Part shown: piece by piece, positions 1-64,000 of the stretch
Numbering within the stretch: the first letter of the stretch is position 1
Layout of the letters: every line of letters begins with the position of its first letter
Assembly: GCF_947258525.1 (NCBI RefSeq)
Contig: NZ_CAMYIP010000049.1
Coordinates: forward strand, 19,593-83,592
Source: an uncultured Eudoraea sp.
GTDB taxonomy: Bacteria; Bacteroidota; Bacteroidia; Flavobacteriales; Flavobacteriaceae
Length of the DNA: 64,000 nucleotides
Reading direction: 5' to 3'
Notes under the pieces: model-generated
What the model saw: only the letters and a program-made list of their open reading frames with translations
Database searches by the model: none
Told to the model about the DNA's origin: nothing
Position numbers and translations under genes: made by a program

Positions 1-910
1 CTGTTCCATCGGCCGTTGCCATGATAGGAGTGCCAACGGGTGCTGCATAATCAGTACCACGGTGAGGTCTTACCTTGTATCCATAGTATCGAATTTTTCT
101 CTTTAGGTTATAACGAGACGAAATTCTGCTAAATTTTACAGGCGCTCTTAAGAATGTCCTTCGCAAATTGTTTGCCTCGTCATCAAAGTAGTCGATAATA
201 TTTTTTAGGGAATCAGATTCATAAGCGAAGGCATATAAAGGTGTTCCATTATGCTCAAAATAGGCAGCTTCAATGGGTTCGGCCCCTGCATAAATTGAAT
301 CGTTAATATACTTTTCCTTATAGATTACCTTAAACTTATCTCCCTTTTGCAATCGAAAGAAATCTATAGTCCAGGCATATATTTCCGATAGGTCATTGGT
401 AATGTTGTAATCTATTCCCTGATCCAATATCGCCTCCGAAAGGGAAGTTTCAATGATCCCCGCCGCTTCTTTTTGCACATATTTTACCTGCATGCGATCT
501 TTATAGGCAACAACGGAGTCCCGAAAGTCAACTACCGTAAAGTTTATAAGGTCGTTCTGATAAATAAAAATCTGAGCCCCTTGTGTGGTATCTTTTGACT
601 TCAGAATTAGATATGGCTTGCCTACTCTAATTTTACGGACATCAAATGTATCCCTAAAGTCCTCAGATAGTTTGGCGATTTTGGGATAGTCTACTTTGTT
701 TTGAATCATTAACTCTCCAAAACTATCCCCGCGTTTTACCGTATCCTTTACTACTAAAAAATCCTCAAGATTAAATCCGAATTGTTTATCCGCAGATAAT
801 TTACTTGAGACAGCTACTTCATCAACCTCATTTACTTCTTTGTTGGTTTGAACTTTTTTACAGGAAATAAAAATACTAAGTAATACAAATGTGCCCCAAT
901 ACTTATACAT
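1..910 (-). CDS. M23 family peptidoglycan DD-metallopeptidase (partial, C-terminus outside the window)
   Basis: My minus-strand translation starts MYKYWGTFVLLSIFISCKK (lipoprotein-like signal) and reaches YYGYKVRPHRGTDYAAPVGTPIMATADGT, the HxxxD-type M23 motif. Not in the ORF track because it is truncated by the window edge. Confidence 0.85.
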   Translation of the reverse strand, partial: MYKYWGTFVLLSIFISCKKVQTNKEVNEVDEVAVSSKLSADKQFGFNLEDFLVVKDTVKRGDSFGELMIQNKVDYPKIAKLSEDFRDTFDVRKIRVGKPYLILKSKDTTQGAQIFIYQNDLINFTVVDFRDSVVAYKDRMQVKYVQKEAAGIIETSLSEAILDQGIDYNITNDLSEIYAWTIDFFRLQKGDKFKVIYKEKYINDSIYAGAEPIEAAYFEHNGTPLYAFAYESDSLKNIIDYFDDEANNLRRTFLRAPVKFSRISSRYNLKRKIRYYGYKVRPHRGTDYAAPVGTPIMATADGT

Positions 911-912
911 TG

Positions 913-1881
913 TCAGTTTTCAATTTTTTCAGGGTTAAAGATATGGTCCACCCATTGTTTCCCCCAATTATTTAACTCTTGTTTTGAATACAAATTTGGA
1001 AAAAATACAACCTTTTGAAAACTTGGAGGCAAATATTCCTTCCAATTAGTTCCCCCGGTGGCCTCAATTGAAGTGTTCTCTGTATTTAGATATCTGTGAG
1101 CTGATCCCAAATGCATTAAAGGCCAATTTATATTTGCATTTATGTCCATTATTTTTAACGCCTCAATAAGCACTTTATTATGTTTGCTTTCTTCCGGCAA
1201 ATTTAAATATTTGTGATATATCGTATTGTTTTTCAACTGTTTGGCAATCCGAATAAATCGAGGTGTATATCTATATTCAAATTGTTTAAGTGTTAGTGTC
1301 TTCTCTCCGGTCCGCTTGTCAGTAGCTCCCTTTTTCCAATAGATTTGTTCATATAGTTCTTCAATACTATTATTTTCAGTAAAATCTTTTCTTCTGGAGG
1401 GAAGTACCAAATGTTCAAGGGGGGTTGCATATATCTCTATGGTTCTATATTGAGCAGATTGGAATCCACTTGCCGGCAATAAGGACATTCGGTATTGAAG
1501 GAATTGTTCACGTTCCATTCCCCGAATCATAATACTAAATGAAGAAATTAATGCTTTGTAATAATTATTAATGCGATTTAATTTTTCAATAAAGAAATCC
1601 ACATTTTGAGATTTATCATCTACAATTTGTTTTTCTTCGTGAAGTATAAGCTTAAAATACAGTTCTGTGATTTGATGATACATGATAAATATTTCCTCAT
1701 CAGGGAAATGTGTTCTGGGGACTTGCAAACTCAATAGTGTATCGAGGTGAATATAATCCCAGTAAGTGAGATAGCGCTGGTACAACAAACCATCTAAATA
1801 GGAGCTTAAATCCTGACCTGAATCCTTATATTTCTCTTTTAGTTTTAGAATTTGGGATTCTAGGCGCTCCTTATTTTTCAT
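913..1881 (-). CDS. Tryptophan 2,3-dioxygenase family protein
   Basis: 322 aa; YQRYLTYWDYIHLDTLLSLQ...DEEIFIMYHQITELYFKLILHE and SGFQSAQYRTIE are TDO signatures. Confidence 0.9.
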   Translation of the reverse strand: MKNKERLESQILKLKEKYKDSGQDLSSYLDGLLYQRYLTYWDYIHLDTLLSLQVPRTHFPDEEIFIMYHQITELYFKLILHEEKQIVDDKSQNVDFFIEKLNRINNYYKALISSFSIMIRGMEREQFLQYRMSLLPASGFQSAQYRTIEIYATPLEHLVLPSRRKDFTENNSIEELYEQIYWKKGATDKRTGEKTLTLKQFEYRYTPRFIRIAKQLKNNTIYHKYLNLPEESKHNKVLIEALKIMDINANINWPLMHLGSAHRYLNTENTSIEATGGTNWKEYLPPSFQKVVFFPNLYSKQELNNWGKQWVDHIFNPEKIEN

Positions 1882-1887
1882 ACTTGT

Positions 1888-2748
1888 TTAGTCCATTATT
1901 ATTTTGAACTGATGCTTTAAACCATTAAAGCCGTCTAAATCTGCAGAAAGTGCTCCCACTACGAGATTCGCTTTAATTCTTATTGGTATCTTGTTCATAT
2001 CATTTGACACCCATAAGGCTAAACCTTCCTTCTCTTTAAAAACACGACCAGATTCAACCATAGGGTGAAATTTAAGGCATTCTACTTTCCCAAATTTTGT
2101 TTTAAGTATTTCCTTACCCAAATACCTTAGTTTAAAGCTATAAATACCATCGCGGTCATAAAGAACTTTTAGCTCTACAACTTCCCCCTGGACCAAATCA
2201 TCAAATTCATAGTTATTTCTTAAATAGTAAAATGCTGAAATAAGATCCTGGACACTATCCTGCAGCGTAAAATTAAGTTTTTTATTATTCTTTTTATCAT
2301 TTAAGACTGCAACATCTTTGTTATGGTCAAAATTTATTTCTACATCCTTGGTGTAGCCTCCCTCATATACCTTTCTGACAAAACGGTAAGGCTTACCGTC
2401 TTCTTTGTCAAAATAGCTTTCGTATGTGTCATCAACTTTAAAAAATAAGCTGGCAAAACCTGTTGTTTTTCCCTTGCCCACAACATGATAAACAGGAATA
2501 CTATCTACCATATCGTTAATCAGGTGCAATGTAGCATAGCTTGCATTTAAAAAACCATAGTGGACTCGAAATTTCAACCACTCGCCTGGTTTAAAAGCTG
2601 AGACCTTAGGAACTTCCTTGGGATCCGTATCGCTATTATGTTTGTAGGATTCAACAACGGCAAACTGGCCGGTCATTGACAGGGTTATAGCAGTAAAAAA
2701 TAGAATAACGATCTTTTTCATGTCTAATTTTCGATTTAAAATTATCAA
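1888..2748 (-). CDS. DUF3108 domain-containing protein
   Basis: Signal peptide; FKPGEWLKFRVHYGFLNASYATLHL resembles the DUF3108 N-terminus. Confidence 0.75.
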   Translation of the reverse strand: MIILNRKLDMKKIVILFFTAITLSMTGQFAVVESYKHNSDTDPKEVPKVSAFKPGEWLKFRVHYGFLNASYATLHLINDMVDSIPVYHVVGKGKTTGFASLFFKVDDTYESYFDKEDGKPYRFVRKVYEGGYTKDVEINFDHNKDVAVLNDKKNNKKLNFTLQDSVQDLISAFYYLRNNYEFDDLVQGEVVELKVLYDRDGIYSFKLRYLGKEILKTKFGKVECLKFHPMVESGRVFKEKEGLALWVSNDMNKIPIRIKANLVVGALSADLDGFNGLKHQFKIIMD

Positions 2749-2946
2749 AAAAGAGTTTAAATAAACCTTAATTTACAATTACATAAACAAAATTTATTCC
2801 AAAGTATTGTCTTGTAACTTTCGTTCTGTCAATCCTGCTTGTATTAAGTGGATTGGAAACACTTGTCAATTGCAACTATTTGAATGGGAGGTTGGCAAGA
2901 AACCCGACAGAGAATTCGTTTTATCTTGTCTTATTCATTTTTATTC

Positions 2947-2978
2947 AAAAAAAAGCCCCGATTAAGACATCAGGGCTT
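2947..2978 (-). terminator. Intrinsic terminator
   Basis: Minus-strand 10-bp stem with one U-G wobble (C/A mismatch on the plus strand), followed by T8. Confidence 0.75.
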
Positions 2979-3058
2979 TTCCTAAATAACCAACCAAACT
3001 TTAAATTATGAAAAACCAATACTTAAAGTTATAAGGGAACCACCCCTTATACCTCCAA
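2947..3058 (-). ncRNA. Putative sRNA copy 1 (5' hairpin, A/T linker, conserved 17-mer, intrinsic terminator)
   Basis: Minus strand: TATAAGGG/CCCTTATA hairpin (3030-3051), AACTTTAAGTATTG (3017-3030), TTTGGTTGGTTATTTAG (2982-2998), stem AAGCCCUGAU/AUCGGGGCUU (2953-2978) followed by T8. TAAATTTG box just upstream. Confidence 0.5.
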
Positions 3059-3170
3059 ATTTACTTAATAAGTATTTTCCTTGAAAATCTTTTAACTTAC
3101 TTTAACTAGGGTATTAACAATACTTTATAAAAGCGTGTTGATTTTTGACAAAATCTTAAGAAAAATACCT

Positions 3171-4313
3171 TTAAAGTGTTCCTCTTGATGCCTGTTCTCT
3201 TTCAATGGCTTCAAAGAGTGCTTTAAAATTACCTTTACCAAAAGACTTCGCGCCCTTCCTCTGAATAATTTCTATAAACAATGTAGGTCTATCCAACACA
3301 GGTTTCGTAAAAATCTGAAGCAAGTACCCCTCATCATCCCTGTCTATAAGTATACCTAATTCCTTTAAAGGTGCAAGATCCTCATCTATTTCTCCTACCC
3401 TATCCAGCACATCTTCATAATAACTGGAAGGAACTGTTAAAAATTCAATTCCTCTATCCCTTAGAGCTGTAACGGTCTCAATAATATTATCAGTGGCCAT
3501 TGCCATATGTTGAACTCCGGCTCCATTGTAAAACTGGATATATTCTTCTATTTGTGATTTTTTCTTTCCATCTGCCGGTTCATTAATAGGAAATTTAATT
3601 CGGCCATTGCCATTACTCATCACCTTGCTCATTAAAGCAGTATAGTCTGTTGAGATATCCTTATCATCAAATGAAACCAATTGAGCAAAGCCCATAACCT
3701 TCTCATAAAACTCACACCACTTGTTCATCTCATTCCAGCCCACATTGCCAACCATGTGATCAATATATTTAAGCCCTACATCTTTTGGTTTGAAGTAGGG
3801 GTCCCACTTAATATAGCCAGGCATGAATATTCCGTTATAATTACCCCGTTCAACAAACACGTGGACTGTCTCCCCGTATGTATGTATTCCAGACAAAATG
3901 ATTGAACCTTTTTCATCTTTAAGTTCCTTGGGCTCAAAATAACTCACTGCACCTCTGCTAGTGGTTTCATTATAGCTCTGAGTTGCATCATCTACCCAAA
4001 GGGCTATAGCTTTTACCCCATCACCATGTGATTCTACATGTCTGTTAATTTCTCCACCGGGTACGAGAGAAGACGTGAGTACAAGTCTTATTTTATCTTG
4101 CTCTACTACATAAGACACCCTGTCTTTCAGCCCTGTTTCCAAACCGGCATAGGCTAAGGGTTGAAAGCCCCATGCCGACATATAATAATACGCTGCCTGT
4201 TTGGCATTACCCACATAAAGCTCTACATGATCAGTCCCTAAAAGAGGTAAAAAATCTTCTGCTTCAGGATTTTCCTTCGGCAACTTTAATGACGTTTTAT
4301 CTAATATTTCCAT
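3171..4313 (-). CDS. hppD: 4-hydroxyphenylpyruvate dioxygenase
   Basis: 380 aa with two VOC domains; DHMVGNVGWNEMNKWCEFYEKVMGF, GVQHMAMATDNII, LFIEIIQRKG. Confidence 0.93.
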   Translation of the reverse strand: MEILDKTSLKLPKENPEAEDFLPLLGTDHVELYVGNAKQAAYYYMSAWGFQPLAYAGLETGLKDRVSYVVEQDKIRLVLTSSLVPGGEINRHVESHGDGVKAIALWVDDATQSYNETTSRGAVSYFEPKELKDEKGSIILSGIHTYGETVHVFVERGNYNGIFMPGYIKWDPYFKPKDVGLKYIDHMVGNVGWNEMNKWCEFYEKVMGFAQLVSFDDKDISTDYTALMSKVMSNGNGRIKFPINEPADGKKKSQIEEYIQFYNGAGVQHMAMATDNIIETVTALRDRGIEFLTVPSSYYEDVLDRVGEIDEDLAPLKELGILIDRDDEGYLLQIFTKPVLDRPTLFIEIIQRKGAKSFGKGNFKALFEAIEREQASRGTL

Positions 4314-4527
4314 GATATTTTTTGAATTGATTAATAACTAAAAGTGTTTTGGGACGTAATGGTCCCTACCTGAGTTCCGGCATTTTTACCACATTGCCCT
4401 GAGATGGGCTGAAATATCAATTCTGGTATCTAACATTACGGTAATTATACAATACAAATATCGGAAAAAACTGCCAATCTTTGTAAAAACCAGGGGTAAT
4501 TCCGTCAATTGCGGCTTGCATAAACTT

Positions 4528-6783
4528 TTAAAACCAATAACCAATACTGAAGAAAAAATTACCATCATTTAATTCAGGAGTCCACGAATACATTACCTGC
4601 ACAGGCCCTATAAAAGAATCCCATCCATATGATAGTCCGTAGCCTGAAAAATCGGGAAGCGTAAACCATTCCCCAGTTCTAAAAAGATCGTCTTCAACAT
4701 TTGCGATATTCACCGAAAACATCATGTGATGCTTCTTCATAAATTCATAATCTAAGCGCCCATACGCCTTAACAAAACTATTCCCGGGCAAACTCAAAAA
4801 ATCATATCCTAAAAAAGGAATAAAATTATTTATGAGATCATTTCCGAAACCTCCTAATACAAAATCCAATGCTTTGACCTCTGAGCTACCTAGTTTAAAT
4901 CCGCCTTCGGTTTCCAGGTTTAAAGAAAGTTTTTTGAATATAGGAAATGCAGCCCCCATTCTTGCTTTTGCAATCGAAAACTCCTTAAAATTATTATTAA
5001 AATCAGAAGAAAATAGATACAAATGAAAATCACCGTTAAAATATAAGCCCTTTGAGGGAAAGTATCTGTTATTATACGTATCCAGTATTAATTTTCCATA
5101 AGTGCTATAATAATTGCTGTTTTCAAAAAATATACGTTCGTTGGATGTTCCGGTAGGTGGCACCCCATTTTGGTTATTAAATGTCCTGGTACTATACTTT
5201 AATAACTTTTGCTCCAAACCTATAATAAAAGCGAATTCTTCCCTGAAAACGGTCTGCAGGTATAACTGATTTGTGAAATCAGAGACATCAAGATTTATTT
5301 GGTTAATATTATCGTCATTCGGGACTTCAAAATTAGAACGGATTATCTCATAGTTAACATTATCCCTAAAATCATTGAGTCGCGAATTTATTCCAAAACT
5401 CCAATAAGAACCTTTATCCAGGTAATACTGAAAGTTATATCTAATATTGTCTCCAAGGGCAAAATCAATTGAGGCAACATCATCCTTCATAAAGAGATTC
5501 TTTTTAGTAAGATTTACCAGCGCGGCAGTTTTATATAAATCATCATAATGTACCCCAAGTCTCAAATAAGCCTTATTAGGGTTTTCCCGGAGTTTAAGAA
5601 CCAAATCTTCTCCTAAACCATTTGAAACAAGTTCATATCTAATTGTAGAAAAATTGTTAGTAGTGGCCAGGTTACTTATTCCCTGCTGAAGTTTTTCAAA
5701 AGTGGTTTTGACCGGTAAGTCCATTCGCAATTTCCCTTTGACATAAGCGCGGGAATAATTTATATTCCCTTCCAGGATTAATCTATTAATAACTATGGAG
5801 TCCTTATGAACTATATTCCTGACCTCTTTACCAATGTACTTTTGCTTTGAGGCCAATTCATTTAAGGCTTCAAGATGCTCAAGGGCAGCAACCCTGCCTT
5901 TTTCAATAATGGGTTCAGCTAAATCAAAATCCATAACCGAAAGATCCTCAATGTCGGGCTTTATATAAATATCGGTTTCTATGATCTTTTCCTTCATTTT
6001 TTCAACTGTTCTAAAGCTGTTCAACTGAAGTAATATTTCAGTGGCGGACTGCAAATTCTCACGGCTTCTGAGACCATGCTGTACGTCTACTCCTATAATA
6101 ATATCCGCTCCAAGTTTTTTAACTTCTAGGACCGGATAATTATTTGTTACTCCTCCATCGATCAAAAGCTGACCATCTATTTCAGCAGGTTCAATTAAGG
6201 ATGGAAAGGTACCACTGGCCATGACTGCTTGTGGAAGATATCCTTTGTCTAGTATAACTTCAGCCCCACTCTCAATATCAGTGCCAATACAAAAAAAAGG
6301 AATAGGCAAGTCATTAAAATCGTTTACATCCTTGACATGATACAGAAGTCGTACAAGTTCATTATAGATTCTTTGCCCACCCGAAATAGCTGAAGGGAAG
6401 GATACTTTGAAATCATCAAAAGGAAGAGTCAGTGCATATCTTTCGGAATCTTCTTTTTCATAAAAAGTTTTTGCTCCACGAGGAAGATTATCCTGAATCA
6501 GATCATCAAAATTAGCTTCTCTAAATAATGAATCCAATTCATTTGCAGAATATCCAGAAGCATACAACGCTCCAACGATGGCTCCCATACTGGTGCCACC
6601 AATATAGTCAATGGTAATTCCTGCTTCTTCTATAACTTTCAGCACCCCAATATGAGCCATCCCTTTTGCACCTCCTCCACTAAGTACAAGACCTACTTTT
6701 GGTGCCTTGTCCGGTTCATTTTGCTGTGCCCGGCCAATCCCAACCCATAGAAACAATGTCAGAATTAAAGCCAATTTTTGCAT
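4528..6783 (-). CDS. Patatin-like phospholipase with C-terminal surface-antigen/beta-barrel domain
   Basis: GLVLSGGGAKGMAHIGVL, GGTSMGAIVGALYASGY (GxSxG) and DGGVTNNYPV (patatin DGG); POTRA-like and barrel C-terminus ending ...FFFSIGYWF. Confidence 0.9.
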   Translation of the reverse strand: MQKLALILTLFLWVGIGRAQQNEPDKAPKVGLVLSGGGAKGMAHIGVLKVIEEAGITIDYIGGTSMGAIVGALYASGYSANELDSLFREANFDDLIQDNLPRGAKTFYEKEDSERYALTLPFDDFKVSFPSAISGGQRIYNELVRLLYHVKDVNDFNDLPIPFFCIGTDIESGAEVILDKGYLPQAVMASGTFPSLIEPAEIDGQLLIDGGVTNNYPVLEVKKLGADIIIGVDVQHGLRSRENLQSATEILLQLNSFRTVEKMKEKIIETDIYIKPDIEDLSVMDFDLAEPIIEKGRVAALEHLEALNELASKQKYIGKEVRNIVHKDSIVINRLILEGNINYSRAYVKGKLRMDLPVKTTFEKLQQGISNLATTNNFSTIRYELVSNGLGEDLVLKLRENPNKAYLRLGVHYDDLYKTAALVNLTKKNLFMKDDVASIDFALGDNIRYNFQYYLDKGSYWSFGINSRLNDFRDNVNYEIIRSNFEVPNDDNINQINLDVSDFTNQLYLQTVFREEFAFIIGLEQKLLKYSTRTFNNQNGVPPTGTSNERIFFENSNYYSTYGKLILDTYNNRYFPSKGLYFNGDFHLYLFSSDFNNNFKEFSIAKARMGAAFPIFKKLSLNLETEGGFKLGSSEVKALDFVLGGFGNDLINNFIPFLGYDFLSLPGNSFVKAYGRLDYEFMKKHHMMFSVNIANVEDDLFRTGEWFTLPDFSGYGLSYGWDSFIGPVQVMYSWTPELNDGNFFFSIGYWF

Positions 6784-6800
6784 TAGGTTAAGATATGAGA

Positions 6801-8588
6801 TTAATGGAAGTTTTCATAAATTTTCTTTGCCATAGATTGTCCAACAGTTTTTGAAAGATCCTCTATTGAAGCTTTTTTAATTCTGTTGACAGATTTAAAG
6901 GTTTTAAGCAACTCTTCTGCTGTTTTCTTTCCTACACCATTAATGCGTTCCAATTCAGAATCAATCGCTGCTTTGCTTCTCTTATTCCTGTGCAAGTTTA
7001 TTCCAAATCTATGTGCTTCATTTCGCAATTGCTGAATTATCTTCAGAGATTCTGATTTTTTATCCAAATAAAGTGGTATTGGGTCATTGGGGAAGTAAAT
7101 TTCTTCCAGCTTTTTCGCAATACCAATAATTGCTATTTTACCTCTCAATCCAAGTAAATCAAGGCTCTTTACGGCCGATGACAATTGTCCTTTTCCTCCG
7201 TCAATTACAATAAGTTGAGGCAAGCCAGAATCCTCCTCCAACAATCTTCTATAGCGTCTGTGGACTACCTCTTCCATTGATTTATAATCATCAGGGCCGT
7301 CAACCGTTTTAATATTAAAATGTCTGTACTCCTTTTTAAACGGTTTTCCGTTTCTGAAGACCACACAGGCGGCGACGGGATTACTCCCCTGGATATTTGA
7401 ATTGTCAAAACACTCTATATGCCTGGGTTCTTCGGACAGGCGAAGGTCTTTTTTCATTTGCGCCATAATCCGGTTTGTGTGTCTGTCCGGGTCCGTTATC
7501 CTTATTTGTTTAAATCTTTCCTGTCTATAATACTTTGAATTTCTTTCGGACAACTCCAATAACTTTTTTTTATCTCCCAACTTAGGAACTGTGACTTTTA
7601 TATCATCCCCTACAGTACATAAAAAGGGGAGTAAAAGACTTTTGGACTGAGAATTAAAACGCTGTCTTATTTCAATAATCGCAAGCTCCAATAGTTCTTT
7701 ATCAGATTCTTCCAGTTTCTTTTTAATTTCCATGGTGTGGGACCGAATAATGGATCCATGCGAAAGTTGAAGAAAGTTTACATAGGCAAATGCTTCATCT
7801 GAAATAATACTAAATACATCAACATTGTTTATTTTAGGATTTACAATTGTAGATTTAACCTGATAATTTTCCAGAACTTCAATTTTGTCCTTGATGCGTT
7901 GAGCTTCTTCAAACTGCATCTCTTTTGATAGAGATTTCATTTGCGTTTTAAAATAATGGAGGGAGGATTTGAAATTACCTTTAATAATTTGCCTTATATC
8001 GTCGATCTGTCTATCGTATTCTTCAGAAGTTTGAAGTCCTACACATGGTCCTTTACAATTTCCAAGATGGTATTCGAGACACAATTTGTATTTTCCGTCA
8101 TTAATTTTTTCGGGAGATAGATCATAATTGCAGGTCCGTAAAGGATAAACACTTCTGATAAGTTCAAGTAAAACTTTTACGGTTTTCAGACTGGTATATG
8201 GGCCGTAATATTCAGAACCGTCTTTTATTAGCTTTCGAGTCGGAAATATTCTGGGAAATCGCTCATTTTTAATACAAATCCAGGGATACGATTTATCATC
8301 CTTGAGCAGAACATTATACCTTGGCTGGTATTTTTTGATAAGGTTATTCTCCAGAAGTAAAGCATCAGATTCCGTTTTAACAACTATGTGTTTTACAGAA
8401 TCTATTTTCTTTACCATTACGCGGGTTTTTCCATATTCATGCTTCTTATTAAAATAGGAAGAAACCCTCTTTTTCAGATTCTTTGCCTTACCTACATATA
8501 ATATCTTGCCATCTACATCATAGAATTGATATACTCCAGGACTGTCTGGCAATGTACTCAGCTTAATCTCTAATGGTATTTTATGCAT
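6801..8588 (-). CDS. uvrC: Excinuclease ABC subunit UvrC
   Basis: GIY-YIG-like PGVYQFYDVDGKILYVGKAKNLKKRV; UvrC homology region HIECFDNSNIQGSNPVAACVVF; HhH C-terminus. Confidence 0.96.
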   Translation of the reverse strand: MHKIPLEIKLSTLPDSPGVYQFYDVDGKILYVGKAKNLKKRVSSYFNKKHEYGKTRVMVKKIDSVKHIVVKTESDALLLENNLIKKYQPRYNVLLKDDKSYPWICIKNERFPRIFPTRKLIKDGSEYYGPYTSLKTVKVLLELIRSVYPLRTCNYDLSPEKINDGKYKLCLEYHLGNCKGPCVGLQTSEEYDRQIDDIRQIIKGNFKSSLHYFKTQMKSLSKEMQFEEAQRIKDKIEVLENYQVKSTIVNPKINNVDVFSIISDEAFAYVNFLQLSHGSIIRSHTMEIKKKLEESDKELLELAIIEIRQRFNSQSKSLLLPFLCTVGDDIKVTVPKLGDKKKLLELSERNSKYYRQERFKQIRITDPDRHTNRIMAQMKKDLRLSEEPRHIECFDNSNIQGSNPVAACVVFRNGKPFKKEYRHFNIKTVDGPDDYKSMEEVVHRRYRRLLEEDSGLPQLIVIDGGKGQLSSAVKSLDLLGLRGKIAIIGIAKKLEEIYFPNDPIPLYLDKKSESLKIIQQLRNEAHRFGINLHRNKRSKAAIDSELERINGVGKKTAEELLKTFKSVNRIKKASIEDLSKTVGQSMAKKIYENFH

Positions 8589-8619
8589 ATGATCGCAGGA
8601 AGAATGATTTTCTTTAATA

Positions 8620-8627
8620 CAAAGGTA
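8620..8627 (-). promoter_or_regulatory. Candidate Bacteroidota -7 box TACCTTTG upstream of uvrC
   Basis: Matches TAnnTTTG; 31 nt upstream of the uvrC start; no convincing -33 TTTG seen. Confidence 0.4.
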
Positions 8628-8966
8628 AGTTACAATACAATTACTATAAACTTCATAGCCTCATATTAGGTTTAAAATCTCCGGATTCTAAGTCAAAAAA
8701 CATATAATCCGATATTGTTTGTGGTTAGAAACTACCATCCATAAAATGTAGTCTTACAAAATATTTTAAGAATAGTAAATTAATTTATTGTAATAATCTA
8801 AATATCAATTATTTACTGTACAAAACTTAAGTATTTTGAATTATTTCGTAACAGGAAAATTGTTAAAAGAATTGTAAAAATTGTGCATTTCACCGATTAA
8901 ATGGTGCTGTTTATAGGATAATTGACATTTATTTCTTTATATTTAACCAGAAAATTAATTCACTGC

Positions 8967-9053
8967 ATGGAAAATTATGTCATCACTTTAGGTATGTACC
9001 TTATTTTGATGCTATTTTTTAAAATATATTTTGCTGTTGCAGCAAAAGATTAG
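8967..9053 (+). CDS. Putative 28-aa single-TM micropeptide (MENYVITLGMYLILMLFFKIYFAVAAKD)
   Basis: Short ATG-TAG ORF with a hydrophobic core in a 513-bp intergenic region; TATATTTA box just upstream; perfect 8-bp inverted repeat TTTTGCTG-TTG-CAGCAAAA at its 3' end. Confidence 0.3.
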   Translation: MENYVITLGMYLILMLFFKIYFAVAAKD

Positions 9054-9101
9054 TTTTATTAAAATAGTTCCCCAAATTAGCTACAGGTTTAATCGGTATT
9101 T

Positions 9102-9662
9102 ATGCTAAAAAAAGAGCTTCGATTAAGCTACCTTCAATTAAGAAATGAATTGTCTTCAGAAGCAATTTCAAACTACAGTTTAGAAATTGCTAACAGGGTA
9201 CTGGTTTTACCTGTATGGACATGTAATTATTACCACCTTTTTTTACCGATCACGGAAAACAATGAAATTGATACCAGTTTCATTCTATCTGTTTTACAGG
9301 GAAAAGATAAAAATATTGTGCTCCCAAAAGTATTAGACGAAACCGGTCTGATTCATTATTTACTTACAGACAATACCGTTTTAAGAAAAAACAAATGGAA
9401 TATTCCGGAACCTGTGGACGGACTGGAGGTATCTCCACCTAAAATAGACGTCGTATTTATTCCCCTTTTAGCATTCGATAAACAAGGTTACAGGGTGGGC
9501 TATGGCAAAGGTTTCTACGATAAATTTTTAAAGGAATGTCGCGAAGATGTTATAAAAATAGGTCTTTCCTTATTTAAGCCTGTGGATAAAATTAGTGATA
9601 CTCAGGAGCATGATATTTTGATGGATTACTGCGTTACTCCCGAGAAAATCTATGCTTTTTAA
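9102..9662 (+). CDS. 5-formyltetrahydrofolate cyclo-ligase
   Basis: 186 aa; KKELRLSYLQLRNEL..., FIPLLAFDKQGYRVGYGKGFYDKFL. Confidence 0.93.
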   Translation: MLKKELRLSYLQLRNELSSEAISNYSLEIANRVLVLPVWTCNYYHLFLPITENNEIDTSFILSVLQGKDKNIVLPKVLDETGLIHYLLTDNTVLRKNKWNIPEPVDGLEVSPPKIDVVFIPLLAFDKQGYRVGYGKGFYDKFLKECREDVIKIGLSLFKPVDKISDTQEHDILMDYCVTPEKIYAF

Positions 9663-10279
9663 GCTTCTTTTTTTTCGAAAGCCTTTTTATTAAATACAAT
9701 TAATATTCCTACTCCAGTGCTGATAGCAGTATCGGCCACATTAAATACCGGCTCAAAAAATCGAAAATTATTCCCCCCAACAATGGGAACCCATTCGGGC
9801 CAATTGGCGTCAATTAGTGGAAAATAAAGCATGTCCACTACTTTACCATAAAATAAACTGCCATAGGGCTCTTCAGAAAATAAGCTTGCTACCTGGTTAT
9901 AACTGTCATTAAAAAGTATCCCATAAAACAAAGAATCAAGAATATTCCCTAGTGCACCGGCAAAAATCAACGAAACAGCTGTAACAAGAGTTGCTGTTGC
10001 GTTCTTCTTAATAATGTCATATAACCAATATCCAATTCCTACTATTGCAAAAAGGCGAAAAACCGTAAGTACCAATTTGCCAATTTTATCCGATACAGGA
10101 AGAATATCACTTAATTTGGCGCCCCAGGCCGCGCCTTCATTCTCAATAAAAAGAATTCTAAACCAGGAAAAAACTTCCACTGATTCTCCAAGTTCAAAAT
10201 TTGTTTTAATATATATTTTACTGAGCTGATCTATTAGTAAAACAATTGCTATAATAAGCAGAGACCTCTTTATATTCAT
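9659..10279 (-). CDS. lspA: Lipoprotein signal peptidase
   Basis: 206 aa; IDQLSKIYI, FAGALGNILDSLFYG, FNVADTAISTGVG (catalytic Asp motifs), four TM segments. Confidence 0.93.
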   Translation of the reverse strand: MNIKRSLLIIAIVLLIDQLSKIYIKTNFELGESVEVFSWFRILFIENEGAAWGAKLSDILPVSDKIGKLVLTVFRLFAIVGIGYWLYDIIKKNATATLVTAVSLIFAGALGNILDSLFYGILFNDSYNQVASLFSEEPYGSLFYGKVVDMLYFPLIDANWPEWVPIVGGNNFRFFEPVFNVADTAISTGVGILIVFNKKAFEKKEA

Positions 10280-10550
10280 TCTTTTTCAAAATAGATTCGG
10301 CTAAAATAGGGATTATTCTACCAACAAAAGGCAAGGCTGCTCATTTTAAATAGTCCATTGGAAAATATGAACCTAACCGGATTATTCAACTACTATCCCC
10401 TCTTGGCAAAATATATAAAATTCAAAGGGAATTGATATTAGTATATTAATATCTCAAACAAAAGACACTTCATAAAAGTGCAGTAAAACTAATGCTTGAA
10501 ACCCAAATTCTCAGAAGAATAACCAACAAGAGACAAAGCGTATATACCCT

Positions 10551-10934
10551 TTATTTTTGCATGTTTTTGGCCTCGATGCTAAGTGTAGCATGAGGTACAA
10601 GCTTCAGGCGTTCTTTATTAATAAGCTTGCCTGTTACCCTACAAATACCATAGGTCTTATTTTCTATCCTCAGCAATGCATTCTTAAGATCCCTGATGAA
10701 TTTTTCCTGGCGTATTGCCAACTGAGTGTTGGCTTCCTTACTCATGGTCTCTGAACCTTCTTCGAAAGCCTTGAAAGTTGGAGAGGTATCATCCGTTCCA
10801 TTATTCCCATCGTTCATATATGAACTCCTGAGTAATTCTAAATGGCTTTTAGCTTTTTCAATCTTCTCTTCTATAAGTACCTTGAACTCATTTAATTCTT
10901 TATCGGTATACCTTACTTTTAAATCTTGTCCCAT
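10551..10934 (-). CDS. TraR/DksA-family protein with degenerate zinc finger
   Basis: 127 aa; YGICRVTGKLINKERLKLVPHATLSIEAK; coiled-coil N-terminus. Confidence 0.88.
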   Translation of the reverse strand: MGQDLKVRYTDKELNEFKVLIEEKIEKAKSHLELLRSSYMNDGNNGTDDTSPTFKAFEEGSETMSKEANTQLAIRQEKFIRDLKNALLRIENKTYGICRVTGKLINKERLKLVPHATLSIEAKNMQK

Positions 10935-10938
10935 AATT

Positions 10939-13900
10939 TTAGTGTTTTTGGATAGACAATTTTGTGTTTACATCATCAAAGGAAATGGCTACACCATCTT
11001 CCATTTGTTCTTCAAAATTAAGTTCGGAGGTTAAGGTTTCGTTTTTAATATAGCTAATATTACTCTTAACCGCTCTTTCGACTAAACCGTCCTTTAATAT
11101 TCTAATATCAATTTTATCTGTTACTTCAAATCCAGAGTCCTTTCTCAGATTTTGAATTCTATTTACAAGTTCGCGAGCTATCCCCTCTTGTTTTAGTTCC
11201 TCATCAATAGTTATATCCAAGGCTACCGTGAGGGAACCTGAAGTGGCCACCAGCCAGCCTTCTATATCCTGAGAAGATATCTCTACATCCTCTAACTGTA
11301 ATATAATACTTTTATTTTCTATTTCAAGTGAAATTTTACCTTCACGCTCAATTTTTTGAATGTCTTTTTGATCCAGATTGCTCACTGCCGCACTTATCAG
11401 CTTCATATCTTTGCCAAACCTTGGGCCCAGTACTTTGAAATTAGGCTTAATACGTTTTACCAATATCCCAGAGGCGTCATCCAGAAGCTTGATTTCCTTT
11501 ACATTAACCTCAGTTTTTATCAAATCTTCGACGGCTTCAATTTCTGAACGCTGTTTTTCATCCAAAACAGGGATCATTATTTTCTGCAATGGTTGGCGTA
11601 CCTTAATTTTTTCTTTCTGACGAATTGATAGGACAAGGGAAGATATGGTTTGCGCTTTTTGCATTTTACTTTCCAAATCCTTATTCACAAATTCAGTATT
11701 ATATTCTGGAAAGTTAGATAAATGGATGCTGTCAAAAAGATCTTTCCCGGTTGTTTTCGTCAAATCAATAAACAACCTATCCATAAAGAATGGTGCAATA
11801 GGTGCAGAGAGTTTAGCTATAGTAACTAAACAGGTGTATAATGTCTGATATGCAGAAACTTTGTCCTCCTGGTAATCCCCTTTCCAAAATCTTCTTCTGC
11901 TCAAACGAACATACCAGTTACTTAGGTTTTCCTGAACATAATCTGATATAGCCCTTGCAGCTTTGGTAGGTTCATAATTGTCATAAGACTCATCAACCCC
12001 TTTTATGAGGGTATGTAATTCAGATAAAATCCATTGGTCGATCTCTGGTCGATTTTCCAAAAGTATTTCTTCTTCTGCATACGTAAATTCGTCAATATTG
12101 GCATAAAGAGAAAAGAAAGAATAGGTGTTGTAAAGGGTTCCAAAAAACTTCCTTTTTACTTCCGCAATCCCCTCCACATCAAATTTAAGGTTATCCCATG
12201 GGTTGGCATTGGAAATTAGATACCAACGAGTTGCATCCGGGCCAAATTCCTTTATAGTCATCCAGGGATCTGCTGCATTTCCGAGGCGTTTAGACATTTT
12301 CTTGCCTTCCTTGTCTAAAACCAAGCCATTAGATACTACATTCTTATATGCCACCGAATCAAAAACCATGGTAGCAATAGCGTGTAAAGTATAAAACCAG
12401 CCTCTTGTCTGGTCAACCCCTTCCGCTATAAAATCTGCCGGAAAAGTCTCGCGCTTATCAATACGTTCTTTATTTTCAAAAGGATAGTGCCATTGTGCAT
12501 AAGGCATAGACCCGCTGTCAAACCAAACGTCAATAAGGTCATTCTCTCGCTTCATTGGTTTGCCTGAATCTGAAACCAGGATGATCTGATCAACAATATT
12601 TTTGTGAAGATCTATCTTATCATAATTCTCTTCACTCATGTTTCCTAACTCAAAATCGGCAAACGCTTCAGATTTCATAAAACCGGCCTTAACTGATCTG
12701 ATCATTTCCTCTTTCAATTGTTCTACTGAACCAATAATAATTTCTTCATTACCATCTTCAGTCCTCCAAATTGGCAATGGTACACCCCAAAATCTGGACC
12801 TTGAAAGATTCCAATCGTTTGCACTCGCAAGCCAATTCCCAAATCTCCTTTCGCCTGTGGCCTTGGGTTTCCAATTGATTGTTTGGTTGAGCTCATACAT
12901 GCGTTCCCGAACATCGGTTATTTTAATAAACCATGAATCTAAGGGGTAATATAATATGGGCTTATCAGTACGCCAGCAGTTGGGATAGCTGTGAACGTAT
13001 TTTTCAACTTTAAAGGCCTTATTTTCTTCTTTTAAACGAATGGCGATTTCAACATCAACCGAACGCTCCGGAGCTTTCCCATCTTCATAATATTCATTTT
13101 TAACATATTTCCCGGCTAATTCTCCCATTTCCTTGCGGAATTTGCCTTGCAAGTCAACCAGTGGAACTGGATTACTGTTTTCATCCAATACCAACAACGG
13201 AGGTACAGGCGGATTTGCCTTTTGAGCCACCTGCATATCGTCTGCACCAAAAGTGGGTGCGGTATGAACTATCCCAGTACCATCTTCAGTAGTAACAAAA
13301 TCGCCTTCTATAACCCTGAATGCATTTTCGGGATTACTGTAAGGTTGTGCATAATCAATTAGCTGCTCATATTTTATTCCTGCTAAATCTTCCCCCGTAC
13401 AAGATCCCTGTACATAATAAGGTATTTTTTTATCATCCTTAGAAAAAGATGACAGTTCTCCCTCATTTTCAACCTCATAAAATTTACCTGTAAACTGCTG
13501 ACTTACCAGGTTTTTTGCAAGAATAACAGTTATTGGTCTAAATGTATATTGATTGTATGTTCTTACCCACACGTATTGAATTTTTGGCCCAACGGTGAGT
13601 GCTGTATTTGAGGGCAGTGTCCAGGGTGTAGTTGTCCATGCCAGTAAATAGAGTTCGTTTTTAAACGGTTCCAGAAATTCAGGCAGTGAACTATTTATAA
13701 TTTTAAATTGAGCAGTTACTGTTGTATCAGTTATGTCCTGATATGTTCCCGGCATGTTTAATTCATGAGAACTTAAACCTGTACCTGCTTTTGGCGAATA
13801 AGGCTGAATTGTATATCCTTTATAGATCAGTCCTTTGTCGTAAATCTGTTTTAACAGCCACCAAACAGTTTCCATGTATTTGGGCTTGTAGGTAATGTAT

Positions 13901-14340
13901 GGATCATCCATATCTACCCAGTACCCCATTTTTTCTGTGAGATCATTCCAGGCATCTGTATAGCGCATTACTGCTTTCTTACAAGCCTCATTGTATTCTT
14001 CTACGGAAATCTTTACACCGATATCCTCCTTTGTTATTCCCAGTTCTTTCTCTACACCCAGTTCAATAGGCAGACCATGTGTATCCCAGCCTGCTTTTCG
14101 CTTAACCTGAAACCCCTTCATAGTCTTATATCTGGGGAAAATATCCTTAATGGTTCGGGAAATTACGTGGTGAATTCCGGGCATTCCATTTGCAGAGGGT
14201 GGTCCTTCATAAAAAACATAGCTTGCCTGTCCATCTCTTGTGGATACACTTTTTTCAAAAATATCCCGAGTTTTCCAAAATTGAAGTATTTCTTCTCCAA
14301 TCTTAGATAAATCCAACCCTTTATATTCCGCAAACTTCAT
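10939..14340 (-). CDS. ileS: Isoleucine--tRNA ligase
   Basis: 1133 aa; EGPPSANGMPGIHHVISRTIKD (HIGH) and KMSKRLGN (KMSKS). Confidence 0.97.
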   Translation of the reverse strand: MKFAEYKGLDLSKIGEEILQFWKTRDIFEKSVSTRDGQASYVFYEGPPSANGMPGIHHVISRTIKDIFPRYKTMKGFQVKRKAGWDTHGLPIELGVEKELGITKEDIGVKISVEEYNEACKKAVMRYTDAWNDLTEKMGYWVDMDDPYITYKPKYMETVWWLLKQIYDKGLIYKGYTIQPYSPKAGTGLSSHELNMPGTYQDITDTTVTAQFKIINSSLPEFLEPFKNELYLLAWTTTPWTLPSNTALTVGPKIQYVWVRTYNQYTFRPITVILAKNLVSQQFTGKFYEVENEGELSSFSKDDKKIPYYVQGSCTGEDLAGIKYEQLIDYAQPYSNPENAFRVIEGDFVTTEDGTGIVHTAPTFGADDMQVAQKANPPVPPLLVLDENSNPVPLVDLQGKFRKEMGELAGKYVKNEYYEDGKAPERSVDVEIAIRLKEENKAFKVEKYVHSYPNCWRTDKPILYYPLDSWFIKITDVRERMYELNQTINWKPKATGERRFGNWLASANDWNLSRSRFWGVPLPIWRTEDGNEEIIIGSVEQLKEEMIRSVKAGFMKSEAFADFELGNMSEENYDKIDLHKNIVDQIILVSDSGKPMKRENDLIDVWFDSGSMPYAQWHYPFENKERIDKRETFPADFIAEGVDQTRGWFYTLHAIATMVFDSVAYKNVVSNGLVLDKEGKKMSKRLGNAADPWMTIKEFGPDATRWYLISNANPWDNLKFDVEGIAEVKRKFFGTLYNTYSFFSLYANIDEFTYAEEEILLENRPEIDQWILSELHTLIKGVDESYDNYEPTKAARAISDYVQENLSNWYVRLSRRRFWKGDYQEDKVSAYQTLYTCLVTIAKLSAPIAPFFMDRLFIDLTKTTGKDLFDSIHLSNFPEYNTEFVNKDLESKMQKAQTISSLVLSIRQKEKIKVRQPLQKIMIPVLDEKQRSEIEAVEDLIKTEVNVKEIKLLDDASGILVKRIKPNFKVLGPRFGKDMKLISAAVSNLDQKDIQKIEREGKISLEIENKSIILQLEDVEISSQDIEGWLVATSGSLTVALDITIDEELKQEGIARELVNRIQNLRKDSGFEVTDKIDIRILKDGLVERAVKSNISYIKNETLTSELNFEEQMEDGVAISFDDVNTKLSIQKH

Positions 14341-14417
14341 ACGAATGGTCTCCTTTGGTATAAATTAAGGCTGCAAAATTAAGGAATTAGAATGAAATTA
14401 TCGATCCTATTTTAATC

Positions 14418-16666
14418 TCAAAACCGAAAACTTGCTCCCAGTATGAAATTAATACCTGCAGCAGTAATTCCGGATGAATAAGGACGATACCTTTGATTGG
14501 TAAAATTCTCAATGGCAAAAGTCAGTTTTAAAGGATCTGCAATTTGATACTGAGACCTTAAATTCAAGGTGTACCAGGAAGGCGAATAAGGATTGCCATT
14601 TGTGTCTTTAGCATAGATATAACTTTTATTTATTTCAGAAATCGCAAGGTTTTCAAAAGATATTTCACCATTATAATTCAAAAAAAGATCTGCTTTCAAC
14701 CTTTGGTTTCTCCAAACAAGATGAAAATCAGCAAATGTCGGGGGAGCATGTCTGGCCGGAGTGTCATTGCCGTTTTCATCCTCTTCGGTTCCCTCAGTGA
14801 AAGTTAAATTAGACATGATGGAGAAATTTTCAGAAAGAAATGCCTGCAACCCAACCTCCAAACCATAAACATATGCATTGGAAGCATTCTGTATGGCCTG
14901 TACATTACTTAATTCCCCATTATAAATAATTTCTTCTTCCCCGTTAAACAGATAATCCCTCCGGACAAGAGCGTCTATCAGATAGGTGTAATATGCCGCA
15001 CCTTTTAACACTAACTTATCTTTAAAATTCTTTTGTACTCCAAATTCAGCGTTATAGGCATATTCAGGTTTTAGATCGGGATTCGGCACCACTACCGAAC
15101 CTGGTTCAGAGTCAAATACCTTGCCTATATCATCAATATTTGGAGCTCTAAAACCGGTTGCTCCGTTTAGTGTGAACTGCAAGTCGGCTTTTGGAAACCA
15201 GCTAAATCCAATGTTTCCGGTAAAAGCCCCATTATTCAAATCTGCATTATCAAAAGGAAAAGGATAGAAGGTTGTATCAAAATCTGCATTAATCCAGACA
15301 TGGCTATACCTAATCCCCGCCAACCATGTGAAATTCGGCTTTGATTTGAATTCGCTGTTTAAATATGCCGCAAGGGTCTGCCAGGTACTATATTTTCTTT
15401 TGTTGTATTGCGAATAGGGTCCTGAAATTGCCTTTCATTTCTACTCTCCTTAAAATTCTGGAAAGCCCCCGTAATTCGCAATCCATCATAAAACCTGCCT
15501 CGGCCTTTATTAGAAACCTGCATGTTTCCCATAAACCATTTTTGAGGCCCGTAAAACCATTCAGCAGAGCGCAAACCAGTTCCAGTACTGTCTGGTCTTA
15601 TTAATCTATCGTACCTGGAATAATCTGAAGTACCGGACAAAAATAATCCCAAATCATAACTCCAATTGTTATTTGGTCTAAAGGAAATTTTTTGCATTAG
15701 ATTAATTTGATCATAGCTTGTTGGGATTTGGATACGTGGATTTTCATTTTGGACTAATACATCCTGGCCATTTAGTCGTTTCACATACTGATTTCTAAGA
15801 TAGGAATCCGGACCATGGCTTCCCATTTTTAGATCGCTAAAGTTATTGTAGGACGCACTTGTTAAAAAAGCCCATTTTTGCGACCCTATGTTGATATCAA
15901 AATGTCCTGTATTTTCATCATTTCCAGAAGCATATCTATAGTTCATACTCCCTGAAATTTCCAAACTTTCAACAGTTGAAAATTGTGGTTTATTGGTAAT
16001 GAAATTCATTACCCCTCCAATAGCATCACTTCCATATATAACTGATCCTGGTCCAAAAACTACTTCGGTATTCTTAACCGTAAAAGGGTCTATGGATATG
16101 ATGTTCTGAATATTACCTCCTCTAAAAATAGCATTATTCATACGTACACCATCTACTGATAACACCAGCCTGTTTGTTGCAAAACCGCGGATCATAGGGC
16201 TTCCACCTCCTAACTGGCTCTTCTGCACAAATATTTTCCCGCTGCTCTGCAAGAGATCTGCTGAAGTTTGTGGGTTTGTAAATGCTATTGCTTGTGCGTT
16301 TATGGAAACTATTTTTTGCGGTATATCCTTTTTTTGTTGTTCCCACTTGGAAATAGACATAACCACTTCATCCAGTTGTTCGCGCTTTAAACTAAAATAA
16401 ACCTTACCTCCTCTTTTTAATAGTAGTTGCTTAGTAGATCTTTTAGTTTGATAACTAAGGTGCCTTAGTGTAATACGCTCGTTCCTGTCAAAAACAGATA
16501 TATCACATTTTCCGTCAAAATCGGAAAGGACCGTTTTTGATTTATCATTATTGTAAAGAACGGCATTAATTACAGGCTCCTTTGTTTCCGCATCAAGGAG
16601 AGTTATCTCCTGACCAGATACGAGGTTAGCAAATAGAAGTATAATAAGAAAAATTCCCCTATGCAT
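14418..16666 (-). pseudogene. TonB-dependent outer membrane receptor, disrupted (ORFs 15359-16666 and 14418-15323)
   Basis: N-terminal ORF has carboxypeptidase-like and plug domains (SPMIRGFATNRLVLSVDGVRMNNAIF) and ends ...NTTKENIVPGRPLRHI*. In another frame the sequence continues STWQTLAAYLNSEFKSKPNFTWLAGIRYSHVWINADFDTTFYPFPF through the barrel to ILGASFRF. Confidence 0.85.
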
Positions 16667-16667
16667 T

Positions 16668-17387
16668 TTAGCTAAAAACTTCGTTCAAAATAGCAAGTGA
16701 TCTGGGTTTTTTAAAACCGTGCAAATGTACTTCAAAATAGAGTACAAGGGATTGTAATAATTCTTGCCTGGTTTTTTTGCCCATCCTAACTTTATGGATA
16801 GCATCAAAATTTATGCCCAAAAATGCTTTAAAGTGTTCAAGGGCTTCTTCTTTAAGAATTGGATTCATCCCCGGGGTCTCAATAAATGCACCTTCAGCCA
16901 AATCAAAATAAGGGTAATTCATATTTGTTGTGTCCGGATAAAACCCTAAATATTTAGATAAGCCCAATAGGAAAAACAAATGAAAGTTGTTAATGTTATC
17001 ATGGGTATCCAACCATTGAAGCGATGCCTCCAGAAAACGGAATAAGTCTTCGTTTTGTTCCTCTTCAAATATGCTGTTAACAAGTATTTCAGCCAAAAAT
17101 AAGACCATTGCATTTTTAGCGATGTCTGTATGAGCACTTTGATAAGGGTAACTTACTTTAGCATCTATTAATCGTTCTAAAGTCCCTTTATTTTTGTGAT
17201 TTACAACTATTTCCAGTTGCGTTAAGGGTTGAAAGTAGGCGGTTTTTAATTTTCCTTTTTTAGAAGTTAAGATTCCTTTAAGGAGATAGGATTTTAATCC
17301 ATCTGAGTAAGTAAACGCTTTTACAATTAAACTTGTATCCCCATACTTAATAGAAGATAGAATTAAAGCTTTAGTGGTAATTTGCAT
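16668..17387 (-). CDS. recO: DNA repair protein RecO
   Basis: 239 aa; ITTKALILSSIKYGDTSLIVKAFTYSDGLKSYLLKGI. Confidence 0.93.
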   Translation of the reverse strand: MQITTKALILSSIKYGDTSLIVKAFTYSDGLKSYLLKGILTSKKGKLKTAYFQPLTQLEIVVNHKNKGTLERLIDAKVSYPYQSAHTDIAKNAMVLFLAEILVNSIFEEEQNEDLFRFLEASLQWLDTHDNINNFHLFFLLGLSKYLGFYPDTTNMNYPYFDLAEGAFIETPGMNPILKEEALEHFKAFLGINFDAIHKVRMGKKTRQELLQSLVLYFEVHLHGFKKPRSLAILNEVFS

Positions 17388-17427
17388 CTATTGTGCTTAG
17401 AATAAAGCAAAGATAGGTTGAATTAAT

Positions 17428-17499
17428 AAAAAAATCAGAAAGGCGGTTTTAGAGACTAAAACTTTCACAAAATTGAAAGCTCATTTCCTAAAACCGCCT
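17428..17499 (-). terminator. Large bipartite intrinsic terminator downstream of gdhA
   Basis: Perfect 12-bp AGGCGGTTTTAG/CTAAAACCGCCT stem enclosing a smaller CTTTC/GAAAG hairpin, followed by a T-run on the minus strand. Confidence 0.7.
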
Positions 17500-17515
17500 A
17501 TTATCTTAATACTAA

Positions 17516-18874
<1,359 letters not shown>

Positions 18875-18963
18875 CTAAGGTTTTTTGTTGAATTAAAAAT
18901 TCAAGCGCAAAATTATACCTTTTCTGTAATTTAAAGGGGCTTTTTTTAAAAATATGATAAAAT

Positions 18964-20122
18964 TTATCCGATTGCCTGTTCCAGATCAGAAATAAGATCC
19001 TGGCCATCTTCAATTCCCACACTTAGTCTGATAAGAGAATCAACGACTCCACTTTTTTCCCGTTCTTTTTTTGGAATACTGGCATGGGTCATACTTGCCG
19101 GGTGGCCTGCTAAACTCTCCACTCCTCCCAATGATTCTGCAAGCGTGAAGACCTTTAGTTTTTCTACAATTGCAACGGCATCCTTAAAACTGCTTCCTTT
19201 GGGTATAAAGGATATCATTCCACCATATGCTTTCATTTGTTTTGTGGCAACATCATGATTGGGATGATTTTTAAAACCAGGCCAATAGACCTTTTCAATT
19301 TTTGGATGCGCAAGTAAATATTCTGCAATTAGTTTTCCATTTTCACAATGCCGCTGCATTCTTACATGCAACGTTTTAATCCCTCTTAGAACTAAAAAAC
19401 TATCCATTGGGCCACACACAGCTCCACTGGCGTTTTGAATGAAATATAATTTCTCTGCCAAGACTGCATCTTTCACAACTAAAGCGCCTACGACCACGTC
19501 GCTATGTCCGCCAAGATATTTGGTGGCAGAATGCATTACTATATCAGCTCCTAAATCCAGAGGTTGCTGCAAATAGGGAGTTGCGAAAGTATTATCCACC
19601 GCCATAAGCAGTTTATTACTTTTGGCCAATTCTGAAACCGACCGCCTTAATGTCAATTACATTCATCATTGGATTAGTTGGAGTTTCAACCCAAATTAAT
19701 TTCGTATTTGAATTAATTAAGGCAGCAATATTAGCTACTTCCTGCATACCTATGAAATGAAATTTAATCCCGTATTTTTCAAAGATCTGTCGGAAAAGGC
19801 GATAGCTACCACCGTACAGATCATTCGTTGAAATTACCTCATCACCTGGCTCTAATAGTTTAATAACTGCGTCCATAGCCGCCAATCCACTCGCGAATGC
19901 CAATCCATGATTTCCATTTTCAATACTGGCAAGGGCATCTTCCAATGCACTCCTTGTTGGGTTAGCACTACGAGAGTATTCAAAACCCATATGCTCACCA
20001 GGACTAGTTTGGGCATAGGTAGACGTCTGATAAATCGGAGGCATTACAGCACCGTAGGCCTTGTCCGGCTTTTGTCCCCCATGTATTACCTTACTATTAA
20101 ATCTTAATTTCTTGTCGCTCAT
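18964..20122 (-). pseudogene. Cystathionine gamma-synthase/PLP trans-sulfuration enzyme, frameshifted
   Basis: 19616-20122 encodes the N-terminus to TNPMMNVIDIKAV, then runs into GFRIGQK*. Another frame continues VSELAKSNKLLMAVDNTFATPYLQQPLDLGADIVMHSATKYLGGHSD (PLP lysine). ACCGACCG at 19637-19644 shifts the frame by 4 bp. Confidence 0.93.
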
Positions 20123-20140
20123 ATTTTAAATTTATGTTCA

Positions 20141-20148
20141 CAAATGTA
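20141..20148 (-). promoter_or_regulatory. Candidate Bacteroidota -7 box TACATTTG
   Basis: Matches TAnnTTTG, 18 nt upstream of the trans-sulfuration gene start. Confidence 0.45.
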
Positions 20149-20209
20149 TTGTTATCTTTTGGAGAAACCAATGAATCCTTAGTTTTGCAATAGATCCAAA
20201 TTCAATGCA

Positions 20210-20852
20210 ATGAAGCATATTATAACCTACCTTTTTTTACCTGTATTATTAATTAGCTGTCAGGACAACCGCAATGTTACTTAATCTCGCTTTACAGGAA
20301 GAAGTTATATCCAAATTGACTTTTGATGATGAATTAAATGCTGAAACTATTCAGCAGGCCATTGAATCATTTACAAAGGGTTATTTTGAATTAAAAAAAA
20401 TCTATCCCGATGAAACAATTGGATGGAAGGCCACAATAAATGGATTGGTAACCTATGAAAATAATGACCTCATAACGATTGAATTGCAGTCTTATTTGTT
20501 TACTGGTGGCGCTCATGGTTATGGATCTACAAATTATTTAAATTTCAATAAAAAAAGTGGTAGAGAAATAGATCCCTGGGAGTTGTTTGAAGATAAGGAA
20601 GGGTTTCAAAAATATGCAGAAACGCAATTTAGAATACAACAGAATATCCCCGAAAATAAGTCCATAAACAGTACAGGCTTTATGTTTGACAGAGACCTTT
20701 TTTATCTACCTGAAAATATTGGATTTACAGACAAAGGGCTTAAACTTTTGTATAATCAATATGAAGTGGCTTCATATGCCGATGGCCCTATTGAACTGAC
20801 TCTTCCTTATAAGGATATTCAAAAATTTTTATCGGGTAAAATCAAAACCTAG
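20210..20852 (+). pseudogene. DUF3298/RsiV-like lipoprotein, disrupted near the N-terminus
   Basis: 20210: MKHIITYLFLPVLLISCQDNRNVT* is a lipoprotein signal ending in a stop. The body (YPDETIGWKATINGLVTYEN...LFTGGAHGYGSTNYLNFN) is in a different frame (ORF 20274-20852). Confidence 0.7.
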
Positions 20853-21322
20853 CTCGCCTTTTCCTTTAGTAGAATCTTATCCAATGAAAGTATTACGCCA
20901 AGATGTAATCCTTCATGAAATAGATTAAACTTCAAAGCGTCTTCAACATTGCTCAATACAACCTTTGTGCTCGTGGTATATTCATTATACTCCTTGAAAA
21001 TTCCATTTTCGTAATCCTGCTGTGTCCATTCCACTGTGGAAAACAAAAAACCACCAATATGATCTATCTCTTCATCCGTAGGAGGTAAATCTGGTAAAGT
21101 TCCTTTTCTGAATTTTTGAATCAAAGAATCATCAATACGCGGAGTTAGATTACTAAATTTGTAAATAAGTATTTGTTGGGTGGCAACGACATGGGCTATA
21201 TTCCACCATATGTTATTGCGGTAGCCTTCCGGAATTTCAAATAGAAGATTAGGAGGAGTTTGCTTTAATATTTTGTATAGTATCTTCCTGTTTTGAATCG
21301 TAATGTCAAATATTTTTTCCAA
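20849..21322 (-). CDS. DinB family protein
   Basis: 157 aa; NIWWNIAHVVATQQILIYK and HEGLHLGVILSL; DinB-like His pattern. Confidence 0.8.
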   Translation of the reverse strand: MEKIFDITIQNRKILYKILKQTPPNLLFEIPEGYRNNIWWNIAHVVATQQILIYKFSNLTPRIDDSLIQKFRKGTLPDLPPTDEEIDHIGGFLFSTVEWTQQDYENGIFKEYNEYTTSTKVVLSNVEDALKFNLFHEGLHLGVILSLDKILLKEKAS

Positions 21323-21435
21323 TGTTTACTAATTTTCCGATTAATAATAATGCGTTTGCCTTGAATAAAAATAACATATTCATTTAATAATAATTAGTGG
21401 CGGTTATTATAATTTTAATTTCATAAAGAAATAGC

Positions 21436-21789
21436 ATGAAGAAAATTTATTATTTAAGTAGTTGTGATACATGCAAGCGTATTTTAAATGAGCTAAAGCC
21501 TCTTGATAATTTTGAAATTCAGGATATTAAAACAGACCCAATTACTAGTGAGCAGTTAAACGAAATGCGAAATTTAGCAGGTAGTTATGAAGCCTTATTC
21601 AGTAAAAGGGCACGCCTGTATGGTGAGCGCAATCTAAAAGATCAGCAACTTGAAGAAAAGGATTATGAGGCGCTGATATTGGAACATTACACATTCTTGA
21701 AACGACCTGTTATTTTGGTAAACAATCAAATATTTATAGGAAATAGTAAAAAGGTGGTTGCTTCTGCCAAAGAAATCATTCATTCTTGA
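21436..21789 (+). CDS. ArsC/Spx-family arsenate reductase-like protein
   Basis: 117 aa; YYLSSCDTCKRILNEL (CxxC) and LKRPVILVNNQIFIGNSKK. Confidence 0.85.
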   Translation: MKKIYYLSSCDTCKRILNELKPLDNFEIQDIKTDPITSEQLNEMRNLAGSYEALFSKRARLYGERNLKDQQLEEKDYEALILEHYTFLKRPVILVNNQIFIGNSKKVVASAKEIIHS

Positions 21790-22688
21790 ATAAGCGAACT
21801 CTAGCCATATTATCAGCCCTGGGTGCTACAACAATTTATGGATTAAACCATACCATTGCCAAAGGGGTGATGCCCATTTATATTAAACCATTTGGTTTTA
21901 TTATGCTTAGAGTGCTGGGAGCTGCCATATTGTTTTGGAGTATTTCCTTGATGGGCCCAAAAGAAAAGATTGAATCTAAAGACTGGGGGCGGATACTGCT
22001 GTGTTCGCTTTTTGGCATGGCAATTAATATGCTGGCATTTTTTAAAGGTTTGGATTTATCAACGCCCATAAATAGTGCTGTCCTGGTTACCACCACGCCC
22101 ATCATAGTGGTCGTTTTATCCTTTTTTTTAATTAAAGAAAAAATCAGGATGCTCAAAATCGCGGGTATATTGATTGGTCTTACAGGTGCTCTTTTTCTTG
22201 TCCTATACGGTAATGAAATCAGACAGGATGCATCAAATATCCCATTGGGTAATTCTCTCTTTTTGTTGAATTCACTATTTTTTGGACTTTACCTTATTCT
22301 TGTAAAAAAACTACTGGAAAAATACCATCCTTTCACTCTTTTAAAGTGGATGTTTCTGATAGGCATTATATACAATTTACCGGTTGCACTTCCCGAGTTT
22401 TTAGAAGTGTCATGGTTTTCGCTGCCATTTGAGGCTATATGGAAAATGGCATTTGTGGTCATAGGAACTACTTTTTGTGCTTATTTGTTTAATGTTTTTG
22501 CATTAACCCAATTAAAGGCATCTACAGTAAGTGCCTTTGTATATGTACAACCTGTAATCGGTATTCTTTTTGCTGTAATAAGTGGCAGAGATAACCTCAC
22601 AACCGTTAAAGTAGTAGCGGCGTGTTTAGTGATGTTAGGAGTTTATCTTGTTAGCAAAAAACCAAAACCGGGTTCAATAACAGACTAG
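21786..22688 (+). CDS. EamA/DMT family transporter
   Basis: 300 aa, about 10 TM segments, two EamA repeats. Confidence 0.88.
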   Translation: MNKRTLAILSALGATTIYGLNHTIAKGVMPIYIKPFGFIMLRVLGAAILFWSISLMGPKEKIESKDWGRILLCSLFGMAINMLAFFKGLDLSTPINSAVLVTTTPIIVVVLSFFLIKEKIRMLKIAGILIGLTGALFLVLYGNEIRQDASNIPLGNSLFLLNSLFFGLYLILVKKLLEKYHPFTLLKWMFLIGIIYNLPVALPEFLEVSWFSLPFEAIWKMAFVVIGTTFCAYLFNVFALTQLKASTVSAFVYVQPVIGILFAVISGRDNLTTVKVVAACLVMLGVYLVSKKPKPGSITD

Positions 22689-22830
22689 CTGGCTTTCCCA
22701 GAGGTATTAACTACAACATCATTACTTTCAGTAATTTTTTGAGCCTCCAGGGACCGGCTTATAAGTTCTATACCAATTGATATTTTTACAAACAGAATTA
22801 TTCCTATTTTTAAACTCACAAAAAAAGACT

Positions 22831-23805
22831 ATGACTAACAAACCTTCATTTATTAAAGAACTTTCTTTGCCTGCCATCGCAGCGCCCATGTTCCTTATCT
22901 CTGGTCCTAAATTGGTTATTGAATGTTGCAAAAATGGAATTATAGGAACTTTTCCTGCCCTTAATCAACGTACAAGTGAAGGATTTGAAGAATGGCTTAT
23001 TCAAATAAAATCTGAATTAGATGCTTTCGAAGAAAAAACAGCGACTAAGGCAGCTCCATTTGGTGTAAATCTGATTGTTCATCCTACGAATCCAAGGCTC
23101 GAAGCAGATCTGAAATTATGCATTAAACATAAAGTTCCTATCATTATCACCTCTTTGGGAGCAGTTTCGCAACTAGTTGATGCTGTCCACAGTTATGGTG
23201 GATTGGTTTTTCACGATATAATCAAAAAAAGGCATGCGGAAAAGGCGGCTGAAGCAGGGGTTGATGGACTAATATTGGTTGCGGCCGGTGCCGGAGGTCA
23301 TGCAGGAACTATTAATCCTATGTCGCTTGTAGCAGAAATTAAAAAGTTCTACGATAAAACCATCATCCTTTCAGGCTGTATAAGTACCGGCAGAGATATT
23401 GCATCGGCCTTACAAATGGGGGCAGATTTGGCTTATATGGGTACACGCTTTATTAACACTGTTGAAAGTAAAGCGCCGGAGGAATATCGCCAGATGATCA
23501 TTAAGGCCGGAGCAAGTGATATTACCTATACTGCAGCCATCTCCGGAGTACATGCCAATTTTCTTGGAGCAAGTCTTGCAGCTGCAGGAATAACAGAAGA
23601 AGACCTGAAAAAGGACGTTAAAATTGACTTTGGGAAAGAACTAGATACGGAAGCCAAGGCATGGAAAACCATTTGGTCTGCCGGTCAGGGATCCACCACA
23701 ATAGATAATGTCCTTTCTGTCTCGGAACTCGTTGCGAGTCTTAAATCTGAATTTAAGGCAGCAATTGAAGAACAAATGGCATTATTGGACAATTATCCAA
23801 AATAA
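22831..23805 (+). CDS. Nitronate monooxygenase family protein (NPD-like)
   Basis: ORF track starts at 22777; ATG at 22831 (MTNKPSFIKELSLPAIAAPMFLISGP) preferred. GLILVAAGAGGHAG and GADLAYMGTRFINT. Confidence 0.9.
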   Translation: MTNKPSFIKELSLPAIAAPMFLISGPKLVIECCKNGIIGTFPALNQRTSEGFEEWLIQIKSELDAFEEKTATKAAPFGVNLIVHPTNPRLEADLKLCIKHKVPIIITSLGAVSQLVDAVHSYGGLVFHDIIKKRHAEKAAEAGVDGLILVAAGAGGHAGTINPMSLVAEIKKFYDKTIILSGCISTGRDIASALQMGADLAYMGTRFINTVESKAPEEYRQMIIKAGASDITYTAAISGVHANFLGASLAAAGITEEDLKKDVKIDFGKELDTEAKAWKTIWSAGQGSTTIDNVLSVSELVASLKSEFKAAIEEQMALLDNYPK

Positions 23806-23827
23806 TAATTAAACAATCATCTAATAT

Positions 23828-24844
23828 ATGTACGTAAAAAGAAATATTGGCTGGGGAGTTATCCTGAGATATTCCTGGAAAAACGTTATCTTTTTTACCC
23901 TGTACGCAAGCTTGGTATTTTCTATATATCATTTTTTTGGCTGGAATTTCATTGATATTCCCTTTCAACCAATCAGTGTTATCGGTATTGCTGTTGCTTT
24001 TTATATTGGATTCAAAAACTCTCAAAGCTATGATCGTTTTTGGGAAGGTAGAAAAATTTGGGGTGGCATCGTAAATTACAGCAGAACCTGGGGTATTCAG
24101 GTATTAAGTTTTGTTCGTACTGAGGATAAGACATACGATAAAAAAATGCATACCCAATTAATCTACAGGCATATTGGATGGATAAATGCACTCAGAGTGC
24201 AACTGAGGCAACCAAAACCTTGGTCCTTAAAAGAAGACAGATCGGTTGAAAAAATGTATGAAAAACACGGAGAGCGAAACCCATCCTGTAACGAAGCTTT
24301 TAAATACGTAAATAAAAGAGAATTTATTGATCTAAAAAAAAGGGTAAACCCGGCTACCCATTTGGTTAAAAACCAGGCCATGGATATTGTTGCATTAAAA
24401 GAAAAGGGTGTTATTGATGGTTTCCAGGAAGATCAGATGCATTCTGTTTTAGAAGAGCTCTATAATCTCCAGGGTAAAAGTGAACGAATAAAAAACACGC
24501 CTTTTCCACGACAATATGGATATTTTTCAAGGCTTTTTACCTGGATATTCATTTTGATTTTACCTTATGGTCTGCTCGACGTTTTTGAAGATGAGACTTT
24601 AGTATCATTTGATTCTATGCAAGCCTGGTATGTATTTTTAATGATTCCCTTTTCAGTTCTGATTTCATGGGTATTTATTACCATGGAAAAAGTTGGGGAT
24701 AATAGCGAAGATCCTTTTGAAGGCAGATCATCTGATGTGCCAATGACCGCCTTATGCCGAACTATTGAAATTGATTTACGGGATATGCTGGATGAAGACA
24801 ATTTACCAGAAGCGGTTAAAGCCAAAGACCATATTCTCTACTAA
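23828..24844 (+). CDS. Bestrophin-family (UPF0187) membrane protein
   Basis: 338 aa; FYIGFKNSQSYDRFWEGRKIWGGIVNYSRTW, DPFEGRSSDVPMTALCRTIEIDLRDML. Confidence 0.9.
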   Translation: MYVKRNIGWGVILRYSWKNVIFFTLYASLVFSIYHFFGWNFIDIPFQPISVIGIAVAFYIGFKNSQSYDRFWEGRKIWGGIVNYSRTWGIQVLSFVRTEDKTYDKKMHTQLIYRHIGWINALRVQLRQPKPWSLKEDRSVEKMYEKHGERNPSCNEAFKYVNKREFIDLKKRVNPATHLVKNQAMDIVALKEKGVIDGFQEDQMHSVLEELYNLQGKSERIKNTPFPRQYGYFSRLFTWIFILILPYGLLDVFEDETLVSFDSMQAWYVFLMIPFSVLISWVFITMEKVGDNSEDPFEGRSSDVPMTALCRTIEIDLRDMLDEDNLPEAVKAKDHILY

Positions 24845-25803
24845 TGCCTCTGGTTAAATCTCAATACAATCCTCCCCTTCCATTTAAAAATGGTCATATC
24901 TCTACTATTTACTCCGGCTTGATTAGAAAGGTTAATAATTTTAGCCAGCAAAGGGAACGTCTGGAACTGGGGGATGGTGATTTTATAGATTTGGACTGGA
25001 GCTTTTCTCAAACCCCGAGTAATGCCGTTGTTATTCTTCTGCATGGTCTTGAAGGCCATGGGCAACGTCCTTACATAACAGGAAGTGCCAGGCATTTTAA
25101 TTCCAACGGACTTGATAGTTGTGCTGTAAATTTCAGAGGCTGTAGCGGAGAAACCAATCGATTATTCAGGTCTTATCATTCAGGAGCTACAGAAGATCTC
25201 AAAGCGGTAATACAACACATCCTTTCTACCAGGAAATACAGCAGCATTTATATAAAAGGGTTTAGCCTAGGGGGTAATCTCACACTAAAGTATCTGGGAG
25301 AAGGTGAAGTTGCAAATGAAATAAAAGGAGCTGTAACTGTTTCCGTGCCTTGCAGTTTACACGATTCTCTCATACAATTGCTTAAATTTAAAAATACGCT
25401 TTATGCCAAGAGGTTTAAAAAACATCTGATTGAGAAGCTTTACATAAAACAAAAGAAATTCCCGGAATTAATATCCGTTAAGGAAATAGAAACTATAAAG
25501 ACCCTTAAAGACTTTGATGATGTTTACACAAGCAGAGCTCATGGATTTGAGGATGCTTTAGATTACTACAAACAGTGTAGCAGCCTTCAGTTTTTACCCC
25601 GGATAAAGATTCCTGCATTGATTATTAATGCCCGGGACGACTCATTTTTAGGCCGCGATTGCTACCCGGTTAAAGAAGCAGAGAATAACCCAAGGCTTTT
25701 TCTTGATATGCCTAAATATGGAGGACATGTGGGATTTTTTGATTCACAAAACATATCCTATTCGGAAAAAATTGGCTTAAAGTTTATTAAGGATCTTTTT
25801 TGA
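24844..25803 (+). CDS. YheT-family alpha/beta-fold hydrolase
   Basis: 319 aa; LLHGLEGHGQRPYI, VNFRGCSGETNR, GFSLGGNLTLKYLGE. Confidence 0.9.
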   Translation: MPLVKSQYNPPLPFKNGHISTIYSGLIRKVNNFSQQRERLELGDGDFIDLDWSFSQTPSNAVVILLHGLEGHGQRPYITGSARHFNSNGLDSCAVNFRGCSGETNRLFRSYHSGATEDLKAVIQHILSTRKYSSIYIKGFSLGGNLTLKYLGEGEVANEIKGAVTVSVPCSLHDSLIQLLKFKNTLYAKRFKKHLIEKLYIKQKKFPELISVKEIETIKTLKDFDDVYTSRAHGFEDALDYYKQCSSLQFLPRIKIPALIINARDDSFLGRDCYPVKEAENNPRLFLDMPKYGGHVGFFDSQNISYSEKIGLKFIKDLF

Positions 25804-25844
25804 TCCATGCTATTTCTTATCTTAGTGCTTTTAATTTAAATGAC

Positions 25845-26327
25845 ATGCGAAAAATATTTGCCATAATTGCAATTTGTGCCGTGGCTACCAGCTGTGGAGA
25901 AAAAAAAGAAGAGAAAAAAGAAGGTGGTTTTGAAATGAACCGCGCCAAAAAGGAAGTGCAAGTAGAAACTAAGTCTGAAACTGTCCCGGTTGATCTAAAT
26001 AACAAAGGTATAGGGCCAATTACCTCTGTTGAATTTGCCGAAGAAATTGATACTGAAATGGCAGCGGTGGGTGAGGCAAAGTACAGCGCTATTTGTACCG
26101 CTTGCCACATGGCAAACCAACGTATGATAGGACCTGCTTTAGCAGGTGTTTATGATCGCAGAAGCCCGGAATGGGTCATGAATATGATCCTAAACCCGGA
26201 TGGCATGCTTAAAGAAGATCCAATTGCTATAGCTTTATATGAAGAATACAATAAAGCTGTAATGCTCAATCAGAATTTAAGTGAGGAAGAGGCTCGGGCG
26301 GTAGCCGAATACTTGCGTACCTTATAA
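25845..26327 (+). CDS. c-type cytochrome lipoprotein
   Basis: ATG at 25845 gives MRKIFAIIAICAVATSCGEKK (lipobox). CTACH haem-binding site and an MxxMILNPDGM distal Met region. Confidence 0.9.
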   Translation: MRKIFAIIAICAVATSCGEKKEEKKEGGFEMNRAKKEVQVETKSETVPVDLNNKGIGPITSVEFAEEIDTEMAAVGEAKYSAICTACHMANQRMIGPALAGVYDRRSPEWVMNMILNPDGMLKEDPIAIALYEEYNKAVMLNQNLSEEEARAVAEYLRTL

Positions 26328-26346
26328 AGTTTAGATTTACTTATTT

Positions 26347-26393
26347 AAGTGCTGTTCTCTGGATTTTATATAAAGAGTTCAGCACTTTTTTTT
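26347..26393 (+). terminator. Intrinsic terminator after the cytochrome c gene
   Basis: AAGTGCTG...CAGCACTT stem followed by T8. Confidence 0.75.
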
Positions 26394-26524
26394 GAAGAAT
26401 TATATCAACATAGATGGTTATACGTCCATATTTGTATTAGTCCCTCACAGAGCAAACCACTTTACTCATTTTACCTTTTTAACAAATAAAGAAATTCTTA
26501 GTTTCGTACAAGCAAATTAACGAT

Positions 26525-27226
26525 ATGAAAAAAATTCTATTAAGATCATTAGTAATAATTCTATTGATAACAGGCTTCAAGAATTACGGACAAAATAAAA
26601 ACTTTATTGATCAACCGTATTTAGAGACCACCGCACGAGTTGATACCTTAGTTATACCAGACCGTATTTATCTATCAATACGAATTACAGAAGCAGACAC
26701 CAAGGGAAAAACTTCGGTTGAAAAATTAGAGAACAAAATGGCCGACAAACTGAAATCACTGGGTATTGATATCGAGAAACAGCTTACGCTTTCAGATCTG
26801 GCAAGTAATTTTAAAAAGTATTTCCTAAGAAAAGTGGACGTACAAAAAGATAAGGAATATTCATTATTGGTCTATGACGCGGTAATGGCAGGAAAGGTTA
26901 TCCTGGGTCTTGAATCAATTGGAATCTCAAATGTGAACCTAACAAAAACCGAGTATTCAAAAATTGAAAAGCTTAAAATTGATCTGAGACAAGAGGCTGT
27001 TCGGGCAGCAAAAAAACAGGCAGAGGCTATGGTACTCCCTTTAGATCAGAAACTGGGAAATGCCCTTTATATCTCCGATCTAAATACGGGCATACAACCC
27101 ATGATGGATGGACGAATGGCGAGGGTACAAATGTTTAAAGAGGCCGATGAAGAGCAACCCATAGCTATTGAATTTGAAAAGATAAAAATAGAAAGTACTG
27201 TAAATGTTAAATTTTCAATCCAGTAA
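26525..27226 (+). CDS. SIMPL domain-containing (DUF541) secreted protein
   Basis: 233 aa with signal peptide; DRIYLSIRITEADTKGKTSVEKLENKMADKLKSLGID. Confidence 0.85.
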   Translation: MKKILLRSLVIILLITGFKNYGQNKNFIDQPYLETTARVDTLVIPDRIYLSIRITEADTKGKTSVEKLENKMADKLKSLGIDIEKQLTLSDLASNFKKYFLRKVDVQKDKEYSLLVYDAVMAGKVILGLESIGISNVNLTKTEYSKIEKLKIDLRQEAVRAAKKQAEAMVLPLDQKLGNALYISDLNTGIQPMMDGRMARVQMFKEADEEQPIAIEFEKIKIESTVNVKFSIQ

Positions 27227-27229
27227 CTA

Positions 27230-28759
27230 TCAGACCTTATCCACAACTAGCTTGTAGGTAGGATCCTCGAGGACATTGACATCAATTATGGCATCGGCAT
27301 TTGACAATAGGCGTCTGCAATCCTCACTCAAATGCCTCAAATGAACTTTCTTACCTACTTTGTGATAGCGTTCCGTAATTTTGTTCAATGCTTCTATGGC
27401 AGACATATCTACTACCCTGCTTTCTCTAAAGTCAATGATCACTTCATCCGGATCTTCCAGTACTTCAAACTTCTCATTAAATAAAGTGACAGATCCAAAA
27501 AACAGTGGCCCATAGATCTCATAATGTTTTATTCCATTTTCATCGATATATTTCCTTGCGCGTATCCTTTTAGCATTATCCCATGCGAAGACAAGGGCAG
27601 AAATTATAACCCCAACCAACACTGCTAAGGCAAGGTTATGGAGAAATACCGTCACCAGGGTTACCAATATCATTACAAGCACATCAGATTTTGGCATTCT
27701 TCGAAAGGTACGCAAGCTAGCCCACTCAAATGTTCCTAAAGCAACCATTATCATTAAGCCGGTAAGTGCAGCCATAGGTACTTTTTCAATCAGGTCAGCA
27801 CCAAACATGATAAAAACTAGAAGCATCACCGCAGCCACAATTCCCGATAATCTTGCCCTTGCTCCATTGGAAGTATTGATTAAACTCTGGCCAATCATAG
27901 CACAACCGCCCATTCCGGAAAAAAGTCCCGAAAGAATATTCGCTGTTCCCTGGGCAACCGCTTCTTTGTTCCCGCGTCCACGGGTTTCTGTAATTTCATC
28001 TATAATATTAAGCGTTAACAAACTCTCAATTAAGCCTACGCCCGCAACTATAACCGCATAAGGGAAAATGATCTGGAGCGTTTCCAAATTAACAGGCAGT
28101 TGTGGAATATGAAAAGGAGGAAATCCGCCTTGAATAGAAGCAATATCACCAATTGTTTTAGTGTCTATATCGAATGCAAGTACCAGTCCAAAAACGGCCA
28201 GGATCGCAATCAGGGAGGCAGGAACCGCCTTACTTAATTTTGGCAATCCCCATATTACGAGCATTGTGAAAAAAACTAATCCTAAAAAAATGAATAAAGT
28301 ACTACCGGACAACCAAGAGCCATCTGACGACTTGAACTGGTCTAACTGTGAAATAAAAATAATTATCGCCAACCCATTTACAAATCCAAATATTACCGGA
28401 TGGGGAACGAGCCGCATTAATTTACCTAATCGAAGAACGCCGGCGGCAATTTGTAAAATTCCTGCCAGCACAACTGTAGCAAATACGTATTCCACACCAT
28501 AATCCATGGCAAGTGAAACTATAACAACCGCAACTGCCCCCGTTGCTCCGGAAATCATTCCCGGTCTTCCCCCGAGTATAGAAGTAACCAGCCCCATTAC
28601 AAAAGCTGCATATAATCCGGTTAATGGGGATAGCCCGGCAATGAGGGCAAAAGCTATTGCCTCGGGGACTAAGGCCAATGCCACAGTTAATCCGGATAGG
28701 ACTTCAGTTTTATAATTTACTTTTTGAGAAAAATCAAATAGATTTAAGTACTTCTTCAA
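27230..28759 (-). CDS. SulP family inorganic anion transporter with STAS domain
   Basis: 509 aa; GLTVALALVPEAIAFALIAGLSPLTGLYAAF and FRESRVVDMSAIEALNKI (STAS). Confidence 0.94.
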   Translation of the reverse strand: MKKYLNLFDFSQKVNYKTEVLSGLTVALALVPEAIAFALIAGLSPLTGLYAAFVMGLVTSILGGRPGMISGATGAVAVVIVSLAMDYGVEYVFATVVLAGILQIAAGVLRLGKLMRLVPHPVIFGFVNGLAIIIFISQLDQFKSSDGSWLSGSTLFIFLGLVFFTMLVIWGLPKLSKAVPASLIAILAVFGLVLAFDIDTKTIGDIASIQGGFPPFHIPQLPVNLETLQIIFPYAVIVAGVGLIESLLTLNIIDEITETRGRGNKEAVAQGTANILSGLFSGMGGCAMIGQSLINTSNGARARLSGIVAAVMLLVFIMFGADLIEKVPMAALTGLMIMVALGTFEWASLRTFRRMPKSDVLVMILVTLVTVFLHNLALAVLVGVIISALVFAWDNAKRIRARKYIDENGIKHYEIYGPLFFGSVTLFNEKFEVLEDPDEVIIDFRESRVVDMSAIEALNKITERYHKVGKKVHLRHLSEDCRRLLSNADAIIDVNVLEDPTYKLVVDKV

Positions 28760-28840
28760 AGCCTTTATATTTTAAGGAGGCAAAAATAGTACTTATTAAC
28801 AGTTTAAAGACTTAATTGAAAAGAATTATGGAATTCATAA

Positions 28841-29815
28841 TTACCACCGATCCAGGCCTAATAATTTCTTCCCAAGTTCAGATAATTTAGCAGTATCGTA
28901 TTTAACTTGCTCCCAATTTCTTGGATCACCCGGAAAGGCATAACCCTCCGGAGCTACTCTGTTCTTCCAGGAATTAATGCGCCATTGTCTTAATTCTTCA
29001 TTTTCCTCTTCTGCCGGCATCATTGAAATATACTGAGCTATTCTTACTTTATCCTTAGATCTGTTGGGTCTGATACCATGAGGCTGAGTGCTGTTAAATA
29101 TAAGCAGATCTCCTGCCTCCATTTTTACTTTCACAATCTTTTCTTCCAAACCAGTTGTGTCTGGTTGAAAGTGATCCCTGTCTTCAGGTTGGGTTAGTTT
29201 CCAGCTATCATAATTTCTATACAACCATGGAATGCATTGAAAGCCTCCCATGTTCTCGTCCGTCTGATCAACTAGTGCCAGCACACCTTGGACGTTTTGC
29301 GGGCGTGTTTCGGGATCATAATCCCAATGTATAAAGCCTTTCTTTTCAAATCCGGGTCTTTGTGGAAAATTTAGATTGGCCCGGTCAATAGTGACCCAAA
29401 GTTTATCCGTCCCCCAAACATCCACAAAAGCATCATATACACGTTGTGTTTGCCGGTTATTCCAAAGATGCTGGTTGTTATAAACCTCAACCATACCCGT
29501 GCCGGTTAGCTCTTTCATTTGCATTTCAGCCCGCGGTGGCGCATACCAGGTTTCAGGGTCGCTCGGATCTTTTTCGTCGAATTCCCATAGAAAATCTGCA
29601 GTTATCCTGGCCTGTTCTCTGGAAATTGCATTTTTTATCACTATATAACCATTATGCTTCCAGAATTCCCAGTCCTTTTCGCTAAGAACTCTTAAAGGAA
29701 CATTATTAGACCTGTCATTAAGTTGAATTTTGCTACTTGTAGCCGTTGATGGGTTTCCCGGAATATCCTTGTGGGCCTTATTGGCCATTTCCAGTTTGGA
29801 TGCTGCTTTTTCCAT
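28841..29815 (-). CDS. Phytanoyl-CoA dioxygenase (PhyH)-family Fe(II)/2OG oxygenase
   Basis: 324 aa; GFIHWDYDPET (HxD), QPHGIRPNRSKDKVRIAQYI (distal His/Arg). Confidence 0.88.
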   Translation of the reverse strand: MEKAASKLEMANKAHKDIPGNPSTATSSKIQLNDRSNNVPLRVLSEKDWEFWKHNGYIVIKNAISREQARITADFLWEFDEKDPSDPETWYAPPRAEMQMKELTGTGMVEVYNNQHLWNNRQTQRVYDAFVDVWGTDKLWVTIDRANLNFPQRPGFEKKGFIHWDYDPETRPQNVQGVLALVDQTDENMGGFQCIPWLYRNYDSWKLTQPEDRDHFQPDTTGLEEKIVKVKMEAGDLLIFNSTQPHGIRPNRSKDKVRIAQYISMMPAEEENEELRQWRINSWKNRVAPEGYAFPGDPRNWEQVKYDTAKLSELGKKLLGLDRW

Positions 29816-29961
29816 AATGATTCTGTATTGAAATTAAAAGATAGTCAAATCTAAAGAGATCTTATGGCGATCTCCACCTTGATTTTGATCAATAATTGTA
29901 CTATATTGATATTTATTATCCCAATTATAGTCTATAACAACAATTTTGTTAAATATTTGAT

Positions 29962-30819
29962 TTGAAAATTCAATTAGAACAAATAAATCCGGATGCCAAG
30001 AGCTCATTCAGATTATTGCACAATCCAAGATTAAACGACTTATTCTACTGGCATTTTCACCCGGAATATGAATTGGTCTATATTGAAGGTGCCAACGGTA
30101 CAAGGCATGTGGGAGATCATATCTCTCAATATGAACATAGTGATTTGGTACTGATAGGGTCTAATATCCCCCATTTGAATTTCGATTATGGCATACAGAC
30201 AGATTACAAAAAAGAGGTTTTGCATGTTAGTTCGGCATTTAAGAATAATATATTTACCGAAATTCCGGAGCTATCTGATGTGTTTGAACTTTTTGAAAAA
30301 TCTCAACATGGAATAGCCTTTACCGGAAATACCAAGGTTGCTGTGGGCTCAAGGCTAAAAAAACTTCATACTTTAAGTCCTTTTACACAGTTTCTGGAAG
30401 TACTGCATATTTTTTCAATTTTAGCAGCATCTCAGGAGTATGTCTTATTACATGACTATCCGGTTATAAATAAATACAGTCAAAAACAAAAAGACCGGTT
30501 GAAGAATATCTATGCATTCATTGATGAAAATTACCAGCGAAAAATAGAACTTAAAGAAGTAGCTTCAATTAGCAATTTAAGCAAAGAAGCTTTTTGCAGG
30601 TATTTTAAAGATGCTACAGGACGCTCTTTTACCTCATTCTTAAACCAATATCGCATTAGCCAGGCCAAGCGTTTACTTATGAAAGGCAGTAATATCAGCG
30701 AGGCTTGCTACGAATGCGGTTATGAAAGCCTTTCTTATTTTAATCGTACTTTTAAAAAAATTGCCTTTGAAAATCCATCTGATTTTAAAAAAAGATATTT
30801 AAATAAAAATACTTTCTAA
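29962..30819 (+). CDS. AraC family transcriptional regulator (cupin + HTH)
   Basis: 285 aa; FYWHFHPEYELVYIEGANGTRHVGDHI and LKEVASISNLSKEAFCRYFKDATGRSFTSFLNQYRISQAKRLL. Confidence 0.94.
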   Translation: MKIQLEQINPDAKSSFRLLHNPRLNDLFYWHFHPEYELVYIEGANGTRHVGDHISQYEHSDLVLIGSNIPHLNFDYGIQTDYKKEVLHVSSAFKNNIFTEIPELSDVFELFEKSQHGIAFTGNTKVAVGSRLKKLHTLSPFTQFLEVLHIFSILAASQEYVLLHDYPVINKYSQKQKDRLKNIYAFIDENYQRKIELKEVASISNLSKEAFCRYFKDATGRSFTSFLNQYRISQAKRLLMKGSNISEACYECGYESLSYFNRTFKKIAFENPSDFKKRYLNKNTF

Positions 30820-30832
30820 ACTCATAATTCAA

Positions 30833-32671
30833 ATGAAATTCATAGTTACATTAATATTTTTCATTATTTGCTCATCAACAATTGCGCAAGATGAGGTATT
30901 AAATAATGCATATAGCAGAGCATCTTTATCACTTAATGGAGAGTGGAACATAATTATAGATCCATATGAAAATGGCTATTATAATTATCGCTATGAAGCT
31001 TTTGATCTGACGGATCCGCCCTCAAAAAATGCATATTTTACAAATACATCCCCTGTGGACAAAACGGATTTAATAGAATATGATTTTGATAATTCCGAAA
31101 CATTAATGGTCCCAGGAGACTGGAATTCCCAAAAGGATAAACTTTTATATTATGAAGGTTCTATTTGGTACAAAAGGTCTTTCGATTATTCTAAAGAAGA
31201 AGCTGCCAACAGAGTTTTTGTTTACTTCGGAGCTGCAAATTATCAAGCTGATGTATACCTGAATGGAAGAAAACTGGGCCGACATATAGGCGGATTTACA
31301 CCATTTAATTTTGAAGTAACGGATTTGCTAATGGATAAAGGAAATTTTCTGGTAGTCAAAATTGATAATAAGAGAACCCCGGAAGCTGTCCCCACGTTGA
31401 ATACAGATTGGTGGAATTACGGTGGTCTTACCAGAGATGTGAAATTAATAGAAACAAAAGAGACTTATATAGATGACTATATGATTCAATTAAATCCTAA
31501 AAATTCCGATGAAATTTTAGGATATATTCAGCTCAATGGCCCTGATAAAGCAAATAGAGAAGTAACACTTAAAATATCAGAAGCGAAAATTTCCAGAAAA
31601 GTAAACACCGACATAACCGGCAGGGCTCAAATACATATTAAAAAGGCAAAATTGAAAAAATGGAGTCCGGAAAATCCAAAATTATATGATGTTTCTCTCA
31701 ATGCAGGTAGAGACCAGATCAAAGATAAGATTGGTTTTAGAACCATAAAAACCGAAGGAACATCAATTTTATTAAATAATAAACCAATTTTTTTAAGAGG
31801 AATATGTATCCATGAAGAGAGTCCTATTAATCAAGGACGAGCAAAAACCATGAAAGATTCTGAAAAACTTTTAGAATGGGTAAAGGAAATGAACGGAAAT
31901 TTTGCACGCCTGGCGCATTATCCCCATAATGAGTCTATGGTCAGAGCCGCTGATAGTATGGGAATATTGCTGTGGGAGGAAAACCCGGTTTATTGGACTA
32001 TTAAATGGGAGAATCCCAGCACCTACGAAAACGCTCAAAATCAACTTACAGAGGTCATACAAAGAGATAAGAACAGGGCATCAGTCATCATTTGGTCCAT
32101 GGCTAATGAAACCCCGGTAAGTGAGCCCCGTCTTAAATTTCTTAAAAAATTGAAAGAACATACCAGAAGTCTGGACCCTACCCGTTTAATAAGCGCAGCA
32201 TTAGAACAAAATACCGTTGATGGTAACAGTAATGTGCTAACCATAGATGATCCTTTTGCAGAGGAGGTCGATATCCTGAGCTTTAACCAATATATAGGCT
32301 GGTATGTTGGATTGCCTGACAAAGCTCGTACCATTACCTGGAAAATTGATCAGAACAAACCTGTATTTATTTCAGAATTTGGAGCAGGAGCTAAATTTGG
32401 TTATCATGCTGACAAAGAAACAAGGTGGTCCGAAGAATATCAGGAATATCTTTACGAAGAATCATTAAATATGCTAGACAAAATTGAAAAATTACAAGGA
32501 TTTTCGCCATGGGTTCTAAAAGACTTCAGATCACCCAGAAGACCTCTGGCAAAAATTCAGGACGGATATAACAGAAAGGGTCTTTTTGATGAAAAAGGAA
32601 ATAAAAAGAAAGCGTTCTATGTTCTGAAAGAATATTACGACAACAAAGCAAATGCAGCAAAGGGTAATTAA
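30833..32671 (+). CDS. Glycoside hydrolase family 2 protein (beta-glucuronidase/beta-galactosidase-like)
   Basis: 612 aa with signal peptide; SLNGEWNIIIDP, VIIWSMANETPV (acid/base NE), KPVFISEFGAGA (nucleophile E). Confidence 0.93.
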   Translation: MKFIVTLIFFIICSSTIAQDEVLNNAYSRASLSLNGEWNIIIDPYENGYYNYRYEAFDLTDPPSKNAYFTNTSPVDKTDLIEYDFDNSETLMVPGDWNSQKDKLLYYEGSIWYKRSFDYSKEEAANRVFVYFGAANYQADVYLNGRKLGRHIGGFTPFNFEVTDLLMDKGNFLVVKIDNKRTPEAVPTLNTDWWNYGGLTRDVKLIETKETYIDDYMIQLNPKNSDEILGYIQLNGPDKANREVTLKISEAKISRKVNTDITGRAQIHIKKAKLKKWSPENPKLYDVSLNAGRDQIKDKIGFRTIKTEGTSILLNNKPIFLRGICIHEESPINQGRAKTMKDSEKLLEWVKEMNGNFARLAHYPHNESMVRAADSMGILLWEENPVYWTIKWENPSTYENAQNQLTEVIQRDKNRASVIIWSMANETPVSEPRLKFLKKLKEHTRSLDPTRLISAALEQNTVDGNSNVLTIDDPFAEEVDILSFNQYIGWYVGLPDKARTITWKIDQNKPVFISEFGAGAKFGYHADKETRWSEEYQEYLYEESLNMLDKIEKLQGFSPWVLKDFRSPRRPLAKIQDGYNRKGLFDEKGNKKKAFYVLKEYYDNKANAAKGN

Positions 32672-32683
32672 GATATTGTGTAC

Positions 32684-32719
32684 AAAAAAACCACTCCGAA
32701 TTGAAATCCGGAGCGGTTT
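32684..32719 (-). terminator. Intrinsic terminator
   Basis: 13-bp stem on the minus strand with G-U wobbles (A/C mismatch on plus), followed by T7. Confidence 0.75.
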
Positions 32720-32822
32720 CTAACTAAATAACCAACCAAAAATATTTTTTTACAAACCTTTCCCTACTAACTTAAATAACGCAATATTTAAAGTTTTCAT
32801 TGCCTGGATACAGGTAAACCAA
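32684..32822 (-). ncRNA. Putative sRNA copy 2 (same architecture as 2947-3058)
   Basis: Minus strand: CCTG/CAGG hairpin (32800-32817), AACTTTAAATATTG (32782-32795), identical 17-mer TTTGGTTGGTTATTTAG (32724-32740), terminator stem AAACCGCUCCGGA/UUCGGAGUGGUUU plus T7. Both neighbouring genes are on the plus strand. Confidence 0.5.
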
Positions 32823-32960
32823 TGTTAAAGTTTTGAGTATTTCATCGTTTTTTAACTTGGCAATTTCAACATTATTCCCACGACCCAGACAATACTATTT
32901 GTCTGATAAAATATTATAATACAATGACTGTCAATAAATTAAGTGGTTATTATTTTTAAG

Positions 32961-32968
32961 TACATTTG
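32961..32968 (+). promoter_or_regulatory. Candidate -7 box TACATTTG upstream of gpsA
   Basis: TAnnTTTG match 18 nt upstream of the ATG at 32987; shares TACATTTGATAG with 40208. Confidence 0.5.
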
Positions 32969-32986
32969 ATAGACTAAATTAGTTTG

Positions 32987-33988
32987 ATGGAAAAAGATCT
33001 TAAAATTGCTGTTTTGGGCGGTGGAAGTTGGGCTACGGCTATTGTAAAAATGCTCACCGAAAACAGGGATAAGGTAATCTGGTATATGCGTAATGAAGAC
33101 GCAATAAAATATATTAAGGCCAATAAACACAATCCTAACTACCTTACCTCCGTAGAATTTAAGCTAGAACAGCTAGTCCTCACAAATAATATAAGCGAAG
33201 CAGTTTCCATGGCTAATCTACTGATATTCGCAATTCCATCTGCCTTTTTAGAAAGTGAACTCAAAAAACTCACAATCCCTTTGAGTGATAAGATAATTTT
33301 CTCTGCTATTAAGGGAATTGTGCCTGAAACAGGATTAATAGTAGGAGAACATTTTTATCAAAAATATGGTATTCCCTATGAAAATATTGGTGTTATAACC
33401 GGTCCATGTCATGCTGAAGAAGTGGCCTTGGAACGTTTGTCGTATTTAACAATTGCCTGTGCCGATACTGACAAGGCTATTGAACTTTCAGGTCATTTAA
33501 ACAGCCATTATATTAAGACTAAAATTTCAGATGATATCATAGGCACTGAATACGCAGCCATGCTGAAAAATATTTACGCCTTAGCCGCAGGTATCGCTCA
33601 TGGATTAGGTTATGGCGATAATTTCCAATCTGTTTTAATGAGTAATGCTATCCGAGAAATGAAGCGATATATTTCGAGAGTTCACAAGATGAAACGCAAT
33701 ATCAATAACTCTGCCTATCTGGGAGACCTTCTGGTAACCGGTTATTCAACTTTTAGTCGGAATAGGATGTTCGGTAATATGATAGGTAAAGGATATAGAG
33801 TAAAAAGTGCCATGATGGAAATGAAAATGGTAGCGGAAGGTTACTACGCAACGGAAACTGCCTATAAATTAAAATCAACTTTTAAAAAGAAAGTCAGGAC
33901 TCCAATTATTGATGCGGTATATGATATTCTTTATGACCATAAGAATGCAAAAAAAACTTTCAGAGCTCTCACGGAAAAATTAGATTGA
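32987..33988 (+). CDS. gpsA: NAD(P)H-dependent glycerol-3-phosphate dehydrogenase
   Basis: IAVLGGGSWATAIVKML, IFSAIKGIVPETG, GPCHAEEVALERLS, NIYALAAGIAHGLGYGDN. Confidence 0.95.
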   Translation: MEKDLKIAVLGGGSWATAIVKMLTENRDKVIWYMRNEDAIKYIKANKHNPNYLTSVEFKLEQLVLTNNISEAVSMANLLIFAIPSAFLESELKKLTIPLSDKIIFSAIKGIVPETGLIVGEHFYQKYGIPYENIGVITGPCHAEEVALERLSYLTIACADTDKAIELSGHLNSHYIKTKISDDIIGTEYAAMLKNIYALAAGIAHGLGYGDNFQSVLMSNAIREMKRYISRVHKMKRNINNSAYLGDLLVTGYSTFSRNRMFGNMIGKGYRVKSAMMEMKMVAEGYYATETAYKLKSTFKKKVRTPIIDAVYDILYDHKNAKKTFRALTEKLD

Positions 33989-34066
33989 ACATGAAATTTT
34001 TTTATTAGCTTCTAATTGAATATTTTAGGAATGCCTTGATATGTTGTTATTCTCGATTATTTTGAA

Positions 34067-35083
34067 ATGAATCTAAAATATTTCCTTCTTATTGTAATGG
34101 TTATAGCCTTATTTTCATCCATGGCGTTCATGACTGATGGAAATTCCAGGTCCTTTGGTCCAACAAAAAGAACAGATCCCTTTGTTGCTTATTCACAAGA
34201 AATTTCCGGAAGCGATATTATAATTAAAATGACCCCTGTAAAAGGAGGTGACTACTTGATGGGAAGCAACAGCCATGAAGATGATGAAAAACCTCAACAC
34301 AAGGTTTTTGTAGATGATTTCTGGATGAGTACGTTTGAAATAACCTGGGAGCAGTATGAACTTTTTTTAGAACGCCAAATTGATACTATCGGATTAAAAC
34401 ATTCAGACCCTGAAGTGGCTATAGAAATTGATGCGGTATCTTCAGCATCAACACCATATGTTGATATGAGCCAGGGCATGGGCAAAAAGGGATATCCTGT
34501 TGTAAACACAACACAATATGCAGCATTAACATTTTGTAAATGGCTTAGCGCAAAAACAGGAAAATTCTATAGGCTGCCCACAGAAGCGGAATGGGAATAT
34601 GCAGCAAGGGCAGGCAGTACAACCACCTATTATTTTGGTGATGATCTGGCTGAACTCAATTTATATGCATGGTACAAGGATAATAGTGAAGGTAAATATC
34701 AGAAGGTAGGCACGAAGCAGCCTAATAAGTTTGGCCTATACGATATGCATGGAAATGTTGCGGAATGGACCATGGATCAATATGTTTCGGATACTTATGC
34801 CAGTAGATTGGGAAAAACTACCAAAAATCCTTTTATTAAACCAACGAAACTATATCCGAGAACAGTTCGCGGAGGATCCTGGATAGATCATGCAACAGCA
34901 CTAAGATCATCTGCCCGGCAAGGATCCTCAGCAGAATGGAAAAGAATTGACCCCCAGATTCCTAAAAGCCGCTGGTGGTTTACTAATGCGCCGAATGTTG
35001 GTTTTAGAATTATCCGCCCTAAAAAAATTCCACCAAAAGAAGAAATCGAAGCCTATTGGCTTACTGCAATAGATGACTATTAA
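34067..35083 (+). CDS. Formylglycine-generating-enzyme/SUMF1-domain protein
   Basis: 338 aa; FWMSTFEITWEQYELFL, YRLPTEAEWEYAARAGSTTTYYFGDD, NKFGLYDMHGNVAEWTMDQY, RGGSW. Confidence 0.92.
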   Translation: MNLKYFLLIVMVIALFSSMAFMTDGNSRSFGPTKRTDPFVAYSQEISGSDIIIKMTPVKGGDYLMGSNSHEDDEKPQHKVFVDDFWMSTFEITWEQYELFLERQIDTIGLKHSDPEVAIEIDAVSSASTPYVDMSQGMGKKGYPVVNTTQYAALTFCKWLSAKTGKFYRLPTEAEWEYAARAGSTTTYYFGDDLAELNLYAWYKDNSEGKYQKVGTKQPNKFGLYDMHGNVAEWTMDQYVSDTYASRLGKTTKNPFIKPTKLYPRTVRGGSWIDHATALRSSARQGSSAEWKRIDPQIPKSRWWFTNAPNVGFRIIRPKKIPPKEEIEAYWLTAIDDY

Positions 35084-35094
35084 AATCCTTAAAA

Positions 35095-36465
35095 ATGAAA
35101 AATAAAAAGAACGCTCTTACCCGAAGAAATTTTTGTAAAAATACTGCTATCGCAGCAGGAGGAATCTTAACTGTTCCATTGGACGTAGCGGCTTCAGCAC
35201 ATGTTCTTGGTGAAGATTCCATAAAAATTGCGCTGGTAGGATGTGGTGGCAGGGGCACCGGTGCTGCAGTACAGGCACTTAGCACTAAAGAAAATGTAAA
35301 ATTAGTTGCAATGGCCGACGCATTTCAGGATCGTCTGGATAGCTGTTATGAAATCTTATCCAAGAAATTTATTGATACTGACAAAATTGAAATTAAAGAA
35401 GAAGATAAGCACCTGGGCTTTGATGCCTATAAAGCAGCTATTGATAAAGCAGATGTAGTAATATTAACCACTACACCCGGTTTCAGGCCTCTCCACTTTG
35501 AGTATGCAATTAGCAAAAACAAGCATGTTTTTATGGAAAAGCCTGTAGCTACGGATGCTCAGGGAATACGAAGCGTGCTGGAAACCGCCAAAATTGCCAA
35601 AACGAAAAAATTGAATGTTGTTGTTGGACTGCAACGGCATTATCAAAAGAATTATTTGGCATGCCTTGAGGAGATAAGAGCTGGTAAAATAGGCCAGATT
35701 ATTTCCGGACAGGTTTATTGGAATAGTGCTGGGGTATGGGTAAAAGAGCGCCAGGAAAATCAAACAGAAATGGAATATCAAATGCGGAATTGGTACTATT
35801 TTAACTGGTTGTGCGGGGATCATATTGTAGAACAACATATTCACAATATAGATGTAGCTAATTGGTTTATTGGTGAGTTCCCTGTGCATGCGCAGGGTAT
35901 GGGAGGCAGAGAAGTAAGAAAAGGAAAAGAGTACGGCGAAATATTTGACCACCATTTTGTTGAATTCACATATCCCTCCGGTGCTGTAATTTCCAGTCAG
36001 TGCAGACACCAAAAAGGTTGTTTAGACAATGTATCGGAAAGTTTAATGGGTACCCAAGGTAAAATCTATTTGGATTCTCAGAATAAAGGAATAATTACCG
36101 GTTATGACGGCAGCACAATCTATGAACATCAGGGGGCTAATGATCCTAATCCCTATCAGACAGAACATGATGTTCTTTTTGCTTCTATTAAAAACGGAGG
36201 GGTAATAAGCGATGCGGAGCACGCGGCAAAGACAACAATGACAGCTATTCTTGGAAGGATGGCTACATATTCAGGGCAGTTAATCACCTTTGAAGATGCT
36301 TTAAACAGAGGGAGGAGTCTAATGCCAGATGAATATAGTTGGGATGCAATACCTCCTGTAACCCCTGATACTAATGGATTTTATCCAATACCTGTACCCG
36401 GAGTGACCAAAGTACTGGAGGATCCAATACCTGTACCCGGAGAGACAAAAGTAGAAGAGGAATAG
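35095..36465 (+). CDS. Gfo/Idh/MocA family oxidoreductase, Tat-type signal
   Basis: 456 aa; LTRRNFCKNTAIAAGGI (Tat-like), IKIALVGCGGRGTGAAVQAL, EKPVATDAQGIRSVLE. Confidence 0.92.
   Translation: MKNKKNALTRRNFCKNTAIAAGGILTVPLDVAASAHVLGEDSIKIALVGCGGRGTGAAVQALSTKENVKLVAMADAFQDRLDSCYEILSKKFIDTDKIEIKEEDKHLGFDAYKAAIDKADVVILTTTPGFRPLHFEYAISKNKHVFMEKPVATDAQGIRSVLETAKIAKTKKLNVVVGLQRHYQKNYLACLEEIRAGKIGQIISGQVYWNSAGVWVKERQENQTEMEYQMRNWYYFNWLCGDHIVEQHIHNIDVANWFIGEFPVHAQGMGGREVRKGKEYGEIFDHHFVEFTYPSGAVISSQCRHQKGCLDNVSESLMGTQGKIYLDSQNKGIITGYDGSTIYEHQGANDPNPYQTEHDVLFASIKNGGVISDAEHAAKTTMTAILGRMATYSGQLITFEDALNRGRSLMPDEYSWDAIPPVTPDTNGFYPIPVPGVTKVLEDPIPVPGETKVEEE
36385..36462 (+). repeat. Two tandem 39-bp units at the 3' end of the Gfo/Idh gene
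   Basis: CCAATACCTGTACCCGGAG... twice; encodes PIPVPGVTKVLED / PIPVPGETKVEEE just before the stop. Confidence 0.9.
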
Positions 36466-36473
36466 AAAATAAA

Positions 36474-38141
36474 TTAAACGCGGTCTATAGTAAAAACAGA
36501 ATGCTCCTGTATTTCTTGCAGCATTTCCTCTTTCCATGACAGGATTTTTGAATCATCCAATTTAAAAATTGATTTAAATTCATCCAGAATTGGATCCAAT
36601 AGAAAAGGTATGCTTTCAATATCGAAATATAAACGTCCTGTTCTTCGAATAAAAAAGTCCATAGGGGTAGCTATCATTTCATAATTAATTCCATAATGCA
36701 GTTCGGCTTTGGCCATTCTTATGTAAGGATCCTTATCTTTTTGAATGGAATAATCCTCTAAAATAGTGTCAGTCTGCTTCCCATAGGTTGTTACAAGATA
36801 CCAGGCATCATATTCTGTAAAACCATCTTTTTGGATTCGTTCAAATATTTCTGATATATATTTTTTAACGTGTTTAAATTTTTTGAAATCATTTCCACAT
36901 AAAGGAATATCATCCGTTGTGCATTCATCAAGTTCAATTCCTTCTTCCTCATCCATTTTTTTTGATAACCGGTTGACGACTCTTTCAGCCATCTTTCGAT
37001 ACCCGGTTAATTTACCTCCTGCTATGCTGATAAGGCCACTGTCTGAAACAAATATTTCATCCTTACGAGATAATTCGGAAGTAGATTTTCCCTCTTCATG
37101 GATTAAAGGTCGTAAACCCGCCCATGAAGAAATAATATCATCCATTTCCAAATTAATTTTAGGAAACATATTATTGACTGCTGAAATTAAATACAATACG
37201 TCTGCTAAATCGAGTTGTATATTATCTTTATCCTTATCATAGTTAGTATCCGTTGTTCCTACATAGGTAATTTTACCTCTGGGGATAGCAAAAATCATTC
37301 GCCCATCAGGAACATCAAAATACACGGATTGCTTTACAGGTAATTTTTCATGTGGAAATACTAAATGAACCCCTTTCGTAAGATGAAGTCTTTTGCCCTT
37401 TTTTGAGTTATTAATACTTCTTAATTCATCTACCCATGGTCCGGCCGCACTAATAACGTATTTTGATTTAAGCGTAAATTCATTACCTGTCAGACCATCC
37501 CTAAAATGAAGCCCGGAAATAATATCCTCTTCGTAATCAAAAGATGTGACCTCTGCATAATTCAATGCAACAGCCCCAAAAGTAAGACTCGTCTTAATGT
37601 TTTCAATGGTGAGCCTGGAATCATCTGTACGATATTCTGCATAATACCCTGCCCCTTTTAATTTCTTTTTTGGCAATAGGGGCTCCAATTCCAATGCTTC
37701 TTTCTTTTCAAGCATTATACGTTTGTCATCCCCAGCAACCTGCGCTAAAATATCATATACCTTCAACCCAATAGAAGTAAGCCATTTTCCGTATGACCCG
37801 CCATCAATCAAAGGAAGTAGCATTTTTTCAGGAAGCACCAGGTGTGGTGCGAGTTTATGAACAATAGCCCTTTCAGATCCTACTTCTTTTACTAACCAAA
37901 AATCAAATTGCTTAAGATACCTGAGACCGCCATGAATTAACTTTGTAGATTTACTGCTGGAACCTGAGGCAAAATCCCCTTTTTCCAGTAATGCCACTTT
38001 TAGTCCTCTGGAAGCTGCGTCCAGGGCAATACCTCCTCCGGTTATTCCTCCTCCAATTATTACAAGGTCAAATTTGGTTCTGGCCAGGTTTTGAATGATT
38101 TTATTCCTGTCAAGGTTTGAAAATCGTATATTCTCGCTCAT
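36474..38141 (-). CDS. glpD: FAD-dependent glycerol-3-phosphate dehydrogenase/oxidase
   Basis: 555 aa; DLVIIGGGITGGGIALDAASRGLKVALLEKGDFASGSSSKSTKLIHGGLRYL. Confidence 0.95.
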   Translation of the reverse strand: MSENIRFSNLDRNKIIQNLARTKFDLVIIGGGITGGGIALDAASRGLKVALLEKGDFASGSSSKSTKLIHGGLRYLKQFDFWLVKEVGSERAIVHKLAPHLVLPEKMLLPLIDGGSYGKWLTSIGLKVYDILAQVAGDDKRIMLEKKEALELEPLLPKKKLKGAGYYAEYRTDDSRLTIENIKTSLTFGAVALNYAEVTSFDYEEDIISGLHFRDGLTGNEFTLKSKYVISAAGPWVDELRSINNSKKGKRLHLTKGVHLVFPHEKLPVKQSVYFDVPDGRMIFAIPRGKITYVGTTDTNYDKDKDNIQLDLADVLYLISAVNNMFPKINLEMDDIISSWAGLRPLIHEEGKSTSELSRKDEIFVSDSGLISIAGGKLTGYRKMAERVVNRLSKKMDEEEGIELDECTTDDIPLCGNDFKKFKHVKKYISEIFERIQKDGFTEYDAWYLVTTYGKQTDTILEDYSIQKDKDPYIRMAKAELHYGINYEMIATPMDFFIRRTGRLYFDIESIPFLLDPILDEFKSIFKLDDSKILSWKEEMLQEIQEHSVFTIDRV

Positions 38142-38286
38142 GCTATTTGCTTTTCAATAATTCCTTAACCTAATTACAAATGTAACGGTTTATATCTCCT
38201 ATACAGTTGCTCCAGTTTTATTCAATTGTTATCATTGAGTATAACTTCTCCTTAAGTATCGGGTAATAAAATAATTATAGCGCGTT

Positions 38287-38595
38287 TTATGATGAGGCAG
38301 TAAATTCATATTCTCTTTCTACAAGACAGACTCTTATTTTGTACCATTTATACCATTCTTTTTTTCCCATTTCCTGTGCAGCCAAATGTTTGAGGTTGGA
38401 TTTCCATTTTGAAATAGATTCCAGGTTTTTCCAATAACTTATTGATATTCCAATTTTGTCTTTAGCACTCTCAAATCCAAGATAGCCCGGTTGATTTTTA
38501 GCCAATTCTTCCATTTGCTTTGCCATTTGGAGATAACCTTTATCCCCGGAAGTTCGCGTGCTGGTAAATATTACGGCATAGTACGGTTTTGTCAT
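38287..38595 (-). CDS. Antibiotic biosynthesis monooxygenase (ABM)-like protein
   Basis: 102 aa; QPGYLGFESAKDKIGISISYWKNLESISKWKSNLKHLAAQEMGK. Confidence 0.85.
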   Translation of the reverse strand: MTKPYYAVIFTSTRTSGDKGYLQMAKQMEELAKNQPGYLGFESAKDKIGISISYWKNLESISKWKSNLKHLAAQEMGKKEWYKWYKIRVCLVEREYEFTASS

Positions 38596-38601
38596 GATTG
38601 T

Positions 38602-38958
38602 TTATAAAATGAAAGCGCGTTCTACGAAATAATTTACAATAGCTTCTTTCATTAAGACAGATTGTTCTCCTGCTTTTAAAGGAGGAAGTGTTTCCTTTAC
38701 AATATAATGGGGCCAACCTTCTTCGTCAAAAAACTCAAACTCGTAATATCCGTAAGGCTCCAATAATTTGCAAATGGCTATATGCATCAGATTAACTTTC
38801 TCTTCTTTTTTATAGGTTCTGTGATATTGGCCTAGTTCCTGGATGCCAATAAGGTAAATGATCCCATCTATGTCCATTGGATCTCCATCGGAAAACTTAG
38901 CAGACAATTTCACAATGAGCTCTTCCCACCTATCCTTTAATTGACTGTCTCTACTCAC
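38602..38958 (-). CDS. Conserved hypothetical protein
   Basis: 118 aa intact ORF in operon orientation with the ABM gene. Confidence 0.7.
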   Translation of the reverse strand: MSRDSQLKDRWEELIVKLSAKFSDGDPMDIDGIIYLIGIQELGQYHRTYKKEEKVNLMHIAICKLLEPYGYYEFEFFDEEGWPHYIVKETLPPLKAGEQSVLMKEAIVNYFVERAFIL

Positions 38959-39040
38959 TTTTTTGATCGAAAAAGATTAAAAATTATAATAAACCCTAAA
39001 CCCTTATTGAGGTAAAAATCAAAGGTACAAATCAAAATTC

Positions 39041-39048
39041 TATATTTG
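39041..39048 (+). promoter_or_regulatory. Candidate -7 box TATATTTG upstream of the cvpA-like gene
   Basis: TAnnTTTG match 16 nt upstream of the proposed GTG start (39064). Confidence 0.4.
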
Positions 39049-39063
39049 TGCAAACAATTTTCT

Positions 39064-39558
39064 GTGAATATTCTTGATATTATTTTGGGGTTATTTCTGG
39101 TATATGGCCTTTATAAAGGACTAAAAAATGGACTCTTTGTTGAAATCGCCTCACTTGCCGCCATCATTATCGGGCTTTATGGCGCAATTAAATTTTCTTA
39201 CTTAACCGGTAGCTACCTTTCTCAAAACATGGATTGGAATGAAAATTACATAAAAATAGCGGCGTTCATAATTACTTTTCTGGCCATAGTGATTCTGGTA
39301 AATATGGCTGGTAAGATACTTACCAAAATTGCAGATTTTGCTATGCTCGGATTACTAAATAAAATTGCCGGTGGTTTATTTGGGATATTAAAGACAGCGG
39401 TTATTCTTGGTACTCTGTTGTATTTTATTGAAAGTGCAAGTTCATCATTTAATCTAATTGAAAATAATACCGTTAAAGAATCTGTTCTTTATAAACCTGT
39501 AAGAGATATTGGGGCCCTGGTTTTTGGTAACATAATAGAGGTATTTCAGGACGGATAA
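39064..39558 (+). CDS. CvpA family membrane protein
   Basis: Track ORF begins at TTG 39046; GTG 39064 gives (M)NILDIILGLFLVYGLYKGLKNGLFVEIASLAAIIIGLYGA, typical of CvpA. Confidence 0.88.
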   Translation: MNILDIILGLFLVYGLYKGLKNGLFVEIASLAAIIIGLYGAIKFSYLTGSYLSQNMDWNENYIKIAAFIITFLAIVILVNMAGKILTKIADFAMLGLLNKIAGGLFGILKTAVILGTLLYFIESASSSFNLIENNTVKESVLYKPVRDIGALVFGNIIEVFQDG

Positions 39559-39705
39559 TTGGTAAAAAGTGCAGTTCATCGAAAAAAAAGGGTTTTTCAT
39601 GCGCTCTTTTCATAATTTCTTTAATATTACAAGGATGATCCTTTTAATAAGGATCTTAGAGAACACCCCACTCTTCCTTTACCCTACTTACAGATAGAAC
39701 ACTAT

Positions 39706-40182
39706 ATGAAAATGAGATTGCCTATAGCATTCTCGGTTTTATTTGTATTGTTGGCTGGATCTTGTAGCACAGAGTCCATAGAAAATACGAATATTCCGAG
39801 TTCTGAAAATGCCGTTTTGGTTGAACAGGCCCTTTTGGATATTGTTAATGACCATAGAATTAATCTTGGTTATTCATCATTACTCTTTAGCCAAGTAGCT
39901 TATGAGTATGCCAATACGCATACCGATTATATGATCGCTAAAGGCAGTTTAAGTCACGATAACTTTAGCTCAAGAGCCTCCAAAATTTCTAGCGAAGTCA
40001 ATGCAGAATACGTGGCTGAAAATGTTGCTAAAGATTACCCAGATGCCGCTGCAGCCTTGGAAAATTGGCTCCAGAGCCCTAATCATCGCAAAACTATTGA
40101 AGGTGAATTTACACATACGGCCGTAAGCGTAAAAAAAGACGCCAGCGGAAAACTCTATTTTACCCAGTTGTTCTACCGTTAA
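39706..40182 (+). CDS. CAP (SCP/PR1-like) domain lipoprotein
   Basis: 158 aa; LVEQALLDIVNDHRINLGYSSLLFSQVAYEYANTHTDYMIAKGSLSHDNF and NWLQSPNHRKTIEG. Confidence 0.92.
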   Translation: MKMRLPIAFSVLFVLLAGSCSTESIENTNIPSSENAVLVEQALLDIVNDHRINLGYSSLLFSQVAYEYANTHTDYMIAKGSLSHDNFSSRASKISSEVNAEYVAENVAKDYPDAAAALENWLQSPNHRKTIEGEFTHTAVSVKKDASGKLYFTQLFYR

Positions 40183-40207
40183 TCTAATCCGGAAAAATTT
40201 CTTTTAT

Positions 40208-40215
40208 TACATTTG
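40208..40215 (+). promoter_or_regulatory. Candidate -7 box TACATTTG upstream of 3-HAO
   Basis: TAnnTTTG match; shares TACATTTGATAG with the gpsA upstream region. Confidence 0.45.
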
Positions 40216-40270
40216 ATAGGTAGTATTACTTTTAATACCATCAAAAAAACTCATTAATAATTTGAAAACA

Positions 40271-40816
40271 ATGTCCATTAAACCTCCTTTTAATCTTAAC
40301 AAGTGGATTGAAGAAAACAGAGACTTATTAAAACCCCCTGTTGGAAATAAGAATTTATACAAAGATGCAGGAGACTATATAGTAATGATCGTTGCCGGGC
40401 CCAATGCGCGAAAAGATTATCACTACAATGAAACTGAGGAACTTTTTTTTCAGTTGGAAGGCAATATCGAAGTCCATATACAGGAAGACAGACAAAAAAA
40501 AACAATGAAACTGGGGCCTGGTGATATGTACTTACATCCTGCAAAAGTCCCGCACTCTCCTGTTAGGTACGAGGGCTCCATTGGTTTGGTAATAGAGCTT
40601 AAGCGCGATCATTTGCAAATGAAGGACGGCCTTCTTTGGTTTTGCGATAATTGCAACCACAAACTTTACGAAATATACTTTACTTTACATGACATTGAAA
40701 AAGACTTTTTATCACATTTTACACATTTCTATGGTTCTGAAGAGTTAAGGACTTGCGATAATTGTGGAACCGTTATGCCGGTTGATGATAGGTTTACGGC
40801 AAAGGAAGAAAGATAA
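40271..40816 (+). CDS. 3-hydroxyanthranilate 3,4-dioxygenase
   Basis: PPFNLNKWIEENRDLLKPPVGNKNLY, DYHYNETEELFFQLEGN, and C-terminal CDNC...CDNC rubredoxin-like motif. Likely ATG 40271 rather than TTG 40262. Confidence 0.94.
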   Translation: MSIKPPFNLNKWIEENRDLLKPPVGNKNLYKDAGDYIVMIVAGPNARKDYHYNETEELFFQLEGNIEVHIQEDRQKKTMKLGPGDMYLHPAKVPHSPVRYEGSIGLVIELKRDHLQMKDGLLWFCDNCNHKLYEIYFTLHDIEKDFLSHFTHFYGSEELRTCDNCGTVMPVDDRFTAKEER

Positions 40817-40819
40817 TAA

Positions 40820-41188
40820 ATGAAACTTACAATTACCATTTTAATTGCGCTTGTGGCAGGACTACATCTGTATTTTCTTTGGTTCGAGATGTTTGCCTGG
40901 ACTACCAGGGGTAAAAAAATCTTTAAAAAATTTCCTAAAGACATGTTCGAACCGACAAAATCTCTTGCTGCAAACCAGGGTCTCTACAACGGATTTTTGG
41001 CTGCCGGCCTAATTTGGACATTTATTATTCAGGATACTTTTTGGAGTACAAATATTTCTGTTTTTTTCCTAAGCTGTGTTGCAATTGCAGGTATTTATGG
41101 AGCTTTTACTGCCGACAAAAAAATCTTCTTTGTGCAGGCTCTACCTGCGTTAATTGCGCTGCTCCTAATCTTTATTAACCGGGTCTAA
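40820..41188 (+). CDS. DUF1304 family membrane protein
   Basis: 122 aa; GLHLYFLWFEMFAW, NQGLYNGFLAAGLIW, GIYGAFTADKKIFFVQALPALIAL. Confidence 0.88.
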   Translation: MKLTITILIALVAGLHLYFLWFEMFAWTTRGKKIFKKFPKDMFEPTKSLAANQGLYNGFLAAGLIWTFIIQDTFWSTNISVFFLSCVAIAGIYGAFTADKKIFFVQALPALIALLLIFINRV

Positions 41189-41227
41189 GATTCCATAACT
41201 TTCGGGTAACATCATCACTATTATTTG

Positions 41228-41235
41228 TAGCTTTG
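41228..41235 (+). promoter_or_regulatory. Candidate -7 box TAGCTTTG upstream of the aldehyde dehydrogenase gene
   Basis: TAnnTTTG match 36 nt upstream of the ATG. Confidence 0.4.
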
Positions 41236-41271
41236 TCATAATCTAACAAATTATGTTTTAAAAGTTATAAA

Positions 41272-42825
41272 ATGACATTAGTTGCCACGGATTTTGGAAT
41301 AGACCAAGCATTAGAAAAATTAGGGATCAAGGAAATCAATAATGGTACCTCAACAGGATCTGATTATTTTTCATCAGGGGAAATTATTGACTCCTATTCC
41401 CCGGTAGATGGGGCTTTAATTGCTAAAGTTAAATCCACCTCCTTAGATGATTATGAAAAAGTTATGGAAACGGCCACTGAGGCCTTTCAAATCTGGCGAA
41501 AAAAACCTGCTCCTCAAAGGGGCGAAATTATTCGTCAGTTTGGAGATAAACTGCGTGAACTAAAAGAACCTTTAGGTAAGTTAGTCTCTTATGAAATGGG
41601 AAAATCGTATCAGGAAGGTCTTGGCGAAGTTCAGGAAATGATAGATATATGTGATTTCGCAGTTGGCCTTTCGCGGCAATTACACGGACTTACCATGCAT
41701 TCGGAAAGACCCGGGCATCGCATGTATGAGCAATACCATCCCTTAGGTATTGTAGGTATTATCTCTGCTTTTAATTTCCCAGTGGCAGTGTGGGCCTGGA
41801 ATACAGCACTTGCATGGATTTGTGGGGATGTTTGTGTCTGGAAACCATCAGAAAAAACACCACTTTGTGGCATAGCTTGTCAAAATATAGCTGCTGAAGT
41901 GTTCAAAGCTAATGGACTCCCAGAAGGAATCTCCTGTTTAATAAACGGCGATTACAAAGTTGGAGAAATGATGACAACTGACAAAAGAATCCCTTTGATT
42001 TCCGCTACAGGTTCTATTCGCATGGGAAAAATTGTTGCACAAGCCGTTGCCGCAAGACTTGGCAAATCGCTCCTTGAATTGGGCGGCAATAATGCCATCA
42101 TCGTTACCCCTGATGCAGATTTAAAAATGACGGTTATTGGAGCTGTATTCGGTGCGGTTGGTACCGCTGGTCAGCGATGTACTTCTACAAGAAGACTTAT
42201 CATCCACGAATCTATTTACGATAAGTTAAAAGATTCTATTGTTACTGCTTATGAGCAACTGCGAATTGGAAACCCGCTGGATGAGAATAATCATGTGGGG
42301 CCGTTAATAGATAAAGATGCCGTAGCCATGTACAAAGAAGCTCTGGAGAAAGTGGTAGAAGAAGGTGGAAATCTTATTGTGGAAGGCGGTGTTTTGGAAG
42401 GCGAAGGTTATGAAAGTGGTTGTTATGTATATCCGGCCATAGCCGAAGCCAACAATAACTATGAAATAGTACAGCATGAAACATTTGCACCCATCCTTTA
42501 TTTGTTAAAATATTCAGGTGATGTAGAAAATGCGATAAAAATTCAGAATAATGTTGTTCAGGGACTTTCCTCCGCCATTATGACCAATAATTTACGAGAA
42601 GCCGAAAATTTTCTTTCTGCAGCTGGCAGCGATTGCGGTATAGCCAATGTAAATATTGGTACTTCGGGTGCTGAAATTGGGGGCGCTTTTGGAGGTGAAA
42701 AGGAGACCGGAGGTGGTCGTGAAAGTGGTTCCGACGCCTGGAAAATATATATGCGGAGACAAACCAACACTATTAACTTTACTACAGAATTACCTTTAGC
42801 ACAGGGTATAAAATTTGATCTTTAG
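41272..42825 (+). CDS. Aldehyde dehydrogenase, ALDH7-like (aminoadipate-semialdehyde/piperideine-6-carboxylate type)
   Basis: 517 aa; LELGGNNAIIVTPDADL, GTAGQRCTSTRRLI (catalytic Cys), NVNIGTSGAEIGGAFGGEKETGGGRESGSDAWKIYMRRQTNTINF. Confidence 0.93.
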   Translation: MTLVATDFGIDQALEKLGIKEINNGTSTGSDYFSSGEIIDSYSPVDGALIAKVKSTSLDDYEKVMETATEAFQIWRKKPAPQRGEIIRQFGDKLRELKEPLGKLVSYEMGKSYQEGLGEVQEMIDICDFAVGLSRQLHGLTMHSERPGHRMYEQYHPLGIVGIISAFNFPVAVWAWNTALAWICGDVCVWKPSEKTPLCGIACQNIAAEVFKANGLPEGISCLINGDYKVGEMMTTDKRIPLISATGSIRMGKIVAQAVAARLGKSLLELGGNNAIIVTPDADLKMTVIGAVFGAVGTAGQRCTSTRRLIIHESIYDKLKDSIVTAYEQLRIGNPLDENNHVGPLIDKDAVAMYKEALEKVVEEGGNLIVEGGVLEGEGYESGCYVYPAIAEANNNYEIVQHETFAPILYLLKYSGDVENAIKIQNNVVQGLSSAIMTNNLREAENFLSAAGSDCGIANVNIGTSGAEIGGAFGGEKETGGGRESGSDAWKIYMRRQTNTINFTTELPLAQGIKFDL

Positions 42826-43052
42826 AGATAATAATCCTTACATTGATTTTAGCTGCTTCATTAAATGAAAAATGAATCGGATTGGAGTTCCTGTAAGTGT
42901 TTAATAAAAAAAGCAAAATTTAATTATTTCATTCGAACTCCTTAGGCAAATTCATTCTTAAAATACAACTTCTCTCCTGGAGAAAATCTTTACAATATTG
43001 TCAGTTGTAAAAAATAAAAATTTGGAAGATTGAATTGAATAATCTGAACACT

Positions 43053-43090
43053 AAAAAAACCGCTGCTATTAATAGAATAAATAACAACGG
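43053..43090 (-). terminator. Intrinsic terminator
   Basis: 11-bp minus-strand stem (two U-G wobbles; C/A mismatches on plus), T7 tail. Confidence 0.7.
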
Positions 43091-43171
43091 GATTCTTAAT
43101 TAACTAAACTAATTCAAACTATTAGTAAGCAGCAATAGAGCAATGTTTCAATACCGGTGCCTCGCCGGTAG
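43053..43171 (-). ncRNA. Putative sRNA copy 3 (diverged; architecture only)
   Basis: Minus strand: TACCGG/CCGGTA hairpin (43152-43170), AGTTTGAATTAGTTTAGTTAATTAAG, terminator CCGUUGUUAUU/AAUAGCAGCGG with two U-G wobbles, then T7. Confidence 0.35.
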
Positions 43172-43424
43172 AAATTGCGTTGCAGCTTAATTTCAACAAA
43201 TATCCTAAATGGTTGTTTATTTCTAAGCGAGGAAATTATGATTGGTTGTGAAAAGTGTGTAATTGGTAGCTATTTTGCTATGTCCTGTATTTGTTTTAGG
43301 AGGAAACATCTTAGTCATTATTAGAAGATTAACCAGATAGTGTAGGGTATTTAGCCCATCTGTTTTAACAAAATTTAAGATTTTTTTAATACATTGTATT
43401 CAGAACGACAAATTACCAATTACC

Positions 43425-43625
43425 ATGACAAAAAAGACAACCAACTTGCTTGGGATTATAATTACCATTTTGGCAGGTATTTATTTTTTTGTAATGTATT
43501 GCAGTCAATGTGGATTAGATGACGACTTTGCCACTCTTCACAATGAAGATTCTTCTGTTGTAAATAACACAATGAATCCAGAAACAATTGAAAAAAGCAA
43601 GCAAGAATTTTTATATAAGAACTAA
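43425..43625 (+). CDS. Small membrane-anchored hypothetical protein
   Basis: 66 aa; MTKKTTNLLGIIITILAGIYFFVMYCSQC, one TM; next gene starts 14 bp later. Confidence 0.65.
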   Translation: MTKKTTNLLGIIITILAGIYFFVMYCSQCGLDDDFATLHNEDSSVVNNTMNPETIEKSKQEFLYKN

Positions 43626-43638
43626 ATAATATCAACTT

Positions 43639-44160
43639 ATGAATTTGGAAAGTATAAACATCTGGTGTTGGCTCATCCCTATTCTTGTAGGTGTTCTGTG
43701 CGCTATTTTTGGATATTTATTAGGGAAAGGAGGCAATACACCCCTCGACAATTCTGAGCTAATAGAACTAAAGAATCAAAATGCAAAATTAGAAGCTGAT
43801 CTAGCGGCATGTAATAAAAAAGTGGCCGCTGAGAGTTTAGCAATGGTTTCTTCGGAAATTCCTTTTAACAAAAGTGCCGCCAAAGCAGCAATGGGTAAAA
43901 ACGTAAAACTGGATGACCTGAAAATTGTTGAAGGCATAGGTCCTAAGATTGAAGGCCTTTTTCACAATTATGATATAAAAACCTGGAAAGCCTTATCCAA
44001 AACTACTGTTTCAAAATGCCAGCAAGTATTAGACTCAGGGGGTGATCGTTATAAAGTCCATGATCCCGCGTCCTGGCCAATGCAGGCGAAAATGTGTTAT
44101 GAAGGCAAGTGGAAAGAATTAAACAAATGGCAGGTAGAACATAAACATGGCAAATTATAA
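43639..44160 (+). CDS. Membrane-anchored protein with helix-hairpin-helix-like domain
   Basis: 173 aa; N-terminal TM, coiled coil, LDDLKIVEGIGPKIEGLFHNYDIKTWKALS. Confidence 0.75.
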   Translation: MNLESINIWCWLIPILVGVLCAIFGYLLGKGGNTPLDNSELIELKNQNAKLEADLAACNKKVAAESLAMVSSEIPFNKSAAKAAMGKNVKLDDLKIVEGIGPKIEGLFHNYDIKTWKALSKTTVSKCQQVLDSGGDRYKVHDPASWPMQAKMCYEGKWKELNKWQVEHKHGKL

Positions 44161-44161
44161 T

Positions 44162-44190
44162 AAAAAGACCGGATTATATCCGGTCTTTTT
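44162..44190. terminator. Bidirectional intrinsic terminator
   Basis: AAAAAGACCGGATTATATCCGGTCTTTTT between convergent genes. Confidence 0.85.
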
Positions 44191-44192
44191 AT

Positions 44193-45188
44193 TTATACTA
44201 TTCCATTGGCTTCTACCCATTTAAATCGGAATTGATCCTCACTCAGTTTCATTCTTTCGGCAATACGTTGCAAACGATCCGGCATACCCAAAAGATAATC
44301 CCTGGCTTTTTGTGCCTCGTCTGAAAGGCTTCTTATTGCTTCGAGATCCCAATACTGATTCAATTTATTAAAGATGTCAATATAATCATGAGAAGTATAC
44401 ACTCCCAATCTTTGAGCGCAGTTGGAAAAATTTTCGAATGCAAGTCCCATGCTTTCTCCAGATTCCCTCAAGAAATGGGCCGGCATTACAATTTTCCTCT
44501 TCATCATATCTGCATAGGCTAGCATCATACCATTGGGGTCCTGGCCAAATATGGTCTTTACAAATTCCCTATATGCCAGATGATGACGCATTTCATCACC
44601 TGCAATTATGCTGCACATTTTACTCAGAAGAGCATTCCCCTTTTTCTTAGCCATCTGACCTACTCTTTTGTGCGAAACATTGGTAGCCAATTCCTGAAAT
44701 GAAGTATATACAAAATTCTTATACGGGTCTCTGTCTGTTCCAATATCAAAGCCATCATTAAGTAAGTACTGTGTTGAGATCTCAACTTCTCTCATGTTTA
44801 CCCTTCCGGAGAGATACAAATATTTATTAAGCACATCGCCGTGTCTGTTTTCTTCTGCTGTCCAGGCTCTAACCCATTTAGCCCAACCACTTGGTTCTTC
44901 TGTGTGCTGATTAATTCCTTCGACATCCATTAACCATGATTCATACGTTGGCAGTGCTTCTTCTGTAATAGTATCTGCAACCATAGTAACCCAAAAATCA
45001 TATCCCAATTCTTTAGATTCCTCTCTGATTTGCTCCACCTCATCAAAAAAACTTTCACTTCGTGAATCGGGAAGAAAATCAGAAGGTTGCCATATCTCAT
45101 CAATAGGAATTAAAAATGAATCCATAAACCCGGTAACTTGGGGTTCAATTGCCTGCATCACCTCCAGCCTTATATTTTTCGTAGACAT
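44193..45188 (-). CDS. Acyl-ACP desaturase (di-iron, plant stearoyl-ACP desaturase-like)
   Basis: 331 aa; WTAEENRHGDVLNKYLYL and AGDEMRHHLAYREF di-iron motifs. Confidence 0.92.
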   Translation of the reverse strand: MSTKNIRLEVMQAIEPQVTGFMDSFLIPIDEIWQPSDFLPDSRSESFFDEVEQIREESKELGYDFWVTMVADTITEEALPTYESWLMDVEGINQHTEEPSGWAKWVRAWTAEENRHGDVLNKYLYLSGRVNMREVEISTQYLLNDGFDIGTDRDPYKNFVYTSFQELATNVSHKRVGQMAKKKGNALLSKMCSIIAGDEMRHHLAYREFVKTIFGQDPNGMMLAYADMMKRKIVMPAHFLRESGESMGLAFENFSNCAQRLGVYTSHDYIDIFNKLNQYWDLEAIRSLSDEAQKARDYLLGMPDRLQRIAERMKLSEDQFRFKWVEANGIV

Positions 45189-45251
45189 ATTTAATTTTTT
45201 TACAAATTACGACAATAAAATCTTGTATTTATTGTAGAAGCAATTCAAATA

Positions 45252-45977
45252 TTAATTTCTTCCCTTTTCATTTGGATAAAAAAGATAAACCGGATCACTT
45301 TGCCATACTTGTTTGGAATCTACGTCCATTATGGACAAGGGCCCTCTAAAAGCTGCTCCGGTATCCATATTCCATACATTCGCGGCCCTATGAGGTTTGT
45401 TTTTGCCAATTCTTGTTACAGGGGTATGACCAATATAAATTTCATGGTAATTGGAGAGTCTTTGAGGGTAATACAAGTCTGTTTCAGTAAGTTCCGGATC
45501 AATGGCCAATGCCAGTTCCCATAAAGTCCTATCCCAGTAGAATATTTTAGGAAAATATTCAAATTCTATACCTTTTAAGCTTGTGAAACCAGCATGAATA
45601 AACAAACGGTTCTTATCATCCAGATAGTAATTGTCCAGGTTATTATAAAAATCCATATGAACGCTTAGCGAACCATCCTCAAGTACCTCATAAGAATCCC
45701 TGCTAGCTTTACCTCCATGTTGTAACCAGGTAGGGTTATCTTTTCCTGTTCTAAGCCAATCATAACAAAGTTCATCATGGTTCCCCCTTAAAAATATGCA
45801 TTGGTGTGTTGCTCTTAGCCCAATTAAAAAATTTACCGTTTCAACAGCCTGGCTCCATCCGTCGACATAATCTCCCAGAAAAACAAGAAGATCATCCTCA
45901 CTGGCATTAGCCCTTTCCAAAACTTGTTGCAAAGCTTTCAGGCCAGAATGTATATCTCCGATTACTAAAGTTCTCAT
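45252..45977 (-). CDS. Metallophosphoesterase (Ser/Thr protein phosphatase-like)
   Basis: MRTLVIGDIHSGLKALQQVLE, LVFLGDYVDGW, FLRGNHDELC, YIGHTP. ATG at 45977 preferred over the longer track ORF. Confidence 0.93.
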   Translation of the reverse strand: MRTLVIGDIHSGLKALQQVLERANASEDDLLVFLGDYVDGWSQAVETVNFLIGLRATHQCIFLRGNHDELCYDWLRTGKDNPTWLQHGGKASRDSYEVLEDGSLSVHMDFYNNLDNYYLDDKNRLFIHAGFTSLKGIEFEYFPKIFYWDRTLWELALAIDPELTETDLYYPQRLSNYHEIYIGHTPVTRIGKNKPHRAANVWNMDTGAAFRGPLSIMDVDSKQVWQSDPVYLFYPNEKGRN

Positions 45978-47062
45978 TTGGCAAAAATCGCAATAATTCC
46001 AATGATGGCCATAATAAAAAGTATGAGCAGGAATATTTTCCAAAACGAATAAGGCCGAATACCATGGATTTTACCGGTTTGCCCGTTTATGTAAAAGTGA
46101 TATTCCTTCCCTTTGTAATTGTAGAAACTTATATAAATAGGTAAAAGAACATGTTTAAAAGTTTCATTTGAAAGTTTTATATCCGAATGGTGAATCCTTT
46201 GTGTATCACCTCCAATATCTTGTCGTATCCATGAATGCGCTATTTCTTTGGCCTTTTGGAATGATTTACGATGTCCTTCTCTTAAGGTAATAGTGTATTT
46301 TTCGGTCACAAATCCAGAGAGATATTTTGAATTAAAGGTTGCAAGCTCTTTCAAATTCCAATGCGATATCTGCGTTGGAATTTCTTGTTGTTTATTCTCA
46401 GAAGCACTGATTAGTATATCATCAATAAAACCGTCAACCGTGCCATAGGCCGGCGTCCAACGCGTTTTTCTTACCTGTTTGGTTTGAGTTCCATTTTTAG
46501 TCTTATAGGTCTTGGTAACATAGTAATAATCTCCTCTTTGACCTTCATAGGATGCTACGAGTTCTGCATCAAAAGTCCAAAAAGGAAGATATAGCCCATG
46601 CATGGCTTCCGGATCTAACGATGCACGCTTGAGTTTATTTGGGGCAAACCACAATCCCTTTACCCACTTTTTGAATATCCTTCCAGCCTGTTTGCTATTT
46701 AATTGAAAAGGAACAAGTGCCCCCGGAAGTATCCAGCCTTCTCTTTCTGTATCCTCTCTAATAAGAGGCTCCCCACAATAGACACAATGAAGCGACTTGT
46801 AATTTTCTTCAACATGCTGGTTAGCCCCACAATTTTTACAATGCAGAAGATCTATAGTGGCATCATATGCATTATCTCCTACGGCCTTAAGATAATGTTG
46901 CAATTCAAGTTCTTCAAAACTTCGCTTTGCCTTTTCTATAAATTCTTCATATCCGCAGTACTCACATTTAACCTGATGTGAACCTGGTTTGTATTTTAGT
47001 TCTGCCCCACAATTGGCACAGGATTTTTTCTGTTCTGAATACTGGGTTTTTTCCATTTGCAT
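45974..47062 (-). CDS. Zinc-ribbon (TFIIB-like) membrane protein
   Basis: 362 aa; CANCGAELKYKPGSHQVKCEYCGYEE and CKNCGANQHVEENYKSLHCVYCGEPL; C-terminal TM. Confidence 0.82.
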   Translation of the reverse strand: MQMEKTQYSEQKKSCANCGAELKYKPGSHQVKCEYCGYEEFIEKAKRSFEELELQHYLKAVGDNAYDATIDLLHCKNCGANQHVEENYKSLHCVYCGEPLIREDTEREGWILPGALVPFQLNSKQAGRIFKKWVKGLWFAPNKLKRASLDPEAMHGLYLPFWTFDAELVASYEGQRGDYYYVTKTYKTKNGTQTKQVRKTRWTPAYGTVDGFIDDILISASENKQQEIPTQISHWNLKELATFNSKYLSGFVTEKYTITLREGHRKSFQKAKEIAHSWIRQDIGGDTQRIHHSDIKLSNETFKHVLLPIYISFYNYKGKEYHFYINGQTGKIHGIRPYSFWKIFLLILFIMAIIGIIAIFAK

Positions 47063-47113
47063 TTGTTACCAAATTCAGCAAAATTGGTAAAGTGTTTCTA
47101 AATCCCGAGGGGT

Positions 47114-48250
47114 TTACTTTTGTGGCAAAGGTGGTGGGGTACTGCCACCTAAAAAAGCCTTTAGTTCTTCAATTTCTTTAAGAGCTGTCCACTCCAAAAG
47201 ACCCTGTTTCCATACAAGAGAATCTCTGTTAATAGTTCTGTTTGCAAACAGTTCTTTTAATTTGTCAAAAGTAACGGGGCCAAGTTGTTGCCCGTTTGCA
47301 GCATAGTAATACATTACCTGAACAGGCATCGGAGGTGGTAGAGCAGCTCCCTGTGGTTGTGGCGAAGTAACCGATTGCTGAGTTGGTTGACCCATTAGTG
47401 TTCCCATTTGTTGCGCCAGGACAAACCCCATGCCGAGTCCCATGCCAGCTCCGGCTGTACCTCCTTCATTTTTAGCTGCGGCTTCCATGGCTTTGGCTGC
47501 CTTAAATTGAGTGAGTTTGGACAAATCTAATTTATCTAATCTGCTGTATTCAAAAATCTCTTTCTTCAGTTCTTCCGGCATAGAAACGTTTTCTATATAG
47601 AATTTTTCCAATTCTATCCCTACACGTTCAAATTCAGGTTTCATGACTTCCTGACAAGTTTCAGAAAGTTCACTTGTATTTGCTGCGTATAACTCCAACG
47701 GCAGGTTGGCTTCTCCAACAGTATCCGTGAAACGAGTCACAATTAAGCTTTTAAGATGCTCATTTACTTCGTAATTCGTAAAATTCCCATCAGTGCCTAC
47801 TACATCAACTACAAACTTTCCAGGATCACTAATTCTAAAACTATAGGTTCCGAAAGCGCGTATCTCAGTCAACCCAAAACGCTCATCACTTAGCATTATC
47901 GGGTTTTTTGTGCCCCACTTTTCATCCGTAAATAACCTTGTGTTAACAAAATAAACTTCTGCCTTGAAAGGGCTGTCAAATCCATATTTCCATCCTTTTA
48001 AAGTAGTCAGAATTGGAAGGTTGTTGGTGTTAAGTGTATAGGTCCCCGGGTTAAAAACATCTGCCAGTTGACCCTCATTAACAAATACCGCTTTCTGACC
48101 TTCTCTAACCACCAATTTGGCATTATTTTTAATTTCATTTTGATACCGCTCAAATCTGTGAACTATAGTATCATTGGTGGTGTCAATCCATTCTACTATA
48201 TCAATAAACTCCTGACTTAGTTTCTTTTTTATCTCATCAAATAGGTTCAT
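47114..48250 (-). CDS. SPFH-domain protein with C-terminal GYF_2 (DUF4339)-like domain
   Basis: 378 aa; LVVREGQKAVFVNEGQLADVFNPGTYTLNTNN...; C-term MYYYAANGQQLGPVTFDKLKELFANRTINRDSLVWKQGLLEWTALKEI. Confidence 0.88.
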   Translation of the reverse strand: MNLFDEIKKKLSQEFIDIVEWIDTTNDTIVHRFERYQNEIKNNAKLVVREGQKAVFVNEGQLADVFNPGTYTLNTNNLPILTTLKGWKYGFDSPFKAEVYFVNTRLFTDEKWGTKNPIMLSDERFGLTEIRAFGTYSFRISDPGKFVVDVVGTDGNFTNYEVNEHLKSLIVTRFTDTVGEANLPLELYAANTSELSETCQEVMKPEFERVGIELEKFYIENVSMPEELKKEIFEYSRLDKLDLSKLTQFKAAKAMEAAAKNEGGTAGAGMGLGMGFVLAQQMGTLMGQPTQQSVTSPQPQGAALPPPMPVQVMYYYAANGQQLGPVTFDKLKELFANRTINRDSLVWKQGLLEWTALKEIEELKAFLGGSTPPPLPQK

Positions 48251-48424
48251 TTTGCTAAATTTTTAATTCCAGAAAAAGGTAAACAATTCTTTAAAGCAGA
48301 CCAAGCGTCTTTAATGAATAAATGGTTAAGACTAACACTCAGAATCAATAGGATAAATAGTAGTTGTTTTTTTGGTCTAACACCTAAATTCTCATTACTT
48401 TGGGAGTTACTTAATTACAATTTC

Positions 48425-49369
48425 ATGAAAGAAGTATTTTGTATAGGTGAAGTGCTCATAGATTTTGTGGCTGAAAAACAAGGAAGCGATTTATCCCTCG
48501 CCCGTGAATTCACAAAAAAAGCCGGCGGTGCCCCGGCTAATGTAGCTTGTGCAGTAGCCAAACTGGGAGGAAAAAGTACATTTATTGGTTGTGTTGGCAA
48601 TGACCCTTTTGGTACCTTTTTATTGAACGTATTAGAAAATGAAGGTGTGGACGTTTCTTTAGCACAACGTTCAGAAATTTTTACTACCCTGGCTTTTGTC
48701 TCTATTGCAGAAGACGGAGAACGTGATTTTGTCTTTAGCAGGGGTGCGGACAAAGAACTTAAATACAGTCCGGCAATTAAGAAAAGGTTCAATAAAAATA
48801 TAATACATTTTGGTGCAGCAACAGCACTTTTAGGTGGAAGTTTGGAGGAAGCATATGGACGGTTTTTATTTGATGCCATAACTCAAAACGCATTTATCAG
48901 TTTTGATCCAAATTACAGAGCGGACCTATGGAAAAACAAAACCGATATCTTTATTAAAAAGTGTATGCCATTTATTGAAAAATCTACACTCTGTAAGTTT
49001 AGTCTGGAAGAAGCCAAATTAATTTCAGGCAAGGAAAATATTTCGGAGGCTTGTGAATTTTTCCATGAAACCGGTACAGAAATCATTACAATTACGCTTG
49101 GTTCTGAAGGTACTTTTGTAAGTTCTCAGGGGCATTCACAGATAATCCCGAGTATTAGCGTAAAACCAGTTGATACCACAGGTGCAGGGGATGCTTTTAT
49201 TGGTTGTTTGTTAAAACAAATTTCCACACTGGATAATATTGAAAGTATGCGAAGTAATCCCGATTTACTTTTTGAAATGATCACTATGGCCAATAAAGCC
49301 GGGGCAATAACCACAATGAACTACGGGGCAATTAAGTCATTACCGTCTCAAACTCAACTCGACCATTAG
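48425..49369 (+). CDS. PfkB-family carbohydrate kinase (fructokinase-like)
   Basis: ATG 48425: MKEVFCIGEVLIDFVAEKQG; KKAGGAPANVACAVAKLGG; VDTTGAGDAFIGCLL. Confidence 0.92.
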   Translation: MKEVFCIGEVLIDFVAEKQGSDLSLAREFTKKAGGAPANVACAVAKLGGKSTFIGCVGNDPFGTFLLNVLENEGVDVSLAQRSEIFTTLAFVSIAEDGERDFVFSRGADKELKYSPAIKKRFNKNIIHFGAATALLGGSLEEAYGRFLFDAITQNAFISFDPNYRADLWKNKTDIFIKKCMPFIEKSTLCKFSLEEAKLISGKENISEACEFFHETGTEIITITLGSEGTFVSSQGHSQIIPSISVKPVDTTGAGDAFIGCLLKQISTLDNIESMRSNPDLLFEMITMANKAGAITTMNYGAIKSLPSQTQLDH

Positions 49370-49370
49370 A

Positions 49371-51311
49371 ATGAACCAAGCCTCATTACACCGCTTGTTG
49401 GCTTCAGATAAGCTGGATAAGCCGGAGAAAGCCAACCTTAATGACTTATTCGATTTGAGGCTATCCACTAACCATTCTATTATACAAAACTTATTCTTAT
49501 CGCTTTATCCGGAGACCACCACCCCAGATTCATTTCAATACCTAATGAAACTTTTGCCTGAACTTTTTAAGAAAAGGTCGAAAAATTATAAAATTCAGGA
49601 CTTAAGAAGGCTTAAAGATGCCAATTGGTATCAATCAGAAAAAATGGTCGGCATGCAATTGTATGTAGATCACTATAATAAGGATTTGAAAGGTCTAGAA
49701 ACTAAAATTCCATATTTGGAAAAATTAGGAGTTAACCTCATTCATATAATGCCTGTCACTACAAGGCCTACAGGAGAAAATGATGGGGGATATGCGGTGA
49801 ATAGCTATACCCGGGTAGACAAGAAATACGGTACAAAATCGGACTTGTTAAATCTGGTAAAAAAAATGCAGTCAAAAAATATGCATCTGATGATGGATTT
49901 TGTTGTAAATCATACTTCAGATGAATTTCCCTGGGCAAAAAAAGCAATGGCCGGTGATAAAAAATATCAAGATTATTATTATACATACCCGGACAGGCAA
50001 TTACCGGATGAATTTGAAAATTCCTTGCCGGAAGTGTTTCCCAGAACATCACCCGGTAATTTCACTTTCAATAAAAAAATGAATAAGTGGGTTATGACTG
50101 TGTTTAACGATTATCAATGGGATCTTAATTATACAAATCCTTTGGTATTTATGGATATGCTTACTAATCTGGTAGACTTAGCCAACTTAGGGGTAGATGT
50201 TATTCGCTTTGACGCCCTGGCCTTTCTTTGGAAGAAAATGGGCACAAATTCTCAAAATCTTCCGGAAGCCCATAGCTTAATTACATTATTTCGAATGTGT
50301 TTGCAAGTTGTTGCTCCGGGGGTTGTTTTACTGGCCGAAGCTATAGTTTCTCCCAGAGATATTATAAAGTATTATGGTGAGGGCATTAATAAAGGTAACG
50401 AGTGTGAAATTGCATATAATGCCACTTTAATGGCTTTGCTCTGGAATTCAATTGCAACAAAAAAAACACATCTATTATACAAGAATCTGCTTAACATACC
50501 AGGCAAACCCTCAGAGGGAACCTGGATAAATTATATCAGATGTCATGATGATATTGGACTTGGTTTTGAAGACCGCTACATATACGAAGTAGGTTGGGAT
50601 GCAGTTGCTCATAGAAAATTTTTGTTGGATTACTATGGCCAAAAACTTGATTGGTCGCCGGCTATGGGGCAAATTTTTATGTATAATCCCAAAAATGGTG
50701 ATGGAAGAATAACCGGCAGTGCAGCCTCTCTTCTTGGATTGGAAAAAGGTTTGGCACAGAACAATCAGGAATTGATAAAAATGTCGGTTGATAAAATCCT
50801 AATGTTACACGCTATAATTTTATCATATGGGGGAATTCCTATGATCTATGCCGGTGATGAAATAGGGATGTTAAATGATTATACTTATCTTAAAAATAAC
50901 GACTTAAAAGAAGATAGCAGATGGGCCAACAGGCCCAAACAAGATTGGAAAACGGTATCTGAATTAGATAAAATTGACACCCCGCAAACACAAATATTCC
51001 ATTCCTTAAAAAGACTAATAAAAATTAGGAAAAATACCCCGGTATTTGCTGACAAGAACAATTTAGTGTTACATCCTAACGCAAACCCACATCTTTTTAT
51101 GTTTGAGAGAATAAATAATTCTGAGAAAGATGTCCTTGTAATATGCAATTTTGATGAAAAAATTCATTTGGTTGAAGTCGGAACGCTTGATTCCATGGGC
51201 TATGTATCCGAAGGTAAATTGAAGGATCTGGTGTCAGGCAAAAATATTATTTTAAAAAGTGGCTTATTAGACATAAATCCATATCAAATATTTTGGCTGC
51301 GTAAGTCTTAG
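49371..51311 (+). CDS. GH13 alpha-amylase family protein, amylosucrase-like
   Basis: 646 aa; MGMQLYVDHYNKDLKGLETKIPYLEKLGVNLIHIMPV, MDFVVNHTSDEFPWAKKA, GVDVIRFDALAFLWKKMGT, IRCHDDIGLGF. Confidence 0.88.
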   Translation: MNQASLHRLLASDKLDKPEKANLNDLFDLRLSTNHSIIQNLFLSLYPETTTPDSFQYLMKLLPELFKKRSKNYKIQDLRRLKDANWYQSEKMVGMQLYVDHYNKDLKGLETKIPYLEKLGVNLIHIMPVTTRPTGENDGGYAVNSYTRVDKKYGTKSDLLNLVKKMQSKNMHLMMDFVVNHTSDEFPWAKKAMAGDKKYQDYYYTYPDRQLPDEFENSLPEVFPRTSPGNFTFNKKMNKWVMTVFNDYQWDLNYTNPLVFMDMLTNLVDLANLGVDVIRFDALAFLWKKMGTNSQNLPEAHSLITLFRMCLQVVAPGVVLLAEAIVSPRDIIKYYGEGINKGNECEIAYNATLMALLWNSIATKKTHLLYKNLLNIPGKPSEGTWINYIRCHDDIGLGFEDRYIYEVGWDAVAHRKFLLDYYGQKLDWSPAMGQIFMYNPKNGDGRITGSAASLLGLEKGLAQNNQELIKMSVDKILMLHAIILSYGGIPMIYAGDEIGMLNDYTYLKNNDLKEDSRWANRPKQDWKTVSELDKIDTPQTQIFHSLKRLIKIRKNTPVFADKNNLVLHPNANPHLFMFERINNSEKDVLVICNFDEKIHLVEVGTLDSMGYVSEGKLKDLVSGKNIILKSGLLDINPYQIFWLRKS

Positions 51312-52444
51312 CTATATTTTACTTTTCTTAAAATTCGCAGAGACTCTTTCAGAGATTTATAAATACTCAAATCATATTTCTTTAATATAGGCCTCGCTGC
51401 ATCCAGAAGATCCTTAGCTTCTTCAAAACCATTAAAATGGCATATAAGATAAGTTGCCGGTAATAATTTTAAATCTAGTTCTTCTGAACGTTTCAGGGAT
51501 ACCCCCCTTTGTATTTTTTGGAGTATTGCCTTGTTTGAATTAAAAATATGATGCAACGTCTTTTTGTCATATTGAGGCGGTTCAAAAATTAAATCGCTTT
51601 GAATTTGATAGGTCCCATTATCTGAAAAGAATATATCCACTTTTTCCAAAGGATAATATTTCTGTTGATCCCCTAGGCCCAATTTCACATACTCCATAAT
51701 AGTAAACGATTCATCATTATAATTTATGGAAATTTCATCGAGGGCAGAATAGAAAAGTTTAACCTGTTCGTTAATAAGTTCAATGTCAACCCTGGAATAA
51801 AAAACCTCATTTTTGACTTTCTTTTGATTCCCTGCCCAACAGAGTACAAACTGTTCTTTAAAAACCTTATAATTGCTAATCAGATCCCTGTGTCTGTTAT
51901 TTATAAAGTCTATAACACCATCAAGTGTCAGTTCAATATTATTTCGCGCATGTTGTTCAATTGTGGCAACAGTGTCTGAATTGATATCCTTCAACACAAC
52001 ATCAAAAGCCTTAGGCATGCTTATACTTCCGTCTCTGAAAAAAACGGCCCCACCATAGTATTTCCAAATATTACGCCGCAAAGCGCAAACTTTACCATTA
52101 GACTTTATAGTAACTAAACCTACCACTTTGCCTTCAGGTAAATGTGGAAAAGGAATATTCTCGTAAGAAATTAATGGAGGGTTATCCAAGTAAGCATTTA
52201 CGAGGTTTTGAATCTTACTATCATCAAAGAAATCTACTCCAACAATTTTATTGTCTTCATCCTCTACGCCAACTACTATAAATGAATTATTAATTGGATT
52301 GCTATTAGCCAGCGCACATACATGCTTCAGAAACTTAGCTTTCCCTTCTCGTTTACCTATATTTATGAACCTTTTTTTATCATAAAAACTATTCTCGTCA
52401 TTATGAGCCAAAAGGTTTTTTACCAATAGGCGTTTATTAATCAT
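51308..52444 (-). CDS. AlbA_2/Schlafen-like putative DNA-binding (ATP-binding) protein
   Basis: 378 aa; KREGKAKFLKHVCALANSNPINNSFIVVGVEDEDNKIVGVDFF. Confidence 0.8.
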   Translation of the reverse strand: MINKRLLVKNLLAHNDENSFYDKKRFINIGKREGKAKFLKHVCALANSNPINNSFIVVGVEDEDNKIVGVDFFDDSKIQNLVNAYLDNPPLISYENIPFPHLPEGKVVGLVTIKSNGKVCALRRNIWKYYGGAVFFRDGSISMPKAFDVVLKDINSDTVATIEQHARNNIELTLDGVIDFINNRHRDLISNYKVFKEQFVLCWAGNQKKVKNEVFYSRVDIELINEQVKLFYSALDEISINYNDESFTIMEYVKLGLGDQQKYYPLEKVDIFFSDNGTYQIQSDLIFEPPQYDKKTLHHIFNSNKAILQKIQRGVSLKRSEELDLKLLPATYLICHFNGFEEAKDLLDAARPILKKYDLSIYKSLKESLRILRKVKYS

Positions 52445-53196
52445 ATTGTTTTATTGACTATTGTACTGCTTGCCTGAGCAGTGGGCATGACTACCAGATC
52501 TGCAATGTTTACATGAGACGGTTGTGAAATTACAAAGAAGATAATGTTTGCTATATCTTCCGGTTTTAAAGGTTGAAACCCCTTATAAACAGTCTTGGCT
52601 CTTTTTGCATCTCCTTTGAATCTAACATTGCTAAACTCAGTTTCCACCAATCCGGGGTTTACAGCTCCTACCCTTATCCCATAAGCGTTCAAATCAATTC
52701 GCATTCCCTGATTAATTGCATCAACAGCATGTTTACTGGCGCAATAAACATTCCCTCTTGGATAAACCTCTTTGCCCGCGGTAGAACCTATATTAATTAT
52801 GTGGCCCGAGTTGCGCTCCACCATTTGTGGTAAAATTGCCCTGGAGACGTATAATAGTCCTTTTACATTAATGTCTAACATAGCATCCCAATCCTCCAGA
52901 CTGCCTTTTTCTATAGGATCCAGGCCATGAGCATTTCCCGCATTATTAATCAAAATATCTATATGTCTGAATTCCTTGGGTAATGATTCAATAGTGGCTG
53001 AAACAATATCCTTATCACGTACATCAAAATTTAAAACACATACATCAGTTAAAGGTTCTAACTCCTTTTTCAATTCTTTTAAAAGCTCTGTTCTTCGTCC
53101 ACAAATTATCAAACGAATGCCATTAGCTGCAAAAAGCTGCGCTGTGGCCTTTCCTATGCCACTGGTTGCGCCTGTAATAAATGCTGTTTTCTTCAT
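52441..53196 (-). CDS. SDR family NAD(P)-dependent oxidoreductase
   Basis: 251 aa; FITGATSGIGKATAQLFAANG, NNAG, YCASKHAVDAI. Confidence 0.94.
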   Translation of the reverse strand: MKKTAFITGATSGIGKATAQLFAANGIRLIICGRRTELLKELKKELEPLTDVCVLNFDVRDKDIVSATIESLPKEFRHIDILINNAGNAHGLDPIEKGSLEDWDAMLDINVKGLLYVSRAILPQMVERNSGHIINIGSTAGKEVYPRGNVYCASKHAVDAINQGMRIDLNAYGIRVGAVNPGLVETEFSNVRFKGDAKRAKTVYKGFQPLKPEDIANIIFFVISQPSHVNIADLVVMPTAQASSTIVNKTI

Positions 53197-53220
53197 AAGA
53201 ATTAAATGAGAGATTATAAA

Positions 53221-54096
53221 TTAAGGTACCTTATGTCCCTGAGATGCCACCAATAATGCAAACCAATCCTCCAACTCCAACTCAATTTCAGTAGCTCTTA
53301 TCGAAGCTTTTAATCGATCTTTGTTCGTGGTACCAACTACAGGGTGCACTTTAGAAGGATGTCTTAGGATCCATGCCAGGAGAATTTGACTACTATCTGC
53401 TTTATATTTCTTTTTAAATTGTTTCAGTACTTTTTTAATGCGCTTCCTTCTTTTATCAGTCTCCCTGAAATAACTGCCCAACGGACTCCAGGCCATTGCG
53501 GTGCGTTTATGAAGAATGCAATCATCAAAAGTACCATCAAACATTAATTTTTCAGCGGTTAAGGAAAATTCAACCTGGTTAGCATTTACCGGTATTACTG
53601 ACTCCAATAGCGCAATCTGAGAAGGTGAAAAATTAGACACTCCGAACTCCCTGATTTTACCCTCTTTTTGCAAATGAAGAATGGCTTCCGCAATTTCATC
53701 GGGCTCCATTAAAGGGCTTGGCCTGTGCAATAAAAAAAGATCCAGATAGTCTGTTTTAAGTTTACTCAGAGATCGTTCCGCAGACCATACAATGTAATCC
53801 TTGGAATAATCATAATGTTTCACCTTATTATCTCTGGCTTTGCAGACATATTGAATTCCACATTTGGTAACGAGTTGTACGCTTTCTCTAGGTATTTCAC
53901 TTTTAAAAAAAGCGTTTCCAAAGGCTTCTTCGTTATCATAACCTCCATAAATATCCGCATGGTCAAAAGTTGTTATTCCATTTTCCACACAATAATCTAT
54001 AAGTCCAGACATTTCTGCTTTTGAAAGATTCTTCCCCCAACTTCCCCATGTCATGGTTCCGGCAATAATTTTTGAATAGGATATCCGGTTTTTCAT
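53221..54096 (-). CDS. Aldo/keto reductase
   Basis: 291 aa; TTFDHADIYGGYDNEEAFGNAF, LDLFLLHRPSPLMEPDEIAEAI, REFGVSNFSPSQI. Confidence 0.93.
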   Translation of the reverse strand: MKNRISYSKIIAGTMTWGSWGKNLSKAEMSGLIDYCVENGITTFDHADIYGGYDNEEAFGNAFFKSEIPRESVQLVTKCGIQYVCKARDNKVKHYDYSKDYIVWSAERSLSKLKTDYLDLFLLHRPSPLMEPDEIAEAILHLQKEGKIREFGVSNFSPSQIALLESVIPVNANQVEFSLTAEKLMFDGTFDDCILHKRTAMAWSPLGSYFRETDKRRKRIKKVLKQFKKKYKADSSQILLAWILRHPSKVHPVVGTTNKDRLKASIRATEIELELEDWFALLVASQGHKVP

Positions 54097-54256
54097 AAGT
54101 ATGTGAAAATATAAAATAAATCCCTTAAATACTTCATAAAACTTAGGGTTCTGGCCATTTTTTAACCAATCATTAACAGCACTTATATAAATAAATTTTC
54201 AATTTGCGCCCTACTGTGAGACCAACATATTAAAAACCAAAAAATAAAATCTTTTC

Positions 54257-55258
54257 ATGGAGGAAAATACTACTGTAGATATAAGTGCTGTTAATGAAAA
54301 AATTGCACAGGAAAGTGCTTTTATAGACCTGCTTCTTATGGAAATGAACAAGGCTATTGTGGGTCAGAAGCATATGCTAGAACGATTGTTAATCGGACTT
54401 TTAGGACAGGGTCATATTTTGCTGGAAGGAGTCCCCGGGCTTGCAAAGACTCTTGCTATTACTACGCTCTCAAAGGCGGTTAAAGGTAGTTTTAGCAGAA
54501 TTCAGTTCACTCCGGATCTTTTACCGGCAGATGTCGTAGGAACCTTGATATACAACATGAAAGAAAATGATTTTTCAATTAAGAAAGGTCCAATTTTTGC
54601 CAATTTTGTGTTAGCTGATGAAATTAACCGTGCTCCCGCGAAGGTGCAGTCGGCTCTATTAGAGGCCATGCAGGAAAAACAAGTTACGATTGGTGATGAA
54701 ACTTTCATTCTTGATAAACCATTCCTGGTTATGGCTACTCAAAACCCGGTTGAACAGGAAGGAACATATCCACTGCCTGAAGCTCAAGTAGATCGTTTTA
54801 TGCTGAAAACGGTTATTGATTATCCAAAGATGAACGAAGAACAACTAATTATAAGGCAAAATCTTAAAGGCATACTTCAGGATGTGAAACCTGTTATATC
54901 ACTTAAACAAATTCTAAGTGCGCAGCAGGCAGTGAGGGAAGTCTATATGGATGAAAAAATTGAAAAATATATCCTCGATTTAGTATTCGCAACAAGATAT
55001 CCTGAAAAATATGATTTGGCAGATCTTAAACCACTTATAAGTTTTGGAGCTTCACCACGTGGCAGCATAAATCTGGCGAATGCCGCCAAGTGCTATGCTT
55101 TCATAAAAAGACGTGGCTATGTTGTTCCTGAAGATGTCCGTGCTGTTGTACATGATGTGCTGAGGCATAGAATCGGAATTACCTATGAAGCAGAAGCAGA
55201 AAATATTACTTCAGAAGAAATGATCAACCGGATTGTTAACGAAATTGAAGTCCCATAA
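54257..55258 (+). CDS. MoxR family AAA+ ATPase
   Basis: 333 aa; GHILLEGVPGLAKTLAITTLSKAV (Walker A), FVLADEINRAPAKVQSALLEAMQEKQVTI. Confidence 0.96.
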   Translation: MEENTTVDISAVNEKIAQESAFIDLLLMEMNKAIVGQKHMLERLLIGLLGQGHILLEGVPGLAKTLAITTLSKAVKGSFSRIQFTPDLLPADVVGTLIYNMKENDFSIKKGPIFANFVLADEINRAPAKVQSALLEAMQEKQVTIGDETFILDKPFLVMATQNPVEQEGTYPLPEAQVDRFMLKTVIDYPKMNEEQLIIRQNLKGILQDVKPVISLKQILSAQQAVREVYMDEKIEKYILDLVFATRYPEKYDLADLKPLISFGASPRGSINLANAAKCYAFIKRRGYVVPEDVRAVVHDVLRHRIGITYEAEAENITSEEMINRIVNEIEVP

Positions 55259-55325
55259 TAGTTCAACCTATATAATTAAATGCCATAAAAGCATTTGCTT
55301 ATATAACTTAAAAGCTTGAACCCGC

Positions 55326-56192
55326 ATGGATACCAAGGAGTTATTAAAAAAAGTTCGTAAGATTGAAATTAAGACGCGTCGTCTTTCAGATCATATATTT
55401 GGAGGAGAATACCACTCTACATTTAAAGGTCGCGGAATGACTTTTAGCGAGGTCCGCCAATATCAGTTTGGTGATGATGTAAGAAGTATAGATTGGAATG
55501 TAACAGCCAGATATAACGAACCTTTTGTAAAGGTGTTTGAGGAAGAAAGGGAACTAACCATGATGTTGATGGTAGATGTGAGTGGCTCTGAACTATTTGG
55601 CACAACCAATAGATTTAAAAAAGATATAATTACAGAAATATCTGCAACCCTGGCATTTTCCGCTCTTCAAAATAACGATAAAATTGGTCTTCTTCTCTTT
55701 TCTGATGAAATTGAGCTTTTTATACCCCCTAAAAAAGGCAAAAGCCACGTCCTTAGAATAATAAGAGAATTGTTAGAATTTTCTCCACAAAGCAATATGA
55801 CGAATATTGGAGAAGCCCTAAAATATTTGACCAACGTCCTGAAGAAAAAGTCAATTGTATTTGTGCTTTCAGATTTTATGGCAACCAATTATGACCAAAC
55901 ACTAAAAATTACCGGGAAAAAGCATGATGTTACCGGAATTCGCATCTATGACGAAAAAGAAGAACATATTCCAAATCTGGGTGTTGTTCAAATGCTCGAT
56001 TCGGAAACAGGATCACTGAAACTTGTAAATACACAATCTAAAAAGGTTCGGAATGCATACGGCGAATACTACAGAAATAGGGTAGACTACTTTAAAGATA
56101 CTTTCACTAAATCAGGATGCGGTATTTTGGATTGCAGGGTAGATGAAAGTTATGTTAAAAAATTACTGGGTTATTTTAAGCAAAGAGGATAG
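55326..56192 (+). CDS. DUF58 domain-containing protein
   Basis: 288 aa; STFKGRGMTFSEVRQYQFGDDVRSIDWNVTARYNEPFVKVFEEERELTMMLMVDVSGSE. Confidence 0.95.
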   Translation: MDTKELLKKVRKIEIKTRRLSDHIFGGEYHSTFKGRGMTFSEVRQYQFGDDVRSIDWNVTARYNEPFVKVFEEERELTMMLMVDVSGSELFGTTNRFKKDIITEISATLAFSALQNNDKIGLLLFSDEIELFIPPKKGKSHVLRIIRELLEFSPQSNMTNIGEALKYLTNVLKKKSIVFVLSDFMATNYDQTLKITGKKHDVTGIRIYDEKEEHIPNLGVVQMLDSETGSLKLVNTQSKKVRNAYGEYYRNRVDYFKDTFTKSGCGILDCRVDESYVKKLLGYFKQRG

Positions 56193-57851
56193 ATGTATAA
56201 GATTTTGATAAAATTAAAAGATATTTTTGGTGACTGGTCCGTACCGGTACTCCTTTTGTTTCTTTTATTTATTACCAATCCCATTATTGCCCAGGTAAAA
56301 CCCGTCGTTCTCTCGAAAGTAGACACAACGAACATAAAAATTGGTGAACAAATTAAATTTACCGTTATTGTTGAGGCAGATTCAACTGCCCAGGTTTTCT
56401 TTCCTGAAGGGCAAACATTTTCCCCTCTGGAAACAGTAGAAGCCTTTAAAACGGATACCACACGAAAAAAAGATAGAATAACCCTACAAAAAATTTACGC
56501 GCTTACACAATTTGATTCCGGATCTTATGTTCTCCCGGCTCAGCGCATTGAAATCAATGGAGCCGGATTTTTCACTGACTCACTTCGGGTAGATGTCGCT
56601 ACAGTACCCGTAGATACAGTGAACCAAAAAATGTATGATATTAAACCCCTAATAAGCGTACAAAAAAGCAATAGTGAATTTTGGAAAATCCTTTTAATAG
56701 TTTTACTTATTGCCGCCATTGCTGGCGGGCTTATCTATTGGTTTGTAATCCGAAAAAAACCATTGACGGAAGAAGAAAAGGTAGCATTATTGCCTGCTTA
56801 TGACAGGGCCCTTTTAGAATTGAAAAGATTGGAAAATTCTAAATATCTAATTCAGGATAAGTACAAAGCGTATTATTCAGAATTAACTGCAATTGTTAGA
56901 TCCTATCTCGAAGAAGAAGTGAATATTTCGGCACTGGAAAGTACCACAAGTGAACTGATTCATAAATTGGAAATGTTGAAGGATGCAGGTGAGTTAAAGT
57001 TACAGGACAATACAATAAAGCAATTTGAAAATATTTTGCAAACAGCAGATCTTGTAAAATTTGCAAGGTCTAAACCGCCGACATCAGTAGCCGAAAAGGA
57101 CCGAAAAGCAATTGAAGAAATCGTTGTTAAGACAAAAGAGGCTCTTCCTGAACCTACAGAAGAAGAATTACTGGAACAAGAAGAGTACCAGGAAATTATT
57201 GCTCAGAAAAAAAGGAAAAAGAAAATTATTTCAATTGTATCGGCTGCGGCAATTGTATTACTGGTTTCTTTAGGAGGGGTAATTACATATTTAGGTCCTT
57301 CTTATGTTTGGGATACCATTACCGGGCATCCTACAAAAACACTTTTAGAAGGTGAATGGGTTTCCAGTTCTTATGGATATCCACCAATTATAGTTGAAAC
57401 TCCGGAAGTATTAGTGCGGCAGGAAGTTAAACTCCCACCAGAGGTTAAGGCCAATATTAAAGAACTGCAGGCATTCATGTACAGAAGCAAAAAAGGTTTG
57501 CTTACCATTGGTACAACTTCGACAACCTTAAATAAGCCTGAAGAACCAGATTTCAATCGGGTTGTTGAACAAATATTGCAAAATTTTGAAGATCAGGGCG
57601 CAAAAAACATAATTACCAAGCAAGAAGAATTTGTTACCCTATCTGGTGTAAAAGGAGTTAAAGTATTTGGCAGGGGCAATTTTGCATTACCAGACTCAAA
57701 AGAGTTGGCTAAAGGACAGTATACCATTATTCTTTTTGGTGGAAATGGTTTTCAACAGCATTTAATTTTATCATGGTTAGATGAAGATGTTTACGCAGAA
57801 GAAATTGTAAATAGGATAATTGGTTCCTTGGAAGTTAAAACAGAGGCATAA
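56193..57851 (+). CDS. BatD-like/DUF4381-like membrane protein with two TMs and an additional C-terminal domain
   Basis: 552 aa; signal peptide, beta-rich N-terminus, TM, helical cytosolic-like segment, TM, about 190-aa extracytoplasmic C-terminus. Confidence 0.7.
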   Translation: MYKILIKLKDIFGDWSVPVLLLFLLFITNPIIAQVKPVVLSKVDTTNIKIGEQIKFTVIVEADSTAQVFFPEGQTFSPLETVEAFKTDTTRKKDRITLQKIYALTQFDSGSYVLPAQRIEINGAGFFTDSLRVDVATVPVDTVNQKMYDIKPLISVQKSNSEFWKILLIVLLIAAIAGGLIYWFVIRKKPLTEEEKVALLPAYDRALLELKRLENSKYLIQDKYKAYYSELTAIVRSYLEEEVNISALESTTSELIHKLEMLKDAGELKLQDNTIKQFENILQTADLVKFARSKPPTSVAEKDRKAIEEIVVKTKEALPEPTEEELLEQEEYQEIIAQKKRKKKIISIVSAAAIVLLVSLGGVITYLGPSYVWDTITGHPTKTLLEGEWVSSSYGYPPIIVETPEVLVRQEVKLPPEVKANIKELQAFMYRSKKGLLTIGTTSTTLNKPEEPDFNRVVEQILQNFEDQGAKNIITKQEEFVTLSGVKGVKVFGRGNFALPDSKELAKGQYTIILFGGNGFQQHLILSWLDEDVYAEEIVNRIIGSLEVKTEA

Positions 57852-58850
57852 ATGTTAGAGAATATAGAATTTGCAAATCCTCAGTTTTTTTGGTTGCTTT
57901 TATTGCTACCACTGGCTTTGATATGGTACATATTCAAGAGCAAAGAGGAGAATGCGAGCTTGAAAATTCCGAGCCTAGAAGGGTTTACCGCAAATGACTT
58001 ATTGCCAAAATTAAAACCGGTATTATTTGCCTTCCGTTTGTTGGCATTGACATTCATAATAGTAGCTATGGCACGTCCTCAAACTGAGGATATTTCTACT
58101 CGAACCAAAACCACAAAAGGCATTGATATTGTTATGGCCATTGATGTTTCTTCGAGTATGTTGGCAAGAGATTTAAAACCAAATAGATTATCAGCCCTTA
58201 AAGAAGTTGCTGCAGATTTTATTAGACAAAGACCAAATGATAGAATTGGTTTAGTTGTCTATGCCGGTGAAAGCTATACCAAAACCCCAATAACAAGTGA
58301 TAAATCCATTGTTCTAAATGCCCTTAAAGAAATTACTTATGGTCAATTGAACGATGGAACAGCCATTGGTATGGGATTAGCAACTTCCGTTAATAGGTTA
58401 AAAGAAAGCAAATCTATAAGTAAGGTAATTATTTTGCTTACCGATGGTGTTAACAATTCAGGATTTATTGAACCCCAAACTGCCGCTGATCTTGCTGTGG
58501 AATTCGACATCAAGACTTATACTATTGGTTTGGGCACTAACGGAAACGCGCTCTCACCTGTTGCTTATAATGATGATGGGTCATATAGGTATGGAATGCG
58601 ACAGGTTGAAATAGATGAGGAATTACTTAAAGCTATTGCCAACGCGACAGGTGGACAGTATTTTAGAGCAACAGACAATGAAAAATTGGAGGAAATTTAT
58701 GATGAAATAAATAAATTGGAGAAAACAGAAGTTGAAGAATTTAAGTATTATAAATATGAGGAGAAATTCAGACCATGGATTCTTTTGGCTGGCGCTTTGC
58801 TCATTATGGAATGGTTCCTTAGAAATACAGTATTTAGAAGTTTTATTTAG
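57852..58850 (+). CDS. batA: VWA-domain aerotolerance protein BatA
   Basis: 332 aa; GIDIVMAIDVSSSMLARDLKPNRLSALKEVAADFI (MIDAS), flanking TMs. Confidence 0.92.
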   Translation: MLENIEFANPQFFWLLLLLPLALIWYIFKSKEENASLKIPSLEGFTANDLLPKLKPVLFAFRLLALTFIIVAMARPQTEDISTRTKTTKGIDIVMAIDVSSSMLARDLKPNRLSALKEVAADFIRQRPNDRIGLVVYAGESYTKTPITSDKSIVLNALKEITYGQLNDGTAIGMGLATSVNRLKESKSISKVIILLTDGVNNSGFIEPQTAADLAVEFDIKTYTIGLGTNGNALSPVAYNDDGSYRYGMRQVEIDEELLKAIANATGGQYFRATDNEKLEEIYDEINKLEKTEVEEFKYYKYEEKFRPWILLAGALLIMEWFLRNTVFRSFI

Positions 58851-58853
58851 AAT

Positions 58854-59900
58854 ATGATTCAGTTAGACGAGAAAATATATTTTTATCTTCTATCCATTAT
58901 TCCGGTAATGGTAGTTATATATCTATTGCTTCAAATTTGGAAAAAAAGAACCCAAAAGAAGTTTGCCGCTCCCCATCTGTTGAAAAGACTATCTCCTAAT
59001 AAGTCTAAATTCAAATCAATATTAAAATTAATTTTTCTCGTTTTAGGGATTTCGTTTCTGGTTTTAGGTCTTGTAAACCCTAAAATTGGAACAAAATTAG
59101 AAACAGTCAAACGAGAAGGAGTAGACATTGTTTTTGCTATTGATGTCTCAAAAAGTATGCTGGCTGAGGATATTGCTCCAAACAGACTAGAGAAATCTAA
59201 GCGATTGGTTTCTGAAATTATTAATCAATTAGCCAGTGATAGAATAGGTATAATAGCATATGCGGGTCAGGCCTTTCCTCAGTTGCCAATAACTACAGAT
59301 TATGGTGCAGCTAAAATGTTCCTTCAAAGTATGAATACAGATATGCTTTCATCACAAGGAACGGCCATTAATGAAGCTATTGAACTGGCATCTACCTATT
59401 TTGATGATGAGGAACAAACAAATAGGGTATTGTTTATTGTTTCGGATGGTGAGGATCATTCTGAAGGCTCAACACTGGATGCTGTTGAATTAGCCGTTGA
59501 AGAAGGAATAAGAATTTTTACAATTGGTGTTGGAAAGACAAAAGGCAGCCCAATTCCCATTAAAAGAAATGGAATCGTAGAAAGTTTAAAAAAAGATTCA
59601 CAAGGTGAAGTGGTTATCACCAGATTAAATGAAGAGATATTGGAGGAAATTGCAGACGAGGGTGATGGGGAATATGTAAACGGATCAAATACAGATGATG
59701 CTGTTGACTTCATTAAAGAAGAATTAAACCAAATGGACAAAAAAGAATTTGAAGCCAAGCAATTTGCAGAATATAAGGACCAATTTCAATGGTTCCTGGG
59801 TATTGGTCTTTTGTTTTTATTTTTGGAAGTTTTTTTATTGGATCGAAAAACTAAATGGCTCAAAAAATTGAATTTGTTTAACGAACAGGAAATTCATTAA
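58854..59900 (+). CDS. batB: VWA-domain aerotolerance protein BatB
   Basis: 348 aa; VDIVFAIDVSKSMLAEDIAPNRLEKSKRLVSEII. Confidence 0.92.
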   Translation: MIQLDEKIYFYLLSIIPVMVVIYLLLQIWKKRTQKKFAAPHLLKRLSPNKSKFKSILKLIFLVLGISFLVLGLVNPKIGTKLETVKREGVDIVFAIDVSKSMLAEDIAPNRLEKSKRLVSEIINQLASDRIGIIAYAGQAFPQLPITTDYGAAKMFLQSMNTDMLSSQGTAINEAIELASTYFDDEEQTNRVLFIVSDGEDHSEGSTLDAVELAVEEGIRIFTIGVGKTKGSPIPIKRNGIVESLKKDSQGEVVITRLNEEILEEIADEGDGEYVNGSNTDDAVDFIKEELNQMDKKEFEAKQFAEYKDQFQWFLGIGLLFLFLEVFLLDRKTKWLKKLNLFNEQEIH

Positions 59901-59901
59901 A

Positions 59902-60753
59902 ATGAAAAAGTTTGTATTATTTATTTTTTTTATAAGCGCTGCCGTTTTTCCGCAAGATGATGTGAAAGAAAAGGAAAAAGCACTCAAAGCCTCAACAGAT
60001 ATAACATTTGAAGCGAATAAGGATTTAGCCGATAACGATTTTATAGATGCGGAGGTGAATTACAGAAGAGCCATTTCCAAAAGTAATGAGAATACCGCGG
60101 CCCCATATAATTTGGGAAATGCTTACTATAACAAAGAGAGTTTTTCTGAGGCATTTGGCCGTTTTAAGCAAGCAGGGGAATTGACATCGGAAAAACCTGT
60201 TAAACATAAGGCATTTCACAATATGGGCAATGTATTCATGAAAAATAAAGAATACGCTAAGGCAGTTGAAGCTTATAAAGAAGCATTGCGCAATGATCCG
60301 TCGGATGAAGAAACCCGATATAATCTGGCACTGGCCAAAGAGCTGCTAGAAAAAGATAAGAATAATCAGAATAAAGACGATAATAAAGAGAATCAGGATC
60401 AGGAGGAGAAAAAAGATAAAAACCAGGACCAGCAAGACCAGGGAGATAATAAAGACGAAAACAAAGGAGATCCCAAAAACGAAGAAAACGATAAAGAGAG
60501 TAACGAAGGAGATAATGGAGAGCAGGAAAAAGAAGAAAATAAAAAAGGTGAAGGCGATGACAAAGAAGAAGAAAAAAAGCAGCCTGAACAGGGAGATCAG
60601 GAACAGCAAAAACAACCCAGACCAAACCAGTTGTCTCAACAGCAAATAAAAAATTTACTCGAGGCAATGCAAAATGAAGAGAAAAAAGTTAAAGAAAAAA
60701 TGGATGCCCAGAAAGTAAAAGGGGTTAAAACAAAAAATGAGAAAGATTGGTGA
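59902..60753 (+). CDS. batC: TPR protein BatC
   Basis: 283 aa; TPRs (AAPYNLGNAYYNKESFSEAFGRFKQA) then a long D/E/K/N/Q low-complexity tract. Confidence 0.88.
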   Translation: MKKFVLFIFFISAAVFPQDDVKEKEKALKASTDITFEANKDLADNDFIDAEVNYRRAISKSNENTAAPYNLGNAYYNKESFSEAFGRFKQAGELTSEKPVKHKAFHNMGNVFMKNKEYAKAVEAYKEALRNDPSDEETRYNLALAKELLEKDKNNQNKDDNKENQDQEEKKDKNQDQQDQGDNKDENKGDPKNEENDKESNEGDNGEQEKEENKKGEGDDKEEEKKQPEQGDQEQQKQPRPNQLSQQQIKNLLEAMQNEEKKVKEKMDAQKVKGVKTKNEKDW

Positions 60754-62540
60754 TATTTAATAAACTTAAATATTTTATCATTTGTATATCTTTTCTATTA
60801 CTGGCCTCTGGCCAGGCAATAGCACAAGATAAAGAGGCTATTACTTTTGAAGTAAAACTCAGCAAAAGCAGGTTGGGAATAAATGAGCGTCTAAGGGTAG
60901 ATTTTGAAATGAACAAAGACGGCGATAATTTTACCCCGCCGGATTTTGAAGGCTTTAGAGTACTTATGGGGCCCTCCCAATCTATTAGCTCTTCCTGGAT
61001 AAATGGGGTCAGGAGTTATTCCAAAACCTACTCCTATACCCTTGCTCCTACTTCCAGAGGGAAATTCACTATTAAACAGGCAACAATCACAATTGATGGA
61101 AGGATCTATAAATCCTTGTCGAAAAATGTAGAGGTTACAGCCGCTGTAGATAAACCAAATGATCAAATGTCTGTAGAAGACTTTGCTGATGACAATTTAC
61201 ATTTAGTAGCAGAAGTTTCCAAAACTTCTCCGTATCTCAATGAGGCCATAAGTGTTGTTTACAAATTATATGTAAGTCCTACTATTAATGTTTCTAATTT
61301 TCGCCCACTGGATAATCCTAAATACAATAATTTCTGGAGCCAGGATATGCCATTCACAAGATATGATGTTCAAAATGGCACTTATGAAGGAAAGGCTTAT
61401 CGTTATGTAGTTCTTAAAAGAGTCGTACTCTATCCTCAAAAGAACGGTGAATTGACCATTGAGCCTCTCTCCTTGGATGTAACATTGGAAGTACCTACTA
61501 ACAAACGCGACTTTTTTGGTGGGAGAATATATACTCAAACCAACAAAACAGTATCGGCAGGAAGGCGCGTGATTAATGTAAAACCCTTACCATCTGAAGG
61601 GCGGCCTGCAGATTTTGGAGGAGCAGTGGGTAATTTTGAGTTTTCTGTTACTACCAGCAAAACAACATTAAATGCTTCAGAGTCATTACAAGCGACAATT
61701 ACTGTACAAGGGAACGGGAATTTAAAACTATTTCAATTACCCGAACCTTCACTTCCCGGAGCTTTAGAAGTTTATGAACCGGAATTTAATGAAGAAGTGA
61801 GAACAACACTCTCCGGTATGAAGGGAAAAGTGAGTAATAATTATACTGTAGTCCCATCATTCAGAGGAAAATACCCCATTCCTAGTATTTCATTCAGCTA
61901 TTTTGACCCGGAATTAGAGATTTACAAATCTGTGGCATCCGATGAGATTATGATAAACGTTATGGAAGGCCCATTAGGATCAGGTGCAATAGCGAGTGGC
62001 CCTTCAACAACAAGTAAGCAGACGGTTATCAACACAAATGATCAGTTTAATTTTATTAAACTTAAACCAAACCTATCTGTTATTGGTACTAATTATTTTT
62101 TTGGTTCTACACGGTTTTATTTTTGGTTATTTTCACCATTTTTGCTTATTCCAATTGCCGTACTCTTTGGTAAAAGGCGCGAAGCCATCGCTAGTGATGT
62201 AGCGGGTAACAAAATCAAGAAGGCCAACAAACTGGCAAGGAAATATCTCTCCGAGGCCAAAAGGGCCTTAGGTAACAAAGAGGCATTTTATATTGCACTT
62301 GAAAAAGCTTTACACAACTATCTTAAAGCTAAACTAAAAATAGAAACCTCTGAGTTTAGCAAAGATAAAATAGCTTCTTTGTTGTCTAAAAAAGGAATAG
62401 ACGAGACAACTAACCATGCCTTTGTAGATCTGCTTAAGAATTGTGAAATGGCTCGCTATAGCCCTTTCTCTGATGTCCAGATGCAACAAGATTACAATAA
62501 AGCCGGTGAAACAATTTCATCAATAGACAAAAAGCTTTAG
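60747..62540 (+). CDS. batD: Oxygen-tolerance protein BatD
   Basis: 597 aa; FEVKLSKSRLGINERLRVDFEMNKDGDNFTPPDFEGFRVLMGPSQSISSSWING. Confidence 0.92.
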   Translation: MVIFNKLKYFIICISFLLLASGQAIAQDKEAITFEVKLSKSRLGINERLRVDFEMNKDGDNFTPPDFEGFRVLMGPSQSISSSWINGVRSYSKTYSYTLAPTSRGKFTIKQATITIDGRIYKSLSKNVEVTAAVDKPNDQMSVEDFADDNLHLVAEVSKTSPYLNEAISVVYKLYVSPTINVSNFRPLDNPKYNNFWSQDMPFTRYDVQNGTYEGKAYRYVVLKRVVLYPQKNGELTIEPLSLDVTLEVPTNKRDFFGGRIYTQTNKTVSAGRRVINVKPLPSEGRPADFGGAVGNFEFSVTTSKTTLNASESLQATITVQGNGNLKLFQLPEPSLPGALEVYEPEFNEEVRTTLSGMKGKVSNNYTVVPSFRGKYPIPSISFSYFDPELEIYKSVASDEIMINVMEGPLGSGAIASGPSTTSKQTVINTNDQFNFIKLKPNLSVIGTNYFFGSTRFYFWLFSPFLLIPIAVLFGKRREAIASDVAGNKIKKANKLARKYLSEAKRALGNKEAFYIALEKALHNYLKAKLKIETSEFSKDKIASLLSKKGIDETTNHAFVDLLKNCEMARYSPFSDVQMQQDYNKAGETISSIDKKL

Positions 62541-62542
62541 TT

Positions 62543-63301
62543 ATGAAGAATTTGATCTTCTTATTATTAATACTGCTATCGTTTACAGCCAATGCTCAAA
62601 ACGAAGCCCTTTTTAACAGGGCAACAACGTATTATAATGAAGGTGAATATGAAAAAGCATCTGAGAACTACTTTAAAATATTGGAGAATGGTGAACATTC
62701 GGCAGCAGTTTATTACAATATAGGTAACTGTTACTACAAATTAAACCAGATAGCGCCAAGTATTTATTATTATGAAAAGGCTTTGTTGCTTAAACCCAAT
62801 GACAGGGAAATTAAAAATAATCTGGCATATGCTCAAAATATGACTTTAGATGCTTTTGAGCCGCTTCCGGAGACAAGTCTGTCAAAGTTATACAAAAATA
62901 TTACCGGATTGCTCTCTTTCGATCAATGGTCCTATGTAGGTGTTTTCTTTGTATTGCTCTTTGTCCTGGCCTATATTTTATTTTATTACCTTAGGTATTC
63001 TACTCATAAGCGCATAGCATTTATCACGAGTATTGTTTCTTTCTTTATTGCGGTTTTTTGTATTGTACTGGCATTGATTCAATTTCAGGATTTTGAGGCA
63101 GATGAGCCGGCAATTGTATTTTCCGAGGAGCTACCAGTAAAATCTGAACCAAATAATAGAAGTTCACAGGCTTTCCTTTTGCATGAGGGAACAAAAGTCT
63201 ATGTATTGGATGAGTTGGATGATTGGAAAAAAATAGAACTGATAGATGGAAAAGCCGGCTGGGTCCCTGCAGGCGAAATTAAATTGTTGAAGGATTTTTA
63301 A
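62543..63301 (+). CDS. batE: TPR + SH3-like protein BatE
   Basis: 252 aa; YNEGEYEKASENYFKILENGEHSAAVYYNIGNCYYKL, C-terminal VYVLDELDDWKKIELIDGKAGWVPAGEI. Confidence 0.9.
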   Translation: MKNLIFLLLILLSFTANAQNEALFNRATTYYNEGEYEKASENYFKILENGEHSAAVYYNIGNCYYKLNQIAPSIYYYEKALLLKPNDREIKNNLAYAQNMTLDAFEPLPETSLSKLYKNITGLLSFDQWSYVGVFFVLLFVLAYILFYYLRYSTHKRIAFITSIVSFFIAVFCIVLALIQFQDFEADEPAIVFSEELPVKSEPNNRSSQAFLLHEGTKVYVLDELDDWKKIELIDGKAGWVPAGEIKLLKDF

Positions 63302-63362
63302 TTTTTCTTTAACAATTATTCATTGTAGTTACGTTTATATTTGCTTTATAACCAATTTAACA

Positions 63363-63674
63363 ATGACTAGATCTGCAATTATAGCGACCCTTATTGGCAT
63401 TTGGCTGTTTGCGATAGTTGCCCCATCTGTTATTACCCTGGTAAATAATGGGGAAAGCATTTTAATCTCTTTGAATTTAAATGAAGAAGAGCAGCAAGAA
63501 CAGTCTAAGAAAGACAACAAAGAGGAAAAAATACTGCTAGAAAATTGGCTGGCTCAGGTTCAATTATCCCCGCACGAAAAATCACCCTATTTAGAGATGG
63601 AAAAGATAAATTCTTCTACTCATTCCATTGAAATTCCCTTACCTCCTCCGGAATTAATGGTCTATAACGCATAA
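63363..63674 (+). CDS. Hypothetical membrane-anchored protein
   Basis: 103 aa, N-terminal TM, charged segment; co-oriented between batE and a SulP gene. Confidence 0.6.
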   Translation: MTRSAIIATLIGIWLFAIVAPSVITLVNNGESILISLNLNEEEQQEQSKKDNKEEKILLENWLAQVQLSPHEKSPYLEMEKINSSTHSIEIPLPPPELMVYNA

Positions 63675-63739
63675 GCTCATATACAATTTAGTTTCTAATC
63701 AATCCTTAATAATTTATTGAGGACAATACTTTTATAATT

Positions 63740-64000
63740 ATGTTTAAATATTTAAAAAACGACCTACCGGCTAGTATAGTGGTATTCTTTGTGGCACTTC
63801 CCTTGTGTTTAGGAATAGCCTTGGCCAGTGGCGCACCTTTATTTTCTGGTTTAATAGCCGGAATAGTGGGAGGTATTATAGTTGGATCACTTAGTGGCTC
63901 GCATATCGGGGTCAGCGGCCCTGCTGCTGGTTTAGCAGCCATTGTTTTAACTGCAATTGGTGCTCTGGGAGGTTATCAAAACTTTCTGGTGGCAGTTGTT
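63740..64000 (+). CDS. SulP family anion transporter (partial, C-terminus outside the window)
   Basis: My translation: [76 protein letters not shown]. Confidence 0.92.

Follow-up and report, generated by a model that had tools for sequence, protein, structure and literature searches.

Between a DUF3108 gene and hppD, the window (the whole stretch of 64,000 nucleotides analysed here) almost certainly harbors an RNA gene, read from the minus strand approximately over positions 3051-2947. A small RNA on this strand had been proposed by the initial annotation, and conservation together with a covariance model makes it very probable that it is a gene indeed; the promoter box, the first hairpin, the 17-mer, and the terminator listed in that annotation are all present where it had placed them. 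The locus and the second copy of its 17-mer consist of the following features:

1888-2721: DUF3108 gene, one flank of the sRNA locus
3171-4313: hppD (TIGR01263), the other flank
2947..3051, minus strand: putative sRNA gene of type A (conservation and covariance model; fold z = -5.5)
3091..3162, minus strand: upstream array TTCTTAAG..TGTTAA..TAGTTAAAGTAAGTTAAA made of GTTAA repeats, hardly varying among 12 species from several genera
3056..3063, minus strand: predicted -7 promoter box TAAATTTG of Bacteroidota type, with conserved fixed spacing to hairpin 1
3030..3051, minus strand: hairpin 1, UAUAAGGGGUGGUUCCCUUAUA (DNA: TATAAGGGGTGGTTCCCTTATA), loop core GUGGU, with compensatory changes
3030-3017, minus strand: AACTTTAAGTATTG, as read in the sequence
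2998..3029, minus strand: predicted hairpin 2, ACUUUAAGUAUUGGUUUUUCAUAAUUUAAAGU (arms ACUUUAAGUA...UAAUUUAAAGU), from fold, accessibility, and alignment
2982..2998, minus strand: putative single-stranded seed UUUGGUUGGUUAUUUAG (17-mer; DNA TTTGGTTGGTTATTTAG), from fold, accessibility, and recurrence
2948..2982, minus strand: predicted intrinsic terminator GGAAAAGCCCUGAUGUCUUAAUCGGGGCUUUUUUUU, from fold; its stem is variable in relatives yet retained
32684..32740, minus strand: copy 2 (type B), seed UUUGGUUGGUUAUUUAGUUAG with its own terminator

The type A sRNA is approximately 105 nt long if its 5′ end is placed according to the -7 box. Folding resolves the molecule into three stems, that is, hairpin 1, hairpin 2, and the terminator (z = -5.5), and the segment previously described as an A/T linker turns out to be part of the second of them (3029-2998). 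The minus-strand orientation had been assigned correctly because the terminator stem contains a U-G wobble on this strand vs a C/A mismatch on the plus strand. Hairpin 2 presents UUUUUC and the overlapping UUUUUCAU, the complement of AUGAAAAA; according to the accessibility computation the last bases of UUUUUCAU are partly paired, and the seed downstream is largely unpaired, with mean unpaired probability of 0.84. GGU motifs are repeated in both exposed regions, namely the GUGGU loop and UUGGUUGGUUA. The covariance-model search for homologues, suggested as a check along with the original proposal, revealed copies of the sRNA in many genomes of the family, and hairpin 1 shows strong covariation. 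The stem of hairpin 1 varies by many double changes around the fixed loop core GUGGU, and these compensatory changes are strong evidence for a functional RNA: for 100 distinct arm pairs, 697 of 800 cells were paired, and none of 2000 shufflings of the 3′ arms, performed without correction for relatedness, gave more than 604. Hairpin 2 is thermodynamically clear, type A sequences being too invariant for the same test.

The RNA body is almost invariant in 12 species belonging to several genera, the -7 box and the upstream array being strongly conserved as well, and the whole unit is present in the majority of sister species as well as outside the genus; at some loci complete units stand in tandem, each with its own -7 box. 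The covariance model exceeded 108 bits in 48 of the 301 sampled Flavobacteriaceae genomes, which at this threshold is the safe count of genomes with close copies. At E 0.01, matches were obtained in 236 of 301 family genomes, the number that overstates the family because the inspected matches outside Flavobacteriaceae are bare terminators having neither of the conserved motifs. Allowing at most one mismatch, the 17-mer was detected in 29 of 37 genomes within the family vs 1 of 23 outside it. Core carriers found by the scan of named genomes are Maribacter, Zobellia, Arenibacter, Cellulophaga, Allomuricauda, Croceitalea, Robiginitalea, Eudoraea, Kordia, Galbibacter, Sinomicrobium, and Capnocytophaga, among others; relatives in Capnocytophaga, Kordia, and others are divergent, and so are the members in a Flavobacterium-like genus, scoring mostly 40-50 bits. 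The rigid pattern of the GTTAA array was confined to this sRNA among 37 genomes searched, and the array is considered as a putative activator-binding site, which suggests the existence of an activator. Its interpretation as a Pho box was rejected: the corrected array is present only at this sRNA, and the PhoU model gave no match. On the other side of the sRNA, between its terminator and DUF3108, an element TTTGGAAYA-N-TTG resembling a variant of sigma54 promoter is conserved (L107-L137, L208-L287, L400-L417) and kept even in the Flavobacterium-like genus.

The recurrence of the 17-mer at 32.7 kb is borne out: exact matches in the window are two, at 2982-2998 and 32724-32740, both on the minus strand. 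No other occurrence in the genome has a terminator behind it, the remaining near matches being coding-like or antisense. Kinship of the second copy to the first is limited to the module composed of the 17-mer and terminator. The block AACTTTAARTATTG, also supposed to recur, is found in copy 2 of this window but is absent from copy 2 of most sister species, and therefore the 17-mer represents the robust common part. In other genera (L092-L095), the type B module forms the 3′UTR of a gene having a sigma54-like promoter TTGGCAC-N-TTG; in the genus of the window, no coding sequence precedes copy 2 (32684-32987), and seed and terminator remain. A small ORF within this copy (ATG...FWLVI*) was rejected as a coding candidate since in some sister species it has stops or frame breaks.

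Altogether seed and terminator are common to three classes, A/A′, B, and C, differing in promoters and 5′ ends. In A/A′, both hairpins are present and the promoter is of sigmaA type, while class C is a short RNA consisting of TTTGGTTGGTTAG and the terminator and equipped with a sigma54-like -24/-12 element TGGCAY-N-TTG, which is located mostly 79-95 nt upstream, at a fairly constant distance (L023, L037, L062-L064, L069, L164, L167, L171, L175); sometimes class C units are arranged in tandem, three of them at L164. Since RNAs whose promoters differ and whose 5′ parts are unrelated all carry the 17-mer, this stretch stands out as the functional seed. The assignment of the locus as the prototype of a Flavobacteriaceae RNA family absent from Rfam 15 is well supported by sequence comparison. 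Repeats of the type TTTGGT[GA]GGTTATTTAG, occurring 6-7 times in the genomes G028 and G030 (L020, L033, L059-L061, L070-L075), are unrelated to the sRNA: their repeated contexts are near-identical and coding-like, and they probably belong to a repeated mobile-element gene.

The third closest match of the 17-mer in the genome (16/17) is antisense and falls into the 5′UTR of a gene for an MFS sugar porter (TIGR00879), where the complementary stretch CTAAATAACCAACCAAT ends 14 nt ahead of the start codon ATG. Five species of the genus, namely that of the window and four sisters, are arranged alike in this respect, 16-17 of the 17 nt being complementary. For nine porter orthologues from other genera that carry the sRNA, the mean pairing energy of leaders was -13.0 kcal/mol vs -9.2 kcal/mol for 586 background leaders (p = 6e-4), in a comparison scoring energies regardless of leader accessibility, with orthologous leaders sharing ancestry and the porter chosen post hoc, after the match had been seen. 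One of 60 shuffled seeds reached this difference between orthologues and background. Two of the nine other-genus leaders have no pairing with the seed, leaders of paralogous porters are near background (mean -10.2 kcal/mol), and many genomes carrying type A have no close homologue of the porter. The reversed-pattern control of the 17-mer produced about 12 matches in 60 genomes, and a chance match that is correctly oriented and lies in a start region is estimated to occur in well under 1% of genomes. Leaders of two orthologous SSF (sodium:solute) symporter genes (L093:7159 and L095:7075) rank second and third relative to the 586 background leaders. Within the genus, leaders of aqpZ (L358, L370, L371) and of two RidA-like genes (L359, L360, L372-L375) contain UAACCAA(C) before AUGAAAA, and these genes are possible further targets. 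No other place in the genome has a contiguous antisense match spanning both seed and AUGAAAA. Enrichment of seed complements at start regions in general was absent in two tests and slight in one, and susC leaders were rejected as the main targets, the exact complement being absent from the susC leaders of this genome.

The exposed stretch is complementary to the start of the sugar-transporter message, and therefore the sRNA probably exerts post-transcriptional control of sugar uptake. Several statements of different strength are implied here. It is likely that the RNA is a trans base-pairing regulator; given pairing, repression rather than activation is fairly likely; that the MFS sugar porter is the true target has a moderate probability, and with similarly moderate confidence we regard the RNAs as a trans-acting family whose targets are mRNAs of sugar importers, affected at translation initiation. 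Judging from the signals described above, the -7 box promoter would drive synthesis of a standalone RNA of approximately 105 nt ending at the intrinsic terminator, and the timing of this synthesis would depend on a factor binding the GTTAA array. The seed is predicted to pair with CUAAAUAACCAACCAAU, positions -31 to -15 of the porter mRNA, and probably also with other uptake mRNAs and with leaders of the UAACCAA...AUGAAAA type, in which UUUUUCAU of hairpin 2 could cover the start codon. With the initiation region occupied in this way, translation would most likely be blocked.

The genomic context allows other readings, one of them being a cis-acting leader or attenuator of the DUF3108 - tryptophan 2,3-dioxygenase genes, so that transcripts started at TAAATTTG would end unless some signal permits read-through. 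Indeed, most close copies sit just 5′ of a DUF3108 gene; among named loci, this gene lies within 1.5 kb in 63 of the 68 belonging to type A and in 9 of the 12 belonging to type A′, and it is read from the same strand. Against this stand the strength of the terminator, the tandem copies, copies lacking DUF3108 in the vicinity (L257), and the presence of the seed at unrelated loci; no conserved anti-terminator was seen, and the TTTGGAAYA-N-TTG element following the terminator in most loci means that DUF3108 seems to have its own promoter. The attenuator is therefore improbable, slightly more so than another explanation, still unlikely, according to which the RNA titrates an RNA-binding protein by its repeated GGU elements (loop GUGGU and UUGGUUGGUUA). 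Titration would agree with the loop core being fixed while its stem varies, with GGU motifs in both exposed regions, and with near-total sequence constraint, but it does not predict near-perfect complementarity to a leader beside the start codon, kept in related species. Moreover, a search confined to PF00076 found no RRM-1 protein in this genome, estimated to be 100% complete, and the same model matched in the control Bacteroides genome.

Origin of the sRNA from the 3′UTR of hppD, by processing of hppD mRNA without use of its own promoter, had been offered by the initial annotation on a par with a standalone gene. The RNA does begin about 120 nt past the hppD stop codon on the same strand with no intervening terminator, and relatives of 3′UTR type (type B) are known here. 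Nevertheless, the promoter box and the array occupy fixed conserved positions, complete units occur in tandem with their own boxes, and the sRNA persists at loci with other neighbors, hppD being missing from the vicinity at L276 in Sinomicrobium and L257 in Capnocytophaga; for these reasons the standalone sRNA is favored and the processed product appears very improbable. We retain the interpretation of the locus as an independently transcribed, probably base-pairing sRNA. Hardly any sRNAs of Bacteroidota are understood, and the number is smaller still for polysaccharide-degrading Flavobacteriaceae; a nearly invariant and widespread sRNA, for which a seed is defined and a sugar importer is the candidate target, makes the post-transcriptional control of carbohydrate uptake directly testable in this group, and its registration as a new RNA family is possible.

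The comparison with Rfam, likewise suggested as a check, was carried out at gathering and permissive thresholds and returned matches of chance level plus a weak one to FopS, no family reaching its cut-off. The supposed relation to Flavo-1 found no support, this family being absent from the matches both at the gathering threshold and with E relaxed to 10, and literature searches for the motif brought nothing relevant. The FopS model (RF04319) aligns at the right place and on the right strand, with 18.6 bits for the window vs the cut-off of 56. FopS of Bacteroides represses susC-like importers at translation initiation (PMC11697453). Both are multi-member sRNA families of Bacteroidota having UUUUUCAU and GGUUA before the terminator, and the anti-start-codon seed with UUUUUCAU characteristic of FopS is found in type A hairpin 2. 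In contrast to FopS, type A has two further hairpins in its 5′ part and its seed, UUGGUUGGUUA, is longer; its predicted target is a cytoplasmic-membrane sugar porter and not SusC, and the RRM-1 protein RbpB with which FopS associates has no PF00076 counterpart detected in this genome. Of the known families, FopS comes closest by layout and probable role, and our sRNA may work like FopS without being filed as FopS. Short paralogues with GATGAAGTTTTTCATAATAGATTGGTTAATTAG and terminator, seemingly standing between this family and FopS, were noticed at L139 in the genome G207, which gave 10 matches to our covariance model; the L139 paralogue scores 22.5 bits with RF04319, below the gathering cut-off of 56.

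A wider scheme, which we consider tentative and rather doubtful, would be a post-transcriptional circuit spanning Flavobacteriaceae, in which three RNA classes with one seed UUUGGUUGGUUA converge on leaders of sugar importers (MFS and SSF), with FopS as the distant counterpart. The participants of this circuit would be A/A′ under a sigmaA-type promoter with the activator array, C as a sigma54-like standalone RNA, and B as the 3′UTR of a sigma54-like mRNA. If FopS truly is the counterpart, the use of sRNAs that cover start codons in carbohydrate uptake would be ancient in the phylum. During glucose-phosphate stress in enterobacteria, SgrS acts on ptsG together with Hfq. The sRNA described here would similarly reduce production of a sugar importer through pairing close to its start region, although the sequences of the two are unrelated. 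Within the same bacterial family, Rfp sRNAs are described for Flavobacterium psychrophilum, Rfp11, 13, 15, and 18 being conserved in other species and Rfp18 reportedly acting on metalloprotease mRNAs via its third stem-loop (PMC9723704). Our family has divergent representatives in the Flavobacterium-like genus; Rfp sRNAs, compared by description only, may include an orthologue. Envelope-stress sRNAs such as RybB, MicL, and CpxQ have shared seeds, so that one pairing module is carried by standalone and 3′UTR-derived RNAs. Their sequences are unrelated to those considered here, and the signals in classes B and C are sigma54-like and not those of sigmaE or Cpx, but the distribution of the seed module between standalone and 3′UTR-derived RNAs is alike.
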